A stretch of 43,332 bases of DNA, from the NCBI GenBank assembly GCA_019244055.1, contig JAFATG010000181.1:1-43332 (forward strand). Reading direction: 5' to 3'. Positions 1 to 43,332 of the stretch are shown one piece after another. The first letter of the stretch is position 1, and each line of letters opens with the position of its first letter. The stretch comes from Acidobacteriaceae bacterium (GTDB lineage: Bacteria; Acidobacteriota; Terriglobia; Bryobacterales; Bryobacteraceae). A program made the position numbers and the translations under genes. A model generated the notes under the pieces. The model was not told the DNA's origin. It saw only the letters and a list, made by a program, of their open reading frames with translations, and ran no database searches.

Positions 1-759
1 GATTTTCTCGAGCGCTGGCCCACGCTAGAAGAGCTACAAAAAGCCAGGACCAGCACGATCCAACGTTTCTTCATCGACCACAACAGTCGGAATGCGGGCA
101 AGATTGGCAGCAGAGTGGAAGACATTCGACGAGCCGTACCCGCGACGCAGGACTCGGCCGTGATCATTGCGTCTTCCTCGGCGGCGCTCGCCTTGGTAGG
201 AGTCCTACGTCAGTTACGGCTTGCAATTTCGGCTTACGATTCTCAGATTGAGAAGCTTGCTCGCGCACACCCCGATTTCGCCATTTTCGATTCTTTTCCA
301 GGAGCTGGCGCAGCGTTAGTGCCCCGCCTAATTGCTGCTCTCGGCACTCATCGCGACCGGTACCGAACGGCCCACGAGATTCAATGTTATAGCGGCATTG
401 CTCCAGTTGTCGAAAGCAGCGGTAAGCAGCACTGGGTTCACTACCGTCGATCCTGCCCTAAGTTCCTGCGGCAAACCTTTCACGAGTGGGCACTGCATTC
501 CATCGCTGGTTCGGCTTGGGCTAAAGACTACTACCGGCAGCATCGCGCAAGTGGCCAATCCCATCATTCCGCCGTTCGAGCGCTTGCTTTCAAATGGATC
601 CGTATTTTGTTCCGATGCTGGCAAGACCGCACGCTTTATGACGAGGCGATGCATGGGACCGCCCGTCGCCGGCGCGCTCGCAACGAGGGCGATTCGGCTG
701 TGCAACTTCAGTGGAAAACCTGCGCCGGATTCAGCAAACTTTCGCTCCAAATCCCTTGA
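1..759 (+). CDS. IS110-family transposase, C-terminal part (5' end outside window)
   Basis: The frame is open from the first base to a TGA at 757-759, giving 252 residues. The family moves circular intermediates with a DEDD/serine recombinase guided by an RNA encoded in the element. The visible part is the Transposase_20 domain: FPGAGAALVPRL, then the segment SGIAPVVESSGK that should carry the catalytic serine, then the conserved helical stretch around HEWALHSI. The N-terminal RuvC-like DEDD domain must lie upstream of the window. The frame runs to a natural-looking C-terminus without interruption, so this copy may be intact. It sits only about 17 bases before recognisable GH13 coding sequence, which suggests insertion into or next to that gene. 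Confidence 0.88.
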   Translation, partial: DFLERWPTLEELQKARTSTIQRFFIDHNSRNAGKIGSRVEDIRRAVPATQDSAVIIASSSAALALVGVLRQLRLAISAYDSQIEKLARAHPDFAIFDSFPGAGAALVPRLIAALGTHRDRYRTAHEIQCYSGIAPVVESSGKQHWVHYRRSCPKFLRQTFHEWALHSIAGSAWAKDYYRQHRASGQSHHSAVRALAFKWIRILFRCWQDRTLYDEAMHGTARRRRARNEGDSAVQLQWKTCAGFSKLSLQIP

Positions 760-776
760 CTGACAAGCTCAGATGT
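1..776 (+). mobile_element. Right part of an IS110-group insertion sequence
   Basis: The transposase end is followed after about 17 bases by GH13 coding sequence, so the element's right end must be very short and fall near 760-776. IS110-group elements (as opposed to the IS1111 group) carry their long non-coding, guide-RNA-bearing end upstream of the transposase, which fits a short right end here. The exact junction and the left end cannot be determined from this window, and no terminal inverted repeat can be checked. Confidence 0.5.
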
Positions 777-1636
777 CTAACGATTTACGAGGTTTGGTTG
801 AATGCCTTCAGTAAAGAAGGTACCCTCCGGGGCGCCATACCTGGTCAGACCCATATTTCCGAGCTTGGCGCCTCCGTTGTCTATCTGGATCGCTAAGCGC
901 TCGGGAATACCGCACGCATCACCATACAACATCGCCGATTACAACACCGTCGACCCGCAATACGGCACTGAAAGTGATTTTCGCGATTTCGTCTCGACGG
1001 CGCATAAGGTCGGCCTAAAGGCGATGCTTGACATTGTGTATTACCGCACGGCTCCGGATGGTATGATGAGCCAGCATCCGGATTGGCTGGTGCACAACCT
1101 CCTGGCCGTTGTAGAGAAACGGAATGCCTACAACAACCCGCAGGTGCGTCGATATCTGATTGAGAGCCTGATCCACTGGGTCCGAGATTTTAGCGTGGAC
1201 GGCTTCCGCTGCACGCCCACTCACTGGCTTACCAGCGCGCCCATCCAATGGCCCGGAGAGGGGGACCGAAACGAGAAGGCGGTTACGAAGGAAACGCTGT
1301 CGAAGTACCAGCGCCTATTTGCAATTCGCAACGAAATTGCTGCCCTCACGACCGGAGACTTGATCTGGATTAAACAACAGCGAACCCGATAGCGTCTTGA
1401 GCTTTCTTCGCCGCAACGGCAGTGAAGAGATCCTCATTGTCCTGAATCTCTCAAACCGCGACACGCACGTGAGGATCGACCTTCCTGTGATGGAGTACTC
1501 GTCGCTCGAAAATCTGCTGGCTGGAGGCAAGACGTCTTTTCAGCTCTATTCAGGGCGGGTTTCCGCCGATCTGAGTGCATTCCAGGCAATCGTCGGTAGG
1601 CGAATCCCGCTGGCGCCGTTGGACCGAATTCAGTGA
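777..1636 (+). pseudogene. Degenerate alpha-amylase-family (GH13) gene in three frames
   Basis: Remains of a GH13 glycoside hydrolase run through three successive frames. From about 777 to 890 the frame contains LTIYEVWLNAFS and ends ELGASVVYLDR (first strand and helix of the TIM barrel). From about 892 to 1370 a second frame continues with HASPYNIADYNTVDPQYG and MLDIVYYRTAPD. From about 1370 a third frame gives the C-terminal beta-domain (EILIVLNLSNR). Region I reads DIVYYRT where family members usually have an N-H pair, and region II reads DGFRCTP where the nucleophile Asp should follow Cys. The jump from region II almost straight to the C-terminal helix implies an internal deletion of roughly 150 residues, covering the acid/base Glu. 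The gene is dead; its N-terminus is lost, perhaps to the adjacent insertion sequence. Confidence 0.85.
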
Positions 1637-1675
1637 ACAGAAATCTGCGATAAATTGCTGAGACTTGAATAAGCT

Positions 1676-2467
1676 GTGGACTGGATACACAACGGGCCCG
1701 TTATCCTAGCCTCCTTCTTGGCTTCGCTAGTCGAATTCGTCGAAGCTCTGACTATTGTCCTGGCAGTCGCGGTGACTCGCGGCTGGCGATCAGCAATTCT
1801 GGGAGCGTTCACAGGCGCTGCAGCCCTGATTGTTCTCGTCCTTATCTTCGGGCCAAGTCTGCGCCTCATGGACGTCAGCAAGCTGCAGCTCTCGATCGGC
1901 GTGCTTCTTTTGCTCTTCGGTATGCGGTGGCTCAGAAAGGCGATTCTTCGAGCGGCCGGCATCCTAGGCCTACACGACGAGGAGAAGATTTTTGCGGGCG
2001 AATCAGAAGTATTGAGAGCTGCTGCGAGGGGATCGTCAAGGCTCGCCGTCGACACCCTTGGATTCATCACCTCCTGTAAGGCAGTTATGATCGAGGGGGT
2101 AGAGGTCGTTTTCATCGTCATCGCCGTTGGCGCTACCGCCAACATGCTTCTGCCGGCCAGTCTTGGTGCACTCGCCGCAGGTTTGTTGGTAGTACTCATC
2201 GGGCTGATCCTTCACAAACCCGTGGCTCGGTTACCCGAGAATGAATTGAAGTTTTTCGTGGGTGTTCTTCTGTCCGCGTTCGGCGTATTTTGGATCGGAG
2301 AAGGCTTCCGATTTTCGTGGATTGGAGGCGACTGGGCGATTGTAGGCCTTGCGATCAGTTTCTTTCTTGCGGCGCTCGCAGCCGTGCGCATAGGGAAAAT
2401 TCATGCATCGGAAGACAACCGTTTCGCGCGAACGAATCCCGGTGAAGCAAGGCACGCTAGAAGATGA
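1676..2467 (+). CDS. Polytopic membrane protein of the COG4280 type, possible cation transporter
   Basis: A 263-residue integral membrane protein with about six or seven hydrophobic segments. It starts at a GTG. Two halves carry matching acidic motifs: VEFVEALTIV (E20, E23) and IEGVEVVFIV (E140, E143), each followed by an A-V-x-x-T-like stretch. This is the internal-duplication layout seen in small cation transporters and exporters such as FTR1, Gdt1/UPF0016 and LysE-type proteins. I associate it with the uncharacterised COG4280 group; that assignment and any transport role are inference. A short soluble loop (HDEEKIFAGESE) lies between the halves. The next small membrane protein starts inside its last codons (ATGA overlap), so the two are probably co-translated. 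Confidence 0.75.
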   Translation: MDWIHNGPVILASFLASLVEFVEALTIVLAVAVTRGWRSAILGAFTGAAALIVLVLIFGPSLRLMDVSKLQLSIGVLLLLFGMRWLRKAILRAAGILGLHDEEKIFAGESEVLRAAARGSSRLAVDTLGFITSCKAVMIEGVEVVFIVIAVGATANMLLPASLGALAAGLLVVLIGLILHKPVARLPENELKFFVGVLLSAFGVFWIGEGFRFSWIGGDWAIVGLAISFFLAALAAVRIGKIHASEDNRFARTNPGEARHARR

Positions 2468-2679
2468 ACTGGATCCGGCGACTCTGTAGGGCGATTTGGG
2501 AGCTGTTTATAGAAGACGGAAGCTTCGCCCTGACGATTCTCATCTGGGTGACAGTTACGGGATTCCTTCTGGCCAAGATTTTGCGCGTTCAATGGAGAGG
2601 ACCAGCCCTTCTTGTTGGCCTGCTCGCGATTCTGTTCGAGAATGTGAGGCGAACCGCCAAGCCACCAGGTAGCAGATAG
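2464..2679 (+). CDS. Small membrane protein, partner of the preceding gene
   Basis: A 71-residue protein whose ATG overlaps the stop codon of the upstream membrane protein by four bases. It has an amphipathic N-terminus (WIRRLCRAIWELFIEDGS), a hydrophobic segment from about residue 22 to 40, a second shorter one around 47-60, and a basic tail. I do not recognise a named family. The start overlap and shared membrane location suggest a subunit or accessory of the gene before it. A DNA-binding or soluble role is unlikely from composition. Confidence 0.6.
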   Translation: MNWIRRLCRAIWELFIEDGSFALTILIWVTVTGFLLAKILRVQWRGPALLVGLLAILFENVRRTAKPPGSR

Positions 2680-2729
2680 TGGAGCGCAGGGTTCACAGGA
2701 CGAGAAGGGTGTTGTGACTCGATTGCGGA

Positions 2730-2843
2730 ATGCAGATCCATCCTGACATTCTGAACGTTCACAAAATTCTGAGCAAGAACATTTCTCCTGATATCAGCAG
2801 CTTAGCTGAAAAACTGCGGGTCGCGCTGAGACCACGCCTGTAG
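2730..2843 (+). CDS. Candidate 37-residue protein just upstream of the terminase
   Basis: An ATG-initiated frame encodes a charged helical peptide beginning MQIHPDILNVHKILSKN and ending in LRPRL, with its stop 12 bases before the terminase start. Composition is protein-like (alternating hydrophobic and charged residues, amphipathic), but there is no convincing Shine-Dalgarno sequence. It occupies the position where phages usually carry the small terminase subunit, yet is far too short for one. It may be a real leader or regulatory peptide, the last remnant of a small terminase, or a chance frame. Confidence 0.35.
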   Translation: MQIHPDILNVHKILSKNISPDISSLAEKLRVALRPRL

Positions 2844-2855
2844 TGTTGAGTCCAG

Positions 2856-4181
2856 ATGAATCCGAATGGGATTGCAGATAGCTCATGCAATTCCGGACAT
2901 CTGGATGAATTGTGCTGGGCGTATAAGCCTCTTCCCTCGCAGGCGAGATTCAAGGCGGTTCGTTCACGGCTAAAAGGGTTTTCGGGACCGGTGGGGTCCG
3001 GAAAGAGCGCGGCTCTATCGTTTGAAGCGCTTCGGCTTTCGTATATCAACAGAGGACGACAAGGCGTGCTCGCAGCTCCTACGTACACCATGCTGCGTGA
3101 CGCAACGTTGGCCAGTCTTCTCGAGCTGCTCTCAGTTCAGGAGATCGAATTTGAAAGAAGAAAGGCGGACGGAGAAATCATCGTGATTCGGCCTGACAGC
3201 GTCACTCTACTGAGATCGCTCGACGAGCCGGAAAGATTACGCGGGACAAACTTAGCATGGTTTGGAATAGACGAACTGTCGTATTCGCGAGAAGAAGGGT
3301 GGCTTCGGTTGGAGGCCAGGCTTCGGGACCCGAAGGCCAGAAGGCTCTGCGGGCTGGCTGTTTGGACGCCCCAAGGCCATGATTGGGTCTACAAACGGTT
3401 CATTCATAACCCAATTGAGGGCTATGAATGCGTTCAGGCGAAGCCGTTCGAGAACACTCACGTCCTCGGGAAAACGCCTGATTACTACGAACGTTTGGAA
3501 AGAAGTTATGATCCGAGGTTCTATCGTCAGGAGGTTCTGGGCGAATACGTAAACAGTCGCACAGACCGCGTGTATCACTGTTTCAATCAGAGCGTTCATA
3601 TGGGCCAGCATCAGTACGATCCAAAAGAACCGCTAATGTGGGCTCTGGATTTCAACGTGGCGCCGATGAGTTCGATCCTTCTGCAGTGGAAGCGAGATCA
3701 GTTGGTGGTGATAGATGAAATTGTGCTCGACAGGGCTTCGACTGAGGAGGCCTGCCTTGAATTCGAGAACCGCTACAAGCACCATGCCGCAAAGATCGAG
3801 ATTTTTGGAGACGCAAGTGGAAGACACATGCGGACCACGGGGAAGACGGATTACGAGATATTACAAAGCTCCTTGCGACGGGCGGGGTTCAGCAACGTAA
3901 GCGTGCGGGTACCGCTTAGCAACCCACCTGTTATGAGCCGAGTGCATCGGGTTAATGCATTGCTTACAAATGCCTTAGGAGAGGTAAGGTTGGAGGTAAA
4001 CAGCCGCTGCATGGAATTGATTCGCGACTTCGAGGAAGTGGTATTCAAACCCGATTCTGGAGTGATTGACAAGAACAGAGATCCCAAGCGTAGCCATGTT
4101 TCCGATGCCTTGGGCTATGCGATTTGGGAGCTATTCGGTGAAAAACCAAGAGCTGGGGAAATGGACAAGCGATTGTTTTAA
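2856..4181 (+). CDS. Phage terminase large subunit
   Basis: This 441-residue protein is the ATP-driven motor and nuclease that packages DNA into phage-type heads. The ATPase half shows a Walker A loop GPVGSGKSA (K50) and a Walker B-like region WFGIDELSYS around residues 133-142. The C-terminal RNase H-like nuclease shows its three acidic positions: D265 in ALDFNVAPM, D319 in FGDASG and D417 in HVSDALGY. Length is normal for the family and both active sites look intact. It is the first large gene of a same-strand structural module and is followed 18 bases later by the portal gene. No recognisable small terminase subunit precedes it, a feature shared with some gene transfer agents and headful-packaging phages. 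Confidence 0.93.
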   Translation: MNPNGIADSSCNSGHLDELCWAYKPLPSQARFKAVRSRLKGFSGPVGSGKSAALSFEALRLSYINRGRQGVLAAPTYTMLRDATLASLLELLSVQEIEFERRKADGEIIVIRPDSVTLLRSLDEPERLRGTNLAWFGIDELSYSREEGWLRLEARLRDPKARRLCGLAVWTPQGHDWVYKRFIHNPIEGYECVQAKPFENTHVLGKTPDYYERLERSYDPRFYRQEVLGEYVNSRTDRVYHCFNQSVHMGQHQYDPKEPLMWALDFNVAPMSSILLQWKRDQLVVIDEIVLDRASTEEACLEFENRYKHHAAKIEIFGDASGRHMRTTGKTDYEILQSSLRRAGFSNVSVRVPLSNPPVMSRVHRVNALLTNALGEVRLEVNSRCMELIRDFEEVVFKPDSGVIDKNRDPKRSHVSDALGYAIWELFGEKPRAGEMDKRLF

Positions 4182-4199
4182 AGCGGATCGAGTGGAGAC

Positions 4200-5585
4200 A
4201 TGATCGAGATCGACCGGGAACACCCGGACTACAAACGACAGTTGCATGCGTGGCGCATGTATCGCGACCTCTACTCAGGAGGGCACGCTTTCAAAGCGCG
4301 TGCAGCGGACTATCTTCTGAGAAGGCAGAAAGAGCCACTCGATGTGTACTCGGAGAGATTGCATCGCGTATTTTACGAGAACTACATCGGCTCAATTATC
4401 GACTGGTATGCGGCCACGGTCTTTCGGCGCGAGCCCAGCTTCGAATTCCAGGGAGGCTTTAAATCGGGTCATGCGTTCCTAACTAAGTTGGCAGACGATT
4501 GCGATATGAGAGGAACGAAATTGGCCAGCTTTTTCCGGCTTTGCTTTATAGATTCCCTAATCGCAGGTGCATCTCACGTCCTGATCGATTTTCCTCGGGC
4601 TATCAACCGGCCTCAGAATCGGGCCGAAGAGGAATCCGAGGGCTTGTCGAGGGCCTTTCTCGTACGTTATCAGGCGGAGGAGCTGATCAATTGGAGCTGC
4701 GATGAACGTGGGGAATACGAGTGGGTCGTTATCCGGCACAAGTTACGCCGGCAGCCGACGATAGATAAGTCGGAAGTCGTTGATGAGACTTTGTGGCATT
4801 ACTATGACAGATCATCATACCGGACGTACAGGCGAATCGAGGGGCCCGACGAGCGGAATATCGAACTGGTGTCTCAGGGCATGCACGGATTAGCCAGACT
4901 CCATCGTGTACCGCTCATAACACTTCAGGTGAGCGAAGGCCTGTGGCTGATGAACAAGGCAGCCCACCTACAACTGGAGCACTTCAACAAGTCCAATGCG
5001 TTGGGCTGGGCGATCACGATGGGACTGTTCGCGATGCCGGTCGTCTACTCAGATCGCGAGTGGAATCAAATCGTCGGAGAGAGTTACTTCATTCAGCTCG
5101 GCCCCACAGACCGGTTCGGCTGGACGGAACCGGATGGAAAGGTTTACCAGATTGCGGCTGACAATTTAGAAACTCTTAAAGAAGAGATCTACAGAGTCTG
5201 CTATTTGTCTCAGGCTTCTGGAGAAATCGCGGGCGGAAGAGCTCAGTCTGCTTTGAGCAAGCAGCTTGACTTCACCATTACTCAGGAAGTGTTGAGGGCG
5301 TACGGCGCGGCTCTCAAAGAAACGATCGCAAAGATCGTGACGGCGATTTCCGACGCCCGTCAAGACGGGATAGCGATTTCCGTTTCCGGTCTAGACGAGG
5401 TCGACATCAGCGATTTCGGGACCGAGTTGCAACAGGCAGCTTCGCTCTTACAGGTGGGCATCGATTCACCGACGCTGAAAGCCCAGGTTTTCGAGCGATT
5501 GGCTTTCAAATACCTGAGCGATGCCCGGCAGGAAATTAAGGACCAGGTTGTGCACGAAATCCGTGCACAGTTACGGGGGCGATAA
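4200..5585 (+). CDS. Phage portal protein
   Basis: A 461-residue protein placed directly after the terminase, where the portal ring of the DNA entry vertex is normally encoded. Sequence features fit the SPP1/DUF4055-like portal type: an N-terminal segment with YENYIGSIIDWYAATVF, a central region with GLARLHRVPLITLQVSEGLW, and a long helical stem region near ASGEIAGGRAQSALSKQLDF, followed by a helix-rich C-terminus ending in RAQLRGR. Twelve copies of such proteins form the channel contacted by the terminase and by the connector proteins encoded downstream. The family call rests on position, length and general pattern; I see no diagnostic catalytic residues because the protein is structural. 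Confidence 0.85.
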   Translation: MIEIDREHPDYKRQLHAWRMYRDLYSGGHAFKARAADYLLRRQKEPLDVYSERLHRVFYENYIGSIIDWYAATVFRREPSFEFQGGFKSGHAFLTKLADDCDMRGTKLASFFRLCFIDSLIAGASHVLIDFPRAINRPQNRAEEESEGLSRAFLVRYQAEELINWSCDERGEYEWVVIRHKLRRQPTIDKSEVVDETLWHYYDRSSYRTYRRIEGPDERNIELVSQGMHGLARLHRVPLITLQVSEGLWLMNKAAHLQLEHFNKSNALGWAITMGLFAMPVVYSDREWNQIVGESYFIQLGPTDRFGWTEPDGKVYQIAADNLETLKEEIYRVCYLSQASGEIAGGRAQSALSKQLDFTITQEVLRAYGAALKETIAKIVTAISDARQDGIAISVSGLDEVDISDFGTELQQAASLLQVGIDSPTLKAQVFERLAFKYLSDARQEIKDQVVHEIRAQLRGR

Positions 5586-5590
5586 GGGAA

Positions 5591-6172
5591 ATGTCAGATC
5601 AAACGGAAACGGAACAAATTCAAACAGCCAGCGCGGATGTTCGAGATATAGTCCGCCAAGCCATAGAAGAGTTCATTCACGCCGAGCAGCGGAAGGCGGA
5701 GCCGGCGTATCGCACGGAGCTGCAAGATGAGCGTAAGCGACGGGAAGCTTTGGAGGCGCGTCTGAATCAGTTGGTAGAGGAGAACCGCCAGACGAAGGCG
5801 GTAGCGGAAGAGGCGGACCGGAATGCGCAGATCCGAAGCGAACTGCAACAGCTAGGCGTGGCAAAGATCGATCTCGCCTTCAAAGCCATCAAGGACGATA
5901 TCGTGAGAGCCAGCGATGGACAACTGCAGGCTAGGGGCAAAGAGGGCAAGTCACTGCGGGAGTTTCTGACAACTTTTGTGCAGGAGAACCCGGAACTGCT
6001 TCCCGCCCGAATCGCTGGGGGAAGCGGCGCCCAGATCCCAATGCGCGATGCAGCGGAGATCGGTTCGCCGGTCGATATCAACAAGATTAAGCCAGGAATG
6101 AGTAAGGACGAGCTCGAGCGCGTGCGTAAGGAGATATCAAGAATCGCGAGCCAGGCGCTGAGGGGTGTCTGA
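5591..6172 (+). CDS. Capsid scaffolding protein (predicted)
   Basis: A 193-residue, highly charged protein between portal and major coat genes. Residues about 30-85 form a strong predicted coiled coil (KRREALEARLNQLVEENRQ), and the C-terminus is a helix with many basic and acidic residues (KDELERVRKEISRIASQ). A coiled-coil protein immediately before the coat gene is the usual scaffold. There is no sign of a maturation protease domain, which agrees with a P22-like coat protein that needs scaffold but no proteolysis. It starts five bases after the portal stop, so translation is probably coupled. Confidence 0.75.
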   Translation: MSDQTETEQIQTASADVRDIVRQAIEEFIHAEQRKAEPAYRTELQDERKRREALEARLNQLVEENRQTKAVAEEADRNAQIRSELQQLGVAKIDLAFKAIKDDIVRASDGQLQARGKEGKSLREFLTTFVQENPELLPARIAGGSGAQIPMRDAAEIGSPVDINKIKPGMSKDELERVRKEISRIASQALRGV

Positions 6173-6210
6173 TCCGCTTCTTATGATTCTTACTTGACAC
6201 CGTAAACAGT

Positions 6211-6270
6211 AGCTTGAGCCAAAGCCAGACGTCTATCTAGAACGAACTAGGGACAAGTCTGGTTAAAGCT
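6211..6270 (+). promoter_or_regulatory. Foldable 5' leader of the major capsid gene
   Basis: The 112-base gap before the coat gene contains nested inverted repeats. AGCTTGAGCC (6211-6220) can pair with GGTTAAAGCT (6261-6270) in nine of ten positions, counting one G-U. Alternatively CCAGAC (6225-6230) pairs with GTCTGG (6257-6262). An inner CTAG/CTAG pair (6237-6240 and 6247-6250) encloses a six-base loop. The closing stem ends six bases before the Shine-Dalgarno AGGAG (6276-6280). It could stabilise the mRNA, mark a processing site or modulate translation. A TTGACA hexamer at 6194-6199 resembles a -35 box, but no good -10 box sits at proper spacing. Confidence 0.45.
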
Positions 6271-6284
6271 GATTTAGGAGATAA

Positions 6285-7196
6285 ATGTCAACAATTACAT
6301 CTGCAAATTTAGCAAATGCGATCGTAAAGCTGGTCGCTGCAGAGGCGTTGCCTGCTTTGTTAGGTAACCTCGTCATGGGAAGTTTGGTTAACCGCGATTA
6401 TGAGCCTGTGTTGGCCCACGCCGGCGACACGGTCAATGTGCCGATTCCTCCGGTTCTGGTCGCAAATAATATTGCGGAAGGGGGCACGGTTCAGCCGCAG
6501 AATCCTAATCTGGGCAATGCTCAGATCGTGCTGAACACTCATGCGGAAGCGTCGTTTATACTTCCGGACGTTACGAAGGCCCTGGCGTTTCCAGAGCTTC
6601 TTAAGGCGTATATGCAGCCTGCCGTGATCGCCATCGCGGAGCGCGTCGAGTCAGATCTGCTTGGCCTTTACGCGCAGTTTACTGCCAATGCTCCTGTCGG
6701 GTCCGCTGGCACGCCAATCACTGAAGCTGTCATCGATGCGGCCGAAACGGCTTTGTTCTCAGCGAAAGTGCCGGCGACTGCTCCAAAGTATCTGGTGGTG
6801 GATTCAAACACTTATTCACAGATTCGGCAGATTCCTCGCTTCAGCGAATATTATTCGTCGGGTGAAGCAGGGCTGAAGGCGCTGGTTGAAGGAAACGTCG
6901 GAAAGATGAAAGACTTCTTCATCTTCCGGTCGCAGTTCGTGCCAGTAACCGGTACCACAAATCCAAACACTCATAATCTAGCCTTCACGCGCGATGCGTT
7001 GGGCTTGGTTGTGCGTCGCCTTCCTCAACCTCTTCCGGGAACGGGCGCCGTTGCCGAATATGCCGAAATGGGCAACTTCGGCCTTCGAATTGTGATGAGC
7101 TATCAGCCAAATACTCTAGCTCAGCAGTTTACTGTCGACGTGCTGTACGGTGGCGGTGTCCTGCGGAATAACTTCGCAGTTCAGGTGAACACCTAA
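6285..7196 (+). CDS. Major capsid protein, P22 coat-like
   Basis: A 303-residue protein preceded by the best ribosome binding site of the head region (AGGAG, 6276-6280). The N-terminal part (VAAEALPALLGNLVMGSLVNRD, here split as residues about 17-38) followed by GDTVNVPIPP resembles P22-like coat proteins. The middle contains the axial-domain pattern TAPKYLVVDSNTYSQI, and the end returns to the beta-rich HK97 fold (NFGLRIVMSYQPN). It would be the most abundant product of the module. A foldable leader lies before it and a ten-base-pair hairpin after it, so it may have its own expression level. No protease gene is present, matching a scaffold-dependent shell. Confidence 0.85.
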   Translation: MSTITSANLANAIVKLVAAEALPALLGNLVMGSLVNRDYEPVLAHAGDTVNVPIPPVLVANNIAEGGTVQPQNPNLGNAQIVLNTHAEASFILPDVTKALAFPELLKAYMQPAVIAIAERVESDLLGLYAQFTANAPVGSAGTPITEAVIDAAETALFSAKVPATAPKYLVVDSNTYSQIRQIPRFSEYYSSGEAGLKALVEGNVGKMKDFFIFRSQFVPVTGTTNPNTHNLAFTRDALGLVVRRLPQPLPGTGAVAEYAEMGNFGLRIVMSYQPNTLAQQFTVDVLYGGGVLRNNFAVQVNT

Positions 7197-7215
7197 CTTG
7201 GAGCAATTCTAACCG

Positions 7216-7239
7216 GGAAGGGGCCTACGGGCCCCTTCC
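7216..7239 (+). terminator. Strong GC hairpin after the capsid gene (attenuator or processing site)
   Basis: GGAAGGGGCC (7216-7225) and GGCCCCTTCC (7230-7239) form a perfect ten-base-pair stem closed by a TACG tetraloop, 20 bases after the capsid stop. No U-rich tract follows, only CAATTT, and the Shine-Dalgarno GGAGG of the next gene begins at 7247. It therefore is not a classical Rho-independent terminator. It is better placed as a partial terminator, a 3' stabiliser of the capsid message or an RNase site that lowers expression of the downstream minor head and tail genes. Confidence 0.7.
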
Positions 7240-7258
7240 TCAATTTGGAGGCAGAAAC

Positions 7259-7594
7259 ATGGATTTGAGACGGTACTTCCGCAAAATGCGCGAAGTGGAG
7301 GCTGAGCTTACAGAGCAGTACCCGATGGTTGTGAGCCTCGAGACTCCCGATGGGGGTAAGCCGGGTCTGGTAAGCGAGGTAGCTCGGGAAGTTGCGGCCA
7401 AGATGATCGTGGAAGGAAAAGCCGCACTGGCAACTGAAACCGAGCGCGACGCGTACCGAAAGGCGCAGGCAAATAGCAAAGCTGCCGCGCAGAAAGCAGA
7501 GCTGGCCCGGCGGTTACAAGTGGCGATTGTTGCCGATCCGGAGCTACACGCCTCCCTGTCCCCGCGCAAGGCCGGAAAGCCAACGGACGAGTAA
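7259..7594 (+). CDS. Phage head-region protein of unknown function
   Basis: A 111-residue charged protein with a clear Shine-Dalgarno site (GGAGG, 7247-7251). The N-terminal third (LRRYFRKMREVEAELTEQYP) may be helical; residues about 50-90 form an alanine-rich helix (RKAQANSKAAAQKAELARR). The C-terminus is basic and probably disordered. I do not recognise the family. Position between coat and connector genes suggests a minor head component, a capsid-decoration helper or an assembly factor. The stop codon is two bases before the next start. Confidence 0.6.
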   Translation: MDLRRYFRKMREVEAELTEQYPMVVSLETPDGGKPGLVSEVAREVAAKMIVEGKAALATETERDAYRKAQANSKAAAQKAELARRLQVAIVADPELHASLSPRKAGKPTDE

Positions 7595-7596
7595 GC

Positions 7597-8376
7597 ATGG
7601 CTCTTTTTACCGATGCAGGGGCCGTCAGCCTCGACGATCTACTGCAATTTGAGACTTCGCTGGTGCAAGTTGCTTCATCTCACGGGATCAACGTGGATAC
7701 CAAGATCAAGCTGGCGAGTGAGACAATCGGCGACAAGCTCTTGCTTTGGTTGCTGGACGTTGGCGCTTCGGATCCCCAATTCGTTCAGCGAAGAGTGTTG
7801 GGGCTCTCAACTGTCGTGCTTACGGCGCCTCTACAGCGCTGGATCTGCTTCGAATCGTTATCGAGGTTTTTTGCTGAAGCCTATAACGTTCAGTTGAATA
7901 CCCGTTTTCAAGGAAAGTGGACGGAGTATGAAGCCGAATCGGCACAAGCCGAGCAAATGCTCTTCATGTCAGGTGTTGGCATCGTTTATGCGGCGCTCCC
8001 AAGGCCCGTGATGCCGTCGGTGTTGGTGGAGGGCGGAAATCTCCCGGCACAGGCCATATTCGTTCAGAGCGCCTGGGTGGATGCGGCTGGAAACGAAGGC
8101 GCTCTGAGCCCAGTGAATGGGCTAGTTCTCCCAGCTCAGTCAAGTATCGCGGTAAGTATGCCTGGGAGCAGCGCGTATTTTCCGGCCGCCGCAGTTGGCT
8201 GGAACGTGTATGTAAGTTCTTCCGAAGTAGATTTAACGCGGCAGAATCTTACCCCTCGCCCGGTCGGCTCCATCTGGTATTCACCAAGCACGGGAATTGT
8301 GGACGGACCGGATCCGGTCGGCGGACAGACCCCTCAGTTCTATATCACGCTGTCGAAACAAATAAAGAGAGGGTGA
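7597..8376 (+). CDS. Probable head-tail adaptor with C-terminal Ig/FnIII-like domain
   Basis: A 259-residue protein in two parts. Residues 1 to about 125 are helical and contain LQRWICFESLSRFFAEAYN and LNTRFQGKWTEYE, a pattern I associate with connector (adaptor) proteins that dock under the portal. Residues about 145-250 form a beta-rich domain with SAWVDAAGNEGALSPVNG and WNVYVSSSEVDL, resembling a fibronectin-like module that is also present in the large hub protein of this cluster. Adaptor function is inferred from position and the helical half. An adhesive surface domain on a neck protein is unusual. Confidence 0.6.
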   Translation: MALFTDAGAVSLDDLLQFETSLVQVASSHGINVDTKIKLASETIGDKLLLWLLDVGASDPQFVQRRVLGLSTVVLTAPLQRWICFESLSRFFAEAYNVQLNTRFQGKWTEYEAESAQAEQMLFMSGVGIVYAALPRPVMPSVLVEGGNLPAQAIFVQSAWVDAAGNEGALSPVNGLVLPAQSSIAVSMPGSSAYFPAAAVGWNVYVSSSEVDLTRQNLTPRPVGSIWYSPSTGIVDGPDPVGGQTPQFYITLSKQIKRG

Positions 8377-8379
8377 GAC

Positions 8380-8877
8380 ATGCCGCCGCTTACACTTCTT
8401 GGCACGCAGAAAGTCGCCGGCTTACTCGCGGCAGGAAATGCGCTCGGGCAGCAGATTGCACAGCTTGCCGCGGAAGCAAGTATTCTTATACCAACTATTG
8501 AGGCCGAACGGGTTCTGCTAAGCTCGGCGCCTCCCGATCTGGCCGACAATAACATGCAGTTCGCTTATCCGAGAATCTGTATTTACAGCGGATCTGTCAA
8601 GAACACACAAGTTGAGAAGTTCAGGTCTTTCTCCGGGACGATTGAGGTCTTCTCGGATATCTGGGCCAGTGGGGATTTTGCGACTCAAACGGACGAATGG
8701 ATTCACTACTACATCGAGGCGGTCACGACAATTCTTCGCGCGAACACAGGAAATTGGGGTGACGGCATTTTCTTTTCCGGGCGGTACCAAGTAAAGCTGC
8801 AGCCGCCCAAGGTAGGCGGCTTAGGGTTTGTGGAAGTGGCGACGGTGACGTGCATATTAGACGCGAGCATCAGTTAG
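8380..8877 (+). CDS. Probable neck or tail-terminator protein
   Basis: A 165-residue alpha/beta protein starting three bases after the previous stop. The pattern, with an N-terminal helix, a strand around YPRICIYSGS, a helix WIHYYIEAVTTILRANTG and a last strand FVEVATVTCILDAS, is the general layout of tail-terminator or tail-completion proteins of siphophages. Its place between adaptor and tail-tube genes supports that role. There is no catalytic motif. The exact family is not recognised and a head-closure (stopper) role is equally possible. Confidence 0.6.
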   Translation: MPPLTLLGTQKVAGLLAAGNALGQQIAQLAAEASILIPTIEAERVLLSSAPPDLADNNMQFAYPRICIYSGSVKNTQVEKFRSFSGTIEVFSDIWASGDFATQTDEWIHYYIEAVTTILRANTGNWGDGIFFSGRYQVKLQPPKVGGLGFVEVATVTCILDASIS

Positions 8878-8884
8878 GGCTCCG

Positions 8885-10054
8885 ATGGCAAACTATATCT
8901 CTTCAAACGCAAACCGGTTCTACGCAGCACTTGAGCAGAACTACGGCTTGGCCGCATCAATAGCGGCGGGTAATCGCTATCCGGCGGTAAAGCTGCAAGC
9001 ACAGCAGGTATTAGAACGGAGCCGGCGGTTAGACAAAACAGGTACGCGAACCTTCCTGGGAACTCCCAAAACGGCGAAGCGTCAGACAGCCTTTGAAACA
9101 AGTACCTATCTCACATCGTGGATGGGAGCGGGCGAACCTTGCTACGGAACTTTGATGCGAGCGGCTTTGGGCGGTATTCCACAGGTAAGCGGGGGGCTTT
9201 CAATTGCAAGCCTTATCAGCTCGACGGCGATCCAAACCTCAACTCCGCACGGGCTCAGCAAGGGGACCGGCATCGCCTTTGAGAACGAAGTTAGATTTGT
9301 GACTGACGTTGTCGACAATGTAACAGTTCTAATTAATGCCCCGTTTTCGCAGGGTTTACAACCAAGTAGCGTTCTTACGCCTTGCGTAACGTATACCCTA
9401 GGCAGCGAGTTGCCGAGCGTAACACTCTATGATTACTGGGACCCCGTAACGGCTGTGAGCCGGATTGTCACGGGCGCGGCTGTCGACCTCTTAGAAATGA
9501 GCGTGAACGGAGACTTTCATGAATTCACGTTCAGGGGACAGGCTGCGGACCTCTTGGATTCCAGCAGTTTCGTTTCCGGCATGGCTGGATTGTCGGCATT
9601 TCCGACCGAGCCGCCTTTGGGTCCGTTTGACTACAGTATTGTGCCGGGGCATTTGGGACAAGCCTGGTTGGGCGGAATTGCGAGTCAATTCTTTACGCTG
9701 AGCTCGGCCAGCCTTGAGGTCAACAACAATCTAGACGTGCGAAACCAGGAGTTTGGGTTTTCCTATCCGCAGGGCATCGTCCCTGGGCCACGACAGGTTG
9801 CATCTAACTTCACGATATTCGCTCAAGACGACACACAGACCGAGGCATTGTACGCGGCAGCGAAGGAGCGCAGCCTGATTTCTGCCATGTTGCAGTTGGG
9901 GCAGCAGCAGGGAGAGCTCATGGGCATCTTCTTGCCACAGGTCACTCCGGAAGTGCCGAACTATGACGATTCGGAGACAAGGTTGCAATGGCAGTTCAGG
10001 AACAACTTAGCGCAAGGAACAGCTAATGACGAAATCTTCATCGCATTTGCATGA
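8885..10054 (+). CDS. Major tail tube protein (predicted)
   Basis: A 389-residue beta-rich protein located where the tail tube gene is expected, immediately before the tail chaperone. The N-terminal half has an inserted beta-module (HGLSKGTGIAFENEVRF), of the type decorating phage structural proteins. The C-terminal half carries EVNNNLDVRNQEFGFSYP and the helix TQTEALYAAAKERSLISAM, which resembles the tube fold in which an alpha helix packs on a beta sandwich. No contractile sheath gene is visible, so a non-contractile tail is implied. Its last 29 bases overlap the start of the chaperone gene in another frame. Confidence 0.75.
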   Translation: MANYISSNANRFYAALEQNYGLAASIAAGNRYPAVKLQAQQVLERSRRLDKTGTRTFLGTPKTAKRQTAFETSTYLTSWMGAGEPCYGTLMRAALGGIPQVSGGLSIASLISSTAIQTSTPHGLSKGTGIAFENEVRFVTDVVDNVTVLINAPFSQGLQPSSVLTPCVTYTLGSELPSVTLYDYWDPVTAVSRIVTGAAVDLLEMSVNGDFHEFTFRGQAADLLDSSSFVSGMAGLSAFPTEPPLGPFDYSIVPGHLGQAWLGGIASQFFTLSSASLEVNNNLDVRNQEFGFSYPQGIVPGPRQVASNFTIFAQDDTQTEALYAAAKERSLISAMLQLGQQQGELMGIFLPQVTPEVPNYDDSETRLQWQFRNNLAQGTANDEIFIAFA

Positions 10055-10424
10055 GGAAGCGAATTACGAGAGTGTAACCTGGCGAGATAGCCGGAGCACT
10101 CCGGGCGTGCGATTCGCAACCAGGCGCGTTTCGTTAGGTCGGCGCATAGAGTTGAATAAGAACATTCGAGAGCTAATGCTTCGTCACGAGTTCCTCAAGG
10201 CGGGCGAAACTGAAGATAAACTGGAGGCCAGTCTTGGTGAGTTGCTGGTTCGGAAACTCTACCTGGAGTGGGGACTCAAAGAAATTAGCGGGCTAAAAAT
10301 AGACGGTGAGATAGCAACTGCGGATCAACTGATCGAGCGAGGGCCGGAGGCCTTGACCGACGAAGTGATCGAAGCCGTTCAAGCTGAGTTAGCGCTTTCG
10401 GACGACGAACGAAAAAACTCCTGA
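10026..10424 (+). CDS. Tail assembly chaperone, short form (G-like)
   Basis: A 132-residue helical, acidic protein beginning inside the end of the tail tube gene. The C-terminal helix (PEALTDEVIEAVQAELALSD) ends in DDERKNS before TGA. Phages encode two chaperones here, the shorter and a frameshifted longer form, that coat the tape measure during tail building. The slippery heptamer A AAA AAC at 10412-10418 lies in the correct phase at its last codons. Assignment rests on position, composition and the frameshift signal rather than strong sequence identity. Confidence 0.75.
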   Translation: MTKSSSHLHEEANYESVTWRDSRSTPGVRFATRRVSLGRRIELNKNIRELMLRHEFLKAGETEDKLEASLGELLVRKLYLEWGLKEISGLKIDGEIATADQLIERGPEALTDEVIEAVQAELALSDDERKNS

Positions 10425-10750
10425 TCGCATTCCATTTCCAGTACTCTCCGCCAGCCGCGTGGGAATGCGATAAATGCCGGTCGAGCGGCTTGGTGCAACT
10501 GAGGAATTGCGCCTGGGCGGCCAATGGTGCGGCCGGGATGAAGCGGCCTGTTTGGGCTCGTGGAAACGTTGTCTCCTTCCACTGTCCAAAGTCAGTCATT
10601 ACAGCAGAGAGCCTGACGTTCCTCGAGCAGTTTCAGATTTGGAAGACGCTAAGTGGGCTGGACTTGTTCTCGTTAGAGGCAAGAACGGCTGACGCATTTC
10701 TATTGTTGGAGCGAGAGTGCCGTAAGGAGGCGAAGGATGGCTCGAACTAA
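10026..10750 (+). CDS. Tail assembly chaperone, long form made by -1 frameshift (GT-like)
   Basis: A -1 shift on A AAA AAC (10412-10418) joins the 131 residues of the short form to a frame that is open from 10418 to the TAA at 10748-10750, adding 110 residues for a predicted 241-residue fusion. The added part begins LLIAFHFQYSPPAAW and contains CDKC followed by RNC, a possible metal-binding knuckle, and ends in a helical region FLEQFQIWKTLSG. No credible ATG starts this frame on its own; its first internal start is a TTG at 10490. The fused region overlaps the next gene by 14 bases. This is the classical lambda G/GT arrangement. Confidence 0.82.
10412..10490 (+). promoter_or_regulatory. Programmed -1 ribosomal frameshift site with stem and possible pseudoknot
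   Basis: The heptamer A AAA AAC occupies 10412-10418 with zero-frame codons AAA and AAC in register. After a five-base spacer, ATCGCATTCC (10424-10433) pairs perfectly with GGAATGCGAT (10462-10471), a ten-base-pair stem. Within its 28-base loop, AGCCGC (10453-10458) is complementary to GCGGCT (10485-10490) downstream, so an H-type pseudoknot can form. The zero-frame stop is at 10422-10424, directly after the slip site. Every element of a -1 frameshift signal is present at textbook spacing. Confidence 0.85.
10724..10730 (+). promoter_or_regulatory. Ribosome binding site of the tape-measure candidate
   Basis: AAGGAGG, a near-perfect anti-16S match, lies six bases before the ATG at 10737 and inside the end of the frameshifted chaperone frame. 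It supports the ATG start and independent initiation of the following gene. Confidence 0.8.
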
Positions 10751-11384
10751 TACGTTGCGGAGTCTGACAGATGCGATTGCGACGACAAGGGCGTCGAGGA
10801 GTAGCCCAGTTGCGCTGTCGGAGATAGCAAACAACTACTTTGCTCCCCGGAATTCAGCAACTCGCACGGCGGCAGGCAAAGCGACGGACTTCATGCTATC
10901 AGCAATGAGTGCCCGGGCAGTGTCTTCAGGGATTCGATTCGGATCGCCGTCAAGCCGCGCGACAACCTCTAGCGGAGCTACGGGTTTCAATTGGTCGCAC
11001 CTACTCGAGCAGGCCGGTTCAGGGGGATTGGCGAACCTATTTGGAGGCGGCGGAAGCCTTCTGGGTGGCTTCGGATCGCTGTTCTCCGGCCTAGTCGGTC
11101 TATTCGGGTCCAGTAAGCCGGCGTTACCTGCGCTCGTGCGATTCCAGTTGCCGGCGGTTCAAGACCAGGTAGCTTCAGTGAATCTCAGCGGGGGCAGTAC
11201 GGTGTCTGGCGAGCATCGGATTAGCGGGTATACGCCCGGAGGAATCTATGGAACTGCCGGGAAGCAGGGAAACGTTTCCTCGAACACACCAACAAGCCAG
11301 TACCAAAAAAGCCAAATCGTCCAGACAGTTAAACAGGCTCTGCTGAACAGCAGCAGCTTGAATGATGTCGTTGCGGAGATCTAA
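10737..11384 (+). CDS. Short tape-measure candidate (tail length ruler)
   Basis: A 215-residue protein exactly where the tape measure gene normally follows the frameshifted chaperone. The N-terminal 60 residues are helical and polar. Residues about 95-125 form a glycine-rich hydrophobic segment (LANLFGGGGSLLGGFGSLF), a typical tape-measure feature that may contact the membrane during DNA entry. The C-terminus is a polar helix ending SSLNDVVAEI. Tape measures are usually 600 to over 1000 residues; if this is the ruler, the tail would be only some tens of nanometres. It could instead be a different tail protein, with no ruler in the module. Confidence 0.55.
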   Translation: MARTNTLRSLTDAIATTRASRSSPVALSEIANNYFAPRNSATRTAAGKATDFMLSAMSARAVSSGIRFGSPSSRATTSSGATGFNWSHLLEQAGSGGLANLFGGGGSLLGGFGSLFSGLVGLFGSSKPALPALVRFQLPAVQDQVASVNLSGGSTVSGEHRISGYTPGGIYGTAGKQGNVSSNTPTSQYQKSQIVQTVKQALLNSSSLNDVVAEI

Positions 11385-11385
11385 G

Positions 11386-11745
11386 GTGCCGACCTTCCCT
11401 CTACTAAGCTCTGGCGCTGTAGCGCAGTATTCGTTACCAGTTCTAACGGGCCAAGCAGTTCAGACCATTCGTTTCTTAGACGGCGCCGACCAGCGTTACT
11501 TGATACAAGGGCGCACATTCCGGCAATGGGAGATCCGACTCACCTTGCTCACTGACAGTGAAATTGCGCAGCTTCAAACCTTTTTTACCGAGCAGCAGGG
11601 AGACTATACGAAATTCGATTTTCCGGATCCACTCAGCGGACAGATGATTCCGAACTGCCGCTTGCTCATTCCGGAGATGACATGTAGTTACGAAGGCGTC
11701 GGTGCAAGCTCGACGCTCCTGTATGTGACAGAGACGAATGGCTAA
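11386..11745 (+). CDS. DUF2460-like distal tail protein, first copy
   Basis: I chose the GTG at 11386, two bases after the upstream stop and behind GGAG, over two ATGs at 11362/11365, because it gives 119 residues beginning MPTFPLLSSG, which aligns with the N-terminus of the next gene (LTSGTLVQYPF). The motif WEIRLTLLTDSEIAQLQTFF followed by GDYTKFDFPDP resembles DUF2460 proteins, the family of distal tail protein ORF12 in the Rhodobacter gene transfer agent. Such proteins form the ring at the tube tip that holds the hub. The gene overlaps its paralog downstream by eight bases. Confidence 0.68.
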   Translation: MPTFPLLSSGAVAQYSLPVLTGQAVQTIRFLDGADQRYLIQGRTFRQWEIRLTLLTDSEIAQLQTFFTEQQGDYTKFDFPDPLSGQMIPNCRLLIPEMTCSYEGVGASSTLLYVTETNG

Positions 11746-12535
11746 TCTCTTCTTTCCACAATTGACAAGTGGCACACTTGTGCAATACCCGTTCACGAGG
11801 ACCCGTGTTTTTAGATCGATAAAAAACGTCCTGGCGGACGGCGAAATGATTCTCTTGCCGGATCCTGGCGCGGGTAGGCTCTTATGGCAGCTTGCTTACC
11901 AGGATTTATCACCAGCAGATACAGAGGCACTTACGAATCATTATCAGACCTGCCGCGGCCCTTTTCGTGGCTTTACGTTCATCGATCCTACCGACAACAT
12001 GTTTGTATCAAGCTCTGACTTGACAAATACAGCATGGGGAAAATCGGAGTCAGTTCAGGTTGAGAGCGGTCAAGCAGACCCTGTTAACGGTACTGGCGGA
12101 TTTGCGCTAACGAACACCGGTGAGACCGACGCGTACTTCACACAGACGCTGCCGGTACCGGCAAGCTATGCATATACTCTTTCGCTCTACTTGCAAAGCG
12201 CGGGGGCCTCGATCGTTAAGTTAATTCGCGGCGGCCCGTCCGAGCAACAGATTACGACCGTTTCGGTAGGGCCGCAGTGGACACGGGTTCTTTCGAGCGG
12301 AGCATTGAATGATTACGGTACAAGCCTGTCGGCGGGCATCATTCTGTCTGCTGGTCAGCAGGTCTCAGCATTTGGCCTGCAGCTCGAAGCGCAGCCTTCA
12401 CCGTCACAGTATCGAGCCACAGCACAGACAGGCGGCGTCTACACTGAAGCGCATTGGTCAGCCAACGAATTTGTGGTTGTGGCTACGGGCAACGAACTTT
12501 TTTCGACAACGTTCGGTATTGATACGGCGATTTAG
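11738..12535 (+). CDS. DUF2460-like distal tail protein, second copy with jelly-roll extension
   Basis: A 265-residue protein starting inside the stop region of its paralog (ATGGCTAA overlap). Residues 1 to about 90 repeat the first copy: LTSGTLVQYPF, then WQLAYQDLSPADTEALTNHY and GPFRGFTFIDPTDN. Residues about 95-225 form a beta-sandwich resembling a carbohydrate-binding jelly roll (YAYTLSLYLQSAG, SVGPQWTRVLSSG, GQQVSAFGLQLEA), likely exposed at the tail tip. The tail tip would then have two related rings, one with an added receptor-facing domain. Sugar binding is inference from the fold pattern only. Confidence 0.65.
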   Translation: MANLFFPQLTSGTLVQYPFTRTRVFRSIKNVLADGEMILLPDPGAGRLLWQLAYQDLSPADTEALTNHYQTCRGPFRGFTFIDPTDNMFVSSSDLTNTAWGKSESVQVESGQADPVNGTGGFALTNTGETDAYFTQTLPVPASYAYTLSLYLQSAGASIVKLIRGGPSEQQITTVSVGPQWTRVLSSGALNDYGTSLSAGIILSAGQQVSAFGLQLEAQPSPSQYRATAQTGGVYTEAHWSANEFVVVATGNELFSTTFGIDTAI

Positions 12536-12541
12536 AGAGAC

Positions 12542-15500
12542 ATGGGGACAATTAACTCGATCAAACAGCTCGCAGAAGCTGATACTCCGCTCTTATTCTT
12601 CAACTGCATTCTGCCGTCCGGTGATCCGGAGTTCTGGTGTACGCACGCCACACAATTTAACGGAAACCAGTATGCAGCGCGGATTCTAAAGTACGACTTA
12701 TTCGATCTGCAGCTTTCCGCTGACGACGCGATGGACGGAATTTCCCAGCTTTCACTGACACTGGCGAATGCTGACTCTGCTCTCTCACAGCTCAATTCAG
12801 TGATCGGGTTCAAGGGATCGCAATTGACCGTGTATTTCGCGTTTGCTGACCTCACTACGGGAAGCATTACGACCGAGAGCACGGTTCTGTTTCGAGGAGT
12901 TGCGAGCGATCCAGACGAGATCACGGAAGACTCCTTAGCTCTGAGTTTCACGAACAAGTTAGCCTTGCAGAGAATCCCGCTACCAGAAGTTCGCGTCCAA
13001 CGGGCCTGTCCCTGGAATTTTCCGACGTCTGCAGTCCAGAGATTGGAAGCCAGCAGCGGCGGAACACAAGGAAAATACTCGAGGTTCTACCGGTGCGGAT
13101 ATTCAGCGGATGTGGCAGGAGGGGTCGGCAATCTCAACGGAGGGCAACCCTACACAGCTTGTGACAAATCCCGGACTCAATGCCTTCAGCGAGGCATGTT
13201 CAGCTCCGATGAGAACAGCAACGTTACGCGGCGCTTTGGAGGCTTTGAATTTGTCCCATCAGCAATCCTGGTTCGGACGGCCGGCGATAAGACATCGCAC
13301 CTGTCGCCTCTTTTGGATTCATCCGCTACCTACAATGATCCGGTACCCATCGTGTATGGAACGGGTTGGCTCAAGGCGCCGATCGTGTTCGGCAGGAACG
13401 ATGGCAACCTGACGCATTTGGAAGCTCTTCTCGGAATGGGGACCGTGGGTAGCGTGTTGAAGGTCGTCGTTAATGATGTCGAAATTCCTTTGGCCGTTCA
13501 AGGGCAGGACATGACGACAACAGGCTGGTACACGGTTGTGACAAATGGAGGCCGTACCGGAAATTTCAACCTTGATTTTTCTGATGCCAACGGCAATCCC
13601 TTGGGTGACCCTAACGGAAGTATTTCGGTGCTCTCGGTCGTCGTTCCAAATCGCATCAGTAGTGGGAAGTCGCTGCCGAATATCGAGGTGTTACTTCGCG
13701 GCATGCAACTCGATTCGTACAACGCCGACAGTACGTTTCAGCAGACCAGTTACACAAATAATCCTGCCTGGGTGATTTTGGACGTCCTTCGACGGTGCGG
13801 ATGGGCGCTATCGGACCTAAACCTCGCTAGCTTCGCGACTTCTGCTGCGTTTTGCCAAGAGTTAATTAATACGACCGATCTCAATGGAAACCCACTTCAG
13901 GTCCCAAGATACGAGTGCAACCTCGTCTTAACGAAACGGCAGAGTGCGGCGGTTGTGCTGCGAGGTATTCGCGTCGCGTCCAGCCTTATGCTGAGATATG
14001 GAAGCACCGGGCTGCTCGAACTCGTTCCGGAAACTACACTCTCAGCACAGCAGCCCTCTTTACCTGATGGAAGCAATAGTACTGAACCGCTCAACGATGG
14101 TTGGCCAGCTTACGAGTTCAGCGACGCATCGGGGCCATTCTCAGGAATTGTAAGAAATCTAAACGGGACTTCTACCGTACGGTTAATTTCGCGAAGCATT
14201 TCCGAGACGTCGAATCGGTTAAGCGTCGAATTTCAGGACGAATCCAATGAATATCAGCAGGATAGTCTGTCTCTTGCGGATTCAGACGATTCGGCATTGA
14301 TCGGGTACGAGATTAGCAGTCAATCTACCGCTCTGGGGATTGCGAATTTCAGCCAGGCGACCCGCGTTCTACTTCGACAGTTAGGCAAGTCGACTGGCGG
14401 GAACGTCTTCATCGAGTTTCAAACTAGCTTTCGAGCGTTGAAAGTGCGCCCGGGTGACATCATTGCCTTCACTTATGCCAAGGAAGGATTCTTGCGAGTT
14501 CCGTTCCGAGTGACTAAGCTCTCACCCTCGATGAATTATCAGCTTGTTACGGTTCTGACCCAGATTCACAAAGACGACTGGTATAGCGATAACCCAACCG
14601 TACTCGGAGGCGCGGGTCGACAACCAGCAACTCAGGTAGGAACTCCCCGTCCGCTCATTGGCACCGTGGCTCACAATGATGCAAGCGGCGCTTTGGAGTT
14701 TTTCGATTTTGGCATTCAGGAAAACATAGAAGCTTGGAGCACTGGCGCCGCCACCGACACGATTTCGGTTGCATTCACTCAACCGGCAAAACCAACGGCG
14801 ACATCTCCGAGCGTACCTTTACTAAGCCTTGCTCCCACGTTCAGCACGACGGGGGGCACTATCGCTGGAGGCAGCACATTCTATTATGCGGTAAGCGCTG
14901 TCGATTCGGCGGGTGATGAAGGGCCTTTGTCGTTTACTGTTCCGGTCTTAGTGCCGGAGGGGACAAATACCAACTCCGTGTCGATAACAGGCCTGAGCTT
15001 TCCGTCCGTAACTGGGACTTTTCACGTCTACCGTGGTGTGTCGCCTCAAATGCTATATCGAATAGCCTCAAACGTCCCACTCGCGACCAGCTATACCGAC
15101 ACGGGATTATCGCCCGAGCCGGTTGGGCCTCCCGATCCAGCCTTCGACCATGCCAATTTCTACTACCGCTATGAGTACGCGGGTCCGTTCTCAGCCACGC
15201 TATCCTCCCCGAATACTATCGGTTCTGCGGATATGGGCGCGAGCGCCCGCGCGTACATCGGCATGGCTGTTCGAATAATAGAGGGAACAGGCCGGGGTCA
15301 AGAGCGCACAATCGTGGTGAATGACGCGACTACGCTGACTGTGAACTTGCCATGGTCTACGATGCCGGATCTAACGAGCATTTTCGTTATTTCCGAAGCA
15401 TCGTGGCGATTCGGCGCGGTCTCGGTGTCTAGTCCTGCACAGTTCGAGGTTGGATACAGCGCCGGAACGGTCGTTCAAGTCTCTGGCCGATCGGCGAACG

Positions 15501-16483
15501 TCAGTAATCAGGAGTGCGACCCGGAACTATGCCCGCTCACTCGCTTTGCGCTAGGTGCTAGCAAGACCGATCTTGGCGAGGCAGGGTCGCCGACATACTC
15601 GCTTGGCGCACCCGGAGGGGGGATTCTAACAATTTTCCAGGTCGGATTCGAGGATCTGACGAATACGACTTCGGTAACAAGCGGCACCCTAACTCTGTTC
15701 TACTGGAACGAATTGAGTCAGCCCAGCCAGTTTAGTCTAGCTGCCGAAATGGACGCGTTCACAACCACAGTGACGCTCTCGCAGACTGGGCCGGCTACAG
15801 CGGGAGCGGTCATCCAGATTGGAAGTGAGTTGATGACGGTTGTGTCATCAGATCAAAACGCCGATACGTACACTGTGGTACGCGGCGCTCTGGAGTCACT
15901 TGCGACAGCGCATTCTGCTAGCGATACCGTGTTGCACTTGTCGAGCACTGTCGCCGTTGTCCCGTTCGCCCCAGGTTTCTTTGAGAACAAGGCCTCGGGT
16001 AATTTCCTTCATACGATGAACCTCCCTGACGTACGCATCTGTGCAAGCGAGTTCTTTGTAACAAACGCGCTAGGGACGAGTCAGGCAACTCAGCAATGCT
16101 ACACCGGAGACCCGGACGGCGGCCTCAGAACCCTTTCCGGAGGACAGTTCTCGATGCAGGTCGCGGGGTACTTGGCAACTCAAACGGATGCAGCTCCCCC
16201 TTTGATGGTGGAAGCTTCGCATGCGGTCAGAGACATCAGGGCAACCGTCACTCAGGCGCCTAGTGGGTGTGACGCGGTGGTCACGGTTGAGCAGGACGGT
16301 GGGGCCTATTGCTCGTTAACGATACCGTCCGACTCGACGCATTCCAATGTGATCGATGGAGCGAGCCTGCCCTATCTCCGAGAAGGATCCGCCCTTACTA
16401 TGGACATCGCTCTGCAAATAAATACGGGAGATGCCAATTCATTTTTCCCCGGGAGAGAGTTGACACTGACGATCCGCTTGTAG
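12542..16483 (+). CDS. Large tail hub/host-specificity protein
   Basis: A 1313-residue protein and the largest gene of the module. Residues about 1-260 resemble DUF2163-type hub proteins (gene transfer agent ORF13): a beta-rich start, then a cysteine cluster with CPWNFP (C155), CGY and CDKSRTQC, and RFGGFEFVP. Residues about 290-700 resemble gpJ-like tail-tip proteins (NNPAWVILDVLRRCGW; VEFQDESNEYQ). Residues about 760-865 are a fibronectin-like module (YAVSAVDSAGDEG); later segments include GAVIQIGSELMTVV with YTVVRGAL, a beta-module common in phage structural proteins. It thus appears to merge functions split over several genes elsewhere. No lytic peptidase motif is seen. It ends 52 bases before the symporter gene. 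Confidence 0.8.
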   Translation: MGTINSIKQLAEADTPLLFFNCILPSGDPEFWCTHATQFNGNQYAARILKYDLFDLQLSADDAMDGISQLSLTLANADSALSQLNSVIGFKGSQLTVYFAFADLTTGSITTESTVLFRGVASDPDEITEDSLALSFTNKLALQRIPLPEVRVQRACPWNFPTSAVQRLEASSGGTQGKYSRFYRCGYSADVAGGVGNLNGGQPYTACDKSRTQCLQRGMFSSDENSNVTRRFGGFEFVPSAILVRTAGDKTSHLSPLLDSSATYNDPVPIVYGTGWLKAPIVFGRNDGNLTHLEALLGMGTVGSVLKVVVNDVEIPLAVQGQDMTTTGWYTVVTNGGRTGNFNLDFSDANGNPLGDPNGSISVLSVVVPNRISSGKSLPNIEVLLRGMQLDSYNADSTFQQTSYTNNPAWVILDVLRRCGWALSDLNLASFATSAAFCQELINTTDLNGNPLQVPRYECNLVLTKRQSAAVVLRGIRVASSLMLRYGSTGLLELVPETTLSAQQPSLPDGSNSTEPLNDGWPAYEFSDASGPFSGIVRNLNGTSTVRLISRSISETSNRLSVEFQDESNEYQQDSLSLADSDDSALIGYEISSQSTALGIANFSQATRVLLRQLGKSTGGNVFIEFQTSFRALKVRPGDIIAFTYAKEGFLRVPFRVTKLSPSMNYQLVTVLTQIHKDDWYSDNPTVLGGAGRQPATQVGTPRPLIGTVAHNDASGALEFFDFGIQENIEAWSTGAATDTISVAFTQPAKPTATSPSVPLLSLAPTFSTTGGTIAGGSTFYYAVSAVDSAGDEGPLSFTVPVLVPEGTNTNSVSITGLSFPSVTGTFHVYRGVSPQMLYRIASNVPLATSYTDTGLSPEPVGPPDPAFDHANFYYRYEYAGPFSATLSSPNTIGSADMGASARAYIGMAVRIIEGTGRGQERTIVVNDATTLTVNLPWSTMPDLTSIFVISEASWRFGAVSVSSPAQFEVGYSAGTVVQVSGRSANVSNQECDPELCPLTRFALGASKTDLGEAGSPTYSLGAPGGGILTIFQVGFEDLTNTTSVTSGTLTLFYWNELSQPSQFSLAAEMDAFTTTVTLSQTGPATAGAVIQIGSELMTVVSSDQNADTYTVVRGALESLATAHSASDTVLHLSSTVAVVPFAPGFFENKASGNFLHTMNLPDVRICASEFFVTNALGTSQATQQCYTGDPDGGLRTLSGGQFSMQVAGYLATQTDAAPPLMVEASHAVRDIRATVTQAPSGCDAVVTVEQDGGAYCSLTIPSDSTHSNVIDGASLPYLREGSALTMDIALQINTGDANSFFPGRELTLTIRL

Positions 16484-16535
16484 GTCATGTGTTTCGGCGA
16501 CTGCTACCAGGAGCCCACCCAGATAATATGGTCGG

Positions 16536-17957
16536 TTGATCTACATCACAACCCTCGCTTCAGTCATTCTTCTGCTCTGTGGCATTACTGCATACAAAGC
16601 GAGACAAGTACGAAGTAAAGTCGACTTTCTCGTTGCGGGTAGAACCCTGAGCTGGCCGGTTTTGGTCTTCACGCTACTCTCATCTTGGATTGGGGCGGGA
16701 AGCTTGCTTGCCGGAGCTGAGAACGCATACAAGAATGGCTTTGTCGCTCTTTGGCAGCCGCTAGGAGGCTGGCTGGGACTTGTGCTCATAGCACTCATTG
16801 CGGGCCGCGTGCGTCACCTTGCGCAGTTCACAATCCCCGATCTTCTGGAAGCTCGCTATAACTCGACCGCTCGCGTCCTGGCAACGGTCGCGATCGTCAT
16901 TTCGTACACAATCATTACCAGCTATCAATTCATCGGTGGAGGTGACATTCTGCACCTCATTTTTCCGGAGCTTGCTCGCCGAACCGGACTGTACATCATG
17001 GCAGGATTTGTGATTTTCTTCACAGCTGGAGCGGGAATGGCTTCCATCGCGTATTTGGATTTAGTGATTGGATCAATGGTCACCTTGACCGTGATTGTTG
17101 CTGTCCCGATTCTCCTGTTCCGTGTCGGCGGATGGGCGACGGTGATTCACGCCCTCCCCGCAACTCACTTTGAAGTGCTTGGAAACTACAGTTTCGCCGG
17201 CGCTTTAGCTTTGGCGTTGCCGACTCTACTGCTGCTAGTCGGCAATCAAGGTATGTATCAGAAATTTTTCTCGGCCCGTTCTGAAAGTGATGCGCGAAAA
17301 TCGGTGATCGGCTGGATCATCGGGACGGTCACGTTGGAGACTCTGTTAGTTGCGGTTGCAGTGATTGCGAGCGCGAAGCTTCGGACGGACAGGCCGCGCG
17401 AGATTATCCCACTCACAGCGAGAGAAGCCCTGCCGCCGCTGCTCGGCGCGATTTTGCTGGGTGGGGTTTTCGCAAAAGTGGTTTCGACAGCAAATAATTA
17501 TCTCTTCTCTCCTGCAACGAACCTCATTCACGACGTATACGAGCGATTTATTGACAAAAATGCTAGCCAACGCCGGATACTAATCGTCTCGCGCTTGCTC
17601 GTCATTGTGCTCGGCCTATTCGCAGTGTTGCAGGCTACCCAGTTTGAATCGGTTCTGAAAGCTTCTCTTTACGCGTACACAGTGTACGGAGCGGCTGTCA
17701 CTCCTGCCGTAATGGCAGTTTTCTTCTGGCGCCGAACCACGACAGCGGCAGCTATCAGTTCGATTCTCTTGGGCACCGTTGTAACAGTGGTCTGGGAAAT
17801 GATCCAGCAGCACGGGCCGGCAACGCTTCAGGGCAAAATCGCAAGCATCGATGCGGTTTATCCAGCTTTGCTAACTTCGGTTGCAAGTCTGATTCTCGTC
17901 AGCTTGGCCACGACAGCCCCGGCGGCCGCCAAACTGAAGCAATTCGAGAGCGCATAA
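16536..17957 (+). CDS. Sodium/solute symporter family transporter
   Basis: A 473-residue polytopic protein of the SSS family, which uses the sodium gradient to import organic solutes. Seen: SSWIGAGSLLAGAENAYKNG and PLGGWLGLVLIAL near the N-terminus, TIPDLLEARYN, and a later YTVYGAAVTPAVMAVFFWRR; about 13 hydrophobic segments are visible. The start is a TTG; an ATG seven bases upstream is out of frame and runs into a stop. No strong Shine-Dalgarno sequence is close. It is followed after 12 bases by an M24 peptidase, suggesting uptake and cleavage of a proline-containing or related amide substrate. The substrate cannot be read from sequence. Confidence 0.88.
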   Translation: MIYITTLASVILLLCGITAYKARQVRSKVDFLVAGRTLSWPVLVFTLLSSWIGAGSLLAGAENAYKNGFVALWQPLGGWLGLVLIALIAGRVRHLAQFTIPDLLEARYNSTARVLATVAIVISYTIITSYQFIGGGDILHLIFPELARRTGLYIMAGFVIFFTAGAGMASIAYLDLVIGSMVTLTVIVAVPILLFRVGGWATVIHALPATHFEVLGNYSFAGALALALPTLLLLVGNQGMYQKFFSARSESDARKSVIGWIIGTVTLETLLVAVAVIASAKLRTDRPREIIPLTAREALPPLLGAILLGGVFAKVVSTANNYLFSPATNLIHDVYERFIDKNASQRRILIVSRLLVIVLGLFAVLQATQFESVLKASLYAYTVYGAAVTPAVMAVFFWRRTTTAAAISSILLGTVVTVVWEMIQQHGPATLQGKIASIDAVYPALLTSVASLILVSLATTAPAAAKLKQFESA

Positions 17958-17969
17958 AATGCAACTTGA

Positions 17970-19139
17970 ATGACTATTGCGACCATTCAAGAGGCCTTGC
18001 GCGATGCCCGGCTTGATGGCTGGCTTTTTTTCGATCACCACCGGCGAGATCCGCTTGCGTACCGAATTTTAAACATTCCAGACGCACCAGAGCCGACCCG
18101 CCGCTGGTATTACTTCGTGCCGAGCAGAGGCGAGCCCCGCAAGCTGGTCCATCGGATCGAGAGTGGAATGCTCGATGGCCTCCCTGGCACGACGCAACAG
18201 TATTCGAGCTGGGCCGATCAACAAGAGAAGCTGCAAAAGATTATCGTCGGCTATTCAAAGGTCGCGATGCAGTATTCTCCGAAATGCGCAATCCCCTACG
18301 TATCGCTGGTTGATGGCGGAACGATCGAACTGGTTCGGAACGCCGGAGTAGAAATTGTGAGCTCGGCGGACTTGATCCAGCTTTTTGAAGCTCGCTGGAG
18401 CGAAGAGCAGTTCTGTCAACATACGCAAGCCGGTCAGTTGGTCGACGCCGTGCGACGCGAGGCGTTTCAGTTAATCGGCGAGCGGCTTCGCGGTGGAATA
18501 GAACTTTCGGAATTTGAGGTTCAGCAATTCATTCGCAGGAAGTTCGCGGAAATGGGCTTGCAGACGAATCACGGACCAATCGTTGCCGTGAACGCGAACG
18601 CGTCGGACCCGCACTACGAGCCATCTCAGGCGAGGTCTTCCCCGATCAATCGGGGAGCCGTTGTCTTGATTGATCTCTGGGCCAAACTCGACCATCCTCA
18701 CGCCGTCTACTACGACGTTACGTGGACCGGGTTCACCGGGGCTGTGGTGCCGGACAATGTGCAGAACGTCTTTGCTGTGGTGAGAGACGCCCGCAAAACC
18801 GGTTCCACCTTCGTCATTGATGCGATTGCGAAGGGGCAAGACATCGCAGGTTACCAGGTCGATGATGTCGTGCGCGGCCACATAGCCGGTAAAGGCCTTG
18901 CCGATTTCTTTTTCCATCGAACCGGCCATAGCATCGGAACCGATGTCCACGGAACCGGCGCCAACATGGATAATCTGGAATCGCACGACGTCCGCCGCAT
19001 CATTGAAAGTACCTGTTTCTCCATTGAACCAGGGGTTTACCTTCCGGAATTCGGTATCCGTTCCGAGGTCAATGTCTATGTAGGCAAAGGGTTTGCCCGG
19101 GTCACGGGAGAAGAGCAGGAAGAATTAGTTCGAATCTGA
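17970..19139 (+). CDS. M24-family metallopeptidase (Xaa-Pro peptidase-like)
   Basis: A 389-residue protein with the two-domain layout of prolidase/creatinase enzymes: an N-terminal creatinase-like domain (residues 1 to about 150) and a C-terminal pita-bread catalytic domain. All five metal ligands are visible: Asp in VLIDLWAKL, Asp in YYDVTWTG, His in HRTGHSIG, Glu in FSIEPGVY and Glu in IRSEVNVY. It lacks a signal peptide, so it acts in the cytoplasm. Close spacing to the symporter gene suggests joint expression. Whether it removes residues before proline or acts on another amide is not decidable here. Confidence 0.88.
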   Translation: MTIATIQEALRDARLDGWLFFDHHRRDPLAYRILNIPDAPEPTRRWYYFVPSRGEPRKLVHRIESGMLDGLPGTTQQYSSWADQQEKLQKIIVGYSKVAMQYSPKCAIPYVSLVDGGTIELVRNAGVEIVSSADLIQLFEARWSEEQFCQHTQAGQLVDAVRREAFQLIGERLRGGIELSEFEVQQFIRRKFAEMGLQTNHGPIVAVNANASDPHYEPSQARSSPINRGAVVLIDLWAKLDHPHAVYYDVTWTGFTGAVVPDNVQNVFAVVRDARKTGSTFVIDAIAKGQDIAGYQVDDVVRGHIAGKGLADFFFHRTGHSIGTDVHGTGANMDNLESHDVRRIIESTCFSIEPGVYLPEFGIRSEVNVYVGKGFARVTGEEQEELVRI

Positions 19140-19216
19140 AACCCCGCTCTGGCGCCGAATACAGCGCATAAGTAATTTCGATTGATGGGCGGCGCCATAG
19201 CAGTTTACAGTTTGGT

Positions 19217-19969
19217 ATGGGTACTGCGAGTCAACTGGAGCCGCCTACCTCTTTGGTCGGCATTCTACACCGGATCAGCAACATAGTCAGCTCAGAGCTC
19301 TCGCTTGATGAAATGCTCGGAGAGATAGTTGGGCTCACCGTTCAGGTGACCGTGTGCGACGCTTGCCTAGTGTACCTGATCGAACGCGAACTGAACGAAG
19401 TCGTACTTCGGGCATCGCAGGTCCCGCATCAAGGCGACCTTGGCAACATTCGATTGAAGGTCGGCGAAGGCATTACCGGATGGGTCGTTGAGCATCATTC
19501 AGTCGTTGCGCTGCCGGAAAATGCGTCTCTAGATCGCCGGTTCAAACGCTTTCAAGGACTGATAGAGGACACCTATCAGGCGTTCCTTTCGGTTCCGCTG
19601 GTCAGCGGCGGTGACGTGATCGGGGTAATCAATGTTCACCATCGCGAGCCGCATCACCATACGCCCGATGAAATATCTTTGCTAACGTTTATCGGCGAAC
19701 AGATGGGCGGCGCCATCACGAAATCATTTCTCGCCGAAGAAAACGCTCGTCTGCATGAAGAAACTGCCGAGATGCGCCGCCAATTGGAAACGCGTAAGAT
19801 CGTGGAGCGCGCGAAAGGCATTCTTCAGCATCGTCACAATGTGACCGAAGAGGAAGCCTACCTTCGGCTACGAAACGAGAGCAGACGGCTGCGGCGCCCA
19901 ATGAGAGAACTGGCCGAAGCGATTATCCTCTCGGAAGACCTCAGCCGCAAAAGCGAACGGCTCCAATAA
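19217..19969 (+). CDS. GAF-ANTAR RNA-binding antiterminator
   Basis: A 250-residue regulator. Residues about 15-170 form a GAF sensor (VGEGITGWVVEHHSVVALP; SVPLVSGGDVIGVINVHH). A short coiled coil follows (ENARLHEETAEMRRQLETRK), then an ANTAR domain from about residue 190 with the hallmark IVERAKGILQHRHNVTEEEA. ANTAR domains bind paired hairpins in nascent mRNA and stop premature transcription termination. No receiver domain or kinase is adjacent, so the signal must reach the GAF domain directly. The ligand and target RNA are unknown. Confidence 0.9.
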   Translation: MGTASQLEPPTSLVGILHRISNIVSSELSLDEMLGEIVGLTVQVTVCDACLVYLIERELNEVVLRASQVPHQGDLGNIRLKVGEGITGWVVEHHSVVALPENASLDRRFKRFQGLIEDTYQAFLSVPLVSGGDVIGVINVHHREPHHHTPDEISLLTFIGEQMGGAITKSFLAEENARLHEETAEMRRQLETRKIVERAKGILQHRHNVTEEEAYLRLRNESRRLRRPMRELAEAIILSEDLSRKSERLQ

Positions 19970-19994
19970 CGTCTGCAAAACGCTAGAATTGTAA

Positions 19995-20996
19995 TTGCAG
20001 CCGCGGTTCCGACCCCTTTTACAGAATCCTCATCTGCTCACAATTGCGGGCAATTTCTGGCCCCGGCTCATCGACGAGCGCCGTTTCCCGAGCGTTCGCA
20101 CGCCCTACAGGATCGACAGCAAAACAACGATCGTTGCATTCGAGCACCAACCACCTGATGGCGCTCGGGGTCAGATTCTTTTTATACACGGCCTCGAAGG
20201 GTCCGCCGCTGCGGGTTACATCGCAAGTTTCGCGCAAGAGGCGCTTACGCGAGGTTTCGGAGTGCATCGTCTCAATTTGCGGACGTGCGGTGGAACGGAA
20301 GACCTGTGCGAAACAATGTATCACTCGGGACTAACAAGTGATACCCGGATAATAGCTGAGCGAATCTACGCACGCGACCGATCGCCGGTGTTTCTGATTG
20401 GCTTTTCTCTGGGCGGAAACGTTGTTCTCAAACTCGCAGGGGAACTCGGCGAAACTGACCTCTTGGCAGGTGTTGTCGCCGTCTCCACGCCCATTAATCT
20501 TGCTGCGTGCGTCAGGGCGATCGATAAACCGTCCAATCGGCTCTACGCGCGCCGCTTCCTGGGCCGTCTGCTCGACCGCGTGAGGGCGAAGAGCAGACTA
20601 TCGCCTCATCTTTATAGCGAGACTGCGCTCCGGGAGATTAAGACTATCTGGGAATTTGACGACCGCTTCACTGCGCCTCTTTTCGGTTTCGGATCTGCAG
20701 CAAACTATTACGCGACACAGTCTTCAGCAAATTTTTTGAACCAGATCCGCGTTCCAACGCTCGTTATCACGGCAAAGGACGATCCGATGGTTCCCTTCGA
20801 AATCTACAGTCATCCGGCTTTCCAAACGAACCCCGTTCTCGAGCTGCTGGCGCCTGATCATGGCGGGCATCTCGGCTTCCTGTCACGCAGCCGGCCGCGG
20901 TTCTGGGTTGATCGAGTTGCGATGGACTGGATCGAAGAGATGGTATCGCGCTCCGCGATTCAGGGAACAAACAGCGGGCAACTTGCGTCTGCCTAA
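19995..20996 (+). CDS. YheT-type alpha/beta hydrolase
   Basis: A 333-residue serine hydrolase starting at TTG (begins MQPRFRPLLQNPHLLT, the typical YheT start). Catalytic residues are visible: the oxyanion/HG region FIHGLEGSA, the nucleophile S138 in GFSLGGN, Asp in TAKDDPMVP and His in DHGGHLGF. Family members act on short esters, but their natural substrate is generally unclear. The gene ends eight bases before the first permease gene. No signal peptide is seen. Confidence 0.88.
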   Translation: MQPRFRPLLQNPHLLTIAGNFWPRLIDERRFPSVRTPYRIDSKTTIVAFEHQPPDGARGQILFIHGLEGSAAAGYIASFAQEALTRGFGVHRLNLRTCGGTEDLCETMYHSGLTSDTRIIAERIYARDRSPVFLIGFSLGGNVVLKLAGELGETDLLAGVVAVSTPINLAACVRAIDKPSNRLYARRFLGRLLDRVRAKSRLSPHLYSETALREIKTIWEFDDRFTAPLFGFGSAANYYATQSSANFLNQIRVPTLVITAKDDPMVPFEIYSHPAFQTNPVLELLAPDHGGHLGFLSRSRPRFWVDRVAMDWIEEMVSRSAIQGTNSGQLASA

Positions 20997-21004
20997 AGAA
21001 CCCG

Positions 21005-22267
21005 GTGCCAAGTCCCAAAAAATTCCGTCCAAGTGCGTCTTTCTGGGAAGCGGGTCGGATTGCCATCGATTCCCTGAATAAAAACAAACTGCGGAGCTTC
21101 CTCACGCTAGTGGGCATCATCCTGGCGACAACAACGCTTATATCAGTTACCGCGCTAATTCACGGGATGAATCTCTACATTGCGAACAAGGTCTCAAATA
21201 TGGGATCGGACGGCTTCCGAATCGTTCGGATGGCCTGGATTTCTACCCACGATCCGAAAAAGCTGATGATGATGAACAAGCGAAACCCTCAAATCAAACC
21301 ATCCGAATACAAGTTCATCAATCAGAATGCGACTCTGTTAAACGGAATTGCTATGATTTCGACCACCCCCGGTCGAATTTCCTTTCTTGGCCAGTCCACG
21401 GATAATACGGTTTCGATTCAGGGAATCACCGCCAATGTGCCGGCGCTCAACAATGTTCAGGTAGCTCAGGGGCGCGGATTGAGTGACGAAGAAGTTCGGC
21501 GACACGCGGCCGTGGCATTCATCGGCAACGATATTAATAAGCGGTTTTTCACGGACCGAGATCCAATCGGCAAAACCATTCAAATAGATGGCAAACCCTT
21601 CGAGGTCGTCGGTGTGGCAAAGAAACTAGGAAGCGTCTTCGGCCAGTCAGAAGACAACTTCGTGATGATACCGATAGACACATACTTCAAGACCTACGGC
21701 TCGCAAAAGGGCATCGCCTTGATCGCTAAAGCTGTAGATCAGCAGCACCTAAATCAGGCCGAGGATGAGGTGACGATGCTCCTCCGCGCCTTTCGGCATC
21801 TACGGCCCGGTCAGGAAGATAACTTCGGCATCGTTTCGTCAGATTCCTTTATCGATCTATGGCAGCGCTTGACGGCAGCCATCGCCGCCACAGCCGTCGG
21901 AATCGTGTCGGTTTTCATGGTCGTCGGTGGCATTGTCATTATGAACATCATGCTCGCTGCCGTCACCGAGCGGACGCACGAGATCGGGATACGAAAGTCA
22001 TTGGGAGCAAGGCGAAGCGACATTCTGAACCAATTTCTTGTCGAATCGTCGACGTTAGCAGCCACCGGGGGCCTGATTGGCGTGATCGCGGCTTGGGTCG
22101 TCGCATATGTAGTCAAGGTAGCCGCCTCGATACCGATGGCACTGCCGATTTATTCGGTCCTAATGGGCGTCGGGCTGTCGGCGATTGTCGGGTTGTTCTT
22201 TGGAATTTATCCCGCTCAGCGGGCTTCGAAGTTGAACCCAATCGAAGCGTTGAGATCGGAAACATAG
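21005..22267 (+). CDS. MacB/FtsX-type ABC transporter permease, first of a pair
   Basis: A 420-residue protein starting at GTG. The N-terminal membrane helix is preceded by AIDSLNKNKLRSFLTLVGII, the usual MacB_PCD start, followed by a large periplasmic domain (residues about 60-290) and three C-terminal helices of the FtsX domain (GIVSVFMVVGGIVIMNIMLA; TERTHEIGIRKSLGARR). These permeases transmit ATP-driven movement to periplasmic partners rather than moving substrate through the membrane. No ATPase gene is adjacent. The stop is two bases before the start of a homologous permease. Confidence 0.88.
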   Translation: MPSPKKFRPSASFWEAGRIAIDSLNKNKLRSFLTLVGIILATTTLISVTALIHGMNLYIANKVSNMGSDGFRIVRMAWISTHDPKKLMMMNKRNPQIKPSEYKFINQNATLLNGIAMISTTPGRISFLGQSTDNTVSIQGITANVPALNNVQVAQGRGLSDEEVRRHAAVAFIGNDINKRFFTDRDPIGKTIQIDGKPFEVVGVAKKLGSVFGQSEDNFVMIPIDTYFKTYGSQKGIALIAKAVDQQHLNQAEDEVTMLLRAFRHLRPGQEDNFGIVSSDSFIDLWQRLTAAIAATAVGIVSVFMVVGGIVIMNIMLAAVTERTHEIGIRKSLGARRSDILNQFLVESSTLAATGGLIGVIAAWVVAYVVKVAASIPMALPIYSVLMGVGLSAIVGLFFGIYPAQRASKLNPIEALRSET

Positions 22268-22269
22268 AG

Positions 22270-23505
22270 ATGAACTGGCTAGCTTTTGCCAATGCCGTCG
22301 CTCTGGCAATCTCAACCATTCGAGCGCACAAGATGCGTGCGGTGCTCACTGTGCTTGGTGTGGTTATGGGAACCGGAACCATCATTGGTGTCGGTGCGAT
22401 CCTGACCGGCTTTGATTCTTCGATCACCGCTGTTCTTAATAGTTTCGGGCCCAATTCAATCATCGTTTTCAAGTTTCCGGCAGGTTTTCATGCGCCCCCG
22501 ACTGCTGAAGAACGAACGCGCAAAGACATCACGTATTCGGAAGCGGTAGACATCAGAAACAAATGCGAAGTCTGCGATGAAGTTTCACCGCTTCTGTTTG
22601 TCGATAATGGATTGCTCTCGGCTAAGTACAAAGGCAATGACATATATGGCATAGACCTCATGGGAGTGGAAGAGGCCTACGGGCGGGAAGGACAGGTGGA
22701 TATTCACTCCGGTCGATTCCTTACGGACGAGGAAAACCGCCAGAGAGCCGCTGTTGCCGTCCTAGGCGCGGACGTAGCCAAGAGCCTGTATGCGAATGTG
22801 GATCCGATCGGAAAACCAGTCACGGTTAATGGTCATGAGTATGAAGTGATCGGGACCATGAACCGGCCGGCGGCATCGTTTTTCGGTCAGGACGACATGC
22901 GCGTTCTGCTGCCATATTGGACGCTGCAGAAGAATTACCCCGCTTTCAAAGACATGGCCATCGTGGCCAATGCTGTGGATGGTCAACTGCCTCGTGCTCT
23001 CGATGAAGTGCGGACAATTTTGCGTATTGACCGTCGTGTGCCACTTAAGAAACCGGATGATTTTGCCCTCTCTACCGCGGAGCAGATGGTCAGCGATTTT
23101 CGCGAAATTACCTCCATGGTGGCCATCGTCATGGTGGCCCTAAGCTCGGTCGGTCTCCTCGTGGGGGGAATTGGGGTCATGAATATCATGCTCGTCTCGG
23201 TCACGGAACGAACCAAGGAAATTGGCGTTCGGAAAGCGATCGGGGCGAAAAAATCCGATATCATCCTTCAGTTCTTGTCGGAAGCTGTCGTCCTGACCGG
23301 TATGGGGGGCATTGCCGGCATCATCTTCGGTTGGTTGATCGCTGTTATCAGCCGTCTGATTTTCCCTTCTCTGCCAACCACGGTTCCACTCTGGGCGGCA
23401 GCGCTGGGCTTGTTCGTTTCAGCCGGAACGGGTCTGTTTTTCGGCATTTGGCCGGCCAGCAAGGCTGCCCGTCTCGATCCAGTGGAAGCTTTGCGTTATG
23501 AATAG
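22270..23505 (+). CDS. MacB/FtsX-type ABC transporter permease, second of a pair
   Basis: A 411-residue homolog of the preceding gene. I use the ATG at 22270 (MNWLAFANAVALAISTIRAH) because the family begins with this pre-helix segment; the frame is open further upstream but only antisense-free overlap with the first permease. It has the same plan: one N-terminal helix, periplasmic domain, and three C-terminal helices with GGIGVMNIMLVSVTERTKEI and VRKAIGAKKSDI. The pair probably forms a heterodimer needing an ATPase encoded elsewhere. It converges on glcF with a nine-base gap. Confidence 0.88.
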   Translation: MNWLAFANAVALAISTIRAHKMRAVLTVLGVVMGTGTIIGVGAILTGFDSSITAVLNSFGPNSIIVFKFPAGFHAPPTAEERTRKDITYSEAVDIRNKCEVCDEVSPLLFVDNGLLSAKYKGNDIYGIDLMGVEEAYGREGQVDIHSGRFLTDEENRQRAAVAVLGADVAKSLYANVDPIGKPVTVNGHEYEVIGTMNRPAASFFGQDDMRVLLPYWTLQKNYPAFKDMAIVANAVDGQLPRALDEVRTILRIDRRVPLKKPDDFALSTAEQMVSDFREITSMVAIVMVALSSVGLLVGGIGVMNIMLVSVTERTKEIGVRKAIGAKKSDIILQFLSEAVVLTGMGGIAGIIFGWLIAVISRLIFPSLPTTVPLWAAALGLFVSAGTGLFFGIWPASKAARLDPVEALRYE

Positions 23506-23514
23506 GCGCGGATG

Positions 23515-24840
23515 TTAGGCGCAGCTATCGCCTTCTTTGAAATTCCGGTACGCTTCATCCAGTAGCTCCACAACGTGCATCACACGCTCGCCGTTCCCGT
23601 ATAGTCGTGCGCCTGCCGCGAGCTGGAGCATGCATCCGGGATTTGCTGTCGCAATAATCGAGGCCTTAATGCGCTTCACGGATTCCATCTTGTGTTTCAA
23701 TATCTGCATCGCCATCTCATTGTGAGTCAAATTGTAAATGCCGGCGCTTCCGCAGCACAGATCTGCCATCGGCATTTCGCGGAAGCTCACTCCGGGTATC
23801 TGCTGCAGTAATTTCCGTGGAGCGCTCTTGATCTTCTGGCCGTGAGCGAGATGGCAGGAATCCTGATACGTGACGATTGCGTCAACTGCTCCCATAGACT
23901 CGGCAAGTTCGATCGAAGTGAGATATTCGGTTACATCCTTCAGATGCTGGCTGAATTCATGTGCCCGTTTGGCATACGCCGGGTCCGACGCTAGCAGCTC
24001 GCCGTATTCTTTCAAAGTGGAGCCGCAGCCGGCGGCGTTGGTGATTATCGCATCGCAGTTCACTTCCGAGAACGCGTCGATGTTCCTCCGTGCGAGAGCC
24101 TTGGCCTCGAGCGAGCGCCCTGAATGCAGATGCAGAGCGCCACAACAGTTTTGCGCAGCAGGGATAACCACTTCGCAACCGTTCTTCTGCAGGACGCGGA
24201 CTGTCGCCTCGTTCAGACGAGCGAATGCAACATTGGCGATACATCCAGCAACGAATGCTACTCGATACCGTTGCGTACCAATGGCTGGAAACGTTCTTCC
24301 GATGTTCGAAAAGAAGAAGGGTATTTCGGCGCTCGGGGCAAGCGCTTCGATCGACTCGAGCTGGCCGAACAGTTTAAGAACGCCTGTCGCACGAACAACG
24401 GGCTGGAAACGAGATGCTTTATATAAGTACAAAGCAGTCCCCGCGACCTGAAGCGCCATTCGGGACGGAAGCAACCCCTTGAACGTCAAATTCCCGAGCA
24501 GTCGTGAGAATCGCGAGGCTGGCCTTTTCGCGTGAATCTGTGCCCTCGCGGCTTCGATCAATCGTCCGTAAGGAACGCCTGAAGGGCAGGCGGTTTCGCA
24601 ACCGCGGCAAGCCAGACACAAATCGAGATGCTCAATGTACTGCTTATTTATCGGAGCCCCCTTGTTAACCTCGTTCATCTGATAGATCCGTCCGCGAGGC
24701 GAATCCATCTCCAGACCAAGTTCCCGGTAAGTTGGACACGCATTCAAGCACAATCCGCAATGCACGCACTTGTCGAGATCAGATTGAGCCGGTCCCTCGG
24801 CAACGGAATTGAGAACAGGGATCCCTTCAGATCCGGCCAT
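23515..24840 (-). CDS. glcF: Glycolate oxidase iron-sulfur subunit GlcF
   Basis: A 441-residue protein. I start at the ATG at 24840 (MAGSEGIPVLNS), 14 bases inside the end of glcE; the frame is open 12 codons further. Two 4Fe-4S motifs occur: CVHCGLCLNACP and CLACRGCETACP, followed by two CCG domains (NCCGALHLHSG and LCCGSAGIYNLT) that in this family coordinate further cofactors. It carries electrons from the flavin subunits of glycolate (or lactate-type) dehydrogenase toward the quinone pool. The overlap with glcE indicates coupled translation. GlcD is not in the window. Confidence 0.9.
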   Translation of the reverse strand: MAGSEGIPVLNSVAEGPAQSDLDKCVHCGLCLNACPTYRELGLEMDSPRGRIYQMNEVNKGAPINKQYIEHLDLCLACRGCETACPSGVPYGRLIEAARAQIHAKRPASRFSRLLGNLTFKGLLPSRMALQVAGTALYLYKASRFQPVVRATGVLKLFGQLESIEALAPSAEIPFFFSNIGRTFPAIGTQRYRVAFVAGCIANVAFARLNEATVRVLQKNGCEVVIPAAQNCCGALHLHSGRSLEAKALARRNIDAFSEVNCDAIITNAAGCGSTLKEYGELLASDPAYAKRAHEFSQHLKDVTEYLTSIELAESMGAVDAIVTYQDSCHLAHGQKIKSAPRKLLQQIPGVSFREMPMADLCCGSAGIYNLTHNEMAMQILKHKMESVKRIKASIIATANPGCMLQLAAGARLYGNGERVMHVVELLDEAYRNFKEGDSCA

Positions 24841-25987
24841 ACAGACGCAACCGGTTGAGGGTGTTACCAGGATCAAACATGTGCTTGACTCTCTTCATGA
24901 TGGCAAACGCATTCACCGCCGCATCGGTTGAGGGTATGAGCCAAAGGTCCCTATTGGCGCGAATTTCATCGGGCGCGAACTCCACGCTCACGCTCCAGCC
25001 CTTGTCCGTCGCGGCCCGCCAAAGCGGTCCCACGCTGTTCCATGAGCGCAAATAAACGTAACTTGCCCCCGAACCCGCATGTGAGATGCAACCGCCGAAA
25101 ACGAGGCGTAACAAGTCGCGCAATTCCGTCAGGCTTGTAAGGACCCTCAGCACGATCCCGGAGGGGTTTCGACGAAGAAAATCCGGTGTGAACTCATGCA
25201 TCTGATTCCACCAGCTACGATCTTCCTCGCCGCTCAGCCGGTTGGCGCCTTCGAGGTCCTTCGCGTATCGGGCGAGGACATTGGTTGATCCCGCCGCCCT
25301 GATCGCGAGAACCAAACCACGGTGGCCCAAGCGCGTGGCTACGACTGGCGAAATCAGGTCAATCGTCCACGGCCTGAGAGAGCTTCGCAGTATCGAATCG
25401 CGTTTGACCAAGGCCTCCTCGAGATCACCAAACGTAAACAGAAATGTTTCGGTGGCTTCCGGCAAGGGATGCACTCGGAAGTTAACGCTGACGATTGCGG
25501 CCAAAGTTCCGAAGCTGCCGATCATCAGTTTGCCAATGTCAAGCCCTGCGACATTCTTAACCACCATGCCACCCGTCGGGACGATCTCGCCTTGGAGCGT
25601 GGCAAAGCGCATGCCGATTACCAAGTCTCGTGCAGTCCCAAAACGGCGCCGCATGGAGCCACTGATATTCGCGGCAACTACCCCGCCCACAGTCATCTGA
25701 GGCCAGGACGGAGGGTCGAGCGCGATCATCTGCCGTTCACGCGCGAGAAAATCCTGGAGTGCAGCAAACGGCATTCCAGCCTCGACACTAATGGTGAGGT
25801 CATGCGGCTCATACTGCAGAATCCGGTTCAGGCCTGTAGTCGTAATTGCCACGTCCGCGTCAAGGCAAGGGCCAGCCATTAGTCTCTTGCTGCTATTGCC
25901 GACTAGTTGAACGCTTCTGTTCGCAGCGGCCGCCTGCCGCAGAGTTTCCGCCAGATCCTCCGCCCTGGGCGGGACTAATTGTGGCAT
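24827..25987 (-). CDS. glcE: Glycolate oxidase FAD-binding subunit GlcE
   Basis: A 386-residue FAD_binding_4 protein. The FAD-binding half shows VQLVGNSSKR, DLTISVEAGMPFAALQDFL, MTVGGVVAANISG and GGMVVKNVAGLD; the C-terminal half is the shorter GlcE-type cap that ends LNRLRLYGRI. Length is typical of GlcE rather than the longer GlcD. It precedes and overlaps glcF on the minus strand. It diverges from the acyl-CoA dehydrogenase gene across 144 bases. The GlcD partner must be elsewhere or replaced. Confidence 0.88.
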   Translation of the reverse strand: MPQLVPPRAEDLAETLRQAAAANRSVQLVGNSSKRLMAGPCLDADVAITTTGLNRILQYEPHDLTISVEAGMPFAALQDFLARERQMIALDPPSWPQMTVGGVVAANISGSMRRRFGTARDLVIGMRFATLQGEIVPTGGMVVKNVAGLDIGKLMIGSFGTLAAIVSVNFRVHPLPEATETFLFTFGDLEEALVKRDSILRSSLRPWTIDLISPVVATRLGHRGLVLAIRAAGSTNVLARYAKDLEGANRLSGEEDRSWWNQMHEFTPDFLRRNPSGIVLRVLTSLTELRDLLRLVFGGCISHAGSGASYVYLRSWNSVGPLWRAATDKGWSVSVEFAPDEIRANRDLWLIPSTDAAVNAFAIMKRVKHMFDPGNTLNRLRLYGRI

Positions 25988-26131
25988 TGTTTCTCTATTC
26001 TCTCCAGCAGTTTCGGATGATTGCCATCCTGGATGCTAAGCTGGCGACAGACTCCAGGGTTCTTCTAGACGCAAGTCGCTTTTAACTTGCTTCCGGCCTG
26101 GGCGACGCCTCACCGGGCGGATTGCACAATT

Positions 26132-27274
26132 ATGGACTTTGAATATTCGGTGGAGCAGATTCAGCTCCGCGAATCCGTGCGGGATTTTGCCGGGGCGGAA
26201 ATCGCCCCGCATGTCTTGGAATGGGATGAAAACCAAACGTTCCCCCTCGCTGTGATCAAGAAAGCGGGAGAACTCGGGATCATGGGCACTATTTTCCCGG
26301 AAGAACTCGGCGGCGCCGGGCTCGGTTATATCGAATACGCCATTATCATCGAAGAGCTGGCGCGTGTGGATCCGAGTGTGGCTCTTATAGTCGCGGCGCA
26401 CAATTCCCTTTGCACGAATCATATCTATCTCGCCGGCAACGAGGAGCAGCGCAGGAAGTACATTCCAAAATTGGCGAAAGGCGAGTGGATTGGATGTTGG
26501 TCATTGACGGAACCCGAGGCGGGTTCCGACGCGGCCGGCACGCGCACGACCGCTGTTCACAAAGACGGTAATTGGGTTCTAAACGGTGGCAAAACCTTCA
26601 CGACGAACGCGCAGTATGCGGATGTCTGTGTCGCTATGGCTGTCACGGACCGTTCCGCATCTCAACACGGGATTTCAGCATTCATCCTGGAGAAGGGTGC
26701 GCCGGGCTTTCGCGTCGGGAAGAAAGAAAACAAGCTGGGTATGCGGGCCAGCGCCACGGGAGAAGTGCTGTTCAATGATTGCCGGCTGTCTGAGTCTCAG
26801 CTCCTCGGAAAGCAAGGGGAAGGCTTCGTAGACAGCCTCCGAGTTTTGGATGGCGGCCGTATCTCGATTGCCGCCTTGGCCCTCGGCACCGCGCAAGGAG
26901 CGTTCGATGCCGCTCTCAAATATTCAAAGCAGCGTAAGCAATTTGGCCGGTTCATTTCTGAATTTCAGGCCATCCAACACAAGTTGGCCGATATGGCCAC
27001 GGACATTGAAGCCGCGCGCTGGTTGGTATACAGCGCCGGCGCGAAGAAGGACGCCGGCAAACGCGTCACGAGAGAATCCGCGATGGCTAAATTGTTTGCC
27101 TCCGAGATGGCCGTGAAAGTGGCGGACCAGGCTCTCCAGATCCATGGCGGCTACGGGTTTATCAAAGATTATCCGGTCGAGAAGTTTTATCGTGACGTAA
27201 AGCTATGCACGATCGGCGAAGGAACAAGCGAGATCCAACGCCTGGTGATTGCACGTCAGTTGCTGAAAGACTAA
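26132..27274 (+). CDS. Acyl-CoA dehydrogenase
   Basis: A 380-residue flavoenzyme oxidising acyl-CoA to enoyl-CoA. I use the ATG at 26132 ([16 protein letters not shown]), which gives the normal family length; the frame is open 15 codons upstream. Visible signatures: [12 protein letters not shown] (FAD/substrate loop), the helical C-terminal domain with [20 protein letters not shown], and catalytic-base region IGEGTSEIQ with E363. The sequence most resembles short/branched-chain enzymes. It is the first gene of a tight cluster with MeaB and methylmalonyl-CoA epimerase, so valine, isoleucine or odd-chain breakdown is a fair inference. Confidence 0.92.
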
Positions 27275-27275
27275 A

Positions 27276-28229
27276 TTGGACCGCCAGCTTTCCTCCGATC
27301 AGCTAGAGAACCGGATTCTCACCGGCGATGCGCGAGCTCTAGCTCGCGCCGCAACTCTCATTGAGAGCCAGGGAGAAATCGGGCGGCGGCTCATCGCAGC
27401 CTTGTTTCCACACACGGGTAGAGCGATGGTGATCGGCGTGACCGGACCGCCCGGGGCAGGGAAGAGCACGCTGGTGGACCAACTTGCGAAAGTTCTTCGC
27501 AGGCAGGGCAAGACGGCCGGTATTATCGCCGTTGATCCGAGCAGTCCATATTCGAGGGGAGCGATACTGGGCGATCGGATCCGGATGCAGGATCACTACC
27601 CCGATCCGGGCGTTTTTATCCGTTCAATGGCGAGCCGCGGGAAGCTGGGAGGATTGGCTGCGGCGACACTCGACATGGCGTTGCTGCTCGATGCAGCGGG
27701 TCGAGAGGTGATCCTCATTGAGACGGTCGGAGTGGGCCAGGATGAGGTGGAAATTGCCAGGCTTGCTGATGTCACCGTTCTTGTCCTGGGGCCTGGTTTC
27801 GGGGACGACGTTCAGGCCATCAAGGCAGGGATCATGGAAATCGCGGACGTCTTCGCAATCAATAAAGCCGACTTACCAGGAGCTGATCGCTTAGAACAGG
27901 AGATTCGCGCGATGCAGAGCCTTGCTGATGATGCCGGGCGGGAAAACGCGGCTTCGATACGTCGGGTAGTTGCCACGGAAGGGAAAGGAATTGGCGAGCT
28001 GCTCGGGGCCATTGAGGGCGCCTTTCGAACCCGCGGCCGGCGAAGTGCGCGAACAGAGACATGGAATTATCGCCTTCGTGAAATGCTGCGCGACAGCTTG
28101 CTCGAAAACCTGGCCGAGGAGATGGTCCAACAGCATGCCGATCGGGTGGCGGAGAAGATAGAAGATCCCTATACAGCCGTAGCCGCACTTCGTGATGAAC
28201 TCAGCCATGCTGGGAGTGGGCGAATGTAG
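27276..28229 (+). CDS. meaB: MeaB/ArgK-type GTPase, methylmalonyl-CoA mutase chaperone
   Basis: A 317-residue G3E-family P-loop GTPase starting at TTG one base after the upstream stop. Motifs: GPPGAGKST (K63), DPSSPYSRGAILGDRIRM, ETVGVGQDEVEIA and NKADLPG. MeaB loads and protects the B12 cofactor of methylmalonyl-CoA mutase. The mutase is not in the window, but the methylmalonyl-CoA epimerase gene starts directly at the next base after the stop, which supports this function over other ArgK-like roles. Confidence 0.92.
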   Translation: MDRQLSSDQLENRILTGDARALARAATLIESQGEIGRRLIAALFPHTGRAMVIGVTGPPGAGKSTLVDQLAKVLRRQGKTAGIIAVDPSSPYSRGAILGDRIRMQDHYPDPGVFIRSMASRGKLGGLAAATLDMALLLDAAGREVILIETVGVGQDEVEIARLADVTVLVLGPGFGDDVQAIKAGIMEIADVFAINKADLPGADRLEQEIRAMQSLADDAGRENAASIRRVVATEGKGIGELLGAIEGAFRTRGRRSARTETWNYRLREMLRDSLLENLAEEMVQQHADRVAEKIEDPYTAVAALRDELSHAGSGRM

Positions 28230-28637
28230 ATGAGCATCGAGATAGATCATTTGGGAATCGCAGTGCGCGACTTGGAGCAGGCGCTTCGTTTCTATGAACA
28301 GGTGCTCGGAATGGAAGTCAATCATTGCGAAACCGTGGAAGCAGAGCAGGTGAGAGTTGCGATGCTTCCTACGGCCGGGAATACCGCTGGCAACCGGATC
28401 GAGCTATTAGAGGCAACACACCCGGATTCACCGATCGGCAGGTTTATCGCTAAGCGCGGGCCGGGACTGCATCATATTGCGCTTCTGGTGGACGATCTGG
28501 AAGAAACCAGTCTAAGGCTCAGAAACAACGGCGTGCAGTTATTAAATGAACCGCGAGCCGGCGCGGGCGGCCACCGATACGTGTTTGTGCATCCCTCTTC
28601 AACGGGCGGCGTTTTGCTAGAGCTTGTACAGAAATAA
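28230..28637 (+). CDS. mce: Methylmalonyl-CoA epimerase
   Basis: A 135-residue vicinal-oxygen-chelate (glyoxalase-fold) protein interconverting the two stereoisomers of methylmalonyl-CoA. Two beta-alpha-beta-beta-beta modules are visible. Metal ligands: His in IDHLGIAV, His in LHHIALLVDD and Glu in GVLLELVQ; the family segment IELLEATHPDSPIGRF is present. The gene follows meaB without a gap. The product feeds propionyl-CoA carbon into succinyl-CoA together with a mutase encoded elsewhere. Confidence 0.92.
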   Translation: MSIEIDHLGIAVRDLEQALRFYEQVLGMEVNHCETVEAEQVRVAMLPTAGNTAGNRIELLEATHPDSPIGRFIAKRGPGLHHIALLVDDLEETSLRLRNNGVQLLNEPRAGAGGHRYVFVHPSSTGGVLLELVQK

Positions 28638-28669
28638 CGTCTCGGTATTGTATCAGGGAGTTAATTGCA

Positions 28670-29539
28670 TTGGACACCAAAGCAGAAATCGGGATTATTG
28701 GCGGAAGTGGTCTGTACTCCATGCCCGGATTTTCCGTGCAACGAGCGGTGAAACTCGACACTCCGTTCGGAGACCCGTCTGATTCGTACATGGTGGGAGA
28801 GTTGGAAGGAAAACCGGTTGCCTTTCTGTCACGGCACGGTCGAGGGCACCGGATCTCTCCGTCCGAGTTGAATTTTCGCGCGAACATATTCGGGATGAAA
28901 ATGCTGGGCGTGGAGCGCATTCTCTCTCTCAGTGCGGTCGGCTCTCTGAAAGAGGAACATGCGCCTCTGGATTTCGTCATTCCCGATCAGTTCTTTGATC
29001 GCACTCGCGGCCGAATCTCGACGTTTTTTGGGCAAGGCATTGTGGCGCATATAAGCTTTGCCGATCCTGTTTGCGGTCAGCTCGCGAAAGTTGTGGACCA
29101 ATCCGCTCGTCAGATTAGAATCAACAGCAAGCTTGGGGGCACCTATCTCTGTATGGAAGGCCCGGCTTTTTCAACGCGCGCCGAATCGCTCATTTATCGC
29201 AGTTGGAACATGGACGTCATCGGCATGACGAATTTGCAAGAAGCGAAACTGGCGCGTGAGGCGGAGATCTGCTATGTAACGATTGCCATGGTGACCGATT
29301 ACGATTGTTGGCACGAAGAACACGATTCCGTCACCGTGGACCAGATCATTGGGAACCTGACAAGAAATGCAGACAGTGCCTGTAAGTTGGTGCGGCATGT
29401 GGTTCAAAATTTGACGCCGGAGCGGAGCTGCAAATGCAGTTCAGCGCTGAAACATGCAATCATCACGGACCGTAACGCCATCCCATCCGAAACGAAGAGG
29501 AAGCTGAGGCTGCTGATTGGCAAGTATATTGGCGAGTGA
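28670..29539 (+). CDS. mtnP: S-methyl-5'-thioadenosine phosphorylase
   Basis: A 289-residue purine phosphorylase starting at TTG. Motifs: IGIIGGSGLY, LSRHGRGHRI (phosphate site), GSLKEEHAP, CMEGPAFSTRAES and IGMTNLQEAKLARE with VTDYDCW; the two Asp residues in the last motif select adenine-type bases. It cleaves methylthioadenosine to adenine and methylthioribose-1-phosphate, recycling a by-product of polyamine and related synthesis. The C-terminus (about residues 235-289) is longer than the minimal enzyme and helical. Its end overlaps the next gene's possible start. Confidence 0.9.
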   Translation: MDTKAEIGIIGGSGLYSMPGFSVQRAVKLDTPFGDPSDSYMVGELEGKPVAFLSRHGRGHRISPSELNFRANIFGMKMLGVERILSLSAVGSLKEEHAPLDFVIPDQFFDRTRGRISTFFGQGIVAHISFADPVCGQLAKVVDQSARQIRINSKLGGTYLCMEGPAFSTRAESLIYRSWNMDVIGMTNLQEAKLAREAEICYVTIAMVTDYDCWHEEHDSVTVDQIIGNLTRNADSACKLVRHVVQNLTPERSCKCSSALKHAIITDRNAIPSETKRKLRLLIGKYIGE

Positions 29540-30755
29540 GCTAGCCCAGGAAATCCTCGACGCGTGTCTGAGGGATGGGACCTGGCCAGCGCGTGCTCTT
29601 GACGATCTGGTTCAACGCGCCCTGGATGAAGACGATCTATTTCGGGCGACGGCGGCAACCCGGGCGCTCTTCGGCATTGTGATTGAGCGCCTCGGAGATC
29701 TATTCGAGCCGGCCTTGTGTGATGTATACGCGCGACTCTTTTCTCACGTGATCGCGCGCGCTCTCCCGGAGCACAATGCAGCCGATCTTTTCAACAGATA
29801 TCAGAAAATCCGACAGGTCCGACACTTTCCAGGCGGTGAGGTGAACCGGGTGTTTGTCTTATCACGGGTCACCCTCGGAGCAGATGTTGCCGTTAGCAGC
29901 GTCGCTCTCAGCGCGGCTAAGCAGCGATTTCCTGATGCCGAGATCTGTTTCATCGCTCCAGCAAAGAACAGCGAAATGTTTGGGGCCGACGCCCGCGTGG
30001 TTCCTCTGAGCGTGATGTACGGCCGGACCAGCTTGCTTCGCGATCGACTACTGGCCGCCGCGGAACTCCAGGTCGCCACGGACGAGCTTGGATCCATCGT
30101 CATTGATCCCGATTCCCGCTTGACGCAGCTTGGCCTCATTCCGATTTGCGACGACTCACGTTACTTCTTCTTCGAGAGCCGTGCTTTCGGAGGTCAATTC
30201 GACGGTAGCCTTACCGCACTCACGGCTCAGTGGCTGCGCGAAGTATTCGACATGGATGAGGTTCCGCCCTACGCGGCGCCTCCAAGGCAGGAAAGAATCG
30301 CAGATATCACCGTGAGCTGGGGTGTCGGCGACAACTCGAACAAACGTCTGGATGATGATTTCGAGTTTCAGGTGACGTCTGCATTGCTGGAACTGAACCG
30401 GCCGATTTTAATGGACCGGGGAGCTGGAGGGGAGGAAGCCGAGCGGGTGGACGCCCTATATGCCCGGCTCGGTTCACCGTCATTGCTGCGATTGCATAAC
30501 GGTAGTTACGCTTCCTTCGCTAGCCACATTCTGCAAAGCGATCTCTATCTCGGCTATGATTCGGCCGGGCAGCACGTAGCTGCTGCGGGGAAAGTGCCGC
30601 TTATCACGATATTTGCTGGTCACGTATGCCCGCGCATGCTCTCGCGCTGGCGCCCTGGAGGCTCGTCCTCTCACATTGTGCTTATCGATGACGAGAACCG
30701 TGCGACAGCTTTAGACCGGACCCGCCGCGCTATTGCGGCGGCGGGGGCAGCGTAG
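29517..30755 (+). CDS. GT-B-fold protein related to glycosyltransferase family 9
   Basis: A 412-residue cytoplasmic protein. Residues about 1-95 are helical and unfamiliar. From RVFVLSRVTLGADVAVSSVA there is a first Rossmann domain like that of heptosyltransferases (LSAAKQRFPDAEICFIAP), and the C-terminal part has SDLYLGYDSAGQHVAAAGK and PLITIFAG, equivalent to the nucleotide-sugar site of family 9. Donor and acceptor are unknown. The TTG at 29517 overlaps mtnP; a TTG at 29529 is an alternative. The 3' end overlaps the convergent gene by 26 bases. Confidence 0.65.
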   Translation: MASILASELAQEILDACLRDGTWPARALDDLVQRALDEDDLFRATAATRALFGIVIERLGDLFEPALCDVYARLFSHVIARALPEHNAADLFNRYQKIRQVRHFPGGEVNRVFVLSRVTLGADVAVSSVALSAAKQRFPDAEICFIAPAKNSEMFGADARVVPLSVMYGRTSLLRDRLLAAAELQVATDELGSIVIDPDSRLTQLGLIPICDDSRYFFFESRAFGGQFDGSLTALTAQWLREVFDMDEVPPYAAPPRQERIADITVSWGVGDNSNKRLDDDFEFQVTSALLELNRPILMDRGAGGEEAERVDALYARLGSPSLLRLHNGSYASFASHILQSDLYLGYDSAGQHVAAAGKVPLITIFAGHVCPRMLSRWRPGGSSSHIVLIDDENRATALDRTRRAIAAAGAA

Positions 30756-31995
30756 GCAGCTCCCATGGATTCGAACCGCCACCAGATTTTGCAGGCACTG
30801 GTTTCGAAGGCACGGGTTTGTCGGGTGTTGATCCATTCGCTGGCTGCTCCTCGGTCTTGCTCGAATCGAGTGGCGCCGGCGGCGGAGCATTGGGGTTCGT
30901 ATCGTACGTGATGGTAGATTCTGTCCCGAACTTGCGATAATTACGGAACTCGATCTCATTCTTCCAGGCTTGGCGTCCGGCGCGTCCGAGCAGCAATGCC
31001 CGCAATGGACAAACGTACTGCTGGCCGCTGATATCAACCAGGTCGTAATCGAGAATCTCGGTTGTCTCCTGAACGGGAAAACTTCTCGGGATATTGACTG
31101 CGATGAATTTGATCCGATCGATTTCGCCGGTGTTGGGATCGGCGTACACCAAACCCTTGTAAGCCGTGATGATCCGTTGCTCGTCACCAGGGCTGTCGGC
31201 GTACGTTATGGAATAACTGGAGCGCCCGCTATCGATGAAATAGTTAAATACAGCCATCCGCCGCCCCCGTAGGGTGGCCCAATGATCCCAGCCAAATTCA
31301 GCCTCGCTTTTCGGTTCAAATATACTGCGCATCATGCCCGCGAATTCACCTGTGGATCGCGCGCCCCCACCTCCGACGCCTCCCATATCCGTATCGACAA
31401 TCTTTCCGTTCACCGAGTAGACCTTGTACTTCTCTTCGCCCTCGTTGTAGCTGACCTTCGCCAAAATCGTTCCGATACTCATGTAATGGTCTCCGGCATT
31501 GGGGTCCACATAGCGCCGATCAACTCTGACACAGATGTAATTCGGCAGGCTCTGCTCGTATGACATCGCGTATTGCCGCATGAGATCCAAAATCTGATGC
31601 TGGCGAATCGAATCAGGCGGCGGTATCGGCGGTGCTTTCGCACTCAGTGTCATTGTTGGAGCCCCGGAGGAGAGCGTATTGTCGGGCACCGTCGCCGGTG
31701 AATACGTCGAATCGTGCTGCGGGCGTTTCATGTTTGCTGTCCGGTCGCGAAGCTCGTCGAGAGCTTCTATCGTCTTAGCGCCGGCGCCCTGGGCCTGAAG
31801 GTCGGTGATCGTCTTATCTGTCAATTTCTCGGTGAGCTCGATCTTCTTTACGTACGCAGCGATTTGCTTATCTGTATGCTGGTGGAGAGCCAGTTCCGAG
31901 CGGATGAAATCCGCTAACTGCTGCACATTCATCTGCATCTGGGCCTGCAACGCTGCGGCAAAGCACACGGCGAGCAGGCTTAGACGGAACCTCAT
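30730..31995 (-). CDS. Secreted protein of unknown function, proline-rich C-terminus
   Basis: A 421-residue protein. I use the ATG at 31995 (MRFRLSLLAVCFAAALQAQ), which gives a clean signal peptide; the frame is open 14 codons upstream. Residues about 20-85 are helical and charged, then a low-complexity stretch (KAPPIPPPDS), a central beta-rich domain with YICVRVDRRYVDP and FNYFIDSGRSSYSITYAD, and a proline-rich tail ending LPPPPQ. I do not recognise a named domain, though similar secreted proteins are common in Acidobacteriota. It follows a DUF3108 gene after 53 bases, so both may act in the envelope. Confidence 0.75.
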   Translation of the reverse strand: MRFRLSLLAVCFAAALQAQMQMNVQQLADFIRSELALHQHTDKQIAAYVKKIELTEKLTDKTITDLQAQGAGAKTIEALDELRDRTANMKRPQHDSTYSPATVPDNTLSSGAPTMTLSAKAPPIPPPDSIRQHQILDLMRQYAMSYEQSLPNYICVRVDRRYVDPNAGDHYMSIGTILAKVSYNEGEEKYKVYSVNGKIVDTDMGGVGGGGARSTGEFAGMMRSIFEPKSEAEFGWDHWATLRGRRMAVFNYFIDSGRSSYSITYADSPGDEQRIITAYKGLVYADPNTGEIDRIKFIAVNIPRSFPVQETTEILDYDLVDISGQQYVCPLRALLLGRAGRQAWKNEIEFRNYRKFGTESTITYDTNPNAPPPAPLDSSKTEEQPANGSTPDKPVPSKPVPAKSGGGSNPWELPTLPPPPQ

Positions 31996-32048
31996 ATCAA
32001 CATCATGACGCACGACCGAACCCCGAGGTTGCCGCACGCCCCTAAAGG

Positions 32049-32810
32049 CTAAAGCGATTCGTCCTTTACGAGTCCAATAGTGATGGTTCCGATCGGAAAT
32101 CCGAGATGTAGCTGAAACTGAACGGGTAAACGCCGGCTGTCATCACTCAGCCAGATAAGAAGGGTTCCTTTGCGCTTATATAAGACATCATCGAATAGAT
32201 AGGCTTGGTATCGGACGCAGGAATAATTACTGCCTGTGGCGCTGATGTTCTCTTTCTGCTGTGCTCGAATCTTTCCCATGACGAGCCTTTTGCCATTAGT
32301 GATTGGCAGGGTCGTGATTCCGCCCGGCGCCACCGGTACACTCCGCAAGGCTGCCAGCGCGCCGATGATGTCATAAGCGCAGGGAGGGTCGTCCAATTCC
32401 TCGCGCCGATTGGTGTTCCTAAGGACGTCTTTTTCGTCGTAGACGATTTTGCGCCGCCCGGTGTCGAACGTCAAACGCGTAATCGTGTGCTTCTTACCTT
32501 CCTGAGCATCCAGGAAGGTGTTGACCATGCAGAATCGATCGTTCGTAACTGCCTTGTAGCTATCGAGTACCCGATAAAGGCGGCTTACCAGGCCGGCGCT
32601 CTCGATGTTCATGTTGATATTCCACTCCTGAGCGTTCCCGCGCCGCTGCTGCACTGTGATGTTTCCGGCGGTTACTAACCGCCATTCCACGCGATACGTA
32701 AGCCTTTCGGGATAAGGGAACGTGAGTTGTTGGGCAAGCGTCGTGATCTGCCAGATCACCACACCTGCAATCATGGCGCACGAGCGCAGTATAGGGCGGC
32801 GAGAAATCAT
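32049..32810 (-). CDS. DUF3108-family periplasmic or outer-membrane-associated protein
   Basis: A 253-residue protein with an N-terminal signal sequence (MISRRPILRSCAMIAGVVI, cleavage near TTLAQQ). The mature part begins FPYPERLTYRVEWRLVTAG, the usual DUF3108 opening, and continues as beta-strands with IESAGLVSRLYRVLDSYKA and LLIWLSDDSRRLPVQFQ. DUF3108 proteins are predicted beta-sheet envelope proteins whose function is not settled. It is encoded just upstream of the 421-residue secreted protein on the same strand. Confidence 0.85.
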   Translation of the reverse strand: MISRRPILRSCAMIAGVVIWQITTLAQQLTFPYPERLTYRVEWRLVTAGNITVQQRRGNAQEWNINMNIESAGLVSRLYRVLDSYKAVTNDRFCMVNTFLDAQEGKKHTITRLTFDTGRRKIVYDEKDVLRNTNRREELDDPPCAYDIIGALAALRSVPVAPGGITTLPITNGKRLVMGKIRAQQKENISATGSNYSCVRYQAYLFDDVLYKRKGTLLIWLSDDSRRLPVQFQLHLGFPIGTITIGLVKDESL

Positions 32811-32956
32811 CCGGTTTCTATGGCTTCAGCGCGCCCGATTCCCGGCTTGTGTGCGATTGGTGTACAACGAGCTTCTCAGTATCAACTCTTGAACTGCTCC
32901 AAGTTTGCCAGACCCGGCTTCAAGTCGCAAATGTTTTGGGGTATTTTCGTTCAGAG

Positions 32957-33595
32957 TCAAAAACCGATGGAGGAAAGTATTTCAGAGGGTTTCCGGCGAA
33001 AGGCCCGGCAAATCGCCAATAAACTTTCGATACTGGGCAGATTAGCTCCGCGTTCGATGGAGCTGATTTGAGACACGCTCAGCTTGGTTGCCGCTGCGAG
33101 ATCCTTTAGCGACCAATCGCGCTCCACCCGTAGAAGTTTAATGCGATGCCCTAACCGCTCGCGCAGGCGATCCTGTGGCGCGCGCCCCAGGCTGAATTGC
33201 TCGATTGCGTTTTGCAGGGTTTGCCTCAGTTGCGAGAGGGAGAAGGGCTTCGCAAGATAATCGAAAACCCGCAACTTGAACGTTGCGCGCATGCTCTCCA
33301 ACGAAGGGAATCCGGTGATGATGATGATGCACAAATCGGGCCAGCGCGTAAGAAGCTGTTCAATGACATCCTCCCCGCTCGCGGCTCCCATTTTCATGTC
33401 GAGCAGCACAATATCCGGCACTTGCGTTTCGGCCGAGAGGAACAACTCATCAGGCTCAGCAAAAGTCTTGACCGTGTATTTACCTTCGTCACGTAGCAGG
33501 TCCTCGATGTAGTTCCGGAAATCCAGATCGTCGTCCAGAACCGCTACATCAACATCTCCTTCAAGCGTGGCGGTCTCGGTCATTTGCGACCTCAT
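32957..33595 (-). CDS. Response regulator with receiver and XRE-type DNA-binding domain
   Basis: A 212-residue two-domain regulator. The receiver has the acidic triad D21-D23, phospho-acceptor D66 in LLDMKMG, Thr in IIITGFPS and Lys in YLAKPFS. After a short linker, residues about 152-208 form a lambda-repressor/XRE helix-turn-helix (LRVERDWSLKDLAAATKLS; QISSIERGANLPS). Receivers are usually joined to OmpR, NarL or Fis-type domains, so this pairing is uncommon. Its ATG overlaps the kinase stop (ATGA), so kinase and regulator are made together and are the likely cognate pair. Confidence 0.92.
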   Translation of the reverse strand: MRSQMTETATLEGDVDVAVLDDDLDFRNYIEDLLRDEGKYTVKTFAEPDELFLSAETQVPDIVLLDMKMGAASGEDVIEQLLTRWPDLCIIIITGFPSLESMRATFKLRVFDYLAKPFSLSQLRQTLQNAIEQFSLGRAPQDRLRERLGHRIKLLRVERDWSLKDLAAATKLSVSQISSIERGANLPSIESLLAICRAFRRKPSEILSSIGF

Positions 33596-35007
33596 GCAGC
33601 GAGCAGCAGAACCTCGAGTAACGCCCCGCCTTCGGGGCGATTAGACGCGGAAATCGTTCCTCCGTGTTGTGTCACGATGCCTTCGGCGACGGTCAGACCC
33701 AAACCGGTCCCACGCGCATCGAGCCGCGTGCTAACAAAGGCCTCGAACAAATTGGCCAGGATGTTCGGGGGAATGCCAGGTCCGTTATCGAGCACAGTGC
33801 AGCAGATCCAATTCTGCCCGCTTCGTTGAAGGCATTTCGATTCTACCCGGATTCTTCCCCCCGCTGAAACCGCCAGCAAAGCGTTGCGTAGGAGGTTTAC
33901 GAAGACCTGTACCAGGCGGTCCGCATTGCCCAAGACGCGATCATTCGGCCGCGCATTGTTTTCGAAGCTGACTGCCGAGGCCTTCTCGTCTATCGCGACG
34001 AGATTCCAGCTCTCCTCAATTAGAGAACGCACGCTCAAAACTTCGGTTTCCTGTTTGCGCACACGAGCGAAATCGACCAGACCTTCACTGATTTTCCGGA
34101 GCCGTTGCGTCACGCGCAGCATCCGGTTTAATCGCTCGAGGGTCTGCGTGTCTCTAGCACTCTCCTGCAGTTTCTCAATCGACCCCTGCAGGACGGCTAA
34201 AGGTGTGTTCAGTTCGTGCGCGACGCTGGTGCTCAGCAATCCAAGACTCACTAGCCTGTCCTGTTCCTCCAGTCGTTTAAGTGCGCTCGCCAAATCGTCT
34301 TCCTGACGTCGCAACTGTGCCACTGTCGCATTGCGGGATCGCATAATCTGTCCGATCTCGTCGTTGAGAATGAACTGGCCGTCGATCATTTCATGCTCGC
34401 GATCGTCTCGCTGTGTCGCCTCATCCGCTTTTAACATCAGGCTTAGGGGCTGATAGACATACTGTGGCATGATCATGAACTCGAGAATGATGATGGAAAG
34501 TACGTAAATAGTTCCGAGTACCACGAAAAGGCTGGTGCGGGCCTGCCGTAGCGCCGCATCATAAAACGCAGACGACAGGCTCACTCGCCGGTATTCGCCG
34601 GGCGATTTGCCGGTTCGGAACAGGGTATCTTGCCCCTGCTGCCAAGTCTGATCGCGGTGTTGCCGAAGAAATTGTTCGCCCTCCGCCGACAGTCCCAGCT
34701 TGCTGGCCGATCCCTCGCGAAAATCGTAAACGCCCAGTTCCTGCGACTCTTCCGCCAAATTCATGGGGAGATTCGCTGAGAAAATGCGCTCCATCAGATG
34801 GAGTTCTCGTTCCCGCGCCGCTTCGATGTGGTTCGAGAACAGCGGAATGACCGACAAATAGACGGATACCGAGAGGACGAAAAAGAAAATGTTATGCAGG
34901 ATGGCAAGCTTGTGGCGTACTTTGAGGCCGCCGAAAACTCGATAAACGGAATGAGGCGGCTTCCGAGCCTTAAAGCTGGTAAGAGGCGAGCTCTTCTCTG
35001 GGCTCAA
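33592..35007 (-). CDS. Membrane sensor histidine kinase
   Basis: A 471-residue kinase. Two membrane helices (residues about 33-57 and 158-182) flank a periplasmic region of about 100 residues. A HAMP-like linker follows, then the dimerisation histidine H264 in TSVAHELNTP, and a HATPase domain with NLLRNALLAVSAGG, DNGPGIP and GTGLGLTVAEG. The TTG at 35007 lies 38 bases inside the end of the ABC exporter gene, which implies translational coupling; a start slightly downstream is possible. It phosphorylates the receiver-XRE protein encoded next. Confidence 0.9.
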   Translation of the reverse strand: MSPEKSSPLTSFKARKPPHSVYRVFGGLKVRHKLAILHNIFFFVLSVSVYLSVIPLFSNHIEAARERELHLMERIFSANLPMNLAEESQELGVYDFREGSASKLGLSAEGEQFLRQHRDQTWQQGQDTLFRTGKSPGEYRRVSLSSAFYDAALRQARTSLFVVLGTIYVLSIIILEFMIMPQYVYQPLSLMLKADEATQRDDREHEMIDGQFILNDEIGQIMRSRNATVAQLRRQEDDLASALKRLEEQDRLVSLGLLSTSVAHELNTPLAVLQGSIEKLQESARDTQTLERLNRMLRVTQRLRKISEGLVDFARVRKQETEVLSVRSLIEESWNLVAIDEKASAVSFENNARPNDRVLGNADRLVQVFVNLLRNALLAVSAGGRIRVESKCLQRSGQNWICCTVLDNGPGIPPNILANLFEAFVSTRLDARGTGLGLTVAEGIVTQHGGTISASNRPEGGALLEVLLLAA

Positions 35008-36814
35008 TCTCTTGCTCCTTGTATTGCAGTTGGTAGAGCTTCCAATAAATGCCGCGCTTGGCTAACAATTCCTGGTGCGTGCCGATTTCGCGAAGCTGAG
35101 CCTTATGCATCACGATAATACGATCGGCACGCTGAATCGTGGAAAGGCGGTGAGCGATTACCAGCGACGTTCGGTTTGAAACCAGCCGGCTCAGCGCCTC
35201 CCGGACGCGCAGTTCAGTTTCGGTGTCTACGCTCGAAGTTGCTTCATCCAGGATCAGAATGCGAGGATCGTGCGCGAGTGCCCTGGCAAAACTTATAAGC
35301 TGTTTCTGACCCGTCGAGAATCCGTTCCCTCGCTCCCGGACAGGCGTATCGAACCGGTCCGGCAACTCCTCAATGAAATCGAGAAGATTCACCTGCTCCG
35401 CTGCTGCTTTGACCTCACTGGGCCTGATCGATGCCGTACCTAGCCGGATGTTCGTCTCCACAGTGCCGGTGAAAAGATAGGGATCCTGAAGCACGACGCC
35501 GAAATTCCGTCGTAGCTCAATGAAATCGAAGGAACGCACGTCGATGCCGCCGATCCGGATCGCTCCGCGCTGCACATCGTAGAACCGGAGTAGCAGACTC
35601 GTTAAGGTCGTTTTTCCCGCCCCCGTGTGCCCCACGATGGCCACTGTCTCTCGTGCGTTCACGCGGAAGCTGACGTCCTTGAGCACCCAGTCCTCGTCGT
35701 TGTACGCAAACCAGACGTGATCGAATTCGATATCGACCGGGCCGGAAGGGAAGGAAACGGTCTTCTCTGGTGAAACGACGTTTGCCTGAGTGTCAAGCAA
35801 CTTGAATACTCGTTCCGAAGCTGCCATTGCGCCCTGCAGTATGTTGTACTTTTCGCTGAGATCCTGGATCGGGCGAAAGAACCGCAATCCGTATTGGAAG
35901 AAAGCAACCAGAATTCCAAGGGTGAGCGCTCCCTGCCGGATACGAAAGCCGCCGTAGGCCAGCAGCGCCGCAAGGGCTAGCATGCCCAGGAACTCCACGA
36001 CCGGATAAAACCAGCCGTAGGCGGTGATGGCATCCTTGAACGCGATCATGTGATCGCGGTTGATCTTCTCGAATTCCTTCTTGCTCCGCTCTTCTCGATT
36101 AAAGAGCTGCAGGACCGCGATCCCGGCGACATGCTCCTGCAAGTACGCGTTAATTTTTGCGATCGCGATTCGGATACGGCGGTAGCTTTGGGAAGCGGTG
36201 CGCCGAAACTGAATTGTGACCAGTACCACCACCGGCATGACGGCAAGCATCAGGCCGGTCATGCCCGGGCTGAGCCGGACCATCGCAATGACGACGAACG
36301 AGAGCATCAGGATATCGCCGATAATCGTCACGAGTCCGGACGCGAATAGATCGTTCAGAACGTCCACGTCGGTAGTCACCCGGGTGACGAGCCGGCCTAC
36401 CGGGTTCTTATCGAAGTACGCGATGTCGAGACTCTGAAGATGAGACATCAGCTGCCGCCGCAAATCGAACATGGCCCGTTGACCCGTGAGCTGCATCAGA
36501 TACGTCTGCCCGAAGTCGAACAGGAATCCCACCAGAACAACCGCGAGATAAACTACCGAAACTTGGGTAAGACCGGTCCACGTATCGCTCGAAAGCCAAT
36601 GATCCAAAGGCGGGAATACCTGGCGATGAGTCGTAGGAACCAGGTAGCGATCAACTGCGACCTTCGTCAGCAACGGTCCGATAATCTGAAGGAGAGAGTT
36701 GATCAAGAGCAGGATCAGAGAAGTGGCTACGATAATTCGATACGGCTTCATGTATTGAAGGAGCCGGCGCATGAGCCGCGAATCGTACGCTTTTCCTAAT
36801 ATCTCTTCTTCCAA
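34970..36814 (-). CDS. ABC exporter, MsbA/multidrug type (fused membrane and ATPase domains)
   Basis: A 614-residue half-transporter. The N-terminal 330 residues hold six helices with the family coupling segment (TYLMQLTGQRAMFDLRRQL). The ATPase part shows Walker A GHTGAGKTT (K401), Q-loop VVLQDPYLFTG, signature FSTGQKQ, Walker B ILILDEATSS and the switch IAHRLST. The signature reads STGQK rather than LSGGQ, a frequent variant in this subfamily. Substrate is unknown (lipid, peptide or drug). It shares overlapping coding sequence with the kinase gene, so it may be controlled by, or signal to, that system. It diverges from truB. Confidence 0.92.
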   Translation of the reverse strand: MEEEILGKAYDSRLMRRLLQYMKPYRIIVATSLILLLINSLLQIIGPLLTKVAVDRYLVPTTHRQVFPPLDHWLSSDTWTGLTQVSVVYLAVVLVGFLFDFGQTYLMQLTGQRAMFDLRRQLMSHLQSLDIAYFDKNPVGRLVTRVTTDVDVLNDLFASGLVTIIGDILMLSFVVIAMVRLSPGMTGLMLAVMPVVVLVTIQFRRTASQSYRRIRIAIAKINAYLQEHVAGIAVLQLFNREERSKKEFEKINRDHMIAFKDAITAYGWFYPVVEFLGMLALAALLAYGGFRIRQGALTLGILVAFFQYGLRFFRPIQDLSEKYNILQGAMAASERVFKLLDTQANVVSPEKTVSFPSGPVDIEFDHVWFAYNDEDWVLKDVSFRVNARETVAIVGHTGAGKTTLTSLLLRFYDVQRGAIRIGGIDVRSFDFIELRRNFGVVLQDPYLFTGTVETNIRLGTASIRPSEVKAAAEQVNLLDFIEELPDRFDTPVRERGNGFSTGQKQLISFARALAHDPRILILDEATSSVDTETELRVREALSRLVSNRTSLVIAHRLSTIQRADRIIVMHKAQLREIGTHQELLAKRGIYWKLYQLQYKEQEIEPREELASYQL

Positions 36815-36934
36815 GGTGAATGTCTCTTTTGTCCTCTGGCGTATTGTCCCGTTGCGTTCCGAGCGCGCAACAACGCCTCATAATAATCAGACTAACGCGA
36901 CGCACCTATTCATCTCTATTCAGCAGCCTCAGCC

Positions 36935-37816
36935 ATGACCGGACTTGTTCTTATCGATAAACCAGCGGGTTGCACCAGCCATGATGTCGTCGATCGCTGG
37001 CGGAAGCTGGCGAATACGAGGCGCGTGGGTCATTTGGGAACGCTTGATCCAATGGCTACCGGTGTACTTGCGCTGTTAACCGGAACGGCAACACGCCTTG
37101 CGCAGTTCTTCGGACAGGATGAGAAGACTTATCTGGCGGAGATTACGCTCGGGCTCCGCTCCGATACGTACGACGTGGACGGCGACGTAATTGAAACGGG
37201 AGTGGATCTTCCGGGCGATCCGGCCCTGATCTGCTCGGCGCTCGATAGGTTCCGCGGAAAATTTTTGCAAACGCCTCCTCGCATTTCAGCGAAGAAGATC
37301 CAAGGCGTGCCCGCTTACAAGCTTGCGCGAAAGCAGATTCCAACCGAGCTCAAGCCGGTCGAGGTCGAAATTTCTACTCTGAAGATCAGGAGCATTGCTG
37401 GTCCAAAGCTCGAGGCGCTCGTTACCTGCAGCGCCGGCACGTATATCCGTAGCTTGGCGCACGATTTGGGCGCACAGCTTGGCTGCGGAGGTATTCTTAG
37501 CCGTCTGCGCCGTACCCGTGCTGGGGAGTTTCGCATTGAGGACGCGAGGACACTCGACGAGCTGGCCGCGCTCGCTGCGGAGAATCGATTGCAAGAAGCC
37601 GTTATTCCTACCGGGCAACTGCTCACACAGTTACCGGCGGAGTACATGGACGCGGCTGTCGAAGCGCAGATCCGTCAGGGCCGGAGTTTCCGTACCTCTC
37701 CATTCGTCGTGCCGCCTGGGACCCCTCGCGTTCGAGCGCTCTCGCATTCCGGTGAATTGATCGCGATTGGCGAGTTAAAAATCCCTAATCTGTACCACCC
37801 GGGCACCGTTTTATGA
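36935..37816 (+). CDS. truB: tRNA pseudouridine-55 synthase TruB
   Basis: A 293-residue enzyme making pseudouridine in the T-loop of tRNAs. The opening VLIDKPAGCTSHDVV and the catalytic loop RRVGHLGTLDPMATG with nucleophile D38 are unmistakable; TYLAEITLGLRSDTYDVDG and CSAGTYIRSLAHDLG follow, and a short PUA-like tail completes the protein. Length is normal. It is not in its common place near rbfA and infB; here it is alone with a small secreted protein. Confidence 0.95.
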   Translation: MTGLVLIDKPAGCTSHDVVDRWRKLANTRRVGHLGTLDPMATGVLALLTGTATRLAQFFGQDEKTYLAEITLGLRSDTYDVDGDVIETGVDLPGDPALICSALDRFRGKFLQTPPRISAKKIQGVPAYKLARKQIPTELKPVEVEISTLKIRSIAGPKLEALVTCSAGTYIRSLAHDLGAQLGCGGILSRLRRTRAGEFRIEDARTLDELAALAAENRLQEAVIPTGQLLTQLPAEYMDAAVEAQIRQGRSFRTSPFVVPPGTPRVRALSHSGELIAIGELKIPNLYHPGTVL

Positions 37817-37883
37817 GAGGGTTTCGTCCAAGCACAGGTGCATGTGTTACACCAGTAAAGTCCCTAGAATCTCACGCGTAATC

Positions 37884-38213
37884 ATGCCGCAAACAGTTGC
37901 GCGTCTCTTAACCGTTCTGCTTGTTTGGAGTGCGGTCCTGGCCTTCGCGCAATCCTCTGAAGGGCCCGCGCCGGCCCCTGCTCCGAAGGCGCAGTTTTTT
38001 GCCGGTGCCGTGACAGCGCTCGATGAGCAGCACATTACCGTTTCGAGGACGCTGGTTGGACGCCCTCCGGAAAATCGAACCTTCCTGATCAACCCGGATA
38101 CCAAGTGGAACAAAGCGGCCTTGAAAATTAAGTCACGGGTCACGGTGCGCTATCAACGCATGCCGGAAGGAGATTTGGCTCTCGAGATCCAGATCCGGCA
38201 TTCCAGGACTTAA
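37884..38213 (+). CDS. Small secreted protein of unknown function
   Basis: A 109-residue protein. The ATG at 37884 (MPQTVARLLTVLLVWSAVL) gives a clear signal peptide cleaved near AFAQ; the frame opens 14 codons earlier. After a proline/alanine linker, a small beta-domain follows (FFAGAVTALDEQHITVSRTL; SRVTVRYQRMPEG) that resembles an OB-like fold such as DUF5666-type secreted proteins; that comparison is tentative. The stop overlaps that of glmU by four bases in convergent orientation. Confidence 0.7.
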   Translation: MPQTVARLLTVLLVWSAVLAFAQSSEGPAPAPAPKAQFFAGAVTALDEQHITVSRTLVGRPPENRTFLINPDTKWNKAALKIKSRVTVRYQRMPEGDLALEIQIRHSRT

Positions 38214-39607
38214 GAACTTTTTTTTATCTGCTCCCGCCGGCGCCTGGCCCAACTGGGTTTGTCAACTTGATAAGCGCGGCCAATCGCGAGCGAGTCCTGC
38301 TCCACTTGCTTGGTAATCACGGAGCCTGCCGCGATGTAGGCGCCGTCTCCAATCGTTATCGGCGCGACCAATGTGGAATTGCTCCCAACAAAGACTTGGT
38401 CACCGATTTTGGTCGGATGCTTTTTCGCGCCGTCATAGTTACAAGTGATCGTTCCGGCCCCGATATTTACTCCCGAACCGATCTCCGAGTCACCGAGGTA
38501 AGCGAGATGGTTCGCCTTGGATCCTTTCCCGAGATAGGTCTTCTTTAGTTCCACGAAGTTTCCGATATGACTCGATTCGTCGGCGTGGGCGTCCGGTCGT
38601 AAGCGCGCGAATGGCCCAATGCTGGCTTTTTTTCCGACGGTACTTGCTTCCGCCACCACATAGGGAAGAATCGTGACCCCGTCGGCGATGTCGCAATCGC
38701 GAATAACAGACCCGGCACCGATACGGCACTCCGCGCCCACCCGCGTCCGCCCTCGAAGCTGCACATTAGCCTGAATTATGGTGTCCGGGCCTACCTCAAC
38801 AGCCATGTCGATTGCTACGCTCTCCGGGTTTTCAATCGTAACGCCGGAAAGCATGAGCTCTTCCGCTTTACGGGCCCGCAGTAGCTTATTCGCAACGGCA
38901 AGCTCGATTCGCGTATTGATCCCCAGCAGCTCCGTTTCGTCCGCCACGAGCAGCGGTGCGACGGCCAGCCCATGCCGACGCAGGATCTCGATCATGTCCG
39001 TCAAATAGTATTCGTTCGCGGCATTGTTCGGTCTGATTTCATCCACATGGGCCCAAAACGTCTCTGCATCGAAACAGTAGAGACCTGGGTTGATTTCTTG
39101 GATCGTCAATTGGTCGGGGCTGGCGGCCTTCTGCTCCACAATGGCGGACACCATTCCGCTCTCGTCCCGGAGGATGCGGCCATAGCCGGTTGGATCGGGG
39201 ACCACCGTTGTGACGATGGTAGCTGCCCGATCATTTTGCTCTTGTTCCCCAATCAGTTTTCGCAGCGTTTGGGGTTTTAGAAGTGGGCCATCGCCGTTGA
39301 GGATAAGCAATAGCCCCTTTTCGGTATCGATAACACCGCGGGCGCAAAGGAGCGCGTGGCCGGTCCCCTTTTGCTCGTGCTGCTCGGCGAAGCGGATACC
39401 CGCCGTTTTCACGCTGTCCCGCACCTCATCCGCCTGGTAGCCGACAATAACCGTGATGTCCTCGGGACGGGTAACGTTTAGCGCAGCGCGAAGAACATGG
39501 TTCAGAATAGTATCCCCGCCCGCTTCGTGAAGCACCTTTGCGCGCCGGGATTTCATGCGCGTCCCCAGCCCGGCGGCGAGGATCACTACCCGAATAGCTT
39601 GGCTCAT
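38210..39607 (-). CDS. glmU: Bifunctional UDP-GlcNAc pyrophosphorylase/glucosamine-1-phosphate acetyltransferase
   Basis: A 465-residue enzyme making UDP-N-acetylglucosamine for peptidoglycan and lipopolysaccharide. The uridylyltransferase half has VILAAGLGTRMKS, QKGTGHALLCA and LNGDGPLL. From about residue 250 a left-handed beta-helix follows with GAGSVIRDC, HIGNFVELKKTYLG and ITCNYDGAKKHPTKIGD carrying acetyltransferase residues. The last ~15 residues are basic. Its ATG overlaps the yvcK stop by four bases, so the two are co-translated. Confidence 0.95.
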   Translation of the reverse strand: MSQAIRVVILAAGLGTRMKSRRAKVLHEAGGDTILNHVLRAALNVTRPEDITVIVGYQADEVRDSVKTAGIRFAEQHEQKGTGHALLCARGVIDTEKGLLLILNGDGPLLKPQTLRKLIGEQEQNDRAATIVTTVVPDPTGYGRILRDESGMVSAIVEQKAASPDQLTIQEINPGLYCFDAETFWAHVDEIRPNNAANEYYLTDMIEILRRHGLAVAPLLVADETELLGINTRIELAVANKLLRARKAEELMLSGVTIENPESVAIDMAVEVGPDTIIQANVQLRGRTRVGAECRIGAGSVIRDCDIADGVTILPYVVAEASTVGKKASIGPFARLRPDAHADESSHIGNFVELKKTYLGKGSKANHLAYLGDSEIGSGVNIGAGTITCNYDGAKKHPTKIGDQVFVGSNSTLVAPITIGDGAYIAAGSVITKQVEQDSLAIGRAYQVDKPSWARRRREQIKKSS

Positions 39608-40704
39608 TTAAATCGTCGTGCGCGCGCGGCGAGTTCCTCTCGCCGGATTTGAAATACCCTGGAACGGCTAGCCAAGTCGATCACCACCTCCGCCATGGCC
39701 GCCGGATCGTGACGAATCTTTTTCTGGTCAATCGAAGTGTCGCAGACGAGATCCGCTGCGACCACCTTCACACCCATTTGGGTCAGCGTGTCGAAGTCAT
39801 TCTCGACCGGCTTCACATGGGCGCGCGCGTATTTTCTGGCGAGTTCCGCCGGAATAGTTCCTGTATTGACGACAATGCAATCGATCAACTCGCGCTGGGC
39901 GTGCTCATTCAGGGCGCGAAGATGTTGTGATGCGCTGAATTTGATAGTCTCGCCCGGCTGCCACATGAGATTGACGAAGTAAACTTTCATCGCCGGCGAC
40001 TCCTCAATCGCCTCTGCGATTCCATTCACCAGTACATTGGGAATCACGCTGGTGTAAAGGGAGCCGGGACCGAAGGTGATCAGGTCAGCGGTGCGAATCG
40101 CAGCTAGCGTCTCAGGTAAGGGTTCGCAGAGCTCAGGACGCAACCGCACGAGCCGTATGGGGGCACGGCTCTTGCTGATTTTGGTCTCGCCGCGCACAAC
40201 TGAGCCGTCCTCCAGAATCGCTTCCAGGGTGGCGTTTGCCGAGGTGGCCGGAAAGATTCGGCCGCGAATGGCGAGAATCTCGGAAGAAAGCTTTACGCCG
40301 TGGGCAAAATCACCCGTGATCTGGTGCATCGCAGTGAGGAAGAGATTTCCGAAACTGTGGCCTTTCAGCCCCCGCCCGCTGGCAAAACGATAGCGGAACA
40401 ACTGGGATAACAGGGCTGCATCTTCCGAAAGAGCCGTCATACAGTTGCGAATATCGCCCGGCGGAAGCGTGTCAAATTCGCGCCTCAGGCGGCCGGAACT
40501 GCCCCCGTCGTCGCTCACCGTAACGACCGCGGTTATGTCAACCACCGGACCGCTGGGGTGATGGCCGGACTGCGTTCCGCGCGCGTGTTTCTTCAGGCCC
40601 GAAAGGAGAGTGGAAAGTCCTGTGCCGCCACCAATGGAAACGATCCGCAGCGGGGCCTTCAACATGGTTCTCTGCTGAGGCGATACGCGGGTCAGAGTGG
40701 ACAT
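39604..40704 (-). CDS. yvcK: YvcK/CofD-like gluconeogenesis and cell-shape factor
   Basis: A 366-residue protein. Motifs: IVSIGGGTGLSTLLSGLK, TVSDDGGSSGRLRREFD and LPPGDIRNCMTAL, and a central FGPGSLYTSVIPNVLVNGI. The family binds UDP-sugars and links carbon source to peptidoglycan synthesis. Its overlap with glmU fits that role since GlmU makes UDP-GlcNAc. The ATG at 40704 is used; another at 40665 would start closer to the glycine loop. A 53-residue zinc-ribbon gene precedes it by 53 bases. Confidence 0.92.
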   Translation of the reverse strand: MSTLTRVSPQQRTMLKAPLRIVSIGGGTGLSTLLSGLKKHARGTQSGHHPSGPVVDITAVVTVSDDGGSSGRLRREFDTLPPGDIRNCMTALSEDAALLSQLFRYRFASGRGLKGHSFGNLFLTAMHQITGDFAHGVKLSSEILAIRGRIFPATSANATLEAILEDGSVVRGETKISKSRAPIRLVRLRPELCEPLPETLAAIRTADLITFGPGSLYTSVIPNVLVNGIAEAIEESPAMKVYFVNLMWQPGETIKFSASQHLRALNEHAQRELIDCIVVNTGTIPAELARKYARAHVKPVENDFDTLTQMGVKVVAADLVCDTSIDQKKIRHDPAAMAEVVIDLASRSRVFQIRREELAARARRFK

Positions 40705-40757
40705 GGTGGAGAAGTATCAGGATCTCAGGAGAAGGATCCGGTGCAGGGCCCGAATGA

Positions 40758-40919
40758 TCAACGACGTTTCTGCTTTGGTTTCTCGTCTTCGTCGTCGTAA
40801 ACCGTAACCGAGTCCAGGTCCTCCGCCTCATAAACTTGACCGCAATCCAGGCAGCGAACGTAATCAATGCCATCCCGCCGGTAGAGGAACTCGGTTCGCT
40901 CGTGCTGACAACCCTGCAT
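40758..40919 (-). CDS. 53-residue zinc-ribbon-like protein
   Basis: A small gene of 53 codons plus TGA, reading MQGCQHERTEFLYRR and then RCLDCGQVYEAEDLDS, with an acidic-then-basic tail (YDDEDEKPKQKRR). Cys4/His6 and the CLDC pair could bind one zinc ion. The sequence is plainly protein-like and has a plausible AGG-containing ribosome site. It lies upstream of yvcK and glmU on the same strand and may be co-transcribed. Function is unknown; binding nucleic acid or a protein partner is possible. Confidence 0.7.
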   Translation of the reverse strand: MQGCQHERTEFLYRRDGIDYVRCLDCGQVYEAEDLDSVTVYDDEDEKPKQKRR

Positions 40920-41015
40920 AGCGAAATAACACCTATTCTAGACTGAGCGGCAGTACTGTCAAGTGCCGTTCTTGAAACCCTTCTGCAAATACGCTTATCG
41001 CCGCTTTCCGGGGCT

Positions 41016-42206
41016 ATGACGATGCCTGAGTACAATTCAAGTGAATCTTTGGCTCGATCTGTGAAGATCCCCACCCCGATTTATCTTCCCCTAAATGGAC
41101 CCGACCTGGCGGATTCCATTATGCACCTTCCGCAGTCTGCCGGAGTCTATACCCTCACTTTGCCTGGACGCCCCTCCCACGTGGGTTGTTGCGGAAATTT
41201 GGCAAGGAGACTGCGGCGTTTGCTTGTCTCATCCTATACTGCCGGTGCGCAGCGTCTAAGCCCCCTGCGAGAAAAAATCACTTCGGTCGAATGCTGGCCG
41301 ACCGGTTCAAGACTGGAAACCTCGCTCCTTACCTATGAACTGGCAAAACACCACTTCCCTGAAGACTATTTGAAGCGCTTGAGGCTGCGGCTTCCCTGGT
41401 TTGTGGAGCTGACAACTGATCCATTCCCTTATGTCCGTCTCGTGAATCGCTTAAGCCGTTCGAGCGGCGCACTGTTTGGCCCGTTTCGAACACGCGATTT
41501 TGCGGAAGCCTATGCACAACAGGTGCACACTCTATTCCAGGTTCGGCGCTGCACTGAAACGCTCGCGCCTCATCCGGATCACCCCGGCTGTATCTACGGC
41601 GAGATGAACCAGTGTTTACGCCCCTGCCAGTGTGCCGTTACCCGCGAGGAGTACGCCACCGAAGCTCTCCGCCTGGGGGAAGTGCTCGAGACGAATGGAA
41701 AATCGGCAATTGCCTCGCTTTCGATTGCTTGCGACCGCGCCTCCGAACAGATGGATTTCGAACAGGCCGCTCAGATTCACAAACGCATTGAGAAAGTGCA
41801 ATCGGCTGCCGGGCTCCGCGATCCCGTCGTCTCCGAGGCGACGAGGTTTAGCGGCGTAGTATTGACCCGCAGCGCAGGGTTCCGGCAATTCCGGTTATGG
41901 CCGATGATCGACGGCTACTGGCAGGAGGCGGTTCCGCTCGATTTTTCGAGCGAGGAGGCGCCGATGAGACCGCTTGACCAGCAAATCCGGGAGCGACTGG
42001 CGGAAGCAGTCAACAATGCTTCGTTTACCGGAAAACGAATTGAACAACTGGCGATATTTTCACGATGGTACTACTCATCGTGGCGCGATGGTCACTGGTT
42101 TCCGTTCCGCACCCTCGCAGACCTGAAGTATCGTAAGCTCGTTCGCGAGCTTTCGAGCATGGTGAAGCACGAGCCTAAACCGGCGTTGCTGACGCCTCCA
42201 TCCTAG
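41016..42206 (+). CDS. UvrC-like protein with degenerate GIY-YIG and UVR domain only
   Basis: A 396-residue relative of the N-terminal half of excinuclease UvrC. Residues about 35-125 match the GIY-YIG nuclease (AGVYTLTL; SHVGCCGNLARRLRRL), but the second motif has His where Tyr is usual, and the family glutamate is not clearly placed (LETSLLTYELAKHHFP). A UvrC-like cysteine region follows (GCIYGEMNQCLRPC), then a UVR motif (EQMDFEQAAQIHKRIEKV). The C-terminal 120 residues (LAIFSRWYYSSWRDG) are not the RNase H-like or HhH domains of UvrC. It may be a repair accessory like Cho or DnaQ-linked UvrC halves. Ortholog identity is uncertain; true UvrC should exist elsewhere. Confidence 0.78.
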   Translation: MTMPEYNSSESLARSVKIPTPIYLPLNGPDLADSIMHLPQSAGVYTLTLPGRPSHVGCCGNLARRLRRLLVSSYTAGAQRLSPLREKITSVECWPTGSRLETSLLTYELAKHHFPEDYLKRLRLRLPWFVELTTDPFPYVRLVNRLSRSSGALFGPFRTRDFAEAYAQQVHTLFQVRRCTETLAPHPDHPGCIYGEMNQCLRPCQCAVTREEYATEALRLGEVLETNGKSAIASLSIACDRASEQMDFEQAAQIHKRIEKVQSAAGLRDPVVSEATRFSGVVLTRSAGFRQFRLWPMIDGYWQEAVPLDFSSEEAPMRPLDQQIRERLAEAVNNASFTGKRIEQLAIFSRWYYSSWRDGHWFPFRTLADLKYRKLVRELSSMVKHEPKPALLTPPS

Positions 42207-42239
42207 CCTCGATGGCTTGGCGACGGGTCTAACTAAGCT

Positions 42240-43332
42240 TTACACAAACCAACTGACCACGAGGCCGACCGTTGCCGAAAAAATGGCTGCAGTGGTAATC
42301 CAGCCGAGTATATTAATTGCTCTCGTGTTAACCCGGCTTCCCATAATGGCCCGATTGTTCGTCATTCGCATGATCAACAGCATGAGCGGCGGTGTCGAAA
42401 AACCCTGGACAACGCCTGCGAACACGAGCGCTTTCATTGGATTGACTCCAAAAAAATTCAATCCGATCGCGATCAGCGTAAAGATAGCAATCGCCACATA
42501 GAATTTCTTTGCCTCCTCTGGTTTTCGGTGAAGCCCGTGTTTCCATCCGAGGCTCTGGCATAGATCGTAGGCCGCCCCCGTCGTCATCACCGGCACGGCA
42601 AGAAAGCCCACTCCGACGACTCCCAGTGCAAACAGCAGTCCCGCGGCGTGGCCAGCGAGCGGCTGAAGCGCTTGCGCGGCATCGGCTGCTGAATTCACGT
42701 CCGTTCGGCCCGCCTTGAACAGAGTGGCGGCGGTCGAAAGAATGATGAAGTACATCACCACGTTTGAAAACAACATGCCGAAGATGATGTCCCACATCGA
42801 TTGCTTCAGCTCGCTCCGGCTCACCCCTTTCCTCTGCGCAAGCCTGCGCCGCCCCGCGGCAATCTTTTCCTCGACTTCTTCATTCGATTGCCAGGTGTAA
42901 AGGTACGCGGAAAGACTCGTGCCGATGATTGCCACCAGCATCGCTAGATAGTCCTTGTTCGCATGGACCACCGGAATGAACGTTCCTTTCAGCACCGGAA
43001 TCAGATCGGGCTTCGCCATAATCGCCGACCCGACGTAAGCCAACAACGACAGGGCCAGCACGCGAAAAATGTTGCGGATGATCGTGTACGATCCCCAGAT
43101 CTGAACGATCAAAATCACCATGCCGATCGCCACAACCAAGGCCCCGACCGGGATCGGCACAAAAATGTTTACCGAAGCAGCCATGCCGCCCAGGTCCGCG
43201 CCCGCCTCGATTGTGTTTCCGATCAGAACGCCCGCCAAAACCGAGTACAGGAACCATCGCGGGTATTCGGTGCGAATTACCGCGAACAGGCCTTTACCCG
43301 TCACCAGCCCGAGCTTCGATGACAGGTAAACA
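42240..43332 (-). CDS. NRAMP-family metal transporter, N-terminus outside window
   Basis: The frame is open to the window edge, so the first helices are missing; 363 residues are visible. Just inside the edge it reads SSKLGLVTGKGLFAVIRTEY, a typical NRAMP segment after helix 2. Further signatures: VLAGVLIGNTIEAGADLGG, a cytoplasmic loop with ELKQSMWDIIFGMLFSN, and AAYDLCQSLGWKHGLHRKP. The usual Met-Pro-His motif of helix 6 is not seen; that position has SNVVMYFIILSTAATL, so metal choice may differ from MntH. About ten helices are visible. The helix 1 Asp-Pro-Gly motif cannot be checked. Confidence 0.85.
   Translation of the reverse strand, partial: VYLSSKLGLVTGKGLFAVIRTEYPRWFLYSVLAGVLIGNTIEAGADLGGMAASVNIFVPIPVGALVVAIGMVILIVQIWGSYTIIRNIFRVLALSLLAYVGSAIMAKPDLIPVLKGTFIPVVHANKDYLAMLVAIIGTSLSAYLYTWQSNEEVEEKIAAGRRRLAQRKGVSRSELKQSMWDIIFGMLFSNVVMYFIILSTAATLFKAGRTDVNSAADAAQALQPLAGHAAGLLFALGVVGVGFLAVPVMTTGAAYDLCQSLGWKHGLHRKPEEAKKFYVAIAIFTLIAIGLNFFGVNPMKALVFAGVVQGFSTPPLMLLIMRMTNNRAIMGSRVNTRAINILGWITTAAIFSATVGLVVSWFV

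Follow-up and report, generated by a model that had tools for sequence, protein, structure and literature searches.

A stretch of 43,332 nucleotides from an acidobacterial genome of the family Bryobacteraceae (hereafter the window) contains a phage-like gene cluster in which a short gene ends just as a second open frame of 110 codons begins. How is this second frame translated, and why would a soil bacterium carry it? A sequence-only reading of the window had proposed that ribosomes slip back by one base and join the two frames, as in the G and GT tail chaperones of phage lambda. Our analysis supports this interpretation: the locus very probably encodes a programmed -1 ribosomal frameshift of the lambda G/GT type, within a phage-like cluster that appears to be selected and largely vertically inherited.

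Two overlapping frames and their predicted products

The 0-frame ORF (10026-10424, forward strand) encodes 132 amino acids and its 3' end reads CGA AAA AAC TCC TGA, with codons AAA at 10413-10415 and AAC at 10416-10418 placing the heptamer A AAA AAC in phase. The -1 frame spans 10418-10747 (110 codons) and closes with TAA at 10748-10750, giving a predicted fusion of 131+110 = 241 residues. The earlier positions for the heptamer, the five-base spacer, the open frame and the fusion were all correct (Table 1). The claim that the -1 frame has no good start of its own also held, as its first ATG, GTG or TTG in the window is a TTG at 10490, downstream of residues that never vary among 84 aligned homologues.

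In the proposed mechanism, ribosomes on the 132-aa chaperone message would slip at A AAA AAC, with a stem 5 nt downstream as the likely stimulator, predicted to extend to a pseudoknot in many relatives. The majority would terminate one codon on at TGA and release the short chaperone; a minority would continue into the 241-aa fusion, which adds a separate four-cysteine domain predicted to be well folded. By analogy with lambda, the short form may coat the tape-measure-like protein while the fusion recruits tail-tube subunits. We infer the slippage itself, its rate, the chaperone roles and particle production.

The slip heptamer of lambda differs from A AAA AAC. The heptamer type found here is a recorded one: a survey of conserved frameshift clusters in prokaryotes includes A_AAA_AAC among its A-rich consensus heptamers (PMC3711429); that survey covered three acidobacterial genomes and, in its available text, does not mention this gene. 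In lambda, a -1 shift near the end of the tail-chaperone gene yields the short gpG, which coats the tape measure, and the fused gpGT, which recruits the tail tube (PMC5009743, as excerpted). The Bryobacteraceae locus resembles this system in that the predicted -1 shift lies near the end of the chaperone gene and that gene follows a tail tube gene. It differs from lambda G/GT in that its proteins belong to orphan families, its -1 domain has four cysteines and no fold match, its stem or pseudoknot stimulator is apparently under selection throughout a family of bacteria, and the element is borne by the host.

Table 1 Features of the cluster and of the predicted frameshift, in window coordinates.
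Feature	Coordinates	Strand	Basis
Terminase large subunit	2856..4181	+	phrog_2 E 2.4e-34, PF03237 E 1.4e-6
Portal protein	4200..5585	+	phrog_145 E 4.3e-49
Scaffold-like protein (weak)	5591..6172	+	position, phrog_194 E 0.052, PF06810 E 0.14
Major capsid protein, P22-coat type	6285..7196	+	PF11651 (P22_CoatProtein) E 2.8e-12, phrog_283 E 9.1e-41
Three small ORFs, head/neck/tail-completion position	7259-7594, 7597-8376, 8380-8877	+	ordered tblastn matches, 20/20 loci
Tail tube protein	8885..10054	+	PF18906 E 4.3e-8, phrog_290 E 1.8e-13
0-frame tail-assembly-chaperone-like protein, 132 aa, 'G'-like	10026..10424	+	ORF, 78-row family alignment, AF2 model
Slippery heptamer A AAA AAC, in phase	10412..10418	+	sequence, conservation across 79 loci
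Spacer, 5 nt	10419..10423	+	sequence; alignment of 81 rows gap-free there
-1 frame extension, 110 aa + stop, 'T'-like	10418..10750	+	conservation, AF2 model, dN/dS
Stem 1, 5' arm	10424..10433	+	covariation
Pseudoknot stem 2, 5' arm, within stem 1 loop	10453..10458	+	synonymous re-coding test
Stem 1, 3' arm	10462..10471	+	covariation
Pseudoknot stem 2, 3' arm	10485..10490	+	synonymous re-coding test
215-aa ORF, tape-measure position	10737..11384	+	position only, no Pfam/PHROG match
Two DUF2460-related distal-tail ORFs	11362-11745, 11738-12535	+	PF09343 E 3.3e-4, 6.8e-5, below curated cut-off
Tail tip protein, 1313 aa	12542..16483	+	phrog_31 E 3.4e-25, PF13550 E 2.2e-8

Position and predicted fold lend the resemblance to the lambda chaperones some support; it did not extend to sequence families. 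Pfam and PHROGs searches of both proteins returned no useful match, and a tblastn comparison with 50,697 phage records returned none for either. The AF2 model of the 0-frame protein (pLDDT 86; family alignment A3 with 78 of the 85 available proteins) had no PDB fold match at E ≤ 0.001; among viral folds, 12 named tail-assembly or tape-measure chaperones appeared in the 50 matches listed of 129, all of them above E 0.001. The -1 domain was modelled at pLDDT 92 and has seven invariant residues across 84 aligned homologues, including four cysteines (17, 20, 31 and 56) that may form a metal site. Its fold searches gave no useful match; one search aligned 10 chains, with the first 60 residues barely covered. 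The tail tube gene lies upstream of the chaperone gene, and its downstream neighbour is a tape measure by position only. Position and modelled fold, rather than sequence families, point to a probable tail-chaperone identity.

Conservation of the slip site and the -1 frame

Of 150 genomes searched with the -1 protein (the window's own and 149 relatives), 81 had matches, and exclusion of G144 (spurious) and G092 (contig begins after the site) left 79 loci, one per genome; the loci left out were L091 and L092, both spurious, and L093, on a contig that starts past the site. At the same junction, 76 loci carry AAAAAAC and 2 carry AAAAAAT, with the heptamer absent in 1 (L052). The -1 frame is open in 79 of 79, with L089 cut by a contig end, an openness that is partly by construction because these loci were found through the -1 protein. 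All six viral-contig loci found instead through the 0-frame protein had both the heptamer and the -1 frame, two of the six being cut by contig ends and one being identical to the window. Stop codons in the -1 frame of homologues, named beforehand as evidence against a frameshift, did not occur, and loss of the heptamer without loss of the downstream coding, likewise named, was confined to 1 of 79 loci. In that locus (L052, genome G033, about 1486-1500), GAGAAAC replaces the heptamer and the stop, stem and -1 frame are retained; a sequencing error, decay or another route may account for it. The 0-frame stop follows the heptamer directly in 53 of the 79 loci, one codon on in 21 and later in 5.

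The codons at the junction are not those favoured elsewhere in the two frames. Wherever Arg precedes the heptamer Lys, its codon has A as third base (74 of 74), compared with 23% of Arg codons in both frames, and the Lys at the slip site is AAA in 78 of 78, compared with 28% in the two frames. By these sequence comparisons, the heptamer appears to be kept against codon preference. The -1 frame likewise evolves as coding sequence: among 14 same-genus loci, its 349 differences from the window comprise 181 at third positions versus 99 and 69 at the other two, and dN/dS was 0.08-0.14 in four pairs, with dS saturated in one.

These data bear on two other routes to the second product. In 78 of 79 loci the site contains a run of six A, which might suggest that the polymerase, not the ribosome, slips and so yields the fusion, although six A is a short run for transcriptional slippage. 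In every one of the 78 heptamer loci, position seven is C or T, never A or G, and both RNA helices described below are conserved beyond the protein requirement, which slippage in transcription would not need; we regard this route as very unlikely. Slightly less credible still is that the -1 frame is started independently, by re-initiation or an internal start, giving two separate proteins beside an incidental heptamer. Such a start could draw on an upstream ATG, GTG or TTG in the open -1 frame, which 39 of 79 loci possess, and on TTG 10490 in the window. However, the other 40 loci have no ATG, GTG or TTG from the preceding -1 stop to the invariant Ala4, a start at 10490 would drop the invariant Ala4, Cys17 and Cys20, conservation begins at the first residue past the slip, and the heptamer appears to be kept against codon preference.

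Seven family genomes have the capsid gene and no -1 match; in six of them, the contig ends before or at the site. In the seventh, G011, which belongs to the window's genus, both chaperone frames are absent (L410, 4879-4962), and tail tube, tape-measure-position ORF, DUF2460 ORFs and tip follow in order. This is either a genuine joint loss of both frames or an assembly fault. Joint disappearance would be expected if the chaperone pair forms one functional unit and, unless the assembly is at fault, retention of the genes from tail tube to tip means that the chaperones are dispensable to persistence of the cluster in that genome. Two pattern outliers, L104 (Psychroserpens) and L128 (Nitrospiraceae), lack a chaperone homologue, compared with 78 of 80 listed loci that have one, and were taken as chance.

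A conserved stem and a variable second helix downstream of the heptamer

When the 80 nt downstream of the heptamer were dinucleotide-shuffled, a perfect 10-bp stem at a distance of 3-9 nt appeared in 2 of 20,000 trials. The 6-nt complement between loop and downstream sequence arose in 1,034 of 5,000 shuffles (~21%) and is not significant in one sequence. Folding the bases 3' of the slip site alone recovered the 10-bp stem; folding 101 nt that included upstream bases gave a different structure (MFE -24.1, z +0.90).

Comparison across relatives used an ungapped structure alignment (A2) of 81 rows, made up of 74 loci and 7 viral-contig rows; L075, L078, L087, L088 and L090 are omitted (indels or offset), as are the viral-contig rows L031 and L037 (copies of the window) and L033 and L035 (cut). 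Together, stem 1 and stem 2 form standard pairs in 89% of 1,539 cells, a level reached in 0 of 500 shuffles and compared with 31-45% for slid structures. The lower five pairs of stem 1 are formed at 3/5 or better in each of the 81 rows. In the upper part, a register with a bulged U (register B) is ahead in 71 of 81 rows and tied in 10, a count of raw pairs (6 possible in B versus 5) that favours register B. The perfect 10-bp stem of the sequence-only reading is present in the window, which has the continuous form, but most homologues use this other register in the upper stem.

Stem 1 was supported by covariation, traced on a tree from which residues 10-28 of the -1 protein had been left out. 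At its closing pair (columns 19-66), both sides changed on 8 branches (p 1.3e-6), and the forms seen were A-U, G-C and C-G; pairs 24-60 and 25-59 likewise co-change along the tree. For stem 2, pairwise co-change reached p 0.002-0.04 at 4 of 8 pairs and was not significant at the other four (53-80: p 0.26). In 1,000 synonymous re-codings, neither stem 1 nor stem 2 ever paired as fully as observed, and after thinning to 46 sequences the same was true of lower stem 1 and of stem 2. A complete 6/6 stem 2 is present in 39 of 81 rows, against 2.0 expected by re-coding (maximum 9), and in 18 of the thinned sequences, against 1.0 expected (maximum 5).

Stem 2 is also largely absent in places, with two or fewer of six core positions pairing in six loci (L067, L070, L072, L074, L082 and L086). 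The suggested pseudoknot thus holds as a perfect 6-bp helix in the window that finds support in homologues, but the helix is not universal. From these alignments we conclude that stem 1 is the probable core stimulator, and stem 2 a real but apparently dispensable addition in most lineages. A switch of serine codons (Ala14 with AGC in 27/27, Gly14 with TCC in 12/13) was considered as proof of stem 2 and rejected, as it represents only 1-2 events on the tree; the case for stem 2 therefore rests on the synonymous re-coding test. An internal Shine-Dalgarno stimulator was rejected as well: anti-SD pairing upstream of the heptamer is weaker than the synonymous expectation (mean -4.65 versus -5.74 expected) and weaker than in all 200 simulations.

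Nature and descent of the gene cluster

The cluster measures 13.6 kb from terminase (2856) to tail tip (16483). Gene order is the same, and spacing nearly so, in 20 of 20 20-kb loci from other genomes (18 genera including the window's), except that terminase was undetected in L336 and the tape-measure-position ORF had no tblastn match in 12. This ORF is 178-255 aa long in the 12 relatives with a listed length. L349 (G097, from another family of the order) carries an insertion of ~3.6 kb, at about +0.9 to +4.5 kb relative to the slip site, which separates the tape-measure-position ORF from the DUF2460 genes. A scan of the 14 cluster ORFs found no integrase, replication, repressor or lysis family. 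Upstream of the cluster, window positions 115-1392 hold an IS110-type transposase ORF (PF02371; 115-759) and a short ORF with an alpha-amylase domain.

The element is widespread in one family. The capsid gene occurs in 81 of 90 Bryobacteraceae genomes, the window's own included (three of the matches being fragments at contig ends), mostly in single copy, and in 5 of 60 genomes outside the family; the -1 chaperone occurs in 75 of the 90. Second full capsid copies lie on other contigs in three genomes (G048:C144, G057:C156 and G069:C157), are 67-76% identical to the window's and are possibly related phages or duplicated elements. To trace descent, we compared an rpoB tree with a tree of six element genes for 21 genomes: the two have 7 of 18 splits in common, where 2,000 permutations of the labels gave an expectation of 0.26 and at most 3. 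Their distances are correlated (r 0.63, 0 of 9,999 permutations), also within the family once the window's genus is left out (r 0.55, 54 of 9,999). Strong rpoB splits were recovered in 6 of 9 cases; the 3 in conflict are two deep splits and the G063-G079 pair. Six genera have a downstream peptidase-like gene (window 17970; named from reading its sequence) close to the element, and five have an ABC-transporter-like gene there; in the rest the flanks differ. Across eight cluster genes, dN/dS was 0.03-0.23 where dS < 1, with portal saturated and terminase outside the set. Taken at the sequence level, these patterns suggest that the cluster is under purifying selection and was inherited largely vertically in Bryobacteraceae.

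What, then, is the cluster? It is most likely a domesticated element, either a gene transfer agent or another domesticated particle. Traits of gene transfer agents found here are about one copy per genome with vertical inheritance across the clade, purifying selection on structural genes, and a cluster free of integration and replication genes. On balance we favour, with some reserve, a previously unrecognised Bryobacteraceae gene transfer agent, independent of that of Rhodobacter capsulatus (RcGTA), domesticated near the root of the family and kept at roughly one copy, with a selected chaperone ratio and a host that still builds short-tailed particles. The distribution suggests that the host keeps the cluster because particles are made. 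A frameshift balancing two tail-assembly proteins would serve no purpose in a dead prophage. It is kept almost without exception in dozens of genera, which speaks for continuing assembly of tailed particles from host-borne genes in these soil bacteria.

An ordinary prophage, active or decaying, is an unlikely alternative to domestication, yet one with several observations on its side. The structural genes are Caudoviricetes-like, and the elements are catalogued as viruses in IMG/VR and probably correspond to the Bryobacteraceae proviruses of an earlier report (PMC11924767, as excerpted). The three conflicting rpoB splits, the differing flanking genes in many genera, the second capsid gene in three genomes and the loss of the chaperones in G011 would also suit a prophage. 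Weighing against it are the single copy in most of the 81 capsid-bearing family genomes, the identical gene order in all 20 loci, the excess of splits common with rpoB, the downstream neighbours common to several genera, the low dN/dS and the lack of integrase, replication, repressor and lysis families in the 14 ORFs.

RcGTA has DUF2460- and Phage-tail_3-related tail genes and an HK97-type capsid module. Like RcGTA, the Bryobacteraceae element is a compact structural cluster with a short protein in the tape-measure position (215 aa), and it has DUF2460- and Phage-tail_3-related tail-tip genes. Unlike RcGTA, it has a P22-coat type capsid (PF11651 E 2.8e-12), occurs in a different phylum and is known from genes alone; the homologous RcGTA-type capsid module that would place it in the RcGTA family proper was not found. 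The RcGTA tape measure comprises 113+83+20 residues (PMC7296036, as excerpted), and if the 215-aa ORF is a tape measure, the tail would be similarly short.

Parts of this element have been seen before. Bryobacteraceae proviruses with common gene order, including one in KBS 96, form group (i) of a 2025 Tunturi virus paper (PMC11924767, as excerpted), and the KBS 96 genome (G024) carries one copy of the element described here. Group (i) is probably this element, and its existence as a 'provirus' is then not new; the main text of that paper does not contain the words gene transfer agent, domesticated or frameshift. Elsewhere, in the text available from each source, prophages were counted in Acidobacteria including Bryobacter and Solibacter (PMC5900883), and gene transfer agents in soils receive general mention only (PMC12142844, PMC6172770 and PMC8522061). 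A +1 frameshift has been proposed for a hydrolase that belongs to a possible gene transfer agent of Wolbachia (PMC10299305, as excerpted), a different case from the -1 chaperone frameshift of Bryobacteraceae. Our searches of open-licence papers turned up neither a description of the latter frameshift nor one of any gene transfer agent in Bryobacteraceae. The domestication reading is testable and concerns gene exchange within Acidobacteriota, a phylum abundant in soils.

Several observations touch the surroundings of the element. The frameshift pattern occurs in at least 120 IMG/VR 'viral' contigs; each of the 80 listed (L213-L292) has at least two of six core genes of the cluster, and viral counts for acidobacterial soils may be inflated by such host-borne clusters. 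A second tail-tip/sheath-like set in L405 (G079, 3190-10121) is distantly similar to the cluster tip and separate from the main element. Directly 3' of the tip, 13 of 21 loci, among them that of G097, carry a gene of 900-1000 aa whose product includes a TIM barrel of the non-contractile-tail-sheath type (PF23845; for example L336:16488-19340). The gene is absent at window position 16484, and the remaining 8 loci, which include that of the window's genome (C48/C50), have only unlinked, more distant homologues.
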